NCBI RefSeq assembly: GCF_009733735.1
Contig: NZ_WNJP01000002.1
Span: 1 to 53,474 of the forward strand
Direction: 5' to 3'
Source: Sandarakinorhabdus oryzae
GTDB taxonomy: Bacteria; Pseudomonadota; Alphaproteobacteria; Sphingomonadales; Sphingomonadaceae
Length of the DNA: 53,474 nucleotides
Shown here: piece by piece, positions 1 through 53,474 of the stretch
Layout of the letters: the number at the start of each line of letters is the position of its first letter
Position numbering within the stretch: position 1 is the stretch's first letter
Made by a program: the position numbers and the translations under genes
Notes under the pieces: model-generated
Database searches by the model: none
Told to the model about the DNA's origin: nothing
The model's input: the letters and a program-made list of their open reading frames with translations, nothing else

Positions 1-782
<782 letters not shown>

Positions 783-931
783 CGTCTTCCCCTTTATGCA
801 GCACCAGCAAAATTCTGGCCTCAGCCTGTTCTTTAGCGCTGCATGTTGCCGTCACGCAAGTCTGGAGTGTGCAAGTTTGTGGCCGATGGGCAACAGGTGC
901 GGCGTGAAAATCGGCCAAATGTCGCGGCTTG

Positions 932-1420
932 TCAGGCCAGCACGCCCTGTTGCCGGAGCGCGGCGATGAGCGCCGCGATTGCCGTTCGCGCTTCGCTGTC
1001 AACAGTGCTGCCACCCAACGGAGCAGCCACGCTGGCGGGCGTCGCGGCCAGCACGGAACGGCCAGCAATCGACAGGCCCGCCACCGGCCAGAGCGACTGC
1101 CAGCCAGCACGGTACACCAGCACCAGCGCTTCATCGGCAACCAGCGCGATCTGGCCCTCGATCGGCGGCTGCGCCAGCCAGCCATTTCCTTGCCAGTGCA
1201 TCAAGGTGCCGGCGGGTTGACCCCAGGCCGCGACACCGGCCGCAGGAACGATGTGGCACTGCCCTGATGGCGGCGAAGACGGCGGTTCGGCCAGCGTGCG
1301 CGACGCCACAGCCAGCGCCACAAGACGCTCCAGCGCCATGATGGCTTCGTTGTGGGTGACGTCCTTCTGGGCCTGCCCCGCTGCAATGAGCGGCAGAATA
1401 AGGCGTGCAGTCTCGGGCAT
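932..1420 (-). CDS. DUF2793 family protein, last gene of the GTA-like cluster
   Basis: 162 residues. The N-terminus, RLILPLIAAGQAQKDVTHNE, is the hallmark of DUF2793, a family found beside phage and GTA tail genes in sphingomonads and rhodobacters. The middle is a small beta-rich module (GTLMHWQGNGWLAQPP) of the sort seen in virion accessory proteins. AGGAGG lies 7 nt before the ATG. It is 16 bp downstream of the tail-tip gene and transcribed with it. It is probably a virion accessory or tail-fiber protein; the family has no established activity. Confidence 0.75.
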   Translation of the reverse strand: MPETARLILPLIAAGQAQKDVTHNEAIMALERLVALAVASRTLAEPPSSPPSGQCHIVPAAGVAAWGQPAGTLMHWQGNGWLAQPPIEGQIALVADEALVLVYRAGWQSLWPVAGLSIAGRSVLAATPASVAAPLGGSTVDSEARTAIAALIAALRQQGVLA

Positions 1421-1436
1421 CGGTCAGCCTCCTGGT

Positions 1437-3584
1437 TCAGGGAATCTGCAGGGTTGCGACCTGGCCCAGGGTCGAACCAAGCTGCGCAACATCCAGCCAG
1501 ATCGGTCCGGGCCTGTCGGGTACGACCCAACTGGTCTCGTTGATCTCTGCTTCAGCCAGCACCCCGGTCGCGTCGTGCAGCTTTACCCGAAACGCCAGCC
1601 GGGCCTCGCCGATGGGCACATCCGCCAGGTCGGGCCACCCAAACCCGGCGCGACTTTGGGGAGTCCATGTCAACAGCAGCTCACCGCCCTGTCGCCGCCA
1701 TGAGAGATGAACGGGCGGCAGTGGACAGATGCCGGCGCCGCCCAGCATGGCAGACACGGCCGGGGTAGCGCCGTCACCTCCGCCTGTAGCGCGGATCAGC
1801 ACGGTCTGGCCCAGTCGTTCCAATGGCATTGGCAGCGCCAGCATCGCACCCTGGTCGAGCAAGACGAAGCGTTCGCCAACCGCATGGCTGGCCGCTGCTT
1901 GTTCCGTTCCGCGCCTGCCTCGCAACAGTCCCGACAAGCGGAACAGACGGCTGCCCAGTGCTTGGGCCGTGGTGAACTGGATGATCTCAGTTCCCAGCAC
2001 AGCCATGTTGGCGCCGGCCAGCACCGAGGCTTCGCTGCGGCTCTCAAGCCACATGGTGTCAGCCAGCATCTCGATATCGACATGGCCAAACCGATCCCAT
2101 CCGGCCGCGCTGGCTGGCGCCAGAATGGACTTGGCTGTCCCTATCGGAACGGGTGCTTGCAACTGGCCCACCGGATCGTAACTGGCGCCGTCGTCAAAGC
2201 TGATCGCGACCCCCGACCGCTTCCAACCGGGCATAGCGCCCGCGCCGGCCAACCACAGCCGGGGGCCGTCAGGAAGCTCGCCAGGCAGCGGCGGCAGATC
2301 CAGAACGGCCAGGCTGGTGGGCCCGGGCGCCTGATCGCCTTGGTCCAGCACACGACCGGGGTCGCTCGGCAGTGGCTGCAGCGGCGCTGCACCAACCCTT
2401 GCCATCTCCAACGTCAGCACAAAGGCTTCGAAGCGCGTTTCACGCACCTGCCAGTCCAGCCCCTCCAATCGCAGCACGTCGCCAGGGGCAATGCCAAGAT
2501 AGCGCCACGGCAGCCGCAGGGTGCGTCGCTGACGTTCTGCGGCCAGGCGCAACATCCGGTCGCTACACAGTTTCTTGGCGGCCGTGGCGGACAGCGCCAG
2601 CGGCAGACCATCACCGTCCACCCGCACGCCCGGCCGCAGCCGCGCCCGCTGCAGACCGGGCTGGTAGTCGCGATCAATGTCATAATAGCCCAGCTCGATG
2701 GCGTCGGGCGTCGCACTGGCCGCGGCCCGACGCTGGCGTTCACGCGCTTGCTGGCGGTTGCCAGGCCGGGCGTCGACGGCGCCGGCAGGATCGATCAGCA
2801 TCGGCGACTGCCCCGGCCCGACCAGCGTCTGACCAGCCGCCACGACGCCGCCTATTGCCTTCAAGGTTGGGGCCAGCACGTCAGCCAGCGAGGCAGCCGC
2901 GCCGACATAGAGGCCGGCCACGTCAGGAAAATCGCCACGCATCGACAGCGGGATGGCGACCGACGCAGCCAGATCGGTCAGCGCCGATCCGAGCGCCACG
3001 GGACCATCATCGGCGATGATTTCAAACGCCAGATTGGGCAGGCGATTGCCGAATTCGGCCAGCGGCAAATCCTCGAACACGGCATGGGCAAGGCCGCGAA
3101 ATGCCGGTGCATCGCCCTCAGCAGCTGCGATCAGCGGATCGACGGTCTGGCGTTCACTGCCAGTGTGCAGCCGCATCGTCACGGGCTGCAACCATTGACC
3201 GCCAGCGTCGCGCAGCAGCTTGCCATCGGCCCACACCCGGCCTATGCCGATGATGGGGCGCCCAGCCAACAGCACGGCAAAACTCGCTGAATAGCTGTAG
3301 CTGGTGGTGGCTGGGCCGCGCTTGCCACCGCCGCTGCGCGTGGTCGACTCCCGGATTGGTGCGGCCCACACGACATTGCCACTTACCCGCATACGGCCAC
3401 GAACCACCGGGATCGGCTCACCATAGCTGGCCGCCTGGATTTCAGGATTGGCGAGGCGCGGCCCGCTGCGACTGCCACCGCCAAACAGGCGGCGATCAAC
3501 GGCACTGCCGAGCAATGTGCCGACGATGCCGCCAATCGGGCCCAAGACGACCCGGCCAACAAAGCCCAAGACCAGAGTTGCCAT
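1437..3584 (-). CDS. Phage/GTA tail-tip (host specificity, g15-like) protein
   Basis: 715 residues. A hydrophobic glycine-rich N-terminus (VLGPIGGIVGTLLGSAVDRR) is followed by strands typical of tail-tip proteins (QAASYGEPIPVVRGRMRVSG, SYSYSASFAVLLAGRPI) and later by fibronectin-like and baseplate regions. The position after the NlpC/P60 gene matches g15 of the R. capsulatus GTA, the large central tail protein. That protein is about 1,300 residues and has an N-terminal TIM-barrel region; this one is little more than half that size and lacks it. A comparable barrel is instead fused to the g12-like protein of the same cluster. AGGAA precedes the ATG by 6 nt. Confidence 0.8.
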   Translation of the reverse strand: MATLVLGFVGRVVLGPIGGIVGTLLGSAVDRRLFGGGSRSGPRLANPEIQAASYGEPIPVVRGRMRVSGNVVWAAPIRESTTRSGGGKRGPATTSYSYSASFAVLLAGRPIIGIGRVWADGKLLRDAGGQWLQPVTMRLHTGSERQTVDPLIAAAEGDAPAFRGLAHAVFEDLPLAEFGNRLPNLAFEIIADDGPVALGSALTDLAASVAIPLSMRGDFPDVAGLYVGAAASLADVLAPTLKAIGGVVAAGQTLVGPGQSPMLIDPAGAVDARPGNRQQARERQRRAAASATPDAIELGYYDIDRDYQPGLQRARLRPGVRVDGDGLPLALSATAAKKLCSDRMLRLAAERQRRTLRLPWRYLGIAPGDVLRLEGLDWQVRETRFEAFVLTLEMARVGAAPLQPLPSDPGRVLDQGDQAPGPTSLAVLDLPPLPGELPDGPRLWLAGAGAMPGWKRSGVAISFDDGASYDPVGQLQAPVPIGTAKSILAPASAAGWDRFGHVDIEMLADTMWLESRSEASVLAGANMAVLGTEIIQFTTAQALGSRLFRLSGLLRGRRGTEQAAASHAVGERFVLLDQGAMLALPMPLERLGQTVLIRATGGGDGATPAVSAMLGGAGICPLPPVHLSWRRQGGELLLTWTPQSRAGFGWPDLADVPIGEARLAFRVKLHDATGVLAEAEINETSWVVPDRPGPIWLDVAQLGSTLGQVATLQIP

Positions 3585-3593
3585 GGTGAGTTC

Positions 3594-4016
3594 CTATCGC
3601 AGGCCGGGCAACGCCCAGCAGGCCGCCACGGGCCAATCATCTGGCGCTGGCCCCTCAACCACCCGGCCCAAACCCGCATGGGCGTGCAATATGCCGCGAT
3701 CCGTGACGAGCGCGAGGTGGCGATGACCGGGTGCCAGCGCATATTCGATCAGGTCTGCTGGTTGCACGCGCCGCACCCGGCGCAGGCCAAGCCGGCATAG
3801 GGCATCTGCCAACAGGGCATCATGATCGCCGCCAAGGGCATAGGCCGGCACCGGCCCGAGCTGCAGTCCGGCACCAGTTGCGGCCAGCAATGCAACGCCA
3901 ATGCAGTCAAGCCCGATGCCGACGTTGCGTCCTTGCGGGTGGAAGCGGGTGCCCAATCCGGCGCGCGCAGCGGCAATGGCCGCCTGCCGCCGTCGGGTCA
4001 GCCGCGCCACAAGCAT
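3594..4016 (-). CDS. NlpC/P60 family peptidoglycan peptidase (GTA g14-like)
   Basis: 140 residues from the ATG at 4016, chosen because GAGGAAGGGG lies just upstream; an ATG at 4037 would overlap the hub gene. The papain-like core is visible: catalytic Cys38 in GLDCIGV and His111 in GILHAHAG. Family members cleave peptide cross-links in peptidoglycan and, in GTA and phage tails, help the tail cross the recipient cell wall. It sits between hub and tail-tip genes, as g14 does in the R. capsulatus GTA. Confidence 0.85.
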   Translation of the reverse strand: MLVARLTRRRQAAIAAARAGLGTRFHPQGRNVGIGLDCIGVALLAATGAGLQLGPVPAYALGGDHDALLADALCRLGLRRVRRVQPADLIEYALAPGHRHLALVTDRGILHAHAGLGRVVEGPAPDDWPVAACWALPGLR

Positions 4017-4026
4017 GGCCCCTTCC

Positions 4027-4827
4027 TCAGATGGCATAGCGAGTCAGCAGGTCGCCGCCCGGCACATGTGGTTCGCCGCGGAAATTGCGGGCATTGGAAA
4101 AGCGGTCCCGGCATGTGGCAAAGCGTTTGTCGCAGCCTTCCCGCACCATCACCCGCGTGCCCGGCGCCAACTCCAGCGGTTCATCGAGCAACAGCCAACC
4201 GGCGTCTTCGGCGAGCAGACGGCGCACGAGCCCGGCTTGTGGACCATCCATGACCGCCAGTTCGCCCTGCACGTGATCGCCCGCGACGATTCCCGCCAAT
4301 TGCACCCGATCGGGAGCAGACGCCGACACGGTTACCAGCCGCTCGCGGTTGCGCAGGCTGACCCGGCAGCGGGCATCGCCCAACTCGGCCCGGCATTCGG
4401 GGGAGCAGGTTTCCACCGCGCTGGCAGCGAGCGCCGCACCCGGCCCGATCAATTCCGCCTGAAAGCCGGCATCGGCCCCCGTGCCGACGGACACATCACC
4501 AAGCGTGCCCTGCGCCAGCAGGTGCCGCCCACCATCCGGATCACGCCAATCGACCAGGTACAGCTGCAGCCGCGCGCCATCCCAACGCCCTGCCAGCAAG
4601 TCGGTCGCCGTCAGCGACCCGGCCGACAAGGCGCCGGACACTTCCATGTCATCCGCGGCCACCGCATCGCCCAGCACCACGGCCGAGGCCGACATGCCCG
4701 GGCGATGCGCGTGGCGCAGACCATCGACCAACAGTTGCTGGTCATGGCTGGTGAAGCCCAGTGCCACGCCATCGCGGCGCACCAGTCGCCAGCACAGCGC
4801 CAGGTGAGTGAGATCTTCCGCCAGCAT
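4027..4827 (-). CDS. Tail hub protein, DUF2163 family (GTA g13-like) with putative Fe-S cysteines
   Basis: 266 residues. The N-terminus (LCWRLVRRDGVALGFTSHDQ) is typical of DUF2163, followed by the C-terminal domain shared with phage hub proteins. Cysteines fall at 141, 145, 154, 232 and 239, giving C145-x8-C154 and C232-x6-C239. Phage lambda tail-tip protein L, a related hub, binds a [4Fe-4S] cluster with four cysteines, so a cluster is likely here. GGGAGG precedes the ATG by 8 nt. It lies 3 bp downstream of the distal-tail gene. Confidence 0.85.
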   Translation of the reverse strand: MLAEDLTHLALCWRLVRRDGVALGFTSHDQQLLVDGLRHAHRPGMSASAVVLGDAVAADDMEVSGALSAGSLTATDLLAGRWDGARLQLYLVDWRDPDGGRHLLAQGTLGDVSVGTGADAGFQAELIGPGAALAASAVETCSPECRAELGDARCRVSLRNRERLVTVSASAPDRVQLAGIVAGDHVQGELAVMDGPQAGLVRRLLAEDAGWLLLDEPLELAPGTRVMVREGCDKRFATCRDRFSNARNFRGEPHVPGGDLLTRYAI

Positions 4828-4830
4828 GGA

Positions 4831-7194
4831 TCACGCCTCCCGGATCTCGATCAACGGCACAGACGGCAGTTCGCCGGCGCGCCAGCCAGCGATCGAGACC
4901 TCGACGCGATCGGTGGCAAAGCGAACCGGCACGTCGAAGCGAAAGCCAGCTGTCACCGCCGCGCCAATGGCCGGCGCGTCGTCGAAATCGATATGACCGC
5001 CCGGTGCCAGCCGCCAGCCGCCAGCCTGGGCGACACCACCGACAGCCACTGTCAGCGTTTCTGGCCACGGGCGGGTGATGCGACGGACCTGTGGGGGCTC
5101 GTCGGGCAGCGCGGCATCGCCATAGGTCTTGATCAGCGCAAAGCGGGTGATACCGCCATCGCCGGTGCCCAGACGCTGGTCGAACGGCGTCGGGTCGCTG
5201 CCGGCTGCGGCCGAACAATTATCGAGCGGATCGAGAAAGCGGAAACCGTGCGCCTGCCCGCGCCGCGCACGGAAGAAGGCGATCAGGAGCTGCAAATCGG
5301 CCTCGGAACGGATGCCCAGCCCGGCATCATATTCCAGCCTTGCATCGCTCCATTCGGCGTTGCGTTGCTCGGCACCCGACCCGGTGACCACCACCTGGGT
5401 GGAGAAGGCCGGGCCGCCGGCAGCGCCAAAGCCGAGCTCAAGCGGGAAGCGCACGTCGTGGAAACTGGCCATGTCATCCTCCGGGCCGGCGTCATCGATC
5501 TGGAACGGGGTGAAGCCGTCACGGGCCACCTGCGGCCAGGCCCAGGCGAAGGTCTCTGCGACGCCCAAGGCAAGTGCGTTGGCAGCGGCATCAGCGACCA
5601 ACGGCCACTGCACGGCAGCATCATCCTGGCTGAGCACAAAGCCGGCGAGATAGTGCTGGCGGGCGCGGGGATAGGAGAGTTGCGTCTCCACCAGCGACCG
5701 TCCGCGGGCTTGCCCGGCCTGATTGGCCGCCGTGACGAAGCTGTAATCCTCCAGCTGAAGCACATCGAAGGCGGGGAATGCCCAGGCCGCCGGCATGTTG
5801 GCCCGGGCCAGATCAGGCCGATCCGCGAGCAGCACCTGCGGCGTGTAGAACAGCAAGTGGGTGACAGTGCCTGGCGCTGCCGCCGTTGCCGCCGCCGTCA
5901 GCCCGGCCGTCGCTTCGGCGAGCCGTTCCCCGCACCAATCGAGATAGGCGCGGTCGGCAGCGGACTTTGCGCCGCGGATATCGGTCATCGCCGGCGCCGC
6001 ACTGCCGCGCTCCGCCTGCCAGCGTGCAGTGGTGGCCGCATCATAAAGGCAGGGCTTGTTGTTCGGACCCACCCACCACCACGGCTCCCCTACCTGAAAA
6101 GCCGGATCAATCTCCGCCGCCAGCGCCAGTTCCATCGCAGCGCCTGCCACCGCGCGCAGCCAGGCCTGCGCGGCGGATTGGCAGGGCGACAGCAGGGCCG
6201 ATGGTGGCGACCAACCCGTCAACCCGATCGCGCCGTCTGCATCGCGCTGCGCCCAGGCCGGTGGGCAATGCTGGGCCAGAAGTTCCATAGACAGCGACAG
6301 GATTGGTGCAAATCCCAGGGCGCCGGCGCGGGCGAGGAAATCCCGATGCCATGCCGTAGCCGGGCCGCAGAAAGGCCGCGCCGGATCAGCAACGTAGCCG
6401 CCCAGCCCGTCGGGCAGCAGCGCCATGAAATGGCTCATTCCGAGATAATGGGTAATGGCTCCGCGCCAGCCGAGCAGCAACGCCTGTTCGAGGATGCGCT
6501 CCGGCGTCTGGTTGTAGAGATCGTCATAAGCCATGCACAGGCGCAGCGGTTGCGGCGGCACCAATGGCTGCCCGGCCTTGAGCACGGCACCGGCGCCATC
6601 AAGCAGCAGAGTGGTCAGCCGCACCTGGCCACTGGCCACAACGGGCAGCGGCGCATCAACCCCGTCGTAGCCCGGCGGCACCAGGCTGATGAACAGCCGG
6701 TCGATATCGCCGGCCCAGACCGGATCGGCCTCCGTTGGCAGCAGGAATCCGCCGCTCAGCGCATCGAAATCCAGCGTGATTTCGGCATCTGTCGCACTGC
6801 CGGCGGCATAGTTCCACAGCCGCACATACCAGGTGCGCGGGACGCCGCCGGCATCGCGGCCCTCGATGGTGAGCACCGGGCCATTGACGGCATCCAGCGG
6901 CAACACTGCGCCCGACGATTGCCAACGGAAGCGCCACAGCAGCCCACGATAATCCTGTCGCGTCTCAAGCGCGCACAACGGATGGCTCCAGCGATCTGCT
7001 GACTCCCAGATCAGCCCCGCCAGATCGGCACGGCGCTGAAATTCCAGGTCCACCACCACGCTTTCCGGCCCGTCGGTGGTTACGCTGGCCATCATCGGGC
7101 GCGGGAAATCCACCAGCCACCAACGCGGATCGAACCGGCGCACCCAGCGCGTTCGGCCCTGATCGGCCGGGCCCGCCAGCCACCAGCGCATCAT
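4831..7194 (-). CDS. TIM-barrel-like tail protein fused to DUF2460 distal tail protein (GTA g12-like)
   Basis: 787 residues in one open frame. Residues 1 to about 215 are beta-rich. Residues about 216 to 570 resemble a glycoside-hydrolase-type TIM barrel (LRLCMAYDDLYNQTPERI, PCLYDAATTARWQAERG, FDVLQLEDYSF), the kind found in tail proteins. Residues 575-787 form a complete DUF2460 domain (RFPLELGFGAAGGPAFSTQV, RRGQAHGFRFLDPLD). In the R. capsulatus GTA, g12 is a separate protein of about 210 residues that links tail tube and hub. The junction keeps an in-frame ATG at 5472 with its own Shine-Dalgarno, so both a fusion and a free 213-residue protein could be made. The gene overlaps the tape-measure gene by 4 bp. 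Confidence 0.8.
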   Translation of the reverse strand: MMRWWLAGPADQGRTRWVRRFDPRWWLVDFPRPMMASVTTDGPESVVVDLEFQRRADLAGLIWESADRWSHPLCALETRQDYRGLLWRFRWQSSGAVLPLDAVNGPVLTIEGRDAGGVPRTWYVRLWNYAAGSATDAEITLDFDALSGGFLLPTEADPVWAGDIDRLFISLVPPGYDGVDAPLPVVASGQVRLTTLLLDGAGAVLKAGQPLVPPQPLRLCMAYDDLYNQTPERILEQALLLGWRGAITHYLGMSHFMALLPDGLGGYVADPARPFCGPATAWHRDFLARAGALGFAPILSLSMELLAQHCPPAWAQRDADGAIGLTGWSPPSALLSPCQSAAQAWLRAVAGAAMELALAAEIDPAFQVGEPWWWVGPNNKPCLYDAATTARWQAERGSAAPAMTDIRGAKSAADRAYLDWCGERLAEATAGLTAAATAAAPGTVTHLLFYTPQVLLADRPDLARANMPAAWAFPAFDVLQLEDYSFVTAANQAGQARGRSLVETQLSYPRARQHYLAGFVLSQDDAAVQWPLVADAAANALALGVAETFAWAWPQVARDGFTPFQIDDAGPEDDMASFHDVRFPLELGFGAAGGPAFSTQVVVTGSGAEQRNAEWSDARLEYDAGLGIRSEADLQLLIAFFRARRGQAHGFRFLDPLDNCSAAAGSDPTPFDQRLGTGDGGITRFALIKTYGDAALPDEPPQVRRITRPWPETLTVAVGGVAQAGGWRLAPGGHIDFDDAPAIGAAVTAGFRFDVPVRFATDRVEVSIAGWRAGELPSVPLIEIREA
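5472..5482 (-). promoter_or_regulatory. Internal ribosome-binding site and start codon at the DUF2460 boundary
   Basis: On the minus strand GGAGG (5482-5478) stands 5 nt before an in-frame ATG (5472). Translation from here gives 213 residues, exactly the DUF2460 domain. The upstream domain has no stop codon before it. This suggests either a recent fusion of two genes or deliberate production of two proteins from one frame. Confidence 0.6.
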
Positions 7195-7763
7195 GTCCGC
7201 GCCCGTTCGAGCGCGCGCGCCACAGCGCGCGCCACCTGGTTGCCGGTCTGCTGCATGGTGGCCGGCGTCGCGTCGCGCGGGGCTGCGACGTTGACGGTGA
7301 CATTGACCATCCGACCAGGACCGCCATTAGCTTCCACGCGTCCTGCGGCGGTCGGCACGAACAATTCCGGCCCGCGCTCGCCCACCATATAGGCCCGGCC
7401 GGCGGATACCGGCCCGCCGGTTGCGCGGCCCGGCAGGCCCAGCAGGCTGCCAACCAGGCCGCCAAGCAGACCCCCGCCGCCACCCAGCCCGCCACCGCCG
7501 AACAACCCGCCCAGATCGAGCCGAAGCGCGCCCTGTGCAATATCGCCAAGCGCGGACAGTGCCAGTCGCTTGAGATCATCAAAACCGAGCTTGCCATCCG
7601 ACAAGGCCCGGCCCAATGCCCGCGACAGGCCGCTGCCCGCCCGGTCCAGTCCGGCGGCGAACGGACCATCCAGCGTGCGCTGGATGTCGTTGACGCCGGC
7701 CATGAAGCCGCCGGTATCGGCGCGCACGCGCACCACCAGATCCTCGATCGGTTCAGCATCCAT
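7191..7763 (-). CDS. Short tail tape-measure protein (GTA g11-like)
   Basis: 190 residues. It opens with DLVVRVRADTGGFMAGVNDI and has a glycine-leucine rich hydrophobic middle (roughly residues 82-112), followed by RATGGPVSAGRAYMVGERGP and ELFVPTAAG, the C-terminal signature of tape-measure proteins of GTAs and lambda-like phages. The length is close to the R. capsulatus g11 protein and predicts a short tail. It overlaps its neighbours by 11 bp upstream and 4 bp downstream. Confidence 0.85.
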   Translation of the reverse strand: MDAEPIEDLVVRVRADTGGFMAGVNDIQRTLDGPFAAGLDRAGSGLSRALGRALSDGKLGFDDLKRLALSALGDIAQGALRLDLGGLFGGGGLGGGGGLLGGLVGSLLGLPGRATGGPVSAGRAYMVGERGPELFVPTAAGRVEANGGPGRMVNVTVNVAAPRDATPATMQQTGNQVARAVARALERART

Positions 7764-7944
7764 CGGGATATTGCTCCATCAGGCCGGCCAGCAGACCGGC
7801 ATCGACCGGCGCATTGGCCCGCGCCGCATCAAGACCAAGCGCCGTCACCAGCTCGGCCGGCGTCGCGGCCCAGAATTCTTCCGGGCGCCAGCCCAGCACG
7901 CGCGCCGCCACATGCGCGGCGTGGCGGGCAGCATCGGCAAACAT
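7753..7944 (-). CDS. Phage tail assembly chaperone (GTA g10.1-like)
   Basis: 63 residues beginning MFADAARHAAHVAARVLGWR. The motif GWRPEEFWAATPAEL is typical of the small tail assembly chaperones placed directly before GTA tape-measure genes. The ATG at 7944 overlaps the stop of the preceding gene by 1 nt (TGATG), implying coupled translation. In related systems the two chaperones coat the tape measure during tail assembly. Confidence 0.8.
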   Translation of the reverse strand: MFADAARHAAHVAARVLGWRPEEFWAATPAELVTALGLDAARANAPVDAGLLAGLMEQYPDGC

Positions 7945-8246
7945 CAGCGCCCGGCCAGGATCTGGCTCAGCAGCACGCGCAAGGCCGGTGTGGCGTTGGC
8001 GAGGCCGCCAGCCACAAGCGCCTCGGCAAAGGCGTCGCGCGGCTGCGATTCCGCCAGGCAGTGCCACAACAGGCCCACCATCTCGGTCAGGGTCAGTTGG
8101 CCCGCCGCCGCCCGTTCGCACAGGGCAAACAAGGGGCCCAGTTCCGCCTCGGCCGCCACCAGCGCCGCAAAGCTGGGGCGCAGGCGATAAGCCTGGCCGC
8201 CCAGCACCAATTCGGCTTCGCCGCGCACCGGGTTTGCCGGCCTCAT
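7944..8246 (-). CDS. GTA/phage tail tube assembly chaperone, GTA TAC family (g10-like)
   Basis: 100 residues. The sequence GEAELVLGGQAYRLRPSFAA followed by LVAAEAELG and a helical C-terminus is characteristic of the GTA tail-tube/chaperone family. It lies between the major tail protein and the second chaperone, with a 4-bp ATGA overlap on the tail-protein side. Confidence 0.8.
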   Translation of the reverse strand: MRPANPVRGEAELVLGGQAYRLRPSFAALVAAEAELGPLFALCERAAAGQLTLTEMVGLLWHCLAESQPRDAFAEALVAGGLANATPALRVLLSQILAGR

Positions 8247-8650
8247 GCCGCCACCACCGGCCCGCTGCTTTCCAGCTGCAGGCTGTAGGTGCGCTCGCCG
8301 TTGAAATCGCCGGCATAATCCAACCGGGCGATCTGAAAGCGGCCGGTGATCGTCTCACCGCTTTCGAACTGGACCTGGTAATCATCGATCTGGCCCGACA
8401 GCGCGGTGGCCTTCACCCGCTGTTCCGCACCCGAACCGGTGAACACGCCGGAGCCGGACAGCGACACCGAACGCACACCCGCCCCCGACAACAGCTCGCG
8501 CCAGCCACCGCTGCCCTGATTGGTCACCACCACGGTTTCGGTGTTCACGGTCAGCTGCGTCGTGCGCAGCCCGGCCACGGTGGCAAACACCGGCGGCGCA
8601 GCGCCATTGCCCACCTTCAACAGGAAGGCGGCACCCTTTTCCATCGCCAT
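8243..8650 (-). CDS. Major tail (tube) protein (GTA g9-like)
   Basis: 135 residues from the ATG at 8650, which has AGGAG 8 nt upstream. It begins MAMEKGAAFLLKVGNG and contains FATVAGLRTTQLTVNTETV, GSGVFTGSGAEQ and a final YSLQLESSGPV, the signature of the GTA/TP901-1-type tail tube subunit. Many copies stack as hexameric rings to form the tail tube. Confidence 0.85.
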   Translation of the reverse strand: MAMEKGAAFLLKVGNGAAPPVFATVAGLRTTQLTVNTETVVVTNQGSGGWRELLSGAGVRSVSLSGSGVFTGSGAEQRVKATALSGQIDDYQVQFESGETITGRFQIARLDYAGDFNGERTYSLQLESSGPVVAA

Positions 8651-8667
8651 GTCTTGGCTCCTCTTGG

Positions 8668-9054
8668 TCAAATCTGCTCGGTGCGCAGCCGCATCTCGAT
8701 CACGCCAGGGCGCCAGCCATCGGCCGGCGCATTCACACCCGCGCGCACCAGCCGGGCATTGACGATGCGATGCCCATCCCACACGCCGGCCAACGCCCGC
8801 AGCCGCGTCTCGGCAGCCCCCAACAGCGTCTGCAACCGCGCGCCGCCCGGCCGGTCATCCCAGATCGTCACCAGCACCCGGGTGTCATGCGCCACCTCGG
8901 TCTTGGTGCCCGCATCGGTCACCAGATCCGGCCCGATCACCGCATAGGGCGCCGCTGCATCGATGGGCGGGCCATCAAACACGCCGGTCAGGCCGGGCAT
9001 GTCGGCCAGGGCGGCCACCACCGCCTTCTGCATGGCAAGTCCTGCCGCCATCAT
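8668..9054 (-). CDS. DUF3168 family tail terminator protein (GTA g8-like)
   Basis: 128 residues from the ATG at 9054, where GGGAG sits 4 nt upstream and the start overlaps the previous stop (ATGA). A GTG at 9069 is less likely. The sequence MQKAVVAALADMPGLTGVF, PYAVIGPDLVTDAGTKT and RVLVTIWDD is typical of DUF3168, a structural match to tail terminators that cap the tube and join it to the head. Confidence 0.8.
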   Translation of the reverse strand: MMAAGLAMQKAVVAALADMPGLTGVFDGPPIDAAAPYAVIGPDLVTDAGTKTEVAHDTRVLVTIWDDRPGGARLQTLLGAAETRLRALAGVWDGHRIVNARLVRAGVNAPADGWRPGVIEMRLRTEQI

Positions 9055-9275
9055 TCGTCTCCCGGCCACAGCAGCTGCGGGTCAGGCAGCGATATGCGGC
9101 TGCCACGCCGCCGGCTGGCGACACCCGGCCCCGACAGACGCACGCCGCCGCTTTCGTTGGTCAGCGACCCATATCCATCCCAACGCTGCTCCACCCGCCG
9201 CCGCAGCCGGGCTGCCGCCGCCAGCGCCACTTGCCGGCCGCGTGCGCTGAGGCGGGCCACAAGATCATCGCTCAT
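9051..9275 (-). CDS. Small head-tail joining protein, HK97 gp10-like
   Basis: 74 residues, MSDDLVARLSARGRQVALAA at the start, then arginine-rich helices and LSGPGVASRRRGSR. Size, charge and position between the head stopper and DUF3168 genes fit a short HK97 gp10-like component. It overlaps both neighbours by 4 bp. The assignment rests mostly on position, because the protein is short. Confidence 0.6.
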   Translation of the reverse strand: MSDDLVARLSARGRQVALAAAARLRRRVEQRWDGYGSLTNESGGVRLSGPGVASRRRGSRISLPDPQLLWPGDE

Positions 9276-9604
9276 GCCGGCTGCCCGTCACACCACAGCG
9301 TGGCAAAATCCCGCCGCCGTGGCTCGCGGTCGATCACGCGCACCGTCAGGATCTGGTCGCGCCACCGCAGCCGGACGGTCAGGCCAAGATCATCGCGATC
9401 GCGCAGCACCACCTGCCAGCGGCGATCTGACCGCACCGCTTCGCCGGCGACTTGCCGTGCCGCCGCACCATCGCGGTTCACCTGGGCAAACACGGTTTCC
9501 ACCACCATCCAGCGGCCAACATCGTCGGCCGCGGCATCGCGCGCCGCCTGCCAGCGCTCGATCGTCACGCGCTCGTCCAGCGCGCCTGCCTGTTCACCAT
9601 CCAT
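9272..9604 (-). CDS. Head-tail adaptor/stopper protein (GTA g7-like)
   Basis: 110 residues from the ATG at 9604. The sequence LDERVTIERW, then VVETVFAQVNRDGAAARQVA and FATLWCDGQPA, resembles phage head-tail joining (head closure) proteins that start with a conserved RVTIER-type strand. The start is 5 bp after the stop of the connector gene. This protein closes the portal channel once DNA is packaged. Confidence 0.8.
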   Translation of the reverse strand: MDGEQAGALDERVTIERWQAARDAAADDVGRWMVVETVFAQVNRDGAAARQVAGEAVRSDRRWQVVLRDRDDLGLTVRLRWRDQILTVRVIDREPRRRDFATLWCDGQPA

Positions 9605-9609
9605 CGCGC

Positions 9610-10155
9610 TCACCCCAGTTGCATCCGCCGCCACGGCCGCCACAGCGCGGCCACGGCAGCCGGCGGCGGGCCGGCATCGGCGGCATCGCGATGGCTGAAC
9701 AAGTGGCTGACCAGGCGCACGATCCCGGCGCGCAGCGGTTCGGGCACGCCATTCCAATCCACGCCAATCCCGGCGCGAAACCGCGCCACCAGATTGACCG
9801 GCGTTGCCGTCGTCGAAGCCATGGGAATCTGGCCGATCAGCCGCACCCAGCCGGTGCCATCGGCGCCAATGTCGCTTTCCCACCCCGTTGCCAGCGCCTC
9901 ACCGGCGAGGAACAACCCGCTGATCTGCTGCACCGGACTGGCCTGCAGCCGCTGCCAGGCCAGATCGCAGGCCAGCCGCTGCTCGCCGTTGCGTTCGATC
10001 AGCCACTGGCCAATGAAGGCCTCGCACAGCGCCATGGCGGTGCGGATATGCCCGGCCAGCACGGCATCCTCGTCATCGCGCTCAAGCCTGAGCGCCGCCT
10101 TGCATTCGGCCAGGCCCACCACCAGCGGGCCGACGTCCCCGGTCACGACCGCCAT
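9610..10155 (-). CDS. Head-tail connector/adaptor protein (GTA g6-like, gp6 family)
   Basis: 181 residues. The ATG at 10155 overlaps the preceding stop by 1 nt (TGATG) and has GGAGG 7 nt upstream. The helical pattern LVVGLAECKAALRLERDDED and AHIRTAMALCEAFIGQWLIE is typical of gp6-like connectors, which form a ring under the portal. Here an unusual block of six genes separates it from the capsid gene; in the R. capsulatus GTA it directly follows capsid. Confidence 0.8.
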   Translation of the reverse strand: MAVVTGDVGPLVVGLAECKAALRLERDDEDAVLAGHIRTAMALCEAFIGQWLIERNGEQRLACDLAWQRLQASPVQQISGLFLAGEALATGWESDIGADGTGWVRLIGQIPMASTTATPVNLVARFRAGIGVDWNGVPEPLRAGIVRLVSHLFSHRDAADAGPPPAAVAALWRPWRRMQLG

Positions 10156-10433
10156 CACCGTTCCTCCACCCGCACCAGCAATGTGCGTTCATCGCTGCTG
10201 CCGTCCGACAGCGTCACCCGGTTGGTGACGCGATAGACACAGCCTGCCTCGCCGCCCGAAAGCGTGACGGCCGTGCGGCCGCCCTCAAGGCGCGCGCCAG
10301 ACAGCGTCAAGCTGCTCTGCACCGGCACCACCTGCCAGCTCGACTGGCTGATGGTCCGCCCGGCCAGATAGCCGGCATCCCAGTCGACGGCGTGCTCGAT
10401 CACGCCGCCCGGGTCCTTCAGGAAGATGGTCAT
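10155..10433 (-). CDS. Putative phage fiber-tail adaptor protein
   Basis: 92 residues from the ATG at 10433, with GAGG 5 nt upstream; an ATG at 10436 is also possible. The sequence FLKDPGGVIEHAVDWDAGYL, QSSWQVVPVQSSL, AVTLSGGEAGCVYRVTNRVT matches what I know as the phage fiber-tail adaptor family, an immunoglobulin-like beta fold. It suggests that the inserted block encodes a surface fiber or spike and its attachment point. This gene is not part of the core R. capsulatus GTA set. Confidence 0.6.
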   Translation of the reverse strand: MTIFLKDPGGVIEHAVDWDAGYLAGRTISQSSWQVVPVQSSLTLSGARLEGGRTAVTLSGGEAGCVYRVTNRVTLSDGSSDERTLLVRVEER

Positions 10434-10493
10434 CATCACCTCGATGTGGCTGAGGGTTGGCGGCAGTTCAGCGGCGTGCGGCCAGCCGCCCGC

Positions 10494-10862
10494 TCACAGC
10501 GGCGCTCCAATCTCCACCTGCCAACTGGCCACCTGAACGGGGCTGCCGGCCAGCAGCGGCTGCGCCGGGCAGGTGGTGACATAGAGCAGGCGCTGCCCCA
10601 CGCCGTCGACCAGGGCCACATGATCAGCCGTGCCCGCCGCCTGCGCCACCAGACCAGTGCGCGCCGCCACGCTCAGCCGGCGGGTGCCGGCGCTGCCAGG
10701 GGCCAGGCTGAAATCAGTCGCTGCCATGGCCGCTTCGGCCAATGCGCCGGCCACCGCGGCTGCATAGCTGGCCGGCTGGCCGGCAAGCAGCAGCATGCGG
10801 TTGGCGTCGGCCACCACGGCCAGCGCCGCATCCAGCACATCGTTGCTGGCGAATTTCGCCAT
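10494..10862 (-). CDS. Hypothetical virion-associated protein
   Basis: 122 residues, not recognised. It starts with an alanine-rich helical region (MAKFASNDVLDAALAVVADA) and ends with beta segments (HVALVDGVGQRLLYVTTCPA, SPVQVASWQVEIGAPL). AAGGAG lies 8 nt upstream of the ATG, so translation is well supported. Position in the inserted block beside a fiber-tail adaptor suggests a structural role. Confidence 0.65.
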   Translation of the reverse strand: MAKFASNDVLDAALAVVADANRMLLLAGQPASYAAAVAGALAEAAMAATDFSLAPGSAGTRRLSVAARTGLVAQAAGTADHVALVDGVGQRLLYVTTCPAQPLLAGSPVQVASWQVEIGAPL

Positions 10863-10893
10863 TGGCCTTGCTCCTTGGACAAAGTTTGCAGAT

Positions 10894-11076
10894 TCAGCGT
10901 TCGCGGACTGGCAGCACGGGCGGGGCCGCCCGCACCGCCAGCGCAGGCACCAGGGCCAGATTCAGTCGACCGCTGCGCAGCACAGCGTCCGCGCTGGTCA
11001 TCGGCAGCAGCGCAGCGGCCGGCGCGACGAGCGACGTCGGGCTTGCCATCAGCACGAGAAAATGGGTGAGGATCAT
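10894..11076 (-). CDS. Small hypothetical protein
   Basis: 60 residues, hydrophobic N-terminal half (MILTHFLVLMASPTSLVAPA) and no recognised domain. GGGAG is 7 nt before the ATG, and it is 12 bp downstream of the 928-residue esterase-like gene, so it is probably translated. It may be membrane-associated or a small structural peptide. Confidence 0.45.
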   Translation of the reverse strand: MILTHFLVLMASPTSLVAPAAALLPMTSADAVLRSGRLNLALVPALAVRAAPPVLPVRER

Positions 11077-11088
11077 GGGCGCACTCCC

Positions 11089-13875
11089 TCAACTCGCCGT
11101 GATCGCCAGCGCCTTCTCGCGCAGCACCGTCACGCCATCAGCTGCCATCAAACGAACCGAGACCGTGCGCGCCCCAGCAAACCTCTCTGTCGCCACCAAC
11201 CTGGCATCACCCCGCGTCGTCACTGCAACGCCCGATGTGATCCCGCCCGTCGCCGGGTGGCGGTTGATGCCTTGCAGTGGGTTTCCGGCCTGGGCGATAA
11301 GGTTGGTGCCGCCGCGATGGTTCTGGTTGTCATAAAGCAGACCATCAAAGCGTCGTTCGTTCAGTGTCGCCTCGTCGGCCTGCTGTGCGATTGTGGCGAA
11401 CGGCCAGTCGCGGGCATAATCCACGCGGGTCACACTGGCGTTGAACGCCGCGCCCGTGCTGGTCAGCACCGCGCGCGTCCCGCTCGCATCCAGCGCCACC
11501 GTAAAGCCGGTGTTGGTCCACGTGCTGCCGCCGTCCTGGCTGATCCAGAACAGCTCGGCGGCAATCGCCGCGGCGTTGAGCGTGCGCACCTTGCGGCCCA
11601 ATTCGATCTGGATCGATGTGCGCGTGCCATCGGTAAACCAGGGCCCGATCACGCGCGGGCCGTGCGCCTTGATCTTGCGGTTGTAGAACCAGGCCACGCT
11701 GCGGCCCAAGCCGCGCCCGATGCGCGCCTGTCCCACTTCGTTCTGATCGCTCGACGGGCTGCCACCACCGCCCGCCGTCGCGTTGCTGTGATAGGCCGGG
11801 TGGAGGCTGCCGCTGTTCGATGCCAGATGGTCGCTGAAACAGGGCATCAGCACGCCGCGGCTGCCCAATTCGTCCACCAGATCAAGGCAGCGGCTGCGAT
11901 AGTTGATCGCGCCATAGCTGGCCGCCTCAACCGACATGCGCCAGATCGGGAAAATCCCCCACGGCGCATTGGGCGCGTTGGGCAGGCGCGCATCAATCGC
12001 CGCCGTATAGGCCGCCCGCCCAGCCTGCGTCGTGACGATGGTGGGCCACATCATCAGGTGCACGTCGGCATGGCCACCCATCAGATAGCCATAATAGTTC
12101 ATCACACCGCTGGCGCTGCCATCGCTGGCCCCGGGCTCGGCCAATGTCGTTGGCCCCATCAGCGTCCAGGAGGCATGGCCAGACGGCACGGCGGTGTTGT
12201 CGATCCAGTTCTGCTGCCCCACGCCATTGATCGCCATGTTGACGACGATCAGCGGCACGCCCGGGTTATGGACGTTCCATTCATTGGCCATGCGCACCAG
12301 GCCCTGCCCGACAGCGGGCGTGGTGCCACCGACCACCCGCCACCAGCCCGGCGTCGGCCGCACATAGCCACTGGACGTGCCGCCGCGCTGATCGTTCAGC
12401 TTGACCATTGCCGCCTGCACACCGGCACTGGCCGCCACGCCAAGCCGGTTGACGCCCGGCGCCGCATCAGGCTCACCCATGGCAAACTGCTCGATCCCGG
12501 ACTGGCCATGCAGCCAGACAACCACGCCCACCAGCCAGTCGCCGCTGCTGGCCGCTTCCAGCGTCGTCAAATTGGCATCGCGCACCCGCAAGCGGTACGG
12601 CCCGCCCTCTGGGAGCGTGTCGCTGCAGGTCCAGTTGCCCGACGACAGCGTAAGACTGCCGCCCCAATCAAAGCCCGGCACGGCGGTGCCTGTCGCCTCC
12701 ACCTCCCAGCGGCGCTGCAGCGCCGTGGTGCTCACCGCGTCATAGGTGCCGGCGAACGTCCTGGCCCGCGTGCCGCGCCCGCCGATGCCCTTCACCACAT
12801 AGGGATTGATCGTCGGCGCGATTGCCCCCGCCGTCCAATGCGCCGGCGCGATGGTCGCTTCATCAACCAGGCCCGCGGCGTTGGCTGATCCGCCATCTGT
12901 CGGCACAAGATCAACCGAGGCCACCGAGCCGCTGTTGCTGAGGCCGGTGGCAAGATTGGTCAGCTTGTACCAATAGCGAACGTCTGCCTTGCCCTGCCCG
13001 CGATTGCTGGGAAGGTTGCTGTAAGGCAGTGTCCCCGCATTCATGTCGCTAACAAGCGTCGCATAGGTCTTGAAGGCATTGGCGCCGGATCCCGCCAGCG
13101 CCGCGATGGCGTCGTGGTGCGGGCGGCCAACGCCAGCCGCGCCGCTGCTGGGATTGTTGGCGGTGTCCCAGGGAAAATCCCCCACCACCAGTGCGACATG
13201 CTCCAGCACTGTGCCGACAACAGTGCGGATCGTACCGCTGCTGCCCTGCGCCACAAAGATCTGCGTCAACAGCCGCCCGGTCGTGTTGGTCAGCCAGTTG
13301 GCCGTGGTCGCGGTGGCCGCCACATAGGTTTCGGGCGTGCCGCCGTTGCGACAGATGCAGATGAAGTTTCGCCACGACGGGCTGGCATTGCTGCCCACGT
13401 TCATCACGCCATCGATGACCAGCACTGCTTCCGAAGCCAGCGGCGTGGCTGAAGCCAGCGGCAGCTGCGATTGCGTGGACGGCCAGTCGCCTTCGTTGGC
13501 CGCCGCGCTGGAGCCGCCCGAGCCGCCGGAATAGGCCGGCGTGCTGCTGCCGCTGGCATAGTTGATCCGGGGTCGGCGCTGTGTGGCGGCGACCGTGCTG
13601 TAGCCGGCCTGCGGGATGCGCAGGCTGGTGTCGGTGGTGCCACTAAACACCGCGGTATTGGCCGCGTCATATCCCAGGATCGCGGTCGCGCCGTTGCCGG
13701 CATAGCTGGTCGGCAGCCGCACCCAGGCTGCACGCCAGTGGCCAACAACGTCCGAACCGCTGAACGGCGCGCCGCCGAGGGCGGTCAGGTAATTGCGCTT
13801 GCCGGCGCCGGTGCCCTGATTGCTGCCGGGGATGCGCAGATCGCGCCCACCCTGGATTGCGACTTTGATCGCCAT
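11089..13875 (-). CDS. Large putative fiber/spike protein with SGNH-type (sialate O-acetylesterase-like) domain
   Basis: 928 residues, the largest product of the cluster. Residues 1 to about 310 are beta-rich and glycine-serine rich, probably a particle-binding or lectin-like domain. Residues about 445 to 735 resemble SGNH hydrolases: WLHGQSGIEQF (HGQS at 456-459) fits the nucleophile block, IVVNMAINGVGQQNW the second block, and SGSLHPAYHS (His692) the terminal histidine block, although the usual Asp three residues earlier is Gly. The C-terminal 190 residues are again beta-rich. Such domains remove acetyl groups from surface polysaccharides. The ATG overlaps the upstream stop by 1 nt. Confidence 0.55.
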   Translation of the reverse strand: MAIKVAIQGGRDLRIPGSNQGTGAGKRNYLTALGGAPFSGSDVVGHWRAAWVRLPTSYAGNGATAILGYDAANTAVFSGTTDTSLRIPQAGYSTVAATQRRPRINYASGSSTPAYSGGSGGSSAAANEGDWPSTQSQLPLASATPLASEAVLVIDGVMNVGSNASPSWRNFICICRNGGTPETYVAATATTANWLTNTTGRLLTQIFVAQGSSGTIRTVVGTVLEHVALVVGDFPWDTANNPSSGAAGVGRPHHDAIAALAGSGANAFKTYATLVSDMNAGTLPYSNLPSNRGQGKADVRYWYKLTNLATGLSNSGSVASVDLVPTDGGSANAAGLVDEATIAPAHWTAGAIAPTINPYVVKGIGGRGTRARTFAGTYDAVSTTALQRRWEVEATGTAVPGFDWGGSLTLSSGNWTCSDTLPEGGPYRLRVRDANLTTLEAASSGDWLVGVVVWLHGQSGIEQFAMGEPDAAPGVNRLGVAASAGVQAAMVKLNDQRGGTSSGYVRPTPGWWRVVGGTTPAVGQGLVRMANEWNVHNPGVPLIVVNMAINGVGQQNWIDNTAVPSGHASWTLMGPTTLAEPGASDGSASGVMNYYGYLMGGHADVHLMMWPTIVTTQAGRAAYTAAIDARLPNAPNAPWGIFPIWRMSVEAASYGAINYRSRCLDLVDELGSRGVLMPCFSDHLASNSGSLHPAYHSNATAGGGGSPSSDQNEVGQARIGRGLGRSVAWFYNRKIKAHGPRVIGPWFTDGTRTSIQIELGRKVRTLNAAAIAAELFWISQDGGSTWTNTGFTVALDASGTRAVLTSTGAAFNASVTRVDYARDWPFATIAQQADEATLNERRFDGLLYDNQNHRGGTNLIAQAGNPLQGINRHPATGGITSGVAVTTRGDARLVATERFAGARTVSVRLMAADGVTVLREKALAITAS

Positions 13876-14105
13876 CAGCCGTTCACCACTGCCAGGCCGG
13901 CATAATCTGCCGACGGGTTGCTATCTTCCACGATCACGAAATAGGCCCCGGCCGGGGCGTTGACCGGCGTCAGCGTGCCAACCGTCTGCACGCCCCACAC
14001 CGTCGTGACGCTGGTGGCAGTCAGGGCAAAATCGGGCTGGCCCGATACGGGCGGCACAAAGCGGCCGCTGCCCACGCGGCCAACACTGCCGGTCGCGCCG
14101 ATCAT
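13875..14105 (-). CDS. Small hypothetical structural protein
   Basis: 76 residues, beta-rich (SGQPDFALTATSVTTVWGVQ, GAYFVIVEDSNPSADYAG), with no recognised family. No Shine-Dalgarno is visible. It starts at a TGATG overlap with the preceding gene and ends in another with the esterase-like gene, so it is read only by coupled translation. A small decoration or fiber-base protein is possible. Confidence 0.55.
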   Translation of the reverse strand: MIGATGSVGRVGSGRFVPPVSGQPDFALTATSVTTVWGVQTVGTLTPVNAPAGAYFVIVEDSNPSADYAGLAVVNG

Positions 14106-14683
14106 CAGGCCACCGGCATGATGGTGAGGCTGCCATCGCTGGCGCCGTCACGGATGAAGCTGACGAATTGGCCGCTGGACATCCGCAGGTGGAATTTCTC
14201 GTCCGCCGCCAGCGGGATCGATCCGGGGCCCACGCTGGCACTCACCGTGCCGTCCCCCACCCGAAAGAAGCCGCGCACCGATGCGTGCAGCAACACCTCG
14301 CTCGCCACGATTGCCGTGGAGCGTACCTGGCCGGCTCCGGCCGTCGTCAGCCGTTGGCCGCTGGCATAATCATAACTGCGGGTGGTGGTGGCGAGCGTCT
14401 GAACCGCCACAGGCGCCCGCCCGGCTTCCAGCGCACCCAGCTTGGCGTTGACCGCAGCCAGGCTGGCTTCACTGGCGGCGCCAGCCGGCAATGGCAGGGC
14501 CGCCGCGCTGATCGCCACCGTGCCGGCCAGGCTGACCGGCAGGCGCGAACCCGCCACATCGGCCACGGCAATCGCCGTTTCGTCGGCGCCAAACGCCAGC
14601 TTGGCATAAGGGAAATGCACGCCGGCGATCTCGTCGGTGGCAAAGGCAATGCCGCCGGCCGGGGCGGTGATGTTGTTGGGCAT
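14105..14683 (-). CDS. Hypothetical phage-type structural protein
   Basis: 192 residues, first gene after capsid. It contains ALPLPAGAASEASLAAVNAK, a segment common in phage neck and fiber proteins, then beta strands ending in GQFVSFIRDGASDGSLTIM. AGGAG lies 6 nt before the ATG. It opens the inserted block and is separated from capsid by a strong stem-loop. A decoration or head-fiber attachment protein would fit. Confidence 0.55.
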   Translation of the reverse strand: MPNNITAPAGGIAFATDEIAGVHFPYAKLAFGADETAIAVADVAGSRLPVSLAGTVAISAAALPLPAGAASEASLAAVNAKLGALEAGRAPVAVQTLATTTRSYDYASGQRLTTAGAGQVRSTAIVASEVLLHASVRGFFRVGDGTVSASVGPGSIPLAADEKFHLRMSSGQFVSFIRDGASDGSLTIMPVA

Positions 14684-14744
14684 GGCGATCTCCTGCCCGG
14701 CGGTGATCCGCCGAACCCTGTAAATCCTTGTGCGAAGCGAAGGT

Positions 14745-14795
14745 GGGCGCTGCCGCTGGCGCGGGCGGGGGTGAAACCTGCCGGCGGCAGCGCCC
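14745..14795 (-). terminator. Strong stem-loop directly after the capsid gene (attenuator or mRNA stabiliser)
   Basis: GGGCGCTGCCGC (14745-14756) pairs perfectly with GCGGCAGCGCCC (14784-14795). The stem extends inward four more pairs, one of them a wobble. It begins 12 nt after the capsid stop codon and has no U-tract. It probably acts as a partial terminator or a 3' end that protects capsid mRNA. Confidence 0.6.
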
Positions 14796-14807
14796 CTTCA
14801 GCCGTCG

Positions 14808-15812
14808 TCAGACGGCGAAGCGCATCAGCTTGATCGCCCGGCTGTCCAGCACGGTGCCGCCAACGCGGCGGGTGGCATAGAAATGGACATAGGGCTTGTT
14901 GCTGTAGGGGTCTTTCAGCACGGTCGTGTCCGGCCGCTGGCTGATCAGGTAACCGGCCTGGAAGTTGCCGAAGGCGATCGACAGGCTGTCGGCGGCCACA
15001 TCGGGCATCGCATCGACTTCGACCACACGATAGCCCAGCAGCGTCTGCGGCTGGTCCGGACCCAGGCCCGGCTGCCAGATGAAGGCGCCATCGGTGGTCT
15101 TGAACTTGCGGATGCGCGCCAGCGTGGCACTGTTCATCACCCACACCGCGCCCTGGCGATAGGGGCTGGCGAGCGCATGCACCATGTCGATCAGCCTGTC
15201 CTGCGGGTTGGTCGCGGCAAAAGCGCCGGCCGCACCCGAGGTGATGAACTGCAGGGTGCCGAACGGACGCGTCAGATCCGCTGTCGCTGCATTGGGTGCA
15301 TTGAGGAACCCGCGCGGCTTGTTGACGCCATCACCCGTCACGAAGGCCACGCCCTCGGCCCGGGCAAACTCGCGCCCGATCTCCTCGCCCAGCCAGGCTT
15401 CCACATTGAAGCCGGCATCATCCAGCATCGCCTGGCTGGCGGCCGGATTGGCATAGAGCTCGCCCATCGGCGGCGCGATTTCGGAGAAGTTCGGCGTTTC
15501 CGTTTCCGGACGGGCCTGGGTTTCCGACACCCAGCCCGACACCACGCCGCTGGTGGTGATCAGGCGCCGATAATTGGCCGAACCGATATCCACCACCTGG
15601 GCAATGCTGCGGATCGGCGAGGCGGCCAGCAGCACACGGTTGATCACGTCATCGATCGCCAGCGGCACGCCCAGCCCGCCCTTGCCGGGCGTGGCGATGG
15701 TGGCCGCCTTTGCCTCCAGCGCCGGGCGCGGAAGCGGTGTTTCCACCGCGGCAGCGCCAGTTTCAGCCGTTTCGAACACCGCGGCCAGCGGATCAGTCTT
15801 CAGTTCCAGCAT
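14808..15812 (-). CDS. HK97-fold major capsid protein (GTA g5-like)
   Basis: 334 residues from the ATG at 15812; a GTG at 15815 is equally placed behind AGGAGGAG. Conserved capsid segments include SPIRSIAQVVDIGSANYRRL, VTGDGVNKPRGFLNAPN and LLGYRVVEVDAMPD, then IAFGNFQAGYLISQRP near the C-terminus. Only about 45 residues precede the conserved core, so the cleaved scaffolding segment is short compared with about 100 residues in HK97. The gene overlaps the protease gene by about 20 bp. Confidence 0.9.
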   Translation of the reverse strand: MLELKTDPLAAVFETAETGAAAVETPLPRPALEAKAATIATPGKGGLGVPLAIDDVINRVLLAASPIRSIAQVVDIGSANYRRLITTSGVVSGWVSETQARPETETPNFSEIAPPMGELYANPAASQAMLDDAGFNVEAWLGEEIGREFARAEGVAFVTGDGVNKPRGFLNAPNAATADLTRPFGTLQFITSGAAGAFAATNPQDRLIDMVHALASPYRQGAVWVMNSATLARIRKFKTTDGAFIWQPGLGPDQPQTLLGYRVVEVDAMPDVAADSLSIAFGNFQAGYLISQRPDTTVLKDPYSNKPYVHFYATRRVGGTVLDSRAIKLMRFAV

Positions 15813-16230
15813 CACTTTGCTCCTCCTGCCAGCCCAGCACTCGTGCTTCCCGTTGCATCGGGAAGGTCACCAGTGACACTTCAACAAGTTCGAGCCGCTC
15901 GAGGCGGCGGCCGCCCCGGGTCGGGCTGGCCGCCTTGACCCGGTAACCAAAACTCAGGCCATCGATGGCACCGGCCCGCACCAGGGCAGCCGCTTCGGCG
16001 CCGCGCCCGTTAGCGACGATGCGCGCCGTGATCCGCAGCCCGCGACCATCTTCCTTCAGGCTGTCCACGAACCCGATCGGTTCATTTGGCTTGTGCTGCC
16101 ACAACAACGGGATCGGCGCGGCGGCCTCGGCAAAAGCGCCCGGCACCACCACATCGCCGCCTTTGTCGGGCACAGCGAACACGCTGGCATAGCCGGCAAT
16201 GCGCAAGCTTTCTGTCACGGCCGCGCTCAT
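15793..16230 (-). CDS. HK97 family prohead protease (GTA g4-like)
   Basis: 145 residues. The serine protease triad of the family can be placed at His46 (LLWQHKPNEPIG), Ser93 (GAIDGLSFGYRV) and Glu117 (LVEVSLVTFP). It cleaves the N-terminal scaffold of capsid during head maturation. It overlaps the small membrane protein gene by 4 bp and capsid by about 20 bp. Confidence 0.88.
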   Translation of the reverse strand: MSAAVTESLRIAGYASVFAVPDKGGDVVVPGAFAEAAAPIPLLWQHKPNEPIGFVDSLKEDGRGLRITARIVANGRGAEAAALVRAGAIDGLSFGYRVKAASPTRGGRRLERLELVEVSLVTFPMQREARVLGWQEEQSDAGTED

Positions 16231-16532
16231 GGCTTTTCGCCCTGCAACAGGCCGATCTTGAAGCTCAGCCCCAGCAGCAGCAGCGCCACCAGCGTGCGCA
16301 TGACCCAGCCGACGAGGCTGCGCAGCGCCGACTTCTTCACATCGCGCCAGCCCTGCACCAGCTCACGCAGTTCCTGAATATCGTCACCGGCCCGCTCGTC
16401 CATCAGTCCGAGCCGCTTCAATGCACGCGCTGCGCCCGCATCGGCAGCCTCTTCAACAATTGCCTGCAGCGTGACTCGAGCGGCGCCTTGCGCCTCGGCT
16501 TGGGCCACAAGGCCCTCCAGGATGCCGGTCAT
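16227..16532 (-). CDS. Small membrane protein, DUF6127-like (GTA g3.5 position)
   Basis: 101 residues: a soluble helical N-terminal region (ILEGLVAQAEAQGAARVTLQ) and one C-terminal membrane helix (WVMRTLVALLLLGLSFKIGL). It occupies the place of g3.5 between portal and protease, with 4-bp overlaps on both sides. I recognise it as the DUF6127 type found in sphingomonad clusters of this kind. Its function is unknown. Confidence 0.65.
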   Translation of the reverse strand: MTGILEGLVAQAEAQGAARVTLQAIVEEAADAGAARALKRLGLMDERAGDDIQELRELVQGWRDVKKSALRSLVGWVMRTLVALLLLGLSFKIGLLQGEKP

Positions 16533-17650
16533 TGGCTGTTCTCCAGCCCAAGAATGCGCCGCTTTTCAGCGTCATCGAGGAAATCGGCCGCACTGACCTG
16601 CGCCCACAGCCGTTCCCGGTCTTCCGAAAGGGCGGGCACTGCATCGCGATCCAGCTTCAGCACCAGGCCAGGCCACCACCAGCCAAGATGCGCCGCCAGG
16701 GCGGTCAGCAGCCGGCCGAGCAGTGGCAGCAGCGTCAGCCGCCACAAGGCAACATTGGCCTCGCGATAATTGGCGTAGGTGTTGTCGCCCTTCATGCCCA
16801 GCAGCAGCGGCGGCACACCCAGGGCCAGCGCGATATCCCGCGCTGCCGCCTCGCGCATGCCGGCAAAATCCATCTCCGCCGGCGACAGGCTGAGCGCCTG
16901 CCAGCTCAGCCCACCTTCCAGCAGCATCGGCCGCCCGGCGTTGGCGGCGCCGGCAAAGGCGGCTTCCATTTCCGTCTTCAGGCGCTGGAACTGGTCCGGG
17001 CTTAACACCGAGCCATCACCAGGCTGGTACACAAGTGCGCCACTGGGGCGCGCCGCATTGTCAAGCAGCGCCTTGTTCCAGCGTGTCGCCGCATTGTGCA
17101 CGGCCACGGCCGCTGATGCGGCGCCCAGGCAGCCGGCGCCGTGATGATCATCGGTCGGGTGAAAACTGCGGATATGCAAAAGGCCGCCATGGGCGCCGAC
17201 CGGATAACGCCGCGTGGCCGTGCCGGCACGATAGACATGCGCCGCTGGCCAGCCTTCGCCGTCCACCTCGATGCTCACCCGTTCGGGTCGCAGCGCAAAC
17301 AATGCCGCCGGCAGGCCATCGGCGCCCACCGCCACATCAACATAAGCATTGCCATGCAGCAGCAGGTGGCCAGCGAGCGTTTCCAGCAGGCCGGGACCCG
17401 AAGCGCCAAAGCCGCAGCTGTGCAGCAGGGCCAGCGCCGGGTGAGCGCGCGGCTCGCTCACCACAGGGGCGCCGCCAGCGCTTTCGGTGATCATGCGGAT
17501 GGCGCGCGCTGCCACCGGATTGGCCAGGAACGCCGCCTGCACCTGGCCGGCATAGCTGCCGCCCTCCTCTACCAGCGGCATCGCCCAGCTGGGAATGCGC
17601 GGCCCTGCGCCGGGCGCAGCGGACTTGGTCCGCAAGAACGGCAATCGCAT
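16529..17650 (-). CDS. Phage/GTA portal protein (g3-like)
   Basis: 373 residues. Portal motifs are clear: AIRMITESAGGAPVV, LLLHGNAYVDVAVGADG, a poly-residue linker, then DIALALGVPPLLLGMKGDNT and YANYREANVALWRLTLLPLL. Twelve copies would form the DNA channel at the head vertex and dock the terminase. It starts 19 bp after the large terminase stop and overlaps the next gene by 4 bp. Confidence 0.92.
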   Translation of the reverse strand: MRLPFLRTKSAAPGAGPRIPSWAMPLVEEGGSYAGQVQAAFLANPVAARAIRMITESAGGAPVVSEPRAHPALALLHSCGFGASGPGLLETLAGHLLLHGNAYVDVAVGADGLPAALFALRPERVSIEVDGEGWPAAHVYRAGTATRRYPVGAHGGLLHIRSFHPTDDHHGAGCLGAASAAVAVHNAATRWNKALLDNAARPSGALVYQPGDGSVLSPDQFQRLKTEMEAAFAGAANAGRPMLLEGGLSWQALSLSPAEMDFAGMREAAARDIALALGVPPLLLGMKGDNTYANYREANVALWRLTLLPLLGRLLTALAAHLGWWWPGLVLKLDRDAVPALSEDRERLWAQVSAADFLDDAEKRRILGLENSQ

Positions 17651-17669
17651 GACTGTATAACCTTATGGG

Positions 17670-18983
17670 TTAGAGGTTACGAATTGCCGGAAGTCCGGCC
17701 CGATCCCCCAGGAGCAGCGCCGTCAATGCCCACACACAGGCATCGGCGCGGTCGGGCGAAGGCCCTGGCCCGGCATAGCGGCCATCGGCCAGCAGGCCGC
17801 ACAACTGGTCTTCCAGCGCCGGGAACACCCCGGCATGTGCCACCCGGCCTTCGCCATAGAGCGCCGCGACCGGTTCGGCCCGGGCAACCTTGCCCCGGCT
17901 GGCGCGCACGGCCAGCACCGGCAAGGCAGCGTCCACCGATTTCAGCATCGCCGTGACCATCGCACCGCCCTGGTTCACTTCGGCAATCACGCGGTCAGCC
18001 TGCCAGCGATCAACCGCCTTCACCACGGCCCGCGCCCATTGTTCGGGGCGCTGGCCGGTCACACTGGCATCCTCCAGCACATAGGCCCGGCCATCAACGC
18101 CCAGGGCGGCCGTGACGATCCCGCAGGTGCCGCCGGCCGCGGGCGGGTCAACGCCCACCACGATCCGCACGGTCGCTGGCACCTGCGCCACCCGTTGCCG
18201 ATCGATCAGGGCCCGGCCCCACAAGGCACCATCGAGATCGTCCAGTATCTCGCCAGCCAGTTCCTGCCGCCCAGTCGCGGTGCCCCCAAAGCGGCGCTCC
18301 ATTCGCGCCAGATAGGTTCGTGGCAGGTTGGCCTTGTTGTCGGCCGTCGTGCCGCGTGTCACCACCACGTCGGGCTCGGCAATCAGAGCCTTCAGCCAGG
18401 CCAGCGGCAGCGGCGTCGTTGTCAGCAACAATTGCGGCGCCGCCCCCAGACGGGTGGCCATCCGCAGGTTCATCAGCGTATCTTCCCCGCCGGCCCAATG
18501 CGCAAATTCATCGCCCCAGGCATAATCAAACTGTCCGCCGCGCAAGGCATCGGGCTCAGCCCCGGAATAAAGGCGAGCCTCACTGCCATTGCCCCATCGC
18601 AGCCGCTTGGCGCTGGCCTGCCAGGTCAATTGTTCGCCAGGCGGCAGCCGCGCCAGCAACCCGGACTCGCCTTCCACCATGACCGCACGCGCCACATCCA
18701 CCGTCGGCGCCACCAGCGCGATGCGCCGCGGGCGTGGGCCCAGCGCGCGCGCATGGACCCAGTGCGCCCCGGCGTGGGTCTTGCCGAAGCCGCGCCCGGC
18801 CAGGATCACCCAGATCCCCCAGTCACCCGGTGGCGGCTGTTGTGCCGCCCGGAGGCTGCCGGCGCCGAGGAACCGGTCCAACACCAACGCCTCGCCATGC
18901 CTCAACACAAACTTCCGGCGGTCCTTGATGTCCAGACCCCGGAACAGATCGATCAGGGGCTCGCCCTGGTCGGCATCGGTCAT
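17670..18983 (-). CDS. Terminase large subunit (GTA g2-like)
   Basis: 437 residues, a complete two-domain terminase. Walker A is AGRGFGKT (62-69) and Walker B YAWGDE (154-159). The RNase-H-like nuclease domain keeps acidic residues at Asp279 (VVGVDPPAAGG), Glu335 (VIAEVNQGG) and Asp411/Asp414 (DRADACVWAL). It packages DNA into the prohead using ATP and cuts it. Both active sites look intact, which argues against a decayed prophage. Confidence 0.93.
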   Translation of the reverse strand: MTDADQGEPLIDLFRGLDIKDRRKFVLRHGEALVLDRFLGAGSLRAAQQPPPGDWGIWVILAGRGFGKTHAGAHWVHARALGPRPRRIALVAPTVDVARAVMVEGESGLLARLPPGEQLTWQASAKRLRWGNGSEARLYSGAEPDALRGGQFDYAWGDEFAHWAGGEDTLMNLRMATRLGAAPQLLLTTTPLPLAWLKALIAEPDVVVTRGTTADNKANLPRTYLARMERRFGGTATGRQELAGEILDDLDGALWGRALIDRQRVAQVPATVRIVVGVDPPAAGGTCGIVTAALGVDGRAYVLEDASVTGQRPEQWARAVVKAVDRWQADRVIAEVNQGGAMVTAMLKSVDAALPVLAVRASRGKVARAEPVAALYGEGRVAHAGVFPALEDQLCGLLADGRYAGPGPSPDRADACVWALTALLLGDRAGLPAIRNL

Positions 18984-19047
18984 GCGCAGGCACTCCGGCT
19001 GCCCCCAGCAGGTGATCAGTCATTGAAACTCAGAGACTTGTCCTGTC

Positions 19048-19623
19048 TCAGCCGCCGCTCATCCCGGCCAGCGCGCGCAGTTCCGCCCGCATGCGCTCCA
19101 CACTGGCGCCTTCAAGCGGGCGAGTGGCGCCGCCATGCACCACCGGCCGATCGCGCCGGGTCAGGATCGCCAGCACCAGCCGCGTGTCGATCGGCCCGGC
19201 CCGCTTTGCCTCGTCATCCCCGCCCTGGCCCAGCAGGAACGCCAGCACCCGGCATTCCACCCGTTCCCAGGCATAGTTGACCGCAGCCCGCCATTCGGCG
19301 GCAAAGGCCGGATCAGCATCGCGTTGGCGCAGCAGCACCAGCAGAGGCAAGCCCATCTGATCGGCGACAATGGCCGGATCGCCATGCCGCGCCAGTTGCT
19401 CCAGAAACAGCATCCGGTCCTTCTTGCTGCCCACCAGCCGCCGGGCCTCGCGCGTGCCAGGGCGATAGCGCACCCGCTGCCGTTCCGACGAATAGTCGCG
19501 CGACTTGCGAGCCGGCGCCGGCGCGGCCAGTTCAACCGCCAGAGAGGTGTCGCCAGCCATCGCCGGCGCCGAAGACGCATCGCACATGAAATTGGTCCAG
19601 CAGGGGCCGCGGCTGGCCAGCAT
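19048..19623 (-). CDS. Small terminase-like protein (GTA g1-like)
   Basis: About 191 residues. A helix-turn-helix-like core (LEQLARHGDPAIVADQMGLP) is followed by RQRDADPAFAAEWRAAVNYA and WERVE, the pattern of GTA g1 and related small terminases that choose DNA for packaging. The start is uncertain: ATG at 19623 has no Shine-Dalgarno and abuts a perfect inverted repeat, and ATGs at 19587 and 19560 also lack one. It is the first gene of the cluster and has a well-formed promoter. Confidence 0.7.
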   Translation of the reverse strand: MLASRGPCWTNFMCDASSAPAMAGDTSLAVELAAPAPARKSRDYSSERQRVRYRPGTREARRLVGSKKDRMLFLEQLARHGDPAIVADQMGLPLLVLLRQRDADPAFAAEWRAAVNYAWERVECRVLAFLLGQGGDDEAKRAGPIDTRLVLAILTRRDRPVVHGGATRPLEGASVERMRAELRALAGMSGG

Positions 19624-19638
19624 CACGGATGTTCCGTG
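19624..19638 (-). repeat. Perfect inverted repeat abutting the small terminase start
   Basis: CACGGA-TGT-TCCGTG: 6-bp arms around a 3-bp spacer, immediately before the ATG at 19623. In the mRNA it would form a hairpin in the place of a ribosome site; in DNA it could be an operator. Confidence 0.5.
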
Positions 19639-19661
19639 GCCGATTCCGCAGGCATGCCGTA

Positions 19662-19716
19662 TTGATAACCAAAAGCGTCACGCTTGTCAACTACAAAAGT
19701 GCCTATTTGGTTATTC
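19662..19716 (-). promoter_or_regulatory. Putative promoter of the GTA-like cluster bracketed by inverted ATAACCAAA boxes
   Basis: On the minus strand TTGACA (plus-strand 19685-19690) is separated by 17 bp from TATCAA (19662-19667), a good sigma-70 promoter about 40 bp before the small terminase start. Two copies of ATAACCAAA in opposite orientation flank it, at 19706-19714 (upstream of -35) and 19665-19673 (over -10), centres 41 bp apart. The upstream copy is part of a 15-mer (19702-19716) that recurs before the holin gene at 33,738. Its last bases are the stop codon of the preceding hydrolase gene. Confidence 0.65.
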
Positions 19717-21123
19717 ACGCAGCGTCGCCACGACGTCGGCCGCAAAGCGCGTCATGGGGAATGGGGCAGATGGCAGATCGAATCCGCGCCGGATCACGAT
19801 GATGTTCTGCCCCGGCACGATCACCGCATATTGGCCGCGGTTGCCGTTCATCGCGTAGGTGCCGGCGGGCAGCGGCGACACGCCGTCGTGGCCACCCAAC
19901 CCACCCCAGCGCCAGAAGCCGGCACCATAGCCTTCCGGGCGATTGACCGGCTGTGGACCATCGGCGCGCTCGACGAAGGCCGGCCAATCCGGCGGCAGCA
20001 GTTGCTGGCCACCCTGCCCAAGGCCCACTTTGCCGCCGTTCTGATACAGCAGCGCCAGCCGTGCCAGATCGCGCGCCGTCATCCACACCTGGCTCGACAG
20101 CACGAAATCGCCCCGCCAGTCCGTTTCCGGCGTGGTGCGCGTCATCCCCAACGGCCACAGCAGCTCGGTGAACGGGAAGGCCAGCGCCGCGTGGCGCCCA
20201 CCCTCCTTGGCCAACGTGCGCGACAGCGCCAGCGCCGCCAGCAAGATGTCATTGTTGCTGTAATTGAAGTGGCTGCCCGGCGCATGCTCCAGCGGCATCG
20301 CTGCTGCCGTCTGCGCCACCTGGGCGCCGCCCAGATACACTTCATCAGTGCGATTGCCCGGCCCCGCCGTACACAAACCGCTCTTCATGCGCAGCAACTG
20401 GCTCCAGGTGATGGCGGCGCGCGGATCGCCCGGCTGCTGCCAGGCCGGCACCGGTGCTGGAAGCGCCACGTCCACCAGCCCCTTCTGCACCGCCCGCCCC
20501 ACCAGCGTCGCGGTCAGCGATTTCGCCACGCTCCAGGTGCGCTGCGGCGTGTGCATTGTCCAGTCGGCGCGATAACGCTCGGCAACGATCTTGCCGTCCT
20601 TCAGCACGATCACCGCCGTGGTGCGATCGCTGGCAAAGGCTGTCTCCACCGCTGCATCGAGCGCCGCCCGTGCCTTGCGCTTCTTCAGCGGCTGCACCGC
20701 GCCGGCATCACCCAGCGGCCACGGCTTCGCATCCGTCGCCACCAGGTCAGGCGCAGTCAAGCCCGGCACCAGGCGCGGCACGGCGGCCAGCGCTTCGGCA
20801 CCGGCGCCGGGCGGCAGTTGTGCGCACCCCAGCAACGGCCGCCATACTGCAATGCGCGGCGGCATGTCCGGCGCATATCTCACCGAAACGGTTCGCGCGC
20901 CCTCGTCCACCTCGGCCTTCAACCCGCCCACCAGCGGTTGATATTCGGGATAGATGCCGGTCAGATCATCGCGCGTGATGCTGGCGTCGTCCTGCCCGGC
21001 ATTCCAGCGCCCCGAACAGACAAACGCCGCCTTGTACCCCGCCGCCAGTGCCAACTTGTGTGGATCTTCCCCCGCGGCTGCCGGTGCCGCCAGCAATGCC
21101 AGCGCGATGAAAGCCTGTCTCAT
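19711..21123 (-). CDS. Secreted serine hydrolase, class C beta-lactamase fold
   Basis: 470 residues from the ATG at 21123, which overlaps the previous stop (ATGA). A signal peptide (MRQAFIALALLAAPAAAGED) precedes an N-terminal extension of about 130 residues, then the beta-lactamase/esterase domain with SxxK in TWSVAKSLTATL and YxN in HFNYSNND. Late GGHDGVSPLPAG takes the place of the KTG box. It is probably a periplasmic esterase or peptidase; resistance cannot be inferred. Confidence 0.8.
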   Translation of the reverse strand: MRQAFIALALLAAPAAAGEDPHKLALAAGYKAAFVCSGRWNAGQDDASITRDDLTGIYPEYQPLVGGLKAEVDEGARTVSVRYAPDMPPRIAVWRPLLGCAQLPPGAGAEALAAVPRLVPGLTAPDLVATDAKPWPLGDAGAVQPLKKRKARAALDAAVETAFASDRTTAVIVLKDGKIVAERYRADWTMHTPQRTWSVAKSLTATLVGRAVQKGLVDVALPAPVPAWQQPGDPRAAITWSQLLRMKSGLCTAGPGNRTDEVYLGGAQVAQTAAAMPLEHAPGSHFNYSNNDILLAALALSRTLAKEGGRHAALAFPFTELLWPLGMTRTTPETDWRGDFVLSSQVWMTARDLARLALLYQNGGKVGLGQGGQQLLPPDWPAFVERADGPQPVNRPEGYGAGFWRWGGLGGHDGVSPLPAGTYAMNGNRGQYAVIVPGQNIIVIRRGFDLPSAPFPMTRFAADVVATLRE

Positions 21124-22253
21124 GCCATCAAGGCTCCCCACACGCCGGCCATCAGCATGCCGGCGCGCATGTCGCCCAAGGTCGTGCCGGCCATCTTGTT
21201 CATCACATAGGACATGCAGAGTTTGGCATCCATGTCGCAGACGACGAGGGAGCCGCCATAGCCGCCCCAGAACACGGTGTTGGGGTTGGGCAGCGGCCGG
21301 GCCGGGCTGGAAAGGCCATAGCCCATACCGTAGCGGACGGGCATGCCGAGCACGAGGTCGGACGGGGTTTCGATTTGGAGTTCCAGCGCCTTGCGCACGC
21401 CAGCTTCGCTGAGCAGGCGCTTGCCATTGGCGACGCCACCGTTCGCCATCAGCGTCTGCACCGCCACCACCGAGCGGGCGTTGCCGTGGCCGTTGGCGGC
21501 GGGGATTTCGGCCGCGCGCCAGGCGCGGGTGCGGGTTTCCAGCGGATCGACAGGCGGGTTGCCGCCCATGTTCTTGGCGAGATCCGATTGCGGACCGTCG
21601 GTGATGCTGGCGCCCTTGGGCGGTGGCACCAGATCGGCGACGCGGGCATCGTGGGCGGCATCGAGCCCGATGTGAAAATCGGCGCCCAGCGGCCCGGCCA
21701 GTTGTTCGGCAAACACGGTGCCCAGCGACTTGCCGGTAATGCGCCGCACCACTTCGCCAACCAGCCAGCCCTGGGTGAGGCCGTGATAGCCGGCGGCCGT
21801 GCCCGGCTCCCAATAGGGGGATTGCGCCGCCAGCCGGGCGCAGCACAGATCCCAATCATAAATATCGGTGGGCTGCATCGGTTCGGCAAAGCCGGACAGG
21901 CCGGCGCTGTGGCTCATCAGCTGGGCCACGGTCACGCCCTGTTTGCCGGCCGCGGCGAACTCCGGCCAATAATGGCTGACCCGCTCCTCGAAGCGCAGCT
22001 GGCCCTGATCGGCGAGCCACAGCGCGGTCAACGCCGTCATCGTCTTGGTGGTGGAATAGACGTTGACGATGGTGTCCTGGGTCCAGGGCCGCGTCTGGCT
22101 TTCGTCGGCCCAGCCCGCCCAGATGTCGATAATCGGCTCGCCATTCAGAGTGGCGGCGAAACTGGCGCCAATATCGTCCCCGCGCGCCACGGCGGCGGCC
22201 AGCGCATCCTTCACATGGGCAAATTTGGGGTGGGTCCAGCCTTCGACGCTCAT
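21120..22253 (-). CDS. Serine hydrolase, EstB-like beta-lactamase family esterase
   Basis: 377 residues with no obvious signal peptide. The SxxK nucleophile motif is NVYSTTKTMTALTALWLA, the tyrosine motif is in AAGYHGLTQGWLVGEVVRR, and a glycine-rich C-terminal box is WGGYGGSLVV. These match cytosolic EstB-type esterases. It overlaps dgt and the second hydrolase gene by 4 bp each, so all three are translated from one message. The substrate is unknown. Confidence 0.85.
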   Translation of the reverse strand: MSVEGWTHPKFAHVKDALAAAVARGDDIGASFAATLNGEPIIDIWAGWADESQTRPWTQDTIVNVYSTTKTMTALTALWLADQGQLRFEERVSHYWPEFAAAGKQGVTVAQLMSHSAGLSGFAEPMQPTDIYDWDLCCARLAAQSPYWEPGTAAGYHGLTQGWLVGEVVRRITGKSLGTVFAEQLAGPLGADFHIGLDAAHDARVADLVPPPKGASITDGPQSDLAKNMGGNPPVDPLETRTRAWRAAEIPAANGHGNARSVVAVQTLMANGGVANGKRLLSEAGVRKALELQIETPSDLVLGMPVRYGMGYGLSSPARPLPNPNTVFWGGYGGSLVVCDMDAKLCMSYVMNKMAGTTLGDMRAGMLMAGVWGALMA

Positions 22254-23416
22254 GTCACCATTTCCTTTGGCAGCGGAGATGGCCCCAGCATCTCCTCGTA
22301 CAGTTTGAGGGCGTAACGATCGGTCATGCCAGCCACAAAATCGCCAACGTGGCGGGCGCGGGCTGGCTCACCGGGCGGACAGGTCGCAGCCCAGTCGCCG
22401 GGCAACAGGTCCGGATCGGCGTGCAGGGCGGCGAACAGCCCTTCCACCACCGCTTCCGACGGGTCGCGCAGCCGGGCGACGGCCGGCGCGCGATACATGC
22501 GCTCGCGCAGGAACGTCTTGAGCAACTGCACCTCGGATTGCAGCGCTGCGGACAGGCCGGCGATGGTGTGGCCGGCACCGCGAATATCCTCGACTCGCTG
22601 GGCGTCGATCGCCGCCAACCGGCCGCGGGTGGTGGCCAGCAAGTCGGTCACCATCCGCCCCATCTGCTCGCGCACCAGTTCTGGCACCAGGCGCCGTCGC
22701 GCCGAAATGCCGGGCCATCGCCGGGTGACGGCTGCCCAGCAATCCGCAACGAACGGCACGGCAGCCACCACCTCGTCAATCTCGAACAGTCCGGCACGGA
22801 TGCCGTCGTCCAGGTCATGATTGTCATAGGCGATGTCGTCGGCGATGGCGGCAATCTGCGCCTCCAGACCGGCGTGGCTGGCCAGGTCCAGCGGCCAGGC
22901 TGCATCCACGCCGGCCAGCGCCCAGCCGGGCTCAAAGATCGGGCCGTTGTGCTTGGCCAGCCCTTCCAACGTTTCCCACGTCAGATTGAGGCCGTCGAAG
23001 CCCGGGTGGCGGCATTCCAGTTTCGTCACGATGCGCAGGGCATGGCCGTTGTGATCAAAGCCACCCCACGGCGCCATCACCCGCTCCAGCGCATCCTCGC
23101 CGCTGTGGCCGAACGGCGGGTGGCCCAGGTCGTGCGCCAGCGCCAGCGCCTCGGTCAGGTCCTCGTCCACGTTCAGCGCCCGCGCCAGGCTGCGGGCGAT
23201 CTGCGCCACTTCGAGGCTGTGGGTCAGCCGCACGCGGAAATGATCGCCATCGGGCGCGACAAACACCTGCGTCTTGTAGCGCAGCCGCCGGAACGCGCCG
23301 CTGTGAATGATCCGATCGCGATCGCGCGCGAACGGGCTGCGCGTCGCCGAGGGCGCCTCCGGGTGAAGGCGGCCGCGCGAGATCTGCCAGTGCGTGGCGA
23401 ACGGCGCGAGGGTCAA
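22250..23416 (-). CDS. dgt: Deoxyguanosinetriphosphate triphosphohydrolase-like protein (dGTPase)
   Basis: 388 residues. The HD-domain metal site is visible: RLTHSLEVAQIARSLA supplies His and LALAHDLGHPPFGHSGEDAL the HD pair, with a later YDNHDLDDG. N-terminal RDRIIHSGAFRRLRYKTQVF is family-specific. The enzyme removes triphosphate from dNTPs and sets nucleotide pools. The gene lies 10 bp after the CoA-transferase gene. Confidence 0.92.
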   Translation of the reverse strand: MTLAPFATHWQISRGRLHPEAPSATRSPFARDRDRIIHSGAFRRLRYKTQVFVAPDGDHFRVRLTHSLEVAQIARSLARALNVDEDLTEALALAHDLGHPPFGHSGEDALERVMAPWGGFDHNGHALRIVTKLECRHPGFDGLNLTWETLEGLAKHNGPIFEPGWALAGVDAAWPLDLASHAGLEAQIAAIADDIAYDNHDLDDGIRAGLFEIDEVVAAVPFVADCWAAVTRRWPGISARRRLVPELVREQMGRMVTDLLATTRGRLAAIDAQRVEDIRGAGHTIAGLSAALQSEVQLLKTFLRERMYRAPAVARLRDPSEAVVEGLFAALHADPDLLPGDWAATCPPGEPARARHVGDFVAGMTDRYALKLYEEMLGPSPLPKEMVT

Positions 23417-23426
23417 CGCCTCACCC

Positions 23427-24551
23427 TCATTTCACCGTCCCGGCCGCCTTCAGCGCATCCACCTTGCCCGCATCATAGCCCAGCTCGGCCAGGATCGCGT
23501 CGGTATCAGCAGCCTTGGTCATGCGCGGCGCGTCGCTCACTGTCGCCGAATAGCGTGGCGCCGGCGCCGGCTGCATCACGCCGTCGGCTTCCACGAAGGT
23601 CTGCCGCGCCGCGTTGTGCGGGTGGTGCGGCGCCTCGCTCATGCTCAGCACCGGCGCGAAGCACACGTCGGTCATCTCCATATCGGCACACCATTCATCA
23701 CGGGTGCGCGTCTTGAACAGCGCGGTCAGTCGCTCTTTCAGCGCCGGCCACTGCGCCGAATTCATCTGCTGGCCAAAATCGGCGTCATTTTTCAGTCCGG
23801 TCTTTTCCAGCAGCAGCGCATAAAATTGCGGTTCCAGGCTGCCGATGCTGATCCACTTGCCGTCGGCGCATTCATAGGTGTCATACATGTGCGCGCCGGT
23901 ATCGAGCAGGTTCACCCCGCGCTCGTCCTTCCAGATGCCGTTGGCACGGAAGCCCCAGATCATCGCCATCAGCGCGGCAGCCCCATCAGTCATCGCGCAA
24001 TCGATCACCTGGCCCTGGCCCGTGGTCTTGGCGTGCAGCAACGCACTCACCATGCCGAAGGCCAGCATCATGCCGCCGCCGCCAAAATCGCCGACCATGT
24101 TGATCGGCGGCGTCGGCTTGTCGCCGGCCCGGCCATAGGCATGCAGGGCGCCGGCCAGCGCGATATAGTTGATGTCGTGCCCGGCCGCATTGGCATAGGG
24201 CCCGAACTGGCCCCAGCCGGTCATCCGGCCATAGACCAGCTTCGGGTTGACCGCATGGCACTCCGCTGGCCCCAGCCCCAGGCGCTCGGTCACACCGGGG
24301 CGGAAGCCTTCGAACAAGGCATCGGCCGATTTCACCAGGTCCAGCACCAGGGCCTTGCCTTCGGCGCTCTTCAGATCAACGCCGATCACCCGCCGATTGC
24401 GCAGCAACGGATCGCGCGCATCGATCCGGGCCCCCGGCCGATCGACCCGGATCACCTCTGCGCCATGATCGGCCAGCATCATGCCGGCAAATGGCCCCGG
24501 CCCGATCCCGGCCAGCTCGATGATCCTGATCCCCTGCAGCGGCCCGGCCAT
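23427..24551 (-). CDS. CaiB/BaiF CoA-transferase family protein, alpha-methylacyl-CoA racemase-like
   Basis: 374 residues from the ATG at 24551 (MAGPLQGIRIIELAGIGPGP). The residues used by alpha-methylacyl-CoA racemases are all present: His125 in GHDINY, Asp155 in VGDFGGGG and Glu240 in GSLEPQF. This makes racemisation of 2-methyl branched acyl-CoAs more likely than CoA transfer. It is the first gene of an operon with dgt and two serine hydrolases. Confidence 0.88.
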   Translation of the reverse strand: MAGPLQGIRIIELAGIGPGPFAGMMLADHGAEVIRVDRPGARIDARDPLLRNRRVIGVDLKSAEGKALVLDLVKSADALFEGFRPGVTERLGLGPAECHAVNPKLVYGRMTGWGQFGPYANAAGHDINYIALAGALHAYGRAGDKPTPPINMVGDFGGGGMMLAFGMVSALLHAKTTGQGQVIDCAMTDGAAALMAMIWGFRANGIWKDERGVNLLDTGAHMYDTYECADGKWISIGSLEPQFYALLLEKTGLKNDADFGQQMNSAQWPALKERLTALFKTRTRDEWCADMEMTDVCFAPVLSMSEAPHHPHNAARQTFVEADGVMQPAPAPRYSATVSDAPRMTKAADTDAILAELGYDAGKVDALKAAGTVK

Positions 24552-24681
24552 ATTCGTCACTCCCCTTCCTGTATGACCCACCCGTGCCACGGCGGCACAG
24601 AAGGTCAAGCTGTCGGGGGTGGCAGGGGCTGCAGCCAGCCGAGCCTTCCGGCGCAAAACGCCGTTTGACGTAACCAAGATT

Positions 24682-24709
24682 AACGTTTAGCTGCCAATGA
24701 GTAAACGTT
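24682..24709 (+). promoter_or_regulatory. Inverted repeat and weak promoter upstream of the PEP-CTERM gene
   Basis: AACGTTTA (24682-24689) and TAAACGTT (24702-24709) are perfect 8-bp inverted arms separated by 12 bp, ending 16 bp before the ATG. A TTGACG at 24665-24670 could be a -35 element. The repeat could be an operator or a 5'-UTR hairpin. I see no clear -24/-12 sigma-54 promoter. Confidence 0.5.
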
Positions 24710-24725
24710 GCATCAGGGGGACATC

Positions 24726-25397
24726 ATGCGCTTCACTCTTCTGGCCGCCGCCATCGGCATGGCCGCGGCGGCGCCGGCCACCGGCACCATTTACACACTC
24801 ACCTACTCCGCTGCGTCCTGCGCCGGCGGCTGCGTCAACGATGGTGACCCGATCAGCGAATTGTTCGGCAGCAATGCCGACGTCACGGTGCAGAATTTGC
24901 GTCTGGCGCCCGGATATGTCCCCGTTGATGGTGGCTTGAACTATTATAATCGGGATTACAGCGGCAGTTCGGCCGCCTATGTCGAGGATGCGTCGCTGGA
25001 AACCCGCGGCGCGGTGGCACTGTTCGTCAACCGCCCTGGCACCATCACCCTGCTGTCGGCCGATTTCGGCGGCTGGCCCAATGCCGAGGTCCCTATTGAT
25101 TGGGAAGTGTGGGGTCGTTTCAACAACAGCGTCACCTTCGCCACGGGGACGGTCGTTACCCAGGCCTCGGGCCTGACGACGGTGAATTTCAACATCAGCG
25201 CCGGGTTCAACCAGCCGATCGTGCTGATCTTCGGGCCGGATGCCTATAACGGTGGCGTTCAGAACGTGCGCTACAGCTTCATCGGCGAAGGCGAAGGCAC
25301 AGGCGTGCCCGAACCCGCCAGCTGGGCGATGCTGATCGCCGGCTTCGGCCTGACCGGCGCGGCCAATCGCCGTCGGCGCGCTCACGTCATCGCCTGA
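24726..25397 (+). CDS. PEPxxWA-CTERM sorting domain protein
   Basis: 223 residues from the ATG at 24726, preceded by AGGGGG. It has a short signal peptide (MRFTLLAAAIGMAAAAPATG) and a beta-rich middle, and ends VPEPASWAMLIAGFGLTGAA plus an arginine cluster. That is the PEPxxWA motif, membrane helix and basic tail recognised by exosortases. Such proteins are exported and processed with extracellular polysaccharide. PrsK/PrsR, which regulate these genes elsewhere, are encoded at 33.9-37.4 kb. Confidence 0.85.
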   Translation: MRFTLLAAAIGMAAAAPATGTIYTLTYSAASCAGGCVNDGDPISELFGSNADVTVQNLRLAPGYVPVDGGLNYYNRDYSGSSAAYVEDASLETRGAVALFVNRPGTITLLSADFGGWPNAEVPIDWEVWGRFNNSVTFATGTVVTQASGLTTVNFNISAGFNQPIVLIFGPDAYNGGVQNVRYSFIGEGEGTGVPEPASWAMLIAGFGLTGAANRRRRAHVIA

Positions 25398-25493
25398 CAA
25401 GCCGGCACCATATCGCTTCTGCCGGGGCCGGACTGCTGGCGATGGCAGGGGCGAGAGGGTGACAGCGCGACCACAGCGGGCTAATCCACCGGC

Positions 25494-26489
25494 ATGACTC
25501 ACGCCAGCTTCCCCGCCGCCCGCCTGCGCCGCACCCGCATGACCGCCTGGAGCCGCGATCTGCATCGCGAAACCAGCCTGTCGCCGGCCAATCTGATCTG
25601 GCCGCTGTTCCCGACCGAAGGCCAGGACGTGGAAACGCCGGTGGGCACCATGCCCGGCGTGTCGCGCCTTTCGGTGGACCGGCTGGCCAAGGCGGCGAAA
25701 GAGGCCGCCAGCCTGGGTATTCCCGCCGTCGCGCTGTTCCCGCACACCAGCCCGGATCGGCGCAGCGAGGATGCGAAGGAAGCGCTCAACCCCGACAATC
25801 TGATCTGCCGCGCCATCCGCGCCATCAAGGACGCCGCGCCCGAAGTCGGCGTGCTCACCGACGTGGCGCTTGATCTCTACACCAGCCACGGCCACGACGG
25901 GCTGCTCGGCCATGATGGCGAGATATTGAACGATGCCACGGTGGAGATGCTGGTCGGCCAGTCGCTGAACCAGGCCCGCGCCGGTTGCGATATCATCGCG
26001 CCTTCGGACATGATGGATGGCCGTGTCGCTGCCATTCGCGCCGGGCTGGAGGCCGATGGTTTCCACAACACCCAGATCATGGCCTACTCGGCAAAATATG
26101 CCTCGGCCTTCTATGGCCCCTATCGCGACGCGGTCGGGTCAGGCGGCGTGCTGAAGGGCGACAAGAAGACCTATCAGATGGATCCCGCCAACGCCCGCGA
26201 GGCGCTGCGCGAGGTAGCGCTCGATATCGCCGAGGGCGCGGATTCGGTGATGGTGAAGCCGGGGATGCCCTATCTCGACATCATTCGCGCCATCCGCGAC
26301 GCGTTCGACGTACCGGTGTTCGCCTATCAGGTGTCGGGCGAATACGCGATGCTGGAAGCCGCCATTGCGGCCGGCGTGCTCGATCGCAACAAGGGCGTGC
26401 TGGAAGCACTGATGAGCTTCCGGCGCGCCGGCTGCAACGGCGTGCTCACCTATCACGCGCCCCTGGCGGCGCGGCTCATGGGGGCGTAA
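25494..26489 (+). CDS. hemB: Delta-aminolevulinic acid dehydratase (porphobilinogen synthase)
   Basis: 331 residues. It joins two 5-aminolevulinate molecules into porphobilinogen in tetrapyrrole synthesis. The Schiff-base lysines are Lys201 (AYSAKYASAFYGPY) and Lys255 (SVMVKPGMPYLD). The usual cysteine-rich zinc site is replaced by TDVALDLYTSHGHDG, with no cysteines, so the enzyme belongs to the magnesium-type, zinc-independent group. It converges with the response regulator gene, overlapping by 14 bp. Confidence 0.93.
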   Translation: MTHASFPAARLRRTRMTAWSRDLHRETSLSPANLIWPLFPTEGQDVETPVGTMPGVSRLSVDRLAKAAKEAASLGIPAVALFPHTSPDRRSEDAKEALNPDNLICRAIRAIKDAAPEVGVLTDVALDLYTSHGHDGLLGHDGEILNDATVEMLVGQSLNQARAGCDIIAPSDMMDGRVAAIRAGLEADGFHNTQIMAYSAKYASAFYGPYRDAVGSGGVLKGDKKTYQMDPANAREALREVALDIAEGADSVMVKPGMPYLDIIRAIRDAFDVPVFAYQVSGEYAMLEAAIAAGVLDRNKGVLEALMSFRRAGCNGVLTYHAPLAARLMGA

Positions 26490-27153
26490 CCACGGGCTGG
26501 ATCAACCCGGCCGCCGCCGCCCGGATGGCGGCCTCCGTCCGGTTTGTCGCGCCCACGGCGGCGATGGCCATGGCGACATGGGTCTTCACCGTGGCCGGAG
26601 ACAGGCCGAGTTCCTTGGCGATGGCCTTGTTGGTCAAGCCCGCCGCGATCAGGACCAACACCTCGATCTGGCGTGACGTCACCTGCCCATCCTGGCGGCG
26701 ATTGGCGGTCGTCACCGCCAATGTGGCCAGCCGATCCGGCAGATAGCGCCCACCAGCCAGCACCAGCTCGACGGCCGCCAGCAATAGCGGTGCGGGCGAG
26801 CGTTTCGACACAAAGCCGGCAATGCCCTTGGCCACCAGTTCCAGCATCAGGGCATCATCGTCGCTGCCGGTCACGATCAGCAGCCGGGCGTCTGGCGCGG
26901 CGGCCTGCAAGGCCAGAACGCCGGCCAGCGGTTCGGCGCCAGGCATCATCAGATCGACGATGCACAGATCGGGCGCTCGCGCCGCCTGGGCCACGGCCTC
27001 CGGGAAATTGCCGGCAGTGAACAGTTCGGCCGCCGGCCAGCGCGCGCCGATCAGCAGCGCCAGGGAATCGAGCAGCAGCGGGTGATCATCGGCAATCAGG
27101 CAGCGGTTCAATGGTCTGGAGGTGGGGGTGGGATCCGAAGAATTTTGCGGCAA
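26476..27153 (-). CDS. Two-component response regulator, NarL/LuxR type
   Basis: 225 residues from a TTG at 27153 with GGGAG 6 nt upstream; no ATG is available. The receiver domain has acidic residues in CLIADDHPLLLDSL and the phosphate-accepting Asp in LCIVDLMMPG. The C-terminal LuxR helix-turn-helix is SRQIEVLVLIAAGLTNKAIA followed by LGLSPATVKTHV. A histidine kinase gene lies 0.9 kb upstream in the same orientation beyond a beta-barrel gene and is the likely partner. Confidence 0.85.
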   Translation of the reverse strand: MPQNSSDPTPTSRPLNRCLIADDHPLLLDSLALLIGARWPAAELFTAGNFPEAVAQAARAPDLCIVDLMMPGAEPLAGVLALQAAAPDARLLIVTGSDDDALMLELVAKGIAGFVSKRSPAPLLLAAVELVLAGGRYLPDRLATLAVTTANRRQDGQVTSRQIEVLVLIAAGLTNKAIAKELGLSPATVKTHVAMAIAAVGATNRTEAAIRAAAAGLIQPVVTPP

Positions 27154-27332
27154 TTCACACTCCCGACCCGCCCGATTGGCTCATTCACGTCGCTCTATAG
27201 GCGGGTTGTGGTGGCTCAGCCATCGCCCATCTGGGCGAACCAGACGGGCGATGTGTCGCCCCCGCTGCCCGCCTAGAAGGGCCACATCCGGCGCAACACG
27301 GGCGGCCGGGCCACCAATTGGGGGATTATTGC

Positions 27333-28070
27333 ATGCGTACCAAGATGTTGCTGGCGACGTTCGCCGTTTCGATGGTGGCGACCGCCGCCGCTGCCGAAGA
27401 TACTGACAAGAAGGGCTTCTATATCGCTGGCGGCGTGGGCGTTGCCACGCTTCAGAGCACCGACATCGGCTATTATGATGCCGGCGGCACGTTCGGCGGC
27501 ACGGGTGCACAGGACCGCGTTGACGGCAAGCTGCGCTTCAAGTCCGCGGCCGAATTCGGCGCCACGCTGGGCTATGATTTCGGTCGCGTGCGCTTCGACG
27601 TGCAGGTGAGCTACACGCGCAATTCGATCAAGTCGCTGGAAGTGCTGACCCTGAACGGCAGCCCGGTCACGCTTGACGCCGGCGACATCGCCGACATCTG
27701 CGATTATCTCGAAGCCGCTTCGTGCGGCGGCACCGGCAACACCATCAGCTTTGATGGTGGCAAGGTGCGCCGAGCCTCGGGCCTGGCCAATCTGTGGGTC
27801 GATTTCCCCGTCGCCAAGGGCATCACGCCCTATGTTGGCGGTGGTATCGGCGTGGCCGGATTTGAAGTGGATGGCGAAGGCAAGGCCAGCTTTGCCTGGC
27901 AGCTGGGTGCCGGTGCGGCCTTCCATGTTGCGAACGGGGTGGCCATCACCCTCGATTACCGCTTCCGCAACGCCAGCGGCGCCCGCATCGAATATGATGC
28001 CGCGTCGGGCTTTGATATCGGCCGGCAGAAGAGCCAGAGCTTCGGCGCTGGCCTGCGTTTCACCTTCTGA
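27333..28070 (+). CDS. Outer membrane beta-barrel protein
   Basis: 245 residues from the ATG at 27333. A signal peptide (MRTKMLLATFAVSMVATAAA) is followed by GFYIAGGVGVATLQ, ATLGYDFGRVRFDVQVSY, TPYVGGGIGVAGFEV and a final SFGAGLRFTF, an opacity/OmpA-type eight-stranded barrel ending in phenylalanine as outer membrane proteins do. It lies between the genes of a two-component pair, on the opposite strand, so it may be their target. Confidence 0.82.
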   Translation: MRTKMLLATFAVSMVATAAAAEDTDKKGFYIAGGVGVATLQSTDIGYYDAGGTFGGTGAQDRVDGKLRFKSAAEFGATLGYDFGRVRFDVQVSYTRNSIKSLEVLTLNGSPVTLDAGDIADICDYLEAASCGGTGNTISFDGGKVRRASGLANLWVDFPVAKGITPYVGGGIGVAGFEVDGEGKASFAWQLGAGAAFHVANGVAITLDYRFRNASGARIEYDAASGFDIGRQKSQSFGAGLRFTF

Positions 28071-28088
28071 CCCGATTGGCGCGGCGGA

Positions 28089-29408
28089 TCAGGCCCTTGG
28101 CAACGAGAGCCTGAACGCCGCGCCATGTCGCCAGCGCGGTTCCAGCGCAACGGAACCGCCCAGCAATTCGCTTTGCCGGCGCACGGACGCCAGGCCCAGG
28201 CCCATGCGTGCCGTGGCCACCGCGCCGGTGCCATAATCGGCGAACAGCCAGGCGCTCCAGCCGTCGGGCAGGCCGCGACCATCATCAATCACCCACAGAT
28301 CAACCAGCGCCCCGCGCCGGCGCGTGCCGATCAACACGTGACGACCGCCGGAATGGCGCACCGCATTGGCCAGCAGATTGCCGATCGCCCGTGCCAGGAT
28401 GGCCGGATCACCCACGACGATGGCACTGCTTGGTGCAATACGGATGGTCATACCGGCAGCTGCAGCGGCTGGTTCCAGGTTCAACGCTTCCGCCCGCATC
28501 AACGGACCCAGCGGCACCGGCTGCGGCCGCGGCTTCACGGCGCCGGCGTCCAGCCGCAGATAATCGAGCATCAGGCCGATCAATTCGCTGGCCGATGCCA
28601 GCGAGGAGCGCACGCCCGCCACGGCGCGATCCTGCTGTGGGCCAAGCTGCAGGCTTGATTCAAAATGGAAACCGGCAGCAGCCAGCGGTTGCTGCAGATC
28701 ATGCGTGGCCGATGCGATGAAGCGCGTCTTGGAATCGCGCTCGGCCGCGACGATGGCCAGGGCGCGCTGCGTGGCAGCCTCTGACCGGGCGCTCTGCGCT
28801 TGCGCCTCCAGGGCGGCGCCCAGGGCGCGCTGTACGAGCGATCGCAGGCCCAGCATGGTCAGACCGATCACGCTGATCAGGATCGCGACCGGGATGCGAT
28901 AGGACGTGTCCTGGCTGAGCGCGAAGACGGCCAATGACACCGTCATCAGCACCACTTCCCAGCGCCCGATCGGCACGCCGGCATTGCTCGTCAGCGTGGC
29001 GACGCCGATGTACCAGACATACATCATGGTGGTGAAATATTGCAGGGCGACATCGCCGCCCGGCAGCAACACCCAGGGGCTGGCGGCAATCCCGACGTTG
29101 AAACCGGTCTGGGTCCATTTGCCGAACTTGTACCAGTAGGACACGGTGTCCTGATCATTCGGCCGCACCCATGTAAAGGCGGCCATGGCGACAAGAAACA
29201 ACAAGACCAGACCGCCCATGAAGAGCACCCAGGCATCAAGATGCCAATGGGTTTGGACCCGCGTCCGGAACCAGAAATGTACGAAAACCAGCACGACGCC
29301 CATGATGATGACGCCGGGCGTTCCAACGCGGCCGCCGTAACGGATTGCTGCCGCCCTTACCGCTATTTCTGCTTCATCGGCTGAATCGACTGCCAGATTT
29401 CTTGCCAC
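28089..29408 (-). CDS. Membrane sensor histidine kinase
   Basis: 439 residues from a GTG at 29408 with AAGGA 5 nt upstream. About six membrane helices come first (GVIIMGVVLVFVHFWF, WVLFMGGLVLLFLVAMAAF, then four more), followed by a coiled linker. The kinase core has the H-box ASATHDLQQPLAAAGF, N-box NLLANAVRHS, DDGRGLPDG and MGLGLASV. No periplasmic sensor domain is seen; sensing is probably within the membrane region. The nearest partner is the LuxR-type regulator at 26.5 kb. Confidence 0.85.
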   Translation of the reverse strand: MARNLAVDSADEAEIAVRAAAIRYGGRVGTPGVIIMGVVLVFVHFWFRTRVQTHWHLDAWVLFMGGLVLLFLVAMAAFTWVRPNDQDTVSYWYKFGKWTQTGFNVGIAASPWVLLPGGDVALQYFTTMMYVWYIGVATLTSNAGVPIGRWEVVLMTVSLAVFALSQDTSYRIPVAILISVIGLTMLGLRSLVQRALGAALEAQAQSARSEAATQRALAIVAAERDSKTRFIASATHDLQQPLAAAGFHFESSLQLGPQQDRAVAGVRSSLASASELIGLMLDYLRLDAGAVKPRPQPVPLGPLMRAEALNLEPAAAAAGMTIRIAPSSAIVVGDPAILARAIGNLLANAVRHSGGRHVLIGTRRRGALVDLWVIDDGRGLPDGWSAWLFADYGTGAVATARMGLGLASVRRQSELLGGSVALEPRWRHGAAFRLSLPRA

Positions 29409-29644
29409 GAATTTCCTTTTGGCAGATTGGCAGATACCAGCGGCGCTTTGCGGTGCAATGTCAATGGCAGCCGGGCGGTTGGCCTTGCCGCCTCGCCGTG
29501 ATAAGGCAACGTCCACTTCTGGAGTGGATATGCGCGAGATTGTTTCTGGCTGCTGACCGATAGCTGCACCGCAGCTGTTGGTTCGCCATCGCCCCGCCGG
29601 GTTCGGCGCGGCGTCCTGCACATTTTGCAGAAGAGCCAGACACC

Positions 29645-29899
29645 ATGGATATCTCGCGCAGCGAACAGCGCATATTGCACCTGCTTGCCCAGGGCGGCAG
29701 CATTCACCATCGCCGGGAAGACGGCCACATCGTCGACGTCCTGTGCTTCACCCGCGATGGCGCCTGCTTCGCCGGTCTCAGCCTCTCCCTGTTCAAGCGG
29801 CTGAAACGGCGCGGCTATGTCGAATCACGCGGCGGGGCGCCGTACCGCATCTCGCGGCTCGGCCTCGCCCGCGTGCGCAGCCAGCTCGACAATCGTTGA
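29645..29899 (+). CDS. yjhX: YjhX/TopAI family putative toxin
   Basis: 84 residues matching the E. coli YjhX family over its full length: MDISRSEQRILHLLAQGGSI at the start, LFKRLKRRGYVESRGGAPYR in the middle and a final VRSQLDNR. In E. coli this protein (TopAI) inhibits topoisomerase I and is countered by the acetyltransferase-like YjhQ. No gene overlaps it as antitoxin, but a GNAT acetyltransferase gene ends 60 bp away on the other strand. The 236 bp between it and the kinase gene hold only small palindromes. Confidence 0.8.
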   Translation: MDISRSEQRILHLLAQGGSIHHRREDGHIVDVLCFTRDGACFAGLSLSLFKRLKRRGYVESRGGAPYRISRLGLARVRSQLDNR

Positions 29900-29905
29900 A
29901 GACCT

Positions 29906-29936
29906 CACCCCGGCGGGCCGCTGGCCTGCCGGGGTG
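29906..29936. terminator. Bidirectional hairpin between convergent yjhX and GNAT genes
   Basis: CACCCCGGC (29906-29914) pairs with GCCGGGGTG (29928-29936). Four more inner pairs, one a wobble, leave a 5-nt loop. No T-tract follows on either strand. It separates two convergent genes. Confidence 0.6.
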
Positions 29937-29959
29937 CTCATCACGCCGGCGCACGCCGG

Positions 29960-30439
29960 TCAGTCGAAGCGCCGCACCCAGCGCCAAACCTCGCCGTCTT
30001 CCGGGTCGATCACCCTGCCGATCAGGGCAAAGCCATTGCGCGTGAGCACGGTTGCCGAAGCATTGTCGCGCTCCAGCGTGTGGGCGATCACGCAGCGGGC
30101 GCCGTTGGCCTGGGCGATCGCGATCAGCCCGCCGGCCATGGCCGTGGCAACCCCGCGGCCTTCCACCAGCGGGAAACTGCCATAGCCGATCTCCACCACG
30201 CCATCGGCATCCGGCGATGCCTTGAAACCGCACAGGCCCACAATGGCGTCGCTGCTGTCCAGCGCCCACCAGTCCGCCCAGGGCGACGGCCGCGGATTGG
30301 CCCCCATGATGGCAAGTACGGCGTCAAGATGCGTGAAGCCGGCGGCGACATCCGGATAGAAACGCTCCACCCCGCGCTGCAGGGCCGGCGGCGGATCATT
30401 GATGTCGGCCGGGCTGGCCGGGATCAGCCTGACAACCAC
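29960..30439 (-). CDS. GNAT family acetyltransferase
   Basis: 159 residues from a GTG at 30439. The acetyl-CoA fold is visible in VEIGYGSFPLVEGRGVATAM (beta4 and the glycine-rich P-loop) and VIAHTLERDNASATVLTRNG, the RimJ/RimL-type signature. The substrate is unknown. It converges with the YjhX-type toxin gene and is followed upstream by a dioxygenase gene in the same direction, 5 bp apart. Confidence 0.82.
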   Translation of the reverse strand: MVVRLIPASPADINDPPPALQRGVERFYPDVAAGFTHLDAVLAIMGANPRPSPWADWWALDSSDAIVGLCGFKASPDADGVVEIGYGSFPLVEGRGVATAMAGGLIAIAQANGARCVIAHTLERDNASATVLTRNGFALIGRVIDPEDGEVWRWVRRFD

Positions 30440-30444
30440 GCGCC

Positions 30445-31095
30445 TCAGCCGTCGATCAGGATGATGTCAAATCCCAACCGCTCCACGCCATCGGCGCGCC
30501 TGCCCAGCGCCTGGCCAAAGATCAGCGGCGGCATCGGGCCATTCAGTTTCTGGTTCAGATCCTGCGCCAGTGTCTCGTCCTGCCCCAGCAGCGGGTCGCC
30601 CTTGAAATACATCTGGGTCACCAGCCGGTTCAGCTGCCCATCGACCTGATAATGGATATGCTTGGCGCGCCAGCTACGGCCGACATTATAGGCGCCGGGC
30701 TCGATGCTGAGATAGCGATAGGCGCCATCCTTGTCCGCCACCAACCGGGCAAAGCCTTCGAAATTGGGATCCAGCGGCACCTTGCTGGTGTCGCTCTTGT
30801 GGGCATAGCGGCCAGCGGCGTTGGCCTGCCACACCTCGATCTTCGCGCCCGGCACCGGCTCGCCCTTCATGTTGAGCACGCGGCCCGACACCTCGATCAG
30901 CTTGCCAGTCGCCTTTCCGGGCCGGCCGGCCACCTGCACCAGATCGGCGTCGGCATCACTTGGCTGCTGCACCGGATAGAACGGCCCCATCGCCATCGGC
31001 ATGGTCGGGTTGGCAGCCAGTGCTCGCCCTGCCAGGCCTGAGCCCACCAGCAACACTCCCGCCTGCCCCAGCAGGCGACGCCGCGTCATCTCCAT
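30445..31095 (-). CDS. Tat-exported intradiol ring-cleavage dioxygenase-like protein
   Basis: 216 residues from the ATG at 31095 (GGGGAGAGG upstream). A twin-arginine signal, TRRRLLGQAGVLLVGSGLAG, directs export. The iron site of intradiol dioxygenases is complete: Tyr97 (AGRYAHKSD), Tyr136 (EPGAYNVG), His146 and His148 (KHIHYQV), with GAKIEVWQANAAGRY as the family core. It would open catechol-type rings with Fe(III) in the periplasm; the substrate is not known. It diverges from argC. Confidence 0.85.
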   Translation of the reverse strand: MEMTRRRLLGQAGVLLVGSGLAGRALAANPTMPMAMGPFYPVQQPSDADADLVQVAGRPGKATGKLIEVSGRVLNMKGEPVPGAKIEVWQANAAGRYAHKSDTSKVPLDPNFEGFARLVADKDGAYRYLSIEPGAYNVGRSWRAKHIHYQVDGQLNRLVTQMYFKGDPLLGQDETLAQDLNQKLNGPMPPLIFGQALGRRADGVERLGFDIILIDG

Positions 31096-31199
31096 CTGAT
31101 CCTCTCCCCCGAGTGAAGGGCCAAGGCTGCGCCTGCAGCGCCAGCGCGTCAAGCACCGGCCGACTTGCGCCGCCGGGCGCAGCCGCGTAACCGACGCGC

Positions 31200-32237
31200 A
31201 TGACGGAACGGCTGCGCATCGCGGTGTTGGGGGCTTCGGGATACACCGGGGCCGATCTGGTGCGCCTGGCGCTGACCCATCCGCGCATGGAGATCGCGGC
31301 CCTGGCCGCCAACGCCAAGGCCGGGCAGACGATGGCGCAGATCTGGCCGCATTTCGCGCCCTATCCGCAGCTGCCGGCGCTGGTGAAGGCCGACGCGATC
31401 GACTTTGGCCGCATCGATGCCGTGTTCGGCTGCCTGCCGCACGCGGCATCGGCGGAGCTGCTCTCCACCATCACGGGTCCACGCATCATCGACCTGTCGG
31501 CGGATTTCCGGCTGAAGGATGCCGCCACCTATGCCGAATGGTATGGTGGTGCCCACCCGGCGCCCGCCCTGCTGTCCGAAGCCGTCTATGGCCTCACCGA
31601 ATTTGCCCGGGCCGCACTGCCCACAGCGCGGATCACCGCCTGCCCTGGCTGCTATCCCACGGCCGTGCTGCTGGCGCTGCTGCCGCTGGTGGCCGCACAC
31701 GCCATCTCGGCCGACAGGATCACCGTCAACGCGCTGTCGGGCGTGTCTGGCGCCGGCCGCAGCCTGAAGGAAGCCAACCTGTTTGGTGAGGTGGCCGAAG
31801 CCGTGCATCCCTATGGCATCGGCCATCACCGCCACATGCCGGAGATGGAGCAGGAATTGTCGCTGCGCGCCGGCCGCCCAGTGAAGATCAGCTTCACCCC
31901 GCACCTGATCCCGATGAACCGCGGCGAGCTGGTCACCTGCATCGTCGATACGGCGCACGGGCCGGACTATCTGCGCGAGCTGCTCGCCGATGCCTATGCC
32001 GATGAGCCGTTCGTCCATCTGCTGCCCAGCGGCGTCGCGCCCGCCACCCGCATGGTGCGCGGCAGCAACCATGTGGTGCTGAACGTCTTTGCCGATCGCG
32101 TGCCGGGCCGCGCCATCGTGATTGCCGCCATCGACAATCTGGTGAAGGGCTCCTCCGGCCAGGCCATCCAGAATTTCAACCTGATGTTCGGCCTGCCCGA
32201 AACCATGGGGCTGGAACAGGCGCCATTGTTCCCATGA
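31200..32237 (+). CDS. argC: N-acetyl-gamma-glutamyl-phosphate reductase
   Basis: 345 residues. The N-terminal NADP-binding motif is VLGASGYTGADLVRL, and catalytic Cys151 lies in ACPGCYPTAVLLAL. HRHMPEMEQEL and VKGSSGQAIQNFNLMFG are family signatures. It carries out the third step of arginine synthesis. It overlaps the following acetyltransferase gene by 4 bp. Confidence 0.95.
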   Translation: MTERLRIAVLGASGYTGADLVRLALTHPRMEIAALAANAKAGQTMAQIWPHFAPYPQLPALVKADAIDFGRIDAVFGCLPHAASAELLSTITGPRIIDLSADFRLKDAATYAEWYGGAHPAPALLSEAVYGLTEFARAALPTARITACPGCYPTAVLLALLPLVAAHAISADRITVNALSGVSGAGRSLKEANLFGEVAEAVHPYGIGHHRHMPEMEQELSLRAGRPVKISFTPHLIPMNRGELVTCIVDTAHGPDYLRELLADAYADEPFVHLLPSGVAPATRMVRGSNHVVLNVFADRVPGRAIVIAAIDNLVKGSSGQAIQNFNLMFGLPETMGLEQAPLFP

Positions 32238-32776
32238 CGGTGAAGCCGGCCATCGAAACCGCGCGGTTGTGGCTGCGGCCGTGGATCGATGCCGATCTCG
32301 CGCCCTTTGCCGCGATGGGCAGGGATCCACGGGTGATGGCGCATTTTCCGGCACTGGTCGACGAAGCGCAATCGAAGGCCACTGCCGTCCGCGCCATGAA
32401 CCATATTGGCGAGCACGGCTTTGGCTTCTGGGCGGTGGAGCGCAAATCGGACCGACAGTTCCTCGGCTTTTGCGGACTGAAGACGGTAAGCTTCCCCTGC
32501 CCGATCGCAGGCGAGATCGAGATCGGCTGGCGGCTGGCGCATGCGCACTGGGGTCAGGGCTATGCCCATGAAGCAGCGCAGGCCAGCCTCGATCACGGCT
32601 TTGGCGTGCTGGGCCTGGCGCAGATCACCAGCTTCACCGTGCCCGACAACACGCGCAGTTGGGGCCTGATGGAGCGGCTGGGCATGGAACGGCGCAGCGA
32701 TCTCGATTTCGATCACCCCGAACTGCCCCCTGGCCACCGGCTGCGGCCGCACATCGTCTATGTGAAAACGCCGTGA
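32234..32776 (+). CDS. RimJ/RimL-type GNAT acetyltransferase
   Basis: 180 residues: ETARLWLRPWIDADLAPFAA, GEIEIGWRLAHAHWGQGYAH and a long helix after EAAQASLDHGFGVL are typical of the ribosomal-protein acetyltransferase-like GNAT family. It overlaps argC by 4 bp (ATGA) and the carbonic anhydrase gene by 4 bp (GTGA), so the three form one operon. The substrate is unknown. Confidence 0.85.
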   Translation: MTVKPAIETARLWLRPWIDADLAPFAAMGRDPRVMAHFPALVDEAQSKATAVRAMNHIGEHGFGFWAVERKSDRQFLGFCGLKTVSFPCPIAGEIEIGWRLAHAHWGQGYAHEAAQASLDHGFGVLGLAQITSFTVPDNTRSWGLMERLGMERRSDLDFDHPELPPGHRLRPHIVYVKTP

Positions 32777-33288
32777 GCCTGCACCCATTTGGTTCGGACT
32801 GGCCACAGCTGGCCGATGACGTGTTCATCGCCCCCGGCGCGCAGGTGATCGGCCGGGTGACGATCGGCGCCAGCAGCTCGGTCTGGTTCAACTGCGTGCT
32901 GCGTGGCGATGTTGGCCGCATCAACGTGGGGCAACGCACCAACATCCAGGATGGCAGCATCGTTCACGTTACCGGTGGCCGCTTTGACACCGAGATTGGT
33001 GACGATGTGCTGATCGGCCATGGCTGCATCATTCACGGCTGCCGCCTTGAAAGCCGGGCCTTCATCGGCATGGGATCGGTGGTCCTCGATGGGGCAACGG
33101 TCGAAGGGGACGCCATGCTGGCCGCGGGCGCGCTGCTCACGCCCGGCAAGACCGTGAAGACCGGCGAGTTGTGGGCCGGGCGCCCAGCGAAATTTCTGCG
33201 CAGCCTGACGCAAGGCGAGATCGCCGGCAACCGCGCCGGCGCCTCGGGATATGCCCGGCTGGCGCAGGTCTATCGCGCTGGCGCGTAA
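32773..33288 (+). CDS. Gamma-class carbonic anhydrase-like protein
   Basis: 171 residues from a GTG at 32773. The left-handed beta-helix hexapeptide repeats are plain (IGASSSVWFNCVLRGDVGRI), and the three zinc histidines fall at His65 (SIVHVTGG), His83 and His88 (IGHGCIIHGC). The family includes Cam, YrdA and PaaY; activity varies among members. It ends 2 bp before the convergent holin gene. Confidence 0.88.
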   Translation: MSLHPFGSDWPQLADDVFIAPGAQVIGRVTIGASSSVWFNCVLRGDVGRINVGQRTNIQDGSIVHVTGGRFDTEIGDDVLIGHGCIIHGCRLESRAFIGMGSVVLDGATVEGDAMLAAGALLTPGKTVKTGELWAGRPAKFLRSLTQGEIAGNRAGASGYARLAQVYRAGA

Positions 33289-33290
33289 GC

Positions 33291-33704
33291 CTATTTGTCC
33301 ACGCCCTTGACCTTGCCCCACTGGCGGGCGGCGGTGTAGCCAAGATAGCCGGTGCCGAACAGCGCATAGAGCGGTTCGGGCAGGCCATTCAGATAGCGGG
33401 TCATGCCGGTGGCGATATCATTGGCCATCTGCGGCCGCACCGCGGCGATGATGCCCATCGGGATCGACCACATCAGCAGCGCGTACATGACATAGAGGAA
33501 GCTGGGCCGCGCCCGGCTGGTCCACGGATCATTGCTGCCGGCTTCGGCGACGATGGCGGACAATTGGGTGGAAAGCAGCTCCAGTTCCTGGCTGTTCTGC
33601 AGCTTCACCAGTTCCAGCTTGGCGGCATCGCGCGCCTTGGGATCGGGAATGATCTTGTCGAGCAGGCCGGCAACCGGCGCGATCAGGGCGTTGAGAATCG
33701 ACAT
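33291..33704 (-). CDS. Three-TM holin of the GTA-release family
   Basis: 137 residues. A helical N-terminus (NALIAPVAGLLDKIIPDPKA, then KLELVKLQNSQELELLST) precedes SNDPWTSRARPSFLYVMYAL, a second membrane segment SIPMGIIAAVRP and PLYALFGTGYLGYTAARQWG. This is the pattern of the 3TM holin used by GTAs to permeabilise the membrane for lysis. No endolysin is adjacent. It lies 13.6 kb from the head-tail cluster, yet the same 15-mer sits 34 bp upstream. In R. capsulatus the GTA holin is likewise encoded away from the main cluster. Confidence 0.82.
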   Translation of the reverse strand: MSILNALIAPVAGLLDKIIPDPKARDAAKLELVKLQNSQELELLSTQLSAIVAEAGSNDPWTSRARPSFLYVMYALLMWSIPMGIIAAVRPQMANDIATGMTRYLNGLPEPLYALFGTGYLGYTAARQWGKVKGVDK

Positions 33705-33737
33705 GGGAGGGGCCTTCCGGTGTGAGGGAAGGCAAGA

Positions 33738-33752
33738 GAATAACCAAATAGG
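33738..33752 (-). promoter_or_regulatory. 15-mer shared with the GTA-cluster promoter, upstream of the holin gene
   Basis: Plus-strand GAATAACCAAATAGG; on the holin sense strand CCTATTTGGTTATTC, identical to plus-strand 19702-19716. TATTCT at its end could be a -10 element, with no good -35, which would suit an activator-dependent promoter. It lies between the tRNA-Pro gene and the holin. Confidence 0.6.
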
Positions 33753-33823
33753 TTCCTGTAGGACAGAGCAGCGTGGCGGCCGCCGTCGGCCAATGACTGG
33801 TATGAAAAGGGTCTTTGGAAAAA

Positions 33824-33900
33824 TGGTCGGAGCGACAGGATTCGAACCTGCGACCTCCAGACCCCCAGTCTGATGCGCTACCAGGCTGCGCTACGCTCCG
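33824..33900 (-). tRNA. tRNA-Pro (GGG anticodon)
   Basis: 77 nt with encoded CCA. A 7-bp acceptor stem (CGGAGCG with CGCTCCG), a D-arm (GCGC/GCGC), a 7-nt anticodon loop CTGGGGG giving anticodon GGG, and a T-arm with GGTTCGAATCC are all visible on the minus strand. A run of five T follows the CCA. The holin gene lies downstream on the same strand. Confidence 0.95.
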
Positions 33901-33945
33901 AGCCGTGGCGGGGCTTAGGGGCTATTGCTGCCCGATGCAACCCCC

Positions 33946-35307
33946 TCAGGCGGCGTTTTCCATGCCGTACTGCTTGAGCAGGTCATAGAGGGTCGGCCGG
34001 CTCACCCCGAGCAGCTTGGCCGCCAGGCTGACATTGCCATCGGCCCGCACCATGGCGCGGCGGATGGCCTGGCGATCGGCCGCCTCGCGGGCAAACTTGA
34101 TGGTGAGGCTGGCTTCATCGATGCTGTTGACGAGGTCGAGATCGGCCGCGGTCAACCGGGCGCTTTCAGCCATGATCACCGCGCGTTTCATGCGGTTTTC
34201 CAGCTCGCGCACATTGCCCGGCCAGTGCCAATCGGTGATGGCGGCAATGGCGTCTGGCATCAACCCCTTGAATTCACGACCATTTTCACGCGAAAAACGG
34301 GTCATGAAATATTGCGCCAGCAGCACGGCATCACCGGGCCGTTCCTTCAGGCTGGGGATACGCACGACGATTTCGGCGAGGCGATAGAAGAGATCCTCGC
34401 GGAAGCGGCCGCTGGCAATCATCGCATCCAGATCCTGGTGGGTGGCGCAGACGATGCGCACATCGACCGGGATGGCCTTGCGGCCGCCGACGCGTTCGAT
34501 CACCCGTTCCTGCAGGAAGCGCAGCAATTTCACCTGCAAGGGCAGCGGAATATCGCCGACTTCATCGAGGAACAGCGTGCCGCCTTCGGCCATCTCGATC
34601 TTGCCCGGCTGGGTCTTCACCGCGCCGGTGAAGGCGCCGCGCTCATAGCCGAACAGCTCGGATTCGAGCAGATTTTCCGGGATGGCGGCACAGTTGATGG
34701 CGACGAAGGCTGCGTCCGCCCGCGCCGAGGCATTGTGCAGGCCGCGCGCCAGCAGCTCCTTGCCGGTGCCCGACGCGCCGAGCAGCATCACCGACACATT
34801 GGCCGTGGCCACCCGTTCGACCATGCGGGCAACCTTGATCATCTCGGGCGCCGCAGTGACGATGCCGCCCAGCACCTTGTCGCCGGTGTTGCCGGCCTCC
34901 GCCAGGCGGCGGTTCTCGGCTTCCAGTTCGGCGACGTGATAGGCGCGGCGCACGATCAGGCCGAGCTCGTCGATATCGACCGGCTTGTGATAGAAATCGA
35001 ACGCCCCCATCGCGATGGCGCGGCGGGCGCTTTCACGCGCGCCGTGGCCCGACGCCACGATCACCTTGGTGGCCGGGCGGGTGGCCAGGATGGCTTCCAG
35101 CGTGGCAAAACCTTCGGACACGCCGTCGGGATCGGGCGGCAGCCCCAGGTCAAGCGTCACCACCGCCGGCTGATGGGTGCGCAGCGCTTCCAGCGCCGCT
35201 TCGCGGTCGCCGGCCAGGATCACCTCCTGGTCCTCGTAACTCCATTTCAGCTGGCGCTGCAGGCCGGTATCGTCTTCCACCACCAGCAGCTTCGGCTTGT
35301 CGCTCAC
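33946..35307 (-). CDS. prsR: PEP-CTERM-box response regulator transcription factor
   Basis: 453 residues from a GTG at 35307. Receiver domain with Asp53 (VTLDLGLPP); sigma-54 AAA+ domain with Walker [16 protein letters not shown] and the sigma-54 contact motif GAFTGA; C-terminal Fis-type helix-turn-helix [20 protein letters not shown]. It activates sigma-54 promoters of exopolysaccharide and PEP-CTERM genes in systems with exosortase XrtA. It overlaps prsK by 4 bp. Confidence 0.9.
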
Positions 35308-37415
35308 GCCTGTCCCCCTTCCACCAGCAGCGCGGTCTCGCCGGGCATGTCCTGACCACTTAATGGCAGGGTGATGGTGAAGCTTGTGCCTTCGCCTTCG
35401 CGGCTGGCCACGTCAAGCCGTCCGCCGTGGGCGCGCACGATCTCGCGCGCTTCATAGGCGCCGATGCCGAACCCGCCGGGCTTGGTTGATGTAAACGGCT
35501 GAAACAATTCCTGCCGGATGAAGCGGGCCGACATGCCGTGGCCGCGATCAGCCAGGGTGATCACCAGGTCGGGTCCTGCCACAGCGAGATCGATGCGAAT
35601 TGGTGCGCCGGCCGGCGAGGCATCAATGGCATTCTGCAGCAGGTGGGCAAACATCTGTTCCAGCCGGGCCGCATCGCCGCGCACCAGCAGCCGCTCCGCC
35701 AGATCGGGCAGGTGCAGGCTGAGCGCGGGCCAGGCGCCCTGCCGCGCCTTCACCAGGGTGGAGAGCAGGCGCGCCACCGCCACGTCACTGTCACTGGTTG
35801 GCGTGCCTTGCGCCCGCTGCGACAGCCAGGCCAGCAGCGCATTCATCTTGCCGACCGATTCCTTCAGCGTCGCCACCATGTCGGCGCGGAACTCGGGATT
35901 GTCGGCATGGCGTTCGGCATTGCGGGCCAGCAGCGACAACTGGCTGACGAGGTTCTTGATGTCGTGCAGGATGAAGGCAAAGCGCCGGTTGAACTCCTCG
36001 AAGCGGCGGGCCTCCTCAAGCGCGGATTGGCCGCGGCTTTCGGCGACGTAGGAACCGACCTGGCGGCCAAGGGTCTTCAGCAGTTCCTCGTCTTCCCAGC
36101 CCAGCCGGCGCGGCACCAGGCTGCGGCCGATCAGCAGCACGCCGGCCAGGGCATCGCGGTTGAAAGCCGGTAGCACCAGCCAGTAACGCCGGTCAGTGGC
36201 CAGCCAGGCTGGCAAGTCAGGCGCGTCGGCCAGTTCGCCTTCGCGCAGCAGGTCCAGATCGAGCACCCGGTCCTGCCGGACCCAGGCCACGAGCGGACTG
36301 TCCGCCGCCAGCGCTTCCGGGGGACCATCGGCCATCTGCCAGGTGGCGATGGGCAGCAGACGGTCATCATCGGGCACCAGCAGGCAGCCGCCGCGCGCAT
36401 CGAGAACGCTGGCTACCGCCTGCACCACGCGTTCGGGCAGGCCTTCGGCATCGCCTGGGGCCGAAACGGTGGCGATGAAACGCAGCCACTCGTTGCGGTA
36501 ATCATATTGGTAACGATAGAAATTGCGCGCAATCGTCACGCGCAGCCAGGCCCGGAACCGGTCCGACACCAGCACCACCATGCCCAACATGATGGTTGCA
36601 AACAAGAAAGTGACCTGCAGCAGTGTGCCCCAGTCGCCGCCCACCAGCTTGAGGGCATAGGCCAGCAGCGACATGGCGATCAGGTAGAAACCGACCCCGG
36701 AGAAGGCGACGGTCTGGAAAGCCACATTGCGCGAAACGCGGGCACCCTTCACCCAGCTGTCACGTGTGGCAAACAGGAACAACAGCACCAGGACCGCATT
36801 CACGGCACCACGAATGTTGTAGAGATCAGGCGACGCCGGTGGCAGCAGGAAAGCCAGCGTGTAGAAATTCAGATCATATATGAACAGGCCGCCCAGGCCG
36901 ATGGCCAGCAAGCGGAAGCCGGAGCGCTGGCCGCCGCCGGACGCGGCATAGAGGTTGTGGCTAAGCACCAAACCGGTGACCGACACCGCAATACGGATTA
37001 CGAGAAACAGGCTGGAGACGACCCCGCCTTCGCCCACCAGCGCTCCCTGGCTGGAACCGGTGACATCGATGACGAACTGCAGGGCCATGACAAAGCCGAG
37101 CACGCCGCCCACCCAGAAAGCCGAGCGCGCTTCGCCTTCGCCGCCCAGCCAGGTGGGCCGTAACAGATAGAGCAACAGGCAGATCCAGGCGCCCACTTTG
37201 ATCGTCTGCAACCGTGAAATCCATGGCTGCAATCCGGGATCAAAGAGAAGCGTGGCAACGAACGAACCAGCCCACAAGGCTGTGGCCAGGGCCGCACCGG
37301 CCAACCAGACATTGGCGCCACGACGCTGCTTGGTCAGCGCCGCCACGAACAAGACGCTATAGGCCACCAGCGCGAGCAGATGGCTGAACAGGCCGACGTC
37401 GTTCAGCGCGATCAC
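35304..37415 (-). CDS. prsK: XrtA/PEP-CTERM system histidine kinase
   Basis: 703 residues from a GTG at 37415. About ten N-terminal membrane helices (LLALVAYSVLFVAALT onward), a GAF-like region with GCLLVPDDDRLLPIATWQ and WLVLPAFNRDALAGVLLIGR, then the kinase core FAFILHDIKNLVSQLSLLAR and ADRGHGMSARFI with a GFGIGAYEAREIV lid. It is the usual partner of PrsR and controls polysaccharide and PEP-CTERM protein expression. The exosortase and glycosyltransferase genes are not in this window. Confidence 0.9.
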   Translation of the reverse strand: MIALNDVGLFSHLLALVAYSVLFVAALTKQRRGANVWLAGAALATALWAGSFVATLLFDPGLQPWISRLQTIKVGAWICLLLYLLRPTWLGGEGEARSAFWVGGVLGFVMALQFVIDVTGSSQGALVGEGGVVSSLFLVIRIAVSVTGLVLSHNLYAASGGGQRSGFRLLAIGLGGLFIYDLNFYTLAFLLPPASPDLYNIRGAVNAVLVLLFLFATRDSWVKGARVSRNVAFQTVAFSGVGFYLIAMSLLAYALKLVGGDWGTLLQVTFLFATIMLGMVVLVSDRFRAWLRVTIARNFYRYQYDYRNEWLRFIATVSAPGDAEGLPERVVQAVASVLDARGGCLLVPDDDRLLPIATWQMADGPPEALAADSPLVAWVRQDRVLDLDLLREGELADAPDLPAWLATDRRYWLVLPAFNRDALAGVLLIGRSLVPRRLGWEDEELLKTLGRQVGSYVAESRGQSALEEARRFEEFNRRFAFILHDIKNLVSQLSLLARNAERHADNPEFRADMVATLKESVGKMNALLAWLSQRAQGTPTSDSDVAVARLLSTLVKARQGAWPALSLHLPDLAERLLVRGDAARLEQMFAHLLQNAIDASPAGAPIRIDLAVAGPDLVITLADRGHGMSARFIRQELFQPFTSTKPGGFGIGAYEAREIVRAHGGRLDVASREGEGTSFTITLPLSGQDMPGETALLVEGGQA

Positions 37416-37527
37416 GCCTGCGCCCCCTTCGCCATTCGATTTGCCCTCGCCACCGACACGGCTGGTCCCCCAATTCTGGGCCGCAACCTAAACCCGTTGG
37501 CGGCCATGCGCTACCCTCACCGCTGGC

Positions 37528-37899
37528 TTAGCCAGGCGGCGGGGTGAGGCCCACCAGCCGCATCACCACGGCCTGCGCCACCATCACCAGCAGCCACCAC
37601 AGGCTGGCCCGGCCGACGCGGCCCCAGCGTTGGCCGGCCATCAACAGCGACGTCGCAAGCGCCGGCACCACAAAGCCGGCCCAGATCACCACTGCTGAAC
37701 CGATGGTCATAACCCACAATGGCGCCTTGGGCGGCGCCAGGATCAACGCGCCGGCCAGGATCGCGCCCAACCAAGCAGAGGCAATGAAGGCAACCATCCA
37801 GCTGACCGGCCCCTTGGGCCGATCAACGAATTGGGCGATCAGCAGAGCGAGCAAGGTGGCAAGGCCGATGGGGACGGCGTTGATGACAATATAGACCAT
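37528..37899 (-). CDS. Small four-helix membrane protein of unknown function
   Basis: 123 residues from the ATG at 37899. Four membrane helices are evident: VYIVINAVPIGLATLLALLI, SWMVAFIASAWLGAILAGAL, WVMTIGSAVVIWAGFVVPAL, and SLWWLLVMVAQAVVMRLVG. No family is recognised. It diverges from mce across 67 bp. Confidence 0.65.
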   Translation of the reverse strand: MVYIVINAVPIGLATLLALLIAQFVDRPKGPVSWMVAFIASAWLGAILAGALILAPPKAPLWVMTIGSAVVIWAGFVVPALATSLLMAGQRWGRVGRASLWWLLVMVAQAVVMRLVGLTPPPG

Positions 37900-37966
37900 A
37901 TCCCCAGCTTGCCGGCTTTTGGCGGCCGTGCAAGGGGGAGCCGATCCATCGAGGAGACTGCGCGAA

Positions 37967-38413
37967 ATGTCCGATCTGTCGCCGCTGCTGCTGGGCCGCC
38001 TGAACCATGTCGGCATCGCCTGCCCGTCGATTGAAGATGCCGTCGACATGTACGGCCGGCTGTTCGGCGCCACCGTTTCCAGTGCCGCTTTCGACCTGCC
38101 GGCCCAAGGTGTGCGCGTCGCCTTCATCGATGTTGCCAACAGCCAGCTGGAGTTGATCGAGCCGCTGGGGGCGGACTCGCCGATCCATGGTTTCCTCAAG
38201 AAGAACCCCAATGGCGGGCAGCATCATGTCTGTTTCGAAGTGAAGGACATCATTGCCGCGCGCGATGCGATGCGGGCGCGCGGGGCGACGGTGCTGGGCA
38301 CAGGCGAACCGCGCATGGGTGCGCACGGCGTGCCTGTGATCTTCGTTCACCCCCGCGATACGGGGGGCGTTCTGGTCGAGCTCATGCAGGAGCCGCCGGA
38401 AGGGCATCACTAA
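37967..38413 (+). CDS. mce: Methylmalonyl-CoA epimerase
   Basis: 148 residues from the ATG at 37967. Vicinal-oxygen-chelate fold with metal ligands His14 (RLNHVGIACPS), a second His in GGQHHVCFEV and Glu in GVLVELMQ. IHGFLKKNPNGGQHH is a family signature. It interconverts (R)- and (S)-methylmalonyl-CoA in propionate metabolism. A strong hairpin follows 25 bp after the stop. Confidence 0.92.
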   Translation: MSDLSPLLLGRLNHVGIACPSIEDAVDMYGRLFGATVSSAAFDLPAQGVRVAFIDVANSQLELIEPLGADSPIHGFLKKNPNGGQHHVCFEVKDIIAARDAMRARGATVLGTGEPRMGAHGVPVIFVHPRDTGGVLVELMQEPPEGHH

Positions 38414-38438
38414 GCCCGCAGCAAACGTCACTCAGGCA

Positions 38439-38478
38439 AAGGCGAACGTGTCGGCACGCACTCCGACATGTTCGCCTT
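38439..38478. repeat. 16-bp stem-loop between mce and a DUF883 gene
   Basis: Arms 38439-38454 and 38463-38478 pair over 16 positions with a single wobble around an 8-nt loop (CACGCACT). It lies between convergent genes and probably terminates both, though no T-tract is present. It may also be an extragenic palindromic element. Confidence 0.7.
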
Positions 38479-38525
38479 GAGCTGGATCAGGCCCCATCAG
38501 CAGCGCCGATACGGCGCTCGCGTGC

Positions 38526-38885
38526 TTAGTCCTTCTTGCGGCCGCTCAGCAGCCAGCCGACGACGAAACCCAGCGCGATACCGGCGCCCAGGGCGGCGAG
38601 CGGCTGCTCCTGCACGGTGGCGCGCACCTTTGCGGTGCCCTCCTCGGCGACCTTCTGGGCGCGTTCCTTGACCTCGCGCGCCTTTTCCGGCGCGATATCA
38701 GCCAGTTCCTTGGCCTTTGCGGCAGCCTTGTCATAAGCGGCCGTGGCGGTTTCCTTGGCCTTACCGATGGCCTTGTCGGCCTGGTCTTTCAGCTCGCCCT
38801 TCAGCTTTTCGATCCGGCTGGCGGCAGCTTCAACGGATTCAGTGACGGTCGGCAGAGTCTCGAGATTCTCGCTGTTGTCGGCCAT
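38526..38885 (-). CDS. DUF883/ElaB-like membrane-anchored stress protein
   Basis: 119 residues: a long charged, alanine-rich coiled-coil region (KGELKDQADKAIGKAKETAT) and one C-terminal membrane helix (LGAGIALGFVVGWLL) ending GRKKD. That is the architecture of the ElaB/YqjD/YgaM family, which anchors to the inner membrane and can bind ribosomes in stationary phase. Confidence 0.8.
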   Translation of the reverse strand: MADNSENLETLPTVTESVEAAASRIEKLKGELKDQADKAIGKAKETATAAYDKAAAKAKELADIAPEKAREVKERAQKVAEEGTAKVRATVQEQPLAALGAGIALGFVVGWLLSGRKKD

Positions 38886-38970
38886 GTGGAATTCCTTTCG
38901 GGCAATCGGGGCAGCAAGCCCAAGTTAGTGCGCACCCGCGGCAATTTGAAGAGCGTAGATTCCCTGTCGG

Positions 38971-39378
<408 letters not shown>

Positions 39379-39418
39379 GATGTGCGCCTAACCCGATTCG
39401 ATTGCGGAGGCCATTGCC

Positions 39419-40051
39419 ATGATCATCGTTCACCATCTCAACAACAGCCGCTCCCAGCGCATCCTGTGGCTGCTGGAGGAACTGGGCACGCCATATGAAA
39501 TCAAGCATTACAGCCGCGATGCCGTAACCAATCTGGCCCCACCCGAACTGAAGGCGGTGCACCCGCTCGGCAAGAGCCCGGTTATTGAAGAGAGCGGCAA
39601 GATCATCTTCGAATCGGCCGCCATCACCGACTGGATCATCCGCAAGCACGGGAATGGCCGTCTGATGCCCACGCCAGGCACGGACGCGCATGAGGATTAT
39701 TTGATGTGGCTGCACTTTGCCGAAGGCTCGGCGATGACGCCCTTCCTGCTGGCGCTTTACACGGCCCGCCTGGGCGAGGCTGCAGCGCCGCTGCAGCCGC
39801 GCATCCAGGAACAGATTGGCGCCCATGTCGCCTATTTCAGTCAATGCCTGGGCGGCAACGACTGGCTGGTGAACAACGAATTGTCCGGCGCCGACATCAT
39901 GATGAGCTTTATTGCGGAAATCGCCACGGTGCAGGGCCTGGGCGCGCATTTCCCCAATGTGGCGGCCTATGCCAAGCGCCTGCAGTCGCGCCCGGCGTGG
40001 ATTGCCGCGGCAGCGAAGACCGAGCCTTACAACTTCCGTTTGCCGGGCTGA
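39419..40051 (+). CDS. Glutathione S-transferase family protein
   Basis: 210 residues. The thioredoxin-like N-domain (IIVHHLNNSRSQRILWLLEE) has the active-site serine region NNSRSQR, cis-proline in LGKSPVIEESG, and ESAAITDWII. The helical C-domain has GADIMMSFIAEIA. This is the bacterial GST type often annotated as YfcG/Ure2-like or beta class. It overlaps the convergent transporter gene by 25 bp. Confidence 0.88.
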   Translation: MIIVHHLNNSRSQRILWLLEELGTPYEIKHYSRDAVTNLAPPELKAVHPLGKSPVIEESGKIIFESAAITDWIIRKHGNGRLMPTPGTDAHEDYLMWLHFAEGSAMTPFLLALYTARLGEAAAPLQPRIQEQIGAHVAYFSQCLGGNDWLVNNELSGADIMMSFIAEIATVQGLGAHFPNVAAYAKRLQSRPAWIAAAAKTEPYNFRLPG

Positions 40052-40917
40052 CGGGTCGCCAACAGGTTGAGCGCCAGGCCGCCAATAATCAGCGCGGCGG
40101 CCAGCAGCTTCCACGGCGGCAGTGGTTCGTTCAGCCAGATTGCGGTTGAGGCCATGCCGAACACTGGCACCAGCAGCGACGTCGGCGCGACACTGGTCGC
40201 CGGATAACGGGCCAGCAACCAGCCCCAGGCGCCATAGCCGAACAGCGTGTTGCCCACCGCCTGCCAGGCGATCGCAGCCCAGATCGTTGGCGTGGTAGCA
40301 TGGAGCGCAGCTTCGATTGCTGGCAAGCCCTCAAACCACAGTGCCAGGCCGGCCAACGGCGGCACGGCAAACAGTGACGACCAGGTGATGAAGCCCAGCA
40401 TATCAACCTTGCCGGCCGCACGTTGGGCCATGTTGCCCAGGCTCCAGCCGAAAGCGGCCCCCAGCACCAGGGCGATGCCCGTAACGGTAACTTCGCCGCC
40501 GGTGTTTCCAGCGATCACCGCGACGCCGCCCAGCGCCAGCACCAGGGCAGCCACCTGCAAGGGCTTCAGCCGTTCGCCACTGGTCATCATTGCCATCGCG
40601 ATCGTGAAAACGACCTGGGACTGGATCAGCAGGCTGGCGAGGCCAGCAGCAATATAACCGTTGATGGCGATGAACAGCAGGCCGAACTGACCCACGCCGA
40701 TGGCCAGGCCATAGCCAACCAGGATGCGCCACGACACGGCCGGCCGCGGCACAAACAGGATCAGCGGGAACACCACCGCGGCAAAGCGCAGTGCCGCAAA
40801 CAGCAGCGGCGGCAGGCTGTGCAAGGTGGCACCGATCACGGCAAAATTGCTGCCCCACACGGTCACCACCGCCAGCGCCAGCAACAGCGCGCGTGGGCTC
40901 AGCGCCTGGCCGTTCAT
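40027..40917 (-). CDS. EamA/DMT family transporter
   Basis: 296 residues with ten predicted membrane helices in two repeats, each starting with an EamA-type motif (LAVVTVWGSNFAVIGATLHS and LGAAFGWSLGNMAQRAAGK). It is a drug/metabolite superfamily exporter, typically for amino acids or metabolites. The start overlaps the stop of the MFS gene (ATGA), so both are made from one message. Confidence 0.88.
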   Translation of the reverse strand: MNGQALSPRALLLALAVVTVWGSNFAVIGATLHSLPPLLFAALRFAAVVFPLILFVPRPAVSWRILVGYGLAIGVGQFGLLFIAINGYIAAGLASLLIQSQVVFTIAMAMMTSGERLKPLQVAALVLALGGVAVIAGNTGGEVTVTGIALVLGAAFGWSLGNMAQRAAGKVDMLGFITWSSLFAVPPLAGLALWFEGLPAIEAALHATTPTIWAAIAWQAVGNTLFGYGAWGWLLARYPATSVAPTSLLVPVFGMASTAIWLNEPLPPWKLLAAALIIGGLALNLLATRQPGKRKL

Positions 40918-42107
40918 CGCGGCTTGGCGAGGCCGTGATACGCCACGGCAGCAACCAGCAAGGCCACGGCAACGTTCAACGCCAGCGGCCGTGCAGTGCC
41001 ATCATGCATGGCAGCGCCCAAGGCTGATGCCAGGGCGCCGATGCCGAAGTTCACGCCGCCCATCAGACCGGAAATGGCACCAGCCCGCAGGGGATCGACA
41101 TTCAGCGCGCCGGCCGAGGCATTGGCCGCGATAAGACCGTTCGACGACAGCGCCACGAACAGCACCGGCAGAAAGATCACCAGCGGTGCGTCGACAACCA
41201 GCCACAGCGCCGCCCCGGCCACGGCTGCCCCCAATGTTGCCCAGGCCAGAATGGTATCGGGCGATCGCCTCTTGAGCAGCGCCCGGTTGACCTGGCTCGA
41301 CCCGACGATGCCGACAGCGATGGCGGCAAACACCAACCCGAACTGGCCTTCGGAAAAGCCCCACACATTGATCACCAGGTCCGGCGAGGCGGCGATATAG
41401 CTGAACAATGTGGCACCATTGGCCGCCCCGACCAGCAGATAGCCGATGAGGCGCCGCTGGCCGAGCAGCCTGGCATAGCCAGACAGCACATCCTGCCCGC
41501 GCGCCGCCTGGGCCGTGGCGATGGAGCGGCTTTCCTCCAGCCGCAGACCGACCGCGGCCGCAATGGCGAGACCAACGCCAACAAAGACGTAAAAGACGGC
41601 ATGCCAGCCAGCCGCTATCGCGATCCAGCCGCCGATGCTGGGCGCCAGCAGCGGCGCGATCGCCAGGACCAGCATCAACAGGCTGAAAATACGGGCTGAA
41701 TCGCGATGGTCATAACGGTCGCGCACAATCGCCCGGCAGGTGACCATGGCGGCACAGCAGCCCAACGCCTGGAAGAAGCGGCCGGCAACCAGCGCCTCGA
41801 TGTTGGGTGCCAAGGCGCAGAACAGGCTGGCGGCAACATAGACGATACAGCCGATCAAGATGGTGGGCCGGCGTCCGATCCGATCACTGAGCGGACCAAA
41901 GAACAGCTGCCCCAGTGCCATGCCAACGAAGAAGGTGGAGAGCGTCAACTGCACCGCCGCTGCGGACGTGCCGTAATCGCGCGCGATGGCCGGCAGGGTT
42001 GGCAGATAAAGATCGATCGTCACCGCGCCAAAGGCGGTCAGTGATCCCAGGAGCAGGATCTCGCCCAAGCTCGGTTGGCGCGATGAAGGGGCGGCGGGTG
42101 CGTGCAC
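40914..42107 (-). CDS. Bcr/CflA-type MFS multidrug efflux transporter
   Basis: About 397 residues from a GTG at 42107, chosen because an ATG at 42200 would overlap the upstream gene by 49 bp; no clear Shine-Dalgarno is seen. Twelve membrane helices, with the Bcr/CflA signatures TIDLYLPTLPAIARDYG and GQLFFGPLSDRIGRRPTI. It exports small compounds by proton antiport. It lies in an operon after dxs and a secreted protein gene. Confidence 0.87.
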   Translation of the reverse strand: MHAPAAPSSRQPSLGEILLLGSLTAFGAVTIDLYLPTLPAIARDYGTSAAAVQLTLSTFFVGMALGQLFFGPLSDRIGRRPTILIGCIVYVAASLFCALAPNIEALVAGRFFQALGCCAAMVTCRAIVRDRYDHRDSARIFSLLMLVLAIAPLLAPSIGGWIAIAAGWHAVFYVFVGVGLAIAAAVGLRLEESRSIATAQAARGQDVLSGYARLLGQRRLIGYLLVGAANGATLFSYIAASPDLVINVWGFSEGQFGLVFAAIAVGIVGSSQVNRALLKRRSPDTILAWATLGAAVAGAALWLVVDAPLVIFLPVLFVALSSNGLIAANASAGALNVDPLRAGAISGLMGGVNFGIGALASALGAAMHDGTARPLALNVAVALLVAAVAYHGLAKPR

Positions 42108-42151
42108 GCGCCGGGCTTTACGGGTTGGCGGCGTTCCGGTCGAGGGGAGTT

Positions 42152-42919
42152 TCAACCGGCCCTGCAGCCGCGCCAGTGCGCCGCACGGGTTTCCGCCCAC
42201 GCTGCCGCGCCGTCGCTGACACCGGTCAGGCGCAGGCGGAAATCGCGATAGCCATCATGGTTGGGGATGGGCAGGCGAGCTTCGATGATATGGCCCTGCC
42301 CGGCATCCACCAGCAGCGTACCGGTCTTGCCGGCCAGTGCCGGACCGCGCAGTTGGAACAGCAGCGCCGGCCGGCCCATCGCCTGCGTCTCGCCCAGAAA
42401 ATGTCCATCCATTGCCCCAAGGTCTGCCAAAGTTGGTCCCCGAGGGGCAATCAGCAGCAGCGGCAGGCCAATCCGGAAGCCCGCCCGCCGGTCAGGCCGG
42501 CTGGCCAGCCACAGGGTGAGGCTGGCGAAATCGAAATCATACAAATGCCAGGGCCGCGTGCCGACCAGCGTTGCCAGCCGGAGCTCGCCATCCGGCAGGG
42601 CGGCGCGGGCGGTGAGCTGGCCGGCACCATCCTCGCGGAACCAGGCAAAGGCCTGCTGGTTGCCATCGCGGCCCTGTTGCCCACCGACCAGCTCACTGGC
42701 TTGCCCGGTGGCCTGATCGATGCTCGCGGTCACCAGCGCGGCGCGTGTGCAGCGCGAAACCGCCTTCATCACCGCCAGTTGGCCTGCCGCGGGCACATGG
42801 ACATGCACAGCCTCGGGCAGGCTGCCATCGTCATTGCTGCGGATATAGTGCCAGGTTCGGTCCACCTGTCCCGCTGCTGGTGTTGCCAGCAACAGGGCCA
42901 GGACGGCTGTGCGGATCAC
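42152..42919 (-). CDS. Secreted protein of unknown function
   Basis: 255 residues with a signal peptide ([17 protein letters not shown]). The rest is a beta-rich lipid- or substrate-binding-like domain: [60 protein letters not shown]. No family recognised. It overlaps dxs by 4 bp and so is co-translated with it. Confidence 0.75.
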
Positions 42920-44847
42920 GCGCGGACCGCGCCCTCATCCACGGCGTTAACGCTGTTGTGCCGGAGCGCGTCGAGCACACAACGCACGATGCCGGCGGCA
43001 TCAAGCCCGGCGTCGGCATATTGCTTCGCCGGGGCGTCATGGTCCTGATAGACATCAGGCAGGCGCAACGTGCGGATCTTGAGGCCGGCATCGAGCAGGC
43101 CTTCGTCGCTGGCCAGCGTCAGCACATGGCCGCCAAAGCCGCCGATGGCGCCCTCTTCGATCGTCACCAGCACTTCGTGGGTGGCTGCCAGCTTGCGGAT
43201 CAGCGCCATGTCGAGCGGCTTCGCAAAGCGCATGTCGGCCACGGTGGTCGAAAGCCCCTTGGCGTCGAGCGTGCCCGCAGCCGCCAACGCTTCAGCCAGG
43301 CGCGTGCCCAGCGACAGGATCGCCACCTTGCTCCCTTGCCGCACGATTCGCCCCTTGCCGATTTCCAGGCGGGTGCGGGTTTCCGGGATGGCAACGCCGG
43401 TGCCTTCGCCGCGCGGATAGCGCACGGCGATCGGGCCAGCGTCATAAACGGCAGCGGTGTGCACCATATCAGCCAGCTCGGCCTCGTCGGCGGCGGCCAT
43501 CACCACCATGTTGGGCAGGGTCGAAAGATAGGTGACATCAAACGAGCCGGCATGGGTCGCGCCGTCCGCGCCAACCAGGCCGGCGCGATCAATGGCGAAG
43601 CGCACCGGCAGGTTCTGCAGGGCGACATCATGCACCACCTGGTCGTATGCACGCTGCAGGAAGGTCGAATAAATCGCGCAGAACGGCCGCATGCCCTGGG
43701 CAGCGAGGCCGGCCGCGAAGGTGACAGCGTGCTGCTCGGCGATGCCCACGTCAAAGCTGCGCTCCGGGAAGGCCTTGGCGAAGCGATCGACACCGGTGCC
43801 CGACGGCATGGCGGCCGTGATCGCGACGATGCTCGGGTCGCGCTTGGCTTCCTCGATAAGCATGTCGCCGAACACGTTCTGATAGGCCGGCGCCTTGGGC
43901 TGAGCCTTGTGCTGGGTGCCTGACACGACGTCAAACTTGACGACACCATGATATTTGTCGGCCGACGCCTCGGCCGGGGCATAGCCCTTGCCCTTTTGCG
44001 TGACGACATGGATCAGCATCGGGCCTTCGGCGGCATCACGGACATTTTCGAGCACCGGCAGCAGGTGATCGAGATTATGACCGTCGATCGGGCCGACATA
44101 ATAGAACCCCAGTTCCTCGAACAACGTGCCCCCGCCCTGGGCGAAACCACGCGCATATTCATCAACCCGGGCAGCGGCCTTCTTCAACGGCGGCGGCAGC
44201 ACCTTGCCCGAAACCTGCTTCAGATATTCGCGCAATTCCAGGAACTTGCGGCTGGAAAGCAGGCGCGACAGATAGGCCGAAAGCGCGCCCACGGGCGGCG
44301 CGATCGACATGTCATTGTCGTTCAGGATGACCACGAGCCGGTTGCCGGCCTCGCGGGCGTTGTTCATCGCTTCATAGGCCATGCCGGCCGACATGGAGCC
44401 ATCACCGATGACGGCAATACCCTTGCCCGGCTTGTTCTGCAGCTTGTTGGCGATGGCAAAACCCAGCGCCGCCGAGATGGAGGTGCTGCTGTGCGCGGCA
44501 CCGAACGGATCAAATTCGCTCTCGCTGCGCTTGGTGAAGCCGCTGAGGCCACCACCCTGGCGCAGGGTGCGAATCCGGTCGCGCCGGCCAGTGATGATCT
44601 TGTGCGGATAGGCCTGGTGGCCGACGTCCCACACCAGTTTGTCGTCCGGGGTGTTGAACACATAATGGAGGGCAACCGTCAGCTCGACCACACCCAGGCC
44701 CGCGCCCAGATGCCCGCCGGTGACAGAGACGGCGTGGATCATTTCCTGCCGCAATTCATCGGCCAGCTGCCGCAACTGGCCAGGCTCCAGCCGGCGCAGA
44801 TCGGCCGGTATGTTGACCTGGTCGAGAAGCGGGGTTTCAAGCTTCAT
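42916..44847 (-). CDS. dxs: 1-deoxy-D-xylulose-5-phosphate synthase
   Basis: 643 residues, full length. The thiamine diphosphate motif [17 protein letters not shown] with [12 protein letters not shown] and the transketolase-like C-domain with [18 protein letters not shown] are clear. N-terminal [20 protein letters not shown] contains the family histidine. It makes DXP from pyruvate and glyceraldehyde-3-phosphate, the entry to the MEP isoprenoid pathway. It heads an operon with a secreted protein and two exporters. Confidence 0.96.
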
Positions 44848-44980
44848 GAGGACGGCTCGCGTGCTGAAAGACTTAAGGGTTTGCCCTTAGCGATTATGGC
44901 AGGCGCTGTCATCAAGACTGTCATGCTGGCCTGACAGCGGCGCCGTCCAATGCCAGCATTCGTTCGATATCGCCTTGAAA

Positions 44981-45457
44981 TCAGGCACAATTGGCGCAAA
45001 TGCCGCGCACCTCAATCACCGGACGCACCGGTGTGAAGCCCGCTGCCCGCGCTGCAGCGCGCACTTCGCTGGTAATCCGGTCATCATCGACATGAGTCGC
45101 CCCGCCGCACCGATCGCAAACCAAAAAGATGCAATCATGCGGGCAATCAGGATGCGCATTGGCGATGAAGGCGTTTGCGCTCTCAACCCGCGACGCGACA
45201 TTGTTGGCCACGAACAGATCGAGGATCCGATAGACGCTGTTCGCCGCAATGCGCCGGCCGGCGGCCGACGAGACCGCATCGGTCACATCATAGGCCGAGA
45301 CCGGGCGGTCAAAACGCGCCAGCGCGTCGAACACGGTTGCGCGCAGTGGGGTCCATTGTTCGCCGGCGCCGGTCAGGCGGGCTTGAGCGGCAGCGGCGAG
45401 ATCGGCGCGGCTGTGGTGCTGGCCGTGGCTGTGGGCGGGATGTGCCATGCTGTTCAT
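44981..45457 (-). CDS. Fur family transcriptional regulator, Zur-like
   Basis: 158 residues from the ATG at 45457; ATG at 45448 is also possible. A histidine-rich N-terminus (MAHPAHSHGQHHS) precedes the winged helix (LTGAGEQWTPLRATVFDALA, SVYRILDLFVANNVASRVES) and metal sites with C-x2-C pairs in CDRCGG and CANCA. The zinc-type cysteines and a neighbouring MerC gene favour Zur over Fur. It would repress zinc-acquisition genes when zinc is present. Confidence 0.82.
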   Translation of the reverse strand: MNSMAHPAHSHGQHHSRADLAAAAQARLTGAGEQWTPLRATVFDALARFDRPVSAYDVTDAVSSAAGRRIAANSVYRILDLFVANNVASRVESANAFIANAHPDCPHDCIFLVCDRCGGATHVDDDRITSEVRAAARAAGFTPVRPVIEVRGICANCA

Positions 45458-45504
45458 ATCAGGCTTGTGCCCCGCCGGCGCAAGATGGTGCGTCAGCCCA
45501 TGGC

Positions 45505-45873
45505 TCAGGCGGTGCGCAGCGCCTTGAGATTCTGCCAGTGCGCCGCGGCCAACAGGCTGACCCCTGCCATGGAGACCAGCATTTCGATCATCTGGCCATG
45601 GCGCACAGCCAGCGATGCGGCCATGATGGCAAGGCCCAGAAATCCCAAGGCGCCGATTGGCAGGCGACCATGACGACGCCAGCCGCGCCACAGCGCCACC
45701 GCAGCCAGCGGCATGGCAAGACCCAGGCCGACGACATGGACGCTGTGATCGAGCCAGTCACCGGTGAGCGCGAACAGACTGAGCAGCACGAAGCCCGCCA
45801 TGCAGTGCAGCAGGCACAGGCCCGACAGCCCGATGGCGATTCGGTCGAGCAGGCTGGAGGCGAGCTTCGTCAT
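45505..45873 (-). CDS. MerC domain membrane protein
   Basis: 122 residues from the ATG at 45873. Four membrane helices, the first carrying the metal-binding motif GLCLLHCMAGFVLL (Cys20, His23, Cys24). MerC proteins carry metal ions across membranes. It is 47 bp upstream of the Zur-like gene in the same direction, and a Fur-family-like palindrome lies 10 bp before its start, so zinc or another metal is the probable substrate. Confidence 0.82.
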   Translation of the reverse strand: MTKLASSLLDRIAIGLSGLCLLHCMAGFVLLSLFALTGDWLDHSVHVVGLGLAMPLAAVALWRGWRRHGRLPIGALGFLGLAIMAASLAVRHGQMIEMLVSMAGVSLLAAAHWQNLKALRTA

Positions 45874-45882
45874 GCCAAGAGA

Positions 45883-45897
45883 TGTAACATTATCACA
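45883..45897. promoter_or_regulatory. Candidate Zur/Fur-type operator
   Basis: TGTAACATTATCACA, an AT-rich imperfect palindrome (10 of 15 positions self-complementary) in an otherwise GC-rich region, 10 bp before the MerC start and 99 bp before the divergent peptidase start. The form resembles Zur boxes built from TGTAA/TTACA-type half sites. It could control both genes. Confidence 0.45.
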
Positions 45898-45995
45898 TTG
45901 TATCGTGCAAGCCATTTCGGTTACGCATTCCGGCCCCGTTGCCATGCCAGGAGCGCCGGCCTAGACCAAGCGCATCACCGCTTGGAGACCGACTG

Positions 45996-47594
45996 ATGCG
46001 CGCTTTCGTTGCCCTGATGCTGGCCAGTGCCGCCATGCCTGCTGCTGCCGCCCCCGATCTCGCCATGGTGGCGCGCATCACGGATGAAGGCATGAACCGC
46101 GGCGAAGTGGTCGAAACCATTGCCTACCTGACGGACCGGATCGGCCCGCGCATGACCAATTCGCCCGGCATGCGGATGGCCGAACGCTGGACCCAGGACA
46201 AGTTCAAGACCTGGGGCCTGAGCAACGTGCGCACCGAAGGCTTTGATTTTGGCCGTGGCTGGTCGATCGAAGGCGCCAGTGTCACGCTTGAATCGCCGCG
46301 CCGCATGAGCCTGCGCACCATTCCGGTGGCGTGGACGCCGGCCACGCCGACCGGCGGCATCACTGCGCCGTTGGTGGTCGCCCCGATGAGCAAGCCGCGG
46401 CATTTTGCTGAGTGGGCCGGCAAGCTGAAAGGCAAGATCGTGGCCATCAGCCTCCCACGGACGCCGGCCGATGCCACCAAGCCCGGTTTCGAGCGGCTGG
46501 ACGACAAGGCGATCGGCGAGCTCGACGAATATCAGCAGCCAGTGACCTCGCCGGATGATGGCGATGGCTGGTTCAAATATATCCAGTTCGGCAAGCAGTT
46601 GGACGAATTCCTGGCCAAGGAAGGCGCCTTGGGCTGGGTGCGCATGAGCTATCGCGACAATGGCCTGCTGCACGGCGAAGGCTATCAGCATCGCGACACG
46701 CCAAAGCTGACTGGGCTGGAGTTGACCGCCGAGGATTATCGCCGCCTCGCCCGCCTGGCCAAGACGGGTGACGTAACGCTGACCATCAATTCGCAGGTCA
46801 AGTTCGATGATAGCGATCCCAATGGTTACAACGTGTTGGCCGACATAATGGGCAGTGACCCAAAGGCTGGCTACGTGATGGCCGGCGCCCATCTCGACAG
46901 CTGGGTGGCCGCCGATGGTGCCGCCGACAATGGCGCCGGCTCGGCCGTGGTGATGGAGGCGGCACGCATCCTCGCCGCGCTGAAGGTGAAGCCCAAGCGC
47001 ACGATCCGCTTTGCGCTGTGGTCGGGCGAGGAGCAGGGCTTGTGGGGCTCTTCCAACTATATCGAGCGCCACCTTGCCAGCCGGCCGGCCAACCCGGATC
47101 CGGTGAAGGCTCGGCTTTCCTATGATTTCCGGATGAATCAGTATCCGATTGAAAAGAAAGCCGATTACAACCTGCTGGCAGCCTATTTCAACATCGACAA
47201 TGGCGGTGGCAAGGTGCGCGGCATCCACGCCGAGGGCAATTTTGCCGCCGTGCCGACCTTGCAGGAATGGCTGGCGCCGTTTGCCAGCATGGGGGCCGAC
47301 AAGGTGGTTGCCAGCCCCACCGGCGGCACCGATCACGAGTTCATGGCCGCCATGGGCCTGCCGGCGTTCCAGTTCATCCAGGACCCGCTCGATTACGAGA
47401 CCACTGTCCACCACAGCAGCGTCGACACCTTTGATCACCTGCGCCCGCAAGACCTGCGCCAAGCCTCGGTGATCCTGGCCAGCTTGCTGTGGGAAGCGGC
47501 CAATGCCGACAAGCCGCTGCCAGCCAAGCCCTTGCCGACCAAGCCGAAAATGACCGACCCGTTCCGTTACGTCGATCCCGACAAGAAGGATTGA
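45996..47594 (+). CDS. Secreted M28 family metallopeptidase
   Basis: 532 residues from the ATG at 45996 (GGAG upstream). A signal peptide (MRAFVALMLASAAMPAAAAP) is followed by a PA-like insert (about residues 110-290) and the zinc peptidase domain: AGAHLDSWVAADGAADNGAG (His, Asp), SGEEQGLWGSSNY (Glu pair), a later GGTDHEF and HHSSVDTFDH. This is the two-zinc aminopeptidase/carboxypeptidase arrangement. It ends in a lysine/proline-rich tail. Confidence 0.88.
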   Translation: MRAFVALMLASAAMPAAAAPDLAMVARITDEGMNRGEVVETIAYLTDRIGPRMTNSPGMRMAERWTQDKFKTWGLSNVRTEGFDFGRGWSIEGASVTLESPRRMSLRTIPVAWTPATPTGGITAPLVVAPMSKPRHFAEWAGKLKGKIVAISLPRTPADATKPGFERLDDKAIGELDEYQQPVTSPDDGDGWFKYIQFGKQLDEFLAKEGALGWVRMSYRDNGLLHGEGYQHRDTPKLTGLELTAEDYRRLARLAKTGDVTLTINSQVKFDDSDPNGYNVLADIMGSDPKAGYVMAGAHLDSWVAADGAADNGAGSAVVMEAARILAALKVKPKRTIRFALWSGEEQGLWGSSNYIERHLASRPANPDPVKARLSYDFRMNQYPIEKKADYNLLAAYFNIDNGGGKVRGIHAEGNFAAVPTLQEWLAPFASMGADKVVASPTGGTDHEFMAAMGLPAFQFIQDPLDYETTVHHSSVDTFDHLRPQDLRQASVILASLLWEAANADKPLPAKPLPTKPKMTDPFRYVDPDKKD

Positions 47595-47646
47595 TGCGAC
47601 GCCGCGCGGGCTTGGCCGGCGGCGCCATTGCGATTAGGGAGGCGGC

Positions 47647-48684
47647 ATGGCCAGTCTTGCCGCCTCCCTTCCCCGTTCTGATACCCGCCCCAAGGCAGGG
47701 CAACGCGCCGTTGCCGCTTGGCTGATCGGCATTGCGGCCCTGGTGTTTGCCATGGTCGTGGTCGGCGGCATCACCCGGCTGACCGAGAGCGGCCTTTCGA
47801 TCACGCGTTGGGATGTCGTGTCCGGCACGCTGCCGCCACTGACGGAAAGCGAGTGGAATCAGCAGTTTGCGCTCTACCAGCAGTCGAGCCAGTATCAGTT
47901 GATGAACCGCGGCATGAGCCTGGCCGCGTTCAAGAACATCTTTTTCTGGGAGTATGTCCACCGGCTGCTCGGCCGCCTGATCGGGCTGGCCTTTGCACTG
48001 CCGCTTTTCTGGTTCTGGATTCGTCGCCAGATTCCAGCCGGTTACAAGCCGCGACTGCTCGCGCTGTTCGCGCTGGGCGGGCTGCAGGGGGCGATCGGCT
48101 GGTGGATGGTCGCTTCCGGCCTTGTTGATCGCACCGAGGTCGCGCCTGAGCGGCTGGCGGTGCATTTGTGCAATGCTTTCATCATCATGGCCGGCTGCCT
48201 GTGGACCGCGCTCGATCTCATTGACGGCGATGAACCCCGCCACGACCGGCCGCGCGCCTGGGTCTGGCCGCTCGCCGCGCTGCTCTCCGTCCAGATCATC
48301 TGGGGTGCGTTCACGGCTGGCCTGCGGGCCGGCCATGCCAGCGACACCTGGCCCTTGATGTTGGGCGCGCTGGTGCCGCCGGGCATCCTCAATGGCGCCA
48401 TGGACGCGGTCGCCGATCCGGTGAGCGTGCAGTTCATCCACCGCAGTTTGGCCTGGTTCGTTGCCCTTGGTGTCCTTTTGGTGGCTGGCCGTGTCTGGCG
48501 AGCGGGCGGCGGGTGGCCGGCTGTAACATTGGCTGGCCTGGTTTTGACACAGTTCGTTCTGGGCGTTTCGGTGATCCTGAATCACGTGCCGGTCTGGCTT
48601 GGCGTTGCCCACCAGGCCGGCGCGGCGCTGCTGGTGATGGCGACGGTCTGGGCCGCGCATTGGGCAAGAAGGGGCCGGGCATGA
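47647..48684 (+). CDS. ctaA: Heme A synthase (COX15/CtaA)
   Basis: 345 residues with eight membrane helices and four haem/active-site histidines in WEYVHRLLGRLIG, LAVHLCNAFIIM, QFIHRSLAW and VAHQAGAALLV. GGITRLTESGLSITRWDVVS is diagnostic. It oxidises the C8 methyl of haem O to give haem A for cytochrome oxidase. GGGAGG lies before the start. The DUF2237 gene overlaps its end by 4 bp. Confidence 0.94.
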   Translation: MASLAASLPRSDTRPKAGQRAVAAWLIGIAALVFAMVVVGGITRLTESGLSITRWDVVSGTLPPLTESEWNQQFALYQQSSQYQLMNRGMSLAAFKNIFFWEYVHRLLGRLIGLAFALPLFWFWIRRQIPAGYKPRLLALFALGGLQGAIGWWMVASGLVDRTEVAPERLAVHLCNAFIIMAGCLWTALDLIDGDEPRHDRPRAWVWPLAALLSVQIIWGAFTAGLRAGHASDTWPLMLGALVPPGILNGAMDAVADPVSVQFIHRSLAWFVALGVLLVAGRVWRAGGGWPAVTLAGLVLTQFVLGVSVILNHVPVWLGVAHQAGAALLVMATVWAAHWARRGRA

Positions 48685-49040
48685 CCGCCAGGAATGTGCT
48701 GGGCGGGCCGCTCGCCGCCTGCAGCCAAGACCCGTTGACCGGCTGGTATCGCGACGGCTGCTGCAACACTGATGAAGCCGATCGCGGCCTTCACACGGTT
48801 TGCGCGGTGGTGACCGAAGAGTTCCTGGCCTTCAGCCGGTCGGTCGGCAATGATCTTTCGACGCCGCGGCCGGAATATGGCTTTCCCGGCCTGAACCCCG
48901 GCGACCGCTGGTGCCTGTGTGCCGGCCGCTGGGAAGAGGCGCGCGTGGCCGGCTTCGCGCCGGAGGTGGTGCTGGAGGCGACACACGAGAAGACGCTCGA
49001 GGTGACGATGCTCGGCCACCTTCAGGCCCACAGCCTGTGA
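48681..49040 (+). CDS. DUF2237 family protein
   Basis: 119 residues starting at an ATGA overlap with ctaA. The sequence NVLGGPLAACSQDPLTGWYR, DGCCNTDEADRGLHTVCAVV and GDRWCLCAGRWEEA is the conserved core of DUF2237. Cysteines in NTD-flanking CC and WCLCA are conserved in this family. No function is established. Confidence 0.85.
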   Translation: MTARNVLGGPLAACSQDPLTGWYRDGCCNTDEADRGLHTVCAVVTEEFLAFSRSVGNDLSTPRPEYGFPGLNPGDRWCLCAGRWEEARVAGFAPEVVLEATHEKTLEVTMLGHLQAHSL

Positions 49041-49050
49041 TCATTTCCCC

Positions 49051-49482
49051 GTGATTCAACAGTGGGACGGCGGCGATTTCGCCGGCGCCAAGCTGGCCGC
49101 CCTGGTTGACGGCCACATCCTCACCTACCGGCGTGACCACAAGCCCGGCATCCCCTGGCCAGGCCTGATCGATCTGCCCGGCAGCGGCCGCGAGGGCGAT
49201 GAAAGCCCGGCTGGCTGCGTTTTGCGGGAGTTGCACGAGGAGTTCGGGCTCCGGCTGCCCGAATCGCGCCTGTGGTGGGCGCGGCCGTTTCCCTCCCTGC
49301 ACCCGCCCGGCGGCACCGGCTGGTTCCTCGCCGCCCATATTGCCAGGGCCGAGGTCGCCTCTATCCGCTTCGGGGATGAAGGCCACAGCCCGCAACTGCT
49401 TGCCGTTGGTGAATTTCTGGCCGCCAGCGACGCCATCGCGCCGCTCCAGCAACGGCTCAAGTTGGTGTTGGATCGGGCCTGA
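49051..49482 (+). CDS. NUDIX hydrolase
   Basis: 143 residues from a GTG at 49051. The Nudix box is GREGDESPAGCVLRELHEEF, giving the GX5EX7REUXEEXG pattern with the metal-binding glutamates. It hydrolyses nucleoside diphosphates linked to another group; the exact substrate is unknown. It lies 10 bp after the DUF2237 gene, in the ctaA operon. Confidence 0.88.
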   Translation: MIQQWDGGDFAGAKLAALVDGHILTYRRDHKPGIPWPGLIDLPGSGREGDESPAGCVLRELHEEFGLRLPESRLWWARPFPSLHPPGGTGWFLAAHIARAEVASIRFGDEGHSPQLLAVGEFLAASDAIAPLQQRLKLVLDRA

Positions 49483-49485
49483 ACC

Positions 49486-49504
49486 GATACGGTATCAGGA
49501 TACC
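49486..49504. repeat. Overlapping short palindromes after the NUDIX gene
   Basis: GATACGGTATC (49486-49496) and GGTATCAGGATACC (49491-49504) overlap, giving three alternating GATAC/GTATC units within 19 bp, 3 bp after the NUDIX stop. It could be an operator for the ribosomal operon or a weak terminator element. Confidence 0.4.
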
Positions 49505-49529
49505 ATAGGCCAAAAACCCCGGTTTTTCC

Positions 49530-49560
49530 TTGACCTGCAGTCCGCTCTCCACCATATGGC
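49530..49560 (+). promoter_or_regulatory. Putative promoter of the rplM-rpsI operon
   Basis: TTGACC (49530-49535) is followed 19 bp later by TATGGC (49555-49560), about 60 bp before the L13 start. The -35 is good; the -10 is weak and the spacing long, so the exact -10 is uncertain. Confidence 0.4.
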
Positions 49561-49622
49561 AGCCCGACGCCGGGGCCGCAATGCCTCGGCCGTTTCGCAT
49601 TTTGAAGAACGGAATCAACGCC

Positions 49623-50099
49623 ATGCTCACCCGTATCACGGCGCCGGCCAAGCCGGCGGAAGTCGAAAAGAAGTGGCTGCTGATCGATGCGGAAGGCCTG
49701 GTTGTCGGCCGCCTCGCCTCGATCATCGCCAACCGCCTGCGCGGCAAGCACAAGGCGAATTACACCCCGCACGTCGATTGCGGTGACAATGTCATCGTCA
49801 TCAACGCCGACAAGGTGCGCTTCACCGGCAAGAAGACCACCGACAAGGTCTATTATCGCCACACCGGCCACCCCGGCGGCATCAAGGAAACCACCCCGGC
49901 CAAGATCCTGGAAGGCCGTTTCCCGGAACGCGTCATCATCAAGGCGGTCGAGCGCATGGTGCCGCGCGGCCCGCTGGGTCGCCAGCAGATGCGCAACCTG
50001 CGCGTCTTCGCCGGCACCGAACATCCGCATGTCGCCCAGTCGCCGGAAGTCCTCGACGTCAAGTCGATGAACCGCAAGAACACCACGATCGCTGGTTGA
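49623..50099 (+). CDS. rplM: 50S ribosomal protein L13
   Basis: 158 residues from the ATG at 49623. [35 protein letters not shown] and [20 protein letters not shown] are unmistakable L13 segments. It binds 23S rRNA early in assembly. It lies 11 bp upstream of rpsI, the conserved order in bacteria. Confidence 0.97.
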
Positions 50100-50110
50100 G
50101 GAAGTAGAGC

Positions 50111-50620
50111 ATGTCTGACAATCGCCAGTCCCTCGCCGATCTCGGCAATCTCGACGCCGAAGCCCCGGTCAACACCGCGCACACCGGTGGTGGCGGCCCG
50201 CCCGCTCCGCTGCGCGAGCAGGAAATCGATGCACAGGGCCGCGCCTATGCCACCGGCAAGCGCAAGAACGCCATCGCTCGCGTGTGGCTGAAGCCCGGCA
50301 CCGGCAAGATCACGGTCAACGGCCGTGACCAGACCGTCTATTTCGCCCGTCCGTCGCTGCGCCTGGTCATCAACCAGCCGTTCGACGTGGCCGAGCGCCG
50401 TGATCAGTATGACGTGGTCGCCACCGTGGTTGGCGGCGGCCTCTCCGGCCAGGCCGGCGCCGTGAAGCACGGCATCGCCCAGGCGCTGACCAAGTATGAA
50501 CCCGCCCTGCGCACCCCGGTGAAGCAGGCCGGCTTCCTGACCCGCGACCCGCGGGTTGTCGAACGCAAGAAGTATGGCAAGGCCAAGGCCCGCCGCAGCT
50601 TCCAGTTCAGCAAGCGCTGA
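50111..50620 (+). CDS. rpsI: 30S ribosomal protein S9
   Basis: 169 residues, longer than the E. coli protein (about 130) because of an acidic N-terminal extension of about 45 residues ([20 protein letters not shown]), common in alphaproteobacteria. The core has [20 protein letters not shown], and the C-terminus RRSFQFSKR reaches the P-site tRNA. GAGGAAG precedes the start. Confidence 0.97.
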
Positions 50621-50643
50621 TCCGGATCATCGGTTCAAGATCA

Positions 50644-50673
50644 ACGCCGGGGTGGCAACACCCCGGCGTTTTT
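50644..50673 (+). terminator. Rho-independent terminator of the rplM-rpsI operon
   Basis: ACGCCGGGGT (50644-50653) and ACCCCGGCGT (50660-50669) pair perfectly over 10 bp around a 6-nt loop, followed by TTTTT (50669-50673). It is 24 bp after the S9 stop. Confidence 0.92.
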
Positions 50674-50842
50674 CATTGTGCCTCCGGTACGCGACAGGCC
50701 GTTCAGAAATACTGATATTATGTTCATTAACAACGGCTTGTCGTTCAAAATCATCGGTTCGTCGCACGCCCTCTTCGGTTCATCTGGGCTTCAGGAAAAT
50801 TTGGTCACGGGCGCATTTCCAACCCCCCATTTGGAGCGTCTC

Positions 50843-51616
50843 ATGTCCTTCACAATGAACAATGTTTCGAAACTGGCCATCGCCGCACTGGCACTGGCCG
50901 CCACCCCCGCTCTGGCTGAAACCAAGTTCGACGGCGTCTATGCCGGCGCCGTGGCCAGCCTGCAGCTGCACGGTTCCAAGAACGCGCCGACCGAAGGCAC
51001 CGCTGCCTTCCAGGCGCTGCCGGCCGGCACCGTGCCGTCATCGCTGTCGCTCGACGACAATGAAGGCTTCCGGGGCGGCGTGCTCGCCGGCTGGAACGGC
51101 TCGTCGGGCACGCTGGTCTATGGCCTCGAAGCCGACGTGCTGTTCGGTACCACCCGTGGCGGCGCCAGCTTCTCCGGCGCGGCCATCCCGGATCTGGCGC
51201 CCAACGGCCTGACCACCAGCGCCAGCCGCCGCATCCGCACCAGTGGCTCGCTGCGCGCCCGGCTGGGCACCACCCTGGGTGAAGACCTGCTGCTCTATGC
51301 CACCGGCGGCGTGGCCGTGGCCGACACGCGCGGCAATGCCGATGTGGTGGTGAACGGCGCCCCCACCGTGGCCTGGACCGGTGAACGCAACCAGGCGCGC
51401 TGGGGCTGGACGATCGGCGCCGGCGCCGAGTTCAAGCTGACCAGCGCCATCAGCCTGCGCGGCGAATATCTCTACACCGATCTGGGCCGCCAGTCGGTGC
51501 TGGCCACCGGCAACAGCAACGTGCGCGGCATCGCTGCCCTGAACGGTGTCGATTACCAGGTGGGCCTGCCCTATCGCAACGGCACCGCCCGCGTGGCCCT
51601 GATCGCCAGGTTCTGA
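50843..51616 (+). CDS. Outer membrane beta-barrel (Omp25/porin-like) protein
   Basis: 257 residues from the ATG at 50843 (TGGAGCG upstream). Signal peptide (NVSKLAIAALALAATPALAE), then FDGVYAGAVASLQLHG, GGVLAGWNGSSGTLVYGLEA, RARLGTTLGEDLLLYATGGV, GWTIGAGAEFKLTSAISLRG and a C-terminal RVALIARF ending in Phe. This matches alphaproteobacterial surface-barrel proteins of the Omp25/31 type. It is monocistronic after the S9 terminator. Confidence 0.82.
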   Translation: MSFTMNNVSKLAIAALALAATPALAETKFDGVYAGAVASLQLHGSKNAPTEGTAAFQALPAGTVPSSLSLDDNEGFRGGVLAGWNGSSGTLVYGLEADVLFGTTRGGASFSGAAIPDLAPNGLTTSASRRIRTSGSLRARLGTTLGEDLLLYATGGVAVADTRGNADVVVNGAPTVAWTGERNQARWGWTIGAGAEFKLTSAISLRGEYLYTDLGRQSVLATGNSNVRGIAALNGVDYQVGLPYRNGTARVALIARF

Positions 51617-51697
51617 TCGGCGCAGCGGCTCTGGGTGGCTGTGTCCAGCCCGGAGCCGCTCCCGGCAGCGTCCTATGCCAATCGCCTTAAGGGGAAA

Positions 51698-52792
51698 TCA
51701 GCTGCGATGGATCGAGCGCAAGGGTTCTACAACCAGATTTTCGAGCTTCACCATGGCTTCAACCATGAAGCTGATCATGTCGGGCCATGTCTCCCGGTCA
51801 TAGATGTTGCCCGGGCCTTCAAGCTTGATGCGCGATGCACGCCGATGATCGAGGCGCTCCCAAACCAAACCCGATGCCTCCGGCGTGGAGGCCAGACTTG
51901 CAAATAACTGGTCGAATATCATTTTATTCAATTCGCCATTTTGCGTGTCGATATATATCTCTGCCCGACCATAGTTGCCCGAAACAGCGAGATTGTGACC
52001 AATACCCCGGCTATTGGAGCTGATCCAATTCTGATTTGACGTGTTTACGTTGGTAAATCGTGACGATCTTTGCCGCAAGACGGGCACGAGTTGGCCCCAA
52101 AAGGCGCGATAAATCTGCTCCCTCTGGCGTTCATTGCCTGAAACTTCCAATTCCTCCTCGGCCTTGCCAACCAGCCCGATCATCAGGTCCTGGGTATCGC
52201 GCACTGGAATGATCTGATCGAAGCTGAGGAACAGGTCGTCACCCAAAGCATGCGGCGTCACCTTGATGCACTGGATTTGCAGCTTGAAGTTGCGCAGCCA
52301 CAACACGGTGGATGTCACCTCGCGGCGGAACCGCGCGGCAATCAGGATGATACGCTGCGAAGCGCCCTTGTTGAGCAGCAATTGTTCCACATCACTGGCA
52401 TCCAGAAATTCTGCGATGCGCGCACGGGCATCGCCTCCACCCTGAGTGTCCAGAAAGCGTTGATAAACCTGGACGATCTGATCGGTTCGCAGTTCCCAGC
52501 AATAGGACGCGTATTTCATCGCCTGCCAGACAACATCACGGCCGGAATCATCAAGCTTGTTCTCGATCACGACAATCTGGCCGTTGCGATCCAGTGCCAG
52601 CACGTCCAGCCGTTCCGACGTGCCATCGAAGCCGGAAAATTCCTTCTGGATGATCAGCAGTGGTTCACCAAGGCAATCCGGCTGCTGAACTATCCATTCC
52701 TGAAGATGTTCGCGCTCGCGAAAGCCAAGTTCGGAAAAACTGCGCCCGGAAAGCGGCTGGATTCGGTTGGCGCTGCGATCAATCTTGAACAT
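51698..52792 (-). CDS. DUF4268-type protein with PD-(D/E)XK nuclease-like domain
   Basis: 364 residues from the ATG at 52792. The N-terminal nuclease-like core has SERLDVLALDRNGQIVVIEN followed by K, placing Asp63, Glu77 and Lys79 in PD-(D/E)XK arrangement, as in DUF91/NucS-like proteins. The C-terminal part with YRAFWGQLVPVLRQ is typical of DUF4268. The function is not established, but such proteins often occur alone or in defence contexts. The gene is visibly less GC-rich than its neighbours, suggesting transfer. Confidence 0.75.
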   Translation of the reverse strand: MFKIDRSANRIQPLSGRSFSELGFREREHLQEWIVQQPDCLGEPLLIIQKEFSGFDGTSERLDVLALDRNGQIVVIENKLDDSGRDVVWQAMKYASYCWELRTDQIVQVYQRFLDTQGGGDARARIAEFLDASDVEQLLLNKGASQRIILIAARFRREVTSTVLWLRNFKLQIQCIKVTPHALGDDLFLSFDQIIPVRDTQDLMIGLVGKAEEELEVSGNERQREQIYRAFWGQLVPVLRQRSSRFTNVNTSNQNWISSNSRGIGHNLAVSGNYGRAEIYIDTQNGELNKMIFDQLFASLASTPEASGLVWERLDHRRASRIKLEGPGNIYDRETWPDMISFMVEAMVKLENLVVEPLRSIHRS

Positions 52793-52914
52793 GATTACAG
52801 ACTGCACGGGCCAACATTGGCTGGCAAGGCTGCGCGTGACCAAAAGCCGGCCTTGGGGGCGGCCAATCGGCGCTGGCCTTCCCCTTGGGCGTGCAGGCTG
52901 TCAAAAGGCCGGCA

Positions 52915-53474
52915 ATGATTCGCGCCCTGCTCTCCATCATCCTCACCCTGCTGGCCGTGCCGGCACTCGCCGCGCCGGTCAGCGACCAGCCGCACACGCG
53001 GGTGGAACTGATTGCGCAAAGCCGCACGCCGGCGCCCGGCAAGCCAGTGCCGCTGGGCATCGTGCTCACCCCCAGGGCGGGCTGGCACACCTATTGGCTG
53101 AACCCCGGTGATGCCGGCGCGCCGTCGCGGGTGGAATGGAAACTGCCGGCCGGCGTCTCCGCCCCGCCAGAGCTGAAATATCCGGTGCCGGGCACGTTGG
53201 TGGTGTCGGGCCTGATGAACCATGTCTATGAAAAGCGGAACATCCTGCTGACCGAGCTGGCCGTGCCGGCCGGGATGGTGCCGGGCAGCGCCTTGCCCAT
53301 CGAGGTGCAGGTCGATTGGCTGGTGTGCAGCCACGAACAATGCGTACCGGAACAAGCGGTGCTGACGCTGCCGCTGGTGGTGGGCGACGGGGCGGACGAC
53401 GCCACCATGGCGCCGCAGATCGCCGAGGGCCGCGCCGCGCTGCCGCGCCCGCTCGCCGCCACCGCCAGCTGGGC
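52915..53474 (+). CDS. DsbD-like protein-disulfide reductase, N-terminal part (partial)
   Basis: At least 186 residues from the ATG at 52915; the right end is cut. A signal peptide (MIRALLSIILTLLAVPALAA) leads into GWHTYWLNPGDAGAPSRVEW and VDWLVCSHEQCVPEQAVLTL. The two cysteines of CSHEQC are the redox pair of the N-terminal periplasmic domain of DsbD/ScsB-type reductases. The membrane and thioredoxin domains would follow outside the window. Confidence 0.82.
   Translation, partial: MIRALLSIILTLLAVPALAAPVSDQPHTRVELIAQSRTPAPGKPVPLGIVLTPRAGWHTYWLNPGDAGAPSRVEWKLPAGVSAPPELKYPVPGTLVVSGLMNHVYEKRNILLTELAVPAGMVPGSALPIEVQVDWLVCSHEQCVPEQAVLTLPLVVGDGADDATMAPQIAEGRAALPRPLAATASW

Follow-up and report, generated by a model that had tools for sequence, protein, structure and literature searches.

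In RcGTA, the distal tail protein (Dit) Rcc01695 (g12; 6tba/6teh) forms a hexamer in which odd- and even-numbered subunits make different contacts with the hub and the megatron of the three-fold baseplate, and its N-terminus, Ala2 included, takes part in baseplate contacts, as given in the available portion of PMC7296036. Both this protein and the Dit of roseophage R4C (8gtc) are 210-214 aa long and carry no N-terminal module. In coliphage N4 (9lc0, 9yf4, 9yf5), gp64 and gp65 are two separate proteins that form a heterodimer and build a non-contractile sheath on a short tail, according to the accessible part of PMC12633501. Here we analyzed a stretch of 53,474 nucleotides from Sandarakinorhabdus oryzae (contig NZ_WNJP01000002.1), hereafter the window, in which one gene combines the DUF2460 domain shared with the RcGTA and R4C proteins, a barrel like that of gp64, and an NCTSP_N domain like part of gp65. 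Among the open-access literature matches listed, we found no description of a fused g12 or of a GTA g12 with an internal start, and the available portions of PMC6821227, PMC9765227 and PMC11409702 make no mention of a g12 fusion. The features of the locus, all on the reverse strand, are as follows.

4831..7194 (-), long product NCTSP_N-TIM-DUF2460, a predicted barrel-bearing Dit of 787 aa and 84.9 kDa
6571..7143 (-), NCTSP_N domain, residues 18-208 (PF23844, 1.1e-86)
5512..6558 (-), NCTSP TIM barrel, residues 213-561 (PF23845, 8.3e-135)
5473..5511 (-), linker, residues 562-574, variable in sequence among relatives
Residues 579-785 of the fusion, DUF2460 domain (PF09343, 4e-74)
5478..5482 (-), putative internal Shine-Dalgarno (SD) sequence GGAGG, duplex -9.5 kcal/mol
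5470..5472 (-), putative internal start codon ATG at residue 575; ATG, GTG or TTG among relatives
4831..5472 (-), predicted short product, the DUF2460 Dit alone, 213 aa, 22.6 kDa, g12-sized
7191..7763 (-), upstream gene at the g11 place, 190 aa, tape-measure family matches, 4-base overlap with the long start
4027..4827 (-), hub (g13), a separate gene (PF09931, PF09356)
3594..4037 (-), g14 place, weak NlpC/P60 peptidase match (TIGR02219, 5.6e-5, below cut-off)
1437..3584 (-), short megatron (g15), 715 aa, lacking the peripheral domain that bears a TIM barrel

The frame at 4831-7194 (-) runs through 787 codons with no internal stop, and all three domains within it scored far over their Pfam cut-offs. 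This bears out the preliminary description of the locus, which had recognized a barrel-like domain in frame with a full DUF2460 domain, and adds a third domain, NCTSP_N, that it had overlooked. The DUF2460 part reached 248.8 bits against a Pfam cut-off of 30.4, and its TIGR02217 score of 218.6 bits, against a cut-off of 136.65, places it in the Rcc01695 family, a model that was matched by 44/44 rows of alignment A3. RcGTA Rcc01695 itself matched the DUF2460 part at 1.2e-50, and the fusion gene lies between g11 (tape measure) and g13 (hub), the position expected of this family and the place before the hub that g12 occupies in RcGTA. An AlphaFold model of the 787-aa protein had a mean pLDDT of 87 and was confident over NCTSP_N and the barrel, with values below 50 at residues 569-576 of the tether and again at 588-621 within DUF2460. 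Residues 18-91 of NCTSP_N are a distant match to residues 56-129 of the N4 sheath protein gp65, while the barrel superposed on gp64 with a Z of 29.7 and an rmsd of 3.0 over 306 aligned residues at 28% identity. With profile scores over the cut-off and a matching fold, the N-terminal part was assigned to the NCTSP module.

After gp64, structure comparison of the barrel returned glycosidase-like folds, including PgaB and a Thermus beta-galactosidase. Two acidic residues of the barrel, E370 (in GEPWWW) and E482 (in LEDY), are invariant in both alignments made, and the GEPW motif was kept in 111/113 relatives. In clan GH-A, the second catalytic acid is usually found at strand 7. As read on the model, E370 would follow strand 4 and E482 would end strand 6; by our reading, these acids lie off the usual clan GH-A places, and the barrel appears glycosidase-like by fold.

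The predicted genes around the fusion follow an RcGTA-like order (terminase, portal, capsid, connectors, tail tube, tape measure, Dit, hub, g14, megatron), with g14 matched weakly and an extra 928-aa ORF within, and as judged from its sequence the cluster is GTA-like. The extra ORF, at 11089-13875 (-), sits inside the head cluster between the capsid and connector genes; it had no match in Pfam or PHROG and only an unconvincing best match in the PDB (E 0.09), and full-length homologues were found at the corresponding place in two genomes of the same genus (L369, L370). At a guess, it could be a head decoration protein. Another ORF, at 19711-21855 (-), has a domain of the Pfam Beta-lactamase family (PF00144) and adjoins the terminase end of the cluster.

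The preliminary description had held that a single missing stop codon separates two genes from one, which would make the fusion a recent stop loss. Among 249 genomes of the same family, DUF2460 was found in 166, and 143 of the 150 matches listed for these, all of which were used as loci, lie in frames of at least 760 aa. Extending the search to 147 genomes of the order, other families included, identified the barrel in 72, mostly in frames of similar size, whereas, among 385 genomes sampled across the class, the 57 matches listed outside the family lie in frames of 199-404 aa. DUF2460 is thus predicted to be a separate gene outside the family in the class-wide sample and the fusion is, on these frames, the rule within the order, where named genera with it include Sphingomonas, Novosphingobium, Sphingobium, Erythrobacter, Sphingopyxis and Emcibacter. 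As the fusion is spread over the families of the order and DUF2460 is a separate gene elsewhere, we regard the fusion as a property of the order Sphingomonadales as defined by GTDB, some members of which are named Emcibacteraceae and stand under Emcibacterales at NCBI. Because the boundary frame is open in 143 of the 150 listed relatives and in most relatives from other families of the order, the fusion is old and no one-base accident, and the open frames across family and order rule out a sequencing error or the accidental loss of a single stop.

The long frame itself has been kept. Barrel sequence occurs in the DUF2460 frame at 145/147 family loci. The final RDG-like motif lies 12-21 residues ahead of the F of F[HD]D in 143/144, length changes coming in whole codons; the single exception, with 4 residues, could be an artefact of the motif. 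With no stop between barrel and DUF2460, ribosomes that make the barrel would also make DUF2460. There are loci at which the long frame is broken within NCTSP_N or the barrel and the short frame and its start are intact (L032-L034, L036, L165, L190, L192 and L268). The break is a frameshift in L032, L033 and L190 and an in-frame stop in L165 and L268; L034 and L036 have a damaged or displaced megatron as well, L192 is a fragment from a phage record, and L035 ends at a contig edge. These broken frames may mean that the long form, or the barrel, is dispensable, or they may reflect decaying clusters or assembly errors.

At the exact boundary of DUF2460, the window reads GGAGG, 5 nt and ATG, as had been described. 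Cases that would speak against an internal start, namely relatives with no start codon or ribosome site at this boundary, were looked for, and a start codon was found in every fused relative examined. ATG, GTG or TTG stands at the boundary in 150/150 of the listed family matches, comprising 147 fused loci with the start no more than one codon from its usual place, one fused locus with the start 8 codons upstream, and two standalone genes. Counting by non-redundant family loci, a set of 147 that includes the standalone genes L037 and L038, the start lies exactly three codons before the F of F[HD]D in 142 (ATG 74, GTG 63, TTG 5), is shifted by one codon in four, and in L050 is a GTG 8 codons upstream of the usual place, preceded by GGGGAGG-ATGGC. 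Three further listed loci beyond the 147 also have the boundary start, one of them, L368, with a weak site. The start was likewise present in 20/20 loci fetched from other families of the order (20 of 29 genomes) and in 160/160 loci drawn from a single phage record, from GTDB contigs and from IMG/VR (best 80 matches per search), a set with 142 boundary sequences absent from the family set; L219 stands outside the count of 160 as it does not fit the motif expression, and its residues show Met three before F.

With related loci treated as independent, Val at the start position is encoded by GTG in 63/63 cases versus a frequency of 0.525 elsewhere in the same genes, and Leu, again treating related loci as independent, by TTG in 5/5 versus 0.113. 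On a tree of 132 rows, which keeps the rows with the start one codon off and omits L050, where the start is absent at the place, at least 24 switches among ATG, GTG and TTG were counted at the internal start.

The ribosome site is conserved beyond what the encoded peptide asks for. Across 140 loci, the mean SD duplex at the internal site was -8.3 kcal/mol, versus -3.2 kcal/mol for in-frame start codons elsewhere in these genes (n=5371) and -6.1 +/- 0.22 kcal/mol upon synonymous resampling of the same peptides, so that the real sites are stronger by about 10 standard deviations. An SD 4-mer is present in 135/140 loci, with a mean of 91 and a maximum of 103 over 200 synonymous draws, and the five residues preceding the start form 133 distinct pentapeptides among 144. 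The start codon of the preliminary description has a counterpart at every Dit-fusion boundary examined, but its ribosome site does not always have a clear one: no exact 4-mer was found at the internal start in 5/140 family loci and in 8 of the 158 phage, GTDB and IMG/VR loci with a long upstream frame, the remaining 150 having one. Compared with one synonymous resample per locus, the mRNA at the internal start is 0.9-2.5 kcal/mol less folded at every step from -36 to +24, while differences outside this interval are at most 1.2 kcal/mol and of either sign. Comparison with the predicted long start in 112 loci gave mean SD duplexes of -8.1 (internal) versus -6.9 kcal/mol (long), the internal site being stronger in 66 and equal in 3, and mean local mRNA structures of -8.5 versus -12.1 kcal/mol. 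In the window, the respective SD duplexes are -9.5 and -2.5 kcal/mol, and translational coupling to g11 through the 4-base overlap could additionally help initiation at the long start. With a start codon and a ribosome site kept inside a kept open frame, the locus has the features of a nested in-frame gene, and conservation strongly supports the internal site as a selected site of initiation.

Fusions of the same NCTSP_N-TIM module to the hub, g13, provided a control. These were found in 14 loci with 11 distinct boundaries from alphaproteobacterial genomes and viral contigs (L038, L187-L189 and L355-L364), and g12 is separate in 12 of them; the remaining two have contigs that start within the fusion gene. 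No start codon occurs near the hub boundary in 13/14 of these fusions, and the one that does occur is an ATG without an SD. An SD-like 4-mer lies near the boundary in two (L362, L363), with no start beside it, and the other 12 have none. These hub fusions rule out that an old start simply persists in whatever fusion is formed. A second start is therefore not automatic upon fusion and goes with the fusion to Dit.

Taken together, the comparison strongly supports the earlier suggestion of two products from one gene, and we put the probability that this gene directs dual initiation, giving a 787-aa and a 213-aa Dit, at about 0.9. Initiation at 7194 would yield the long Dit, with NCTSP_N and the glycosidase-like barrel on a tether, and initiation at the internal site (5482-5470) would yield Dit alone. 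It is quite likely that, in addition, the tail makes some use of both products. Several other readings of the internal site were weighed. The long protein might also be cut at its linker, providing free Dit by two routes; a linker that is variable and modelled with low confidence would suit this, but the linkers share no short motif, as the diversity of the pentapeptides illustrates, and we consider such cleavage very unlikely. Even less probable is that only the long form works and that the internal start is a relic of a once separate gene, its short product being noise. That g12 is separate and has its own start outside the family in the class-wide sample is what this reading would predict, yet switches confined to start codons, an SD beyond synonymous expectation, relaxed mRNA and divergent linkers in relatives all point to present selection. 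We give least credit to the purine-rich stretch being an SD-like pause that aids folding of the barrel before DUF2460 without initiation: the stretch does lie at a domain boundary, but a pause needs no start codon at a fixed distance, which leaves the restriction of Val to GTG and of Leu to TTG unaccounted for, and 12 of the 14 hub fusions carry the same barrel without an SD-like 4-mer at the boundary.

Where the two forms would act is a further question, and dual initiation probably, though with less assurance than the preceding steps, places both the long and the short Dit in the particle; the preliminary description had added that their amounts may be unequal. Both forms would join the hexameric distal tail ring, so that only some of its six subunits would bear a barrel, the barrel-bearing Dit most likely filling just one of the two kinds of site that alternate where the ring meets the three-fold baseplate. 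This would give about three barrels per particle, as the megatron-borne barrel of RcGTA gives three. A barrel on the hub or megatron would come in three copies, and a barrel on every Dit would put six copies at an N-terminus needed by the baseplate unless unbarrelled Dit is also made, which the retained internal start would supply. A fixed ring of three long and three short Dit, in which a six-fold tube would become a three-fold, barrel-decorated platform and the mismatch would be set by initiation, is a tentative and somewhat doubtful extension. The sequence does not dictate a 3:3 ratio, and the much stronger internal site in the window could mean fewer than three barrels. It is also conceivable, but unlikely, that both proteins are made and the ring consists of the short form only, with the long form elsewhere on the tail, like a sheath or in association with the hub, or taken up only occasionally. 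The internal site equals or exceeds the predicted long start in 69/112 loci and has the weaker local structure, and the related N4 proteins, in the accessible account (PMC12633501), sheathe the tail; against this, the long form has a complete and conserved DUF2460, which would be an odd anchor outside the Dit ring.

The barrel of the fusion does not appear to be the one known from megatrons. PF13547 (GTA_TIM) had no match in the fused protein or in the megatron of the window at E 0.1, and a GTA_TIM barrel was found in 8/10 megatrons from module-less clusters outside the order. At Dit-fusion loci, 73 megatrons end within the available DNA, of which 70 have 619-749 aa, three are shorter and none is longer, the high-scoring complete set and an unfiltered recount sharing this upper limit. 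Megatrons of at most 749 aa leave no room for the GTA_TIM peripheral domain. The idea that the megatron barrel had moved to Dit found no support: 29 NCTSP sequences compared with 11 megatron middle regions, three of them without a GTA_TIM match, gave a probability of 0.4%, and an NCTSP profile compared with eight GTA_TIM stretches gave a probability of 1.3% (E 0.04). The NCTSP barrel would therefore belong to a different family from GTA_TIM; a remote relation is possible, and is not supported at the sequence level. The particles appear to be furnished with a barrel of one type or the other, whether on the megatron, the hub or Dit; neither type occurs in a few clusters (L037, L182 and L186). 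In L037 (5557-10999) and L182, a large region separates the two halves of the hub, which lies in frames of 593-747 aa, and the megatrons are of 1069-1170 aa; neither GTA_TIM nor NCTSP was matched, a further arrangement.

Read as one frame, this gene would encode one fused protein, and the order-wide comparison says two. That accessory barrels are borne by different tail proteins (GTA_TIM by the megatron, NCTSP by the hub or Dit) constitutes a natural experiment, and the junction between six-fold tail and three-fold baseplate becomes testable by a single start-codon change. If the ring of three and three were true, clusters with the same barrel on the trimeric hub would need no second start, and they have none. 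Among known systems, RcGTA and R4C have megatrons with a peripheral domain several hundred residues long, which the megatron of the window lacks. The hub-fused version shares with the Dit-fused cluster the NCTSP_N-TIM module and, where the gene is complete, a short megatron, but it differs in having the module on the hub, a separate g12 and no start codon with an SD at the boundary. In the siphophages Loki and Pavpe01, the distal tail gene comes first and is followed by a protein with a similar NCTSP module, the C-terminal part of which, in Loki, matched only the tail-protein family phrog_2048 and not the Pfam hub models. Nested in-frame genes are familiar from C and Nu3 of phage lambda, in which the shorter C-terminal product arises from an internal start. 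The lambda pair differs from the present one in its domains and in consisting of a head protease and a scaffold, whereas here the nested product would be a subunit of the tail ring.
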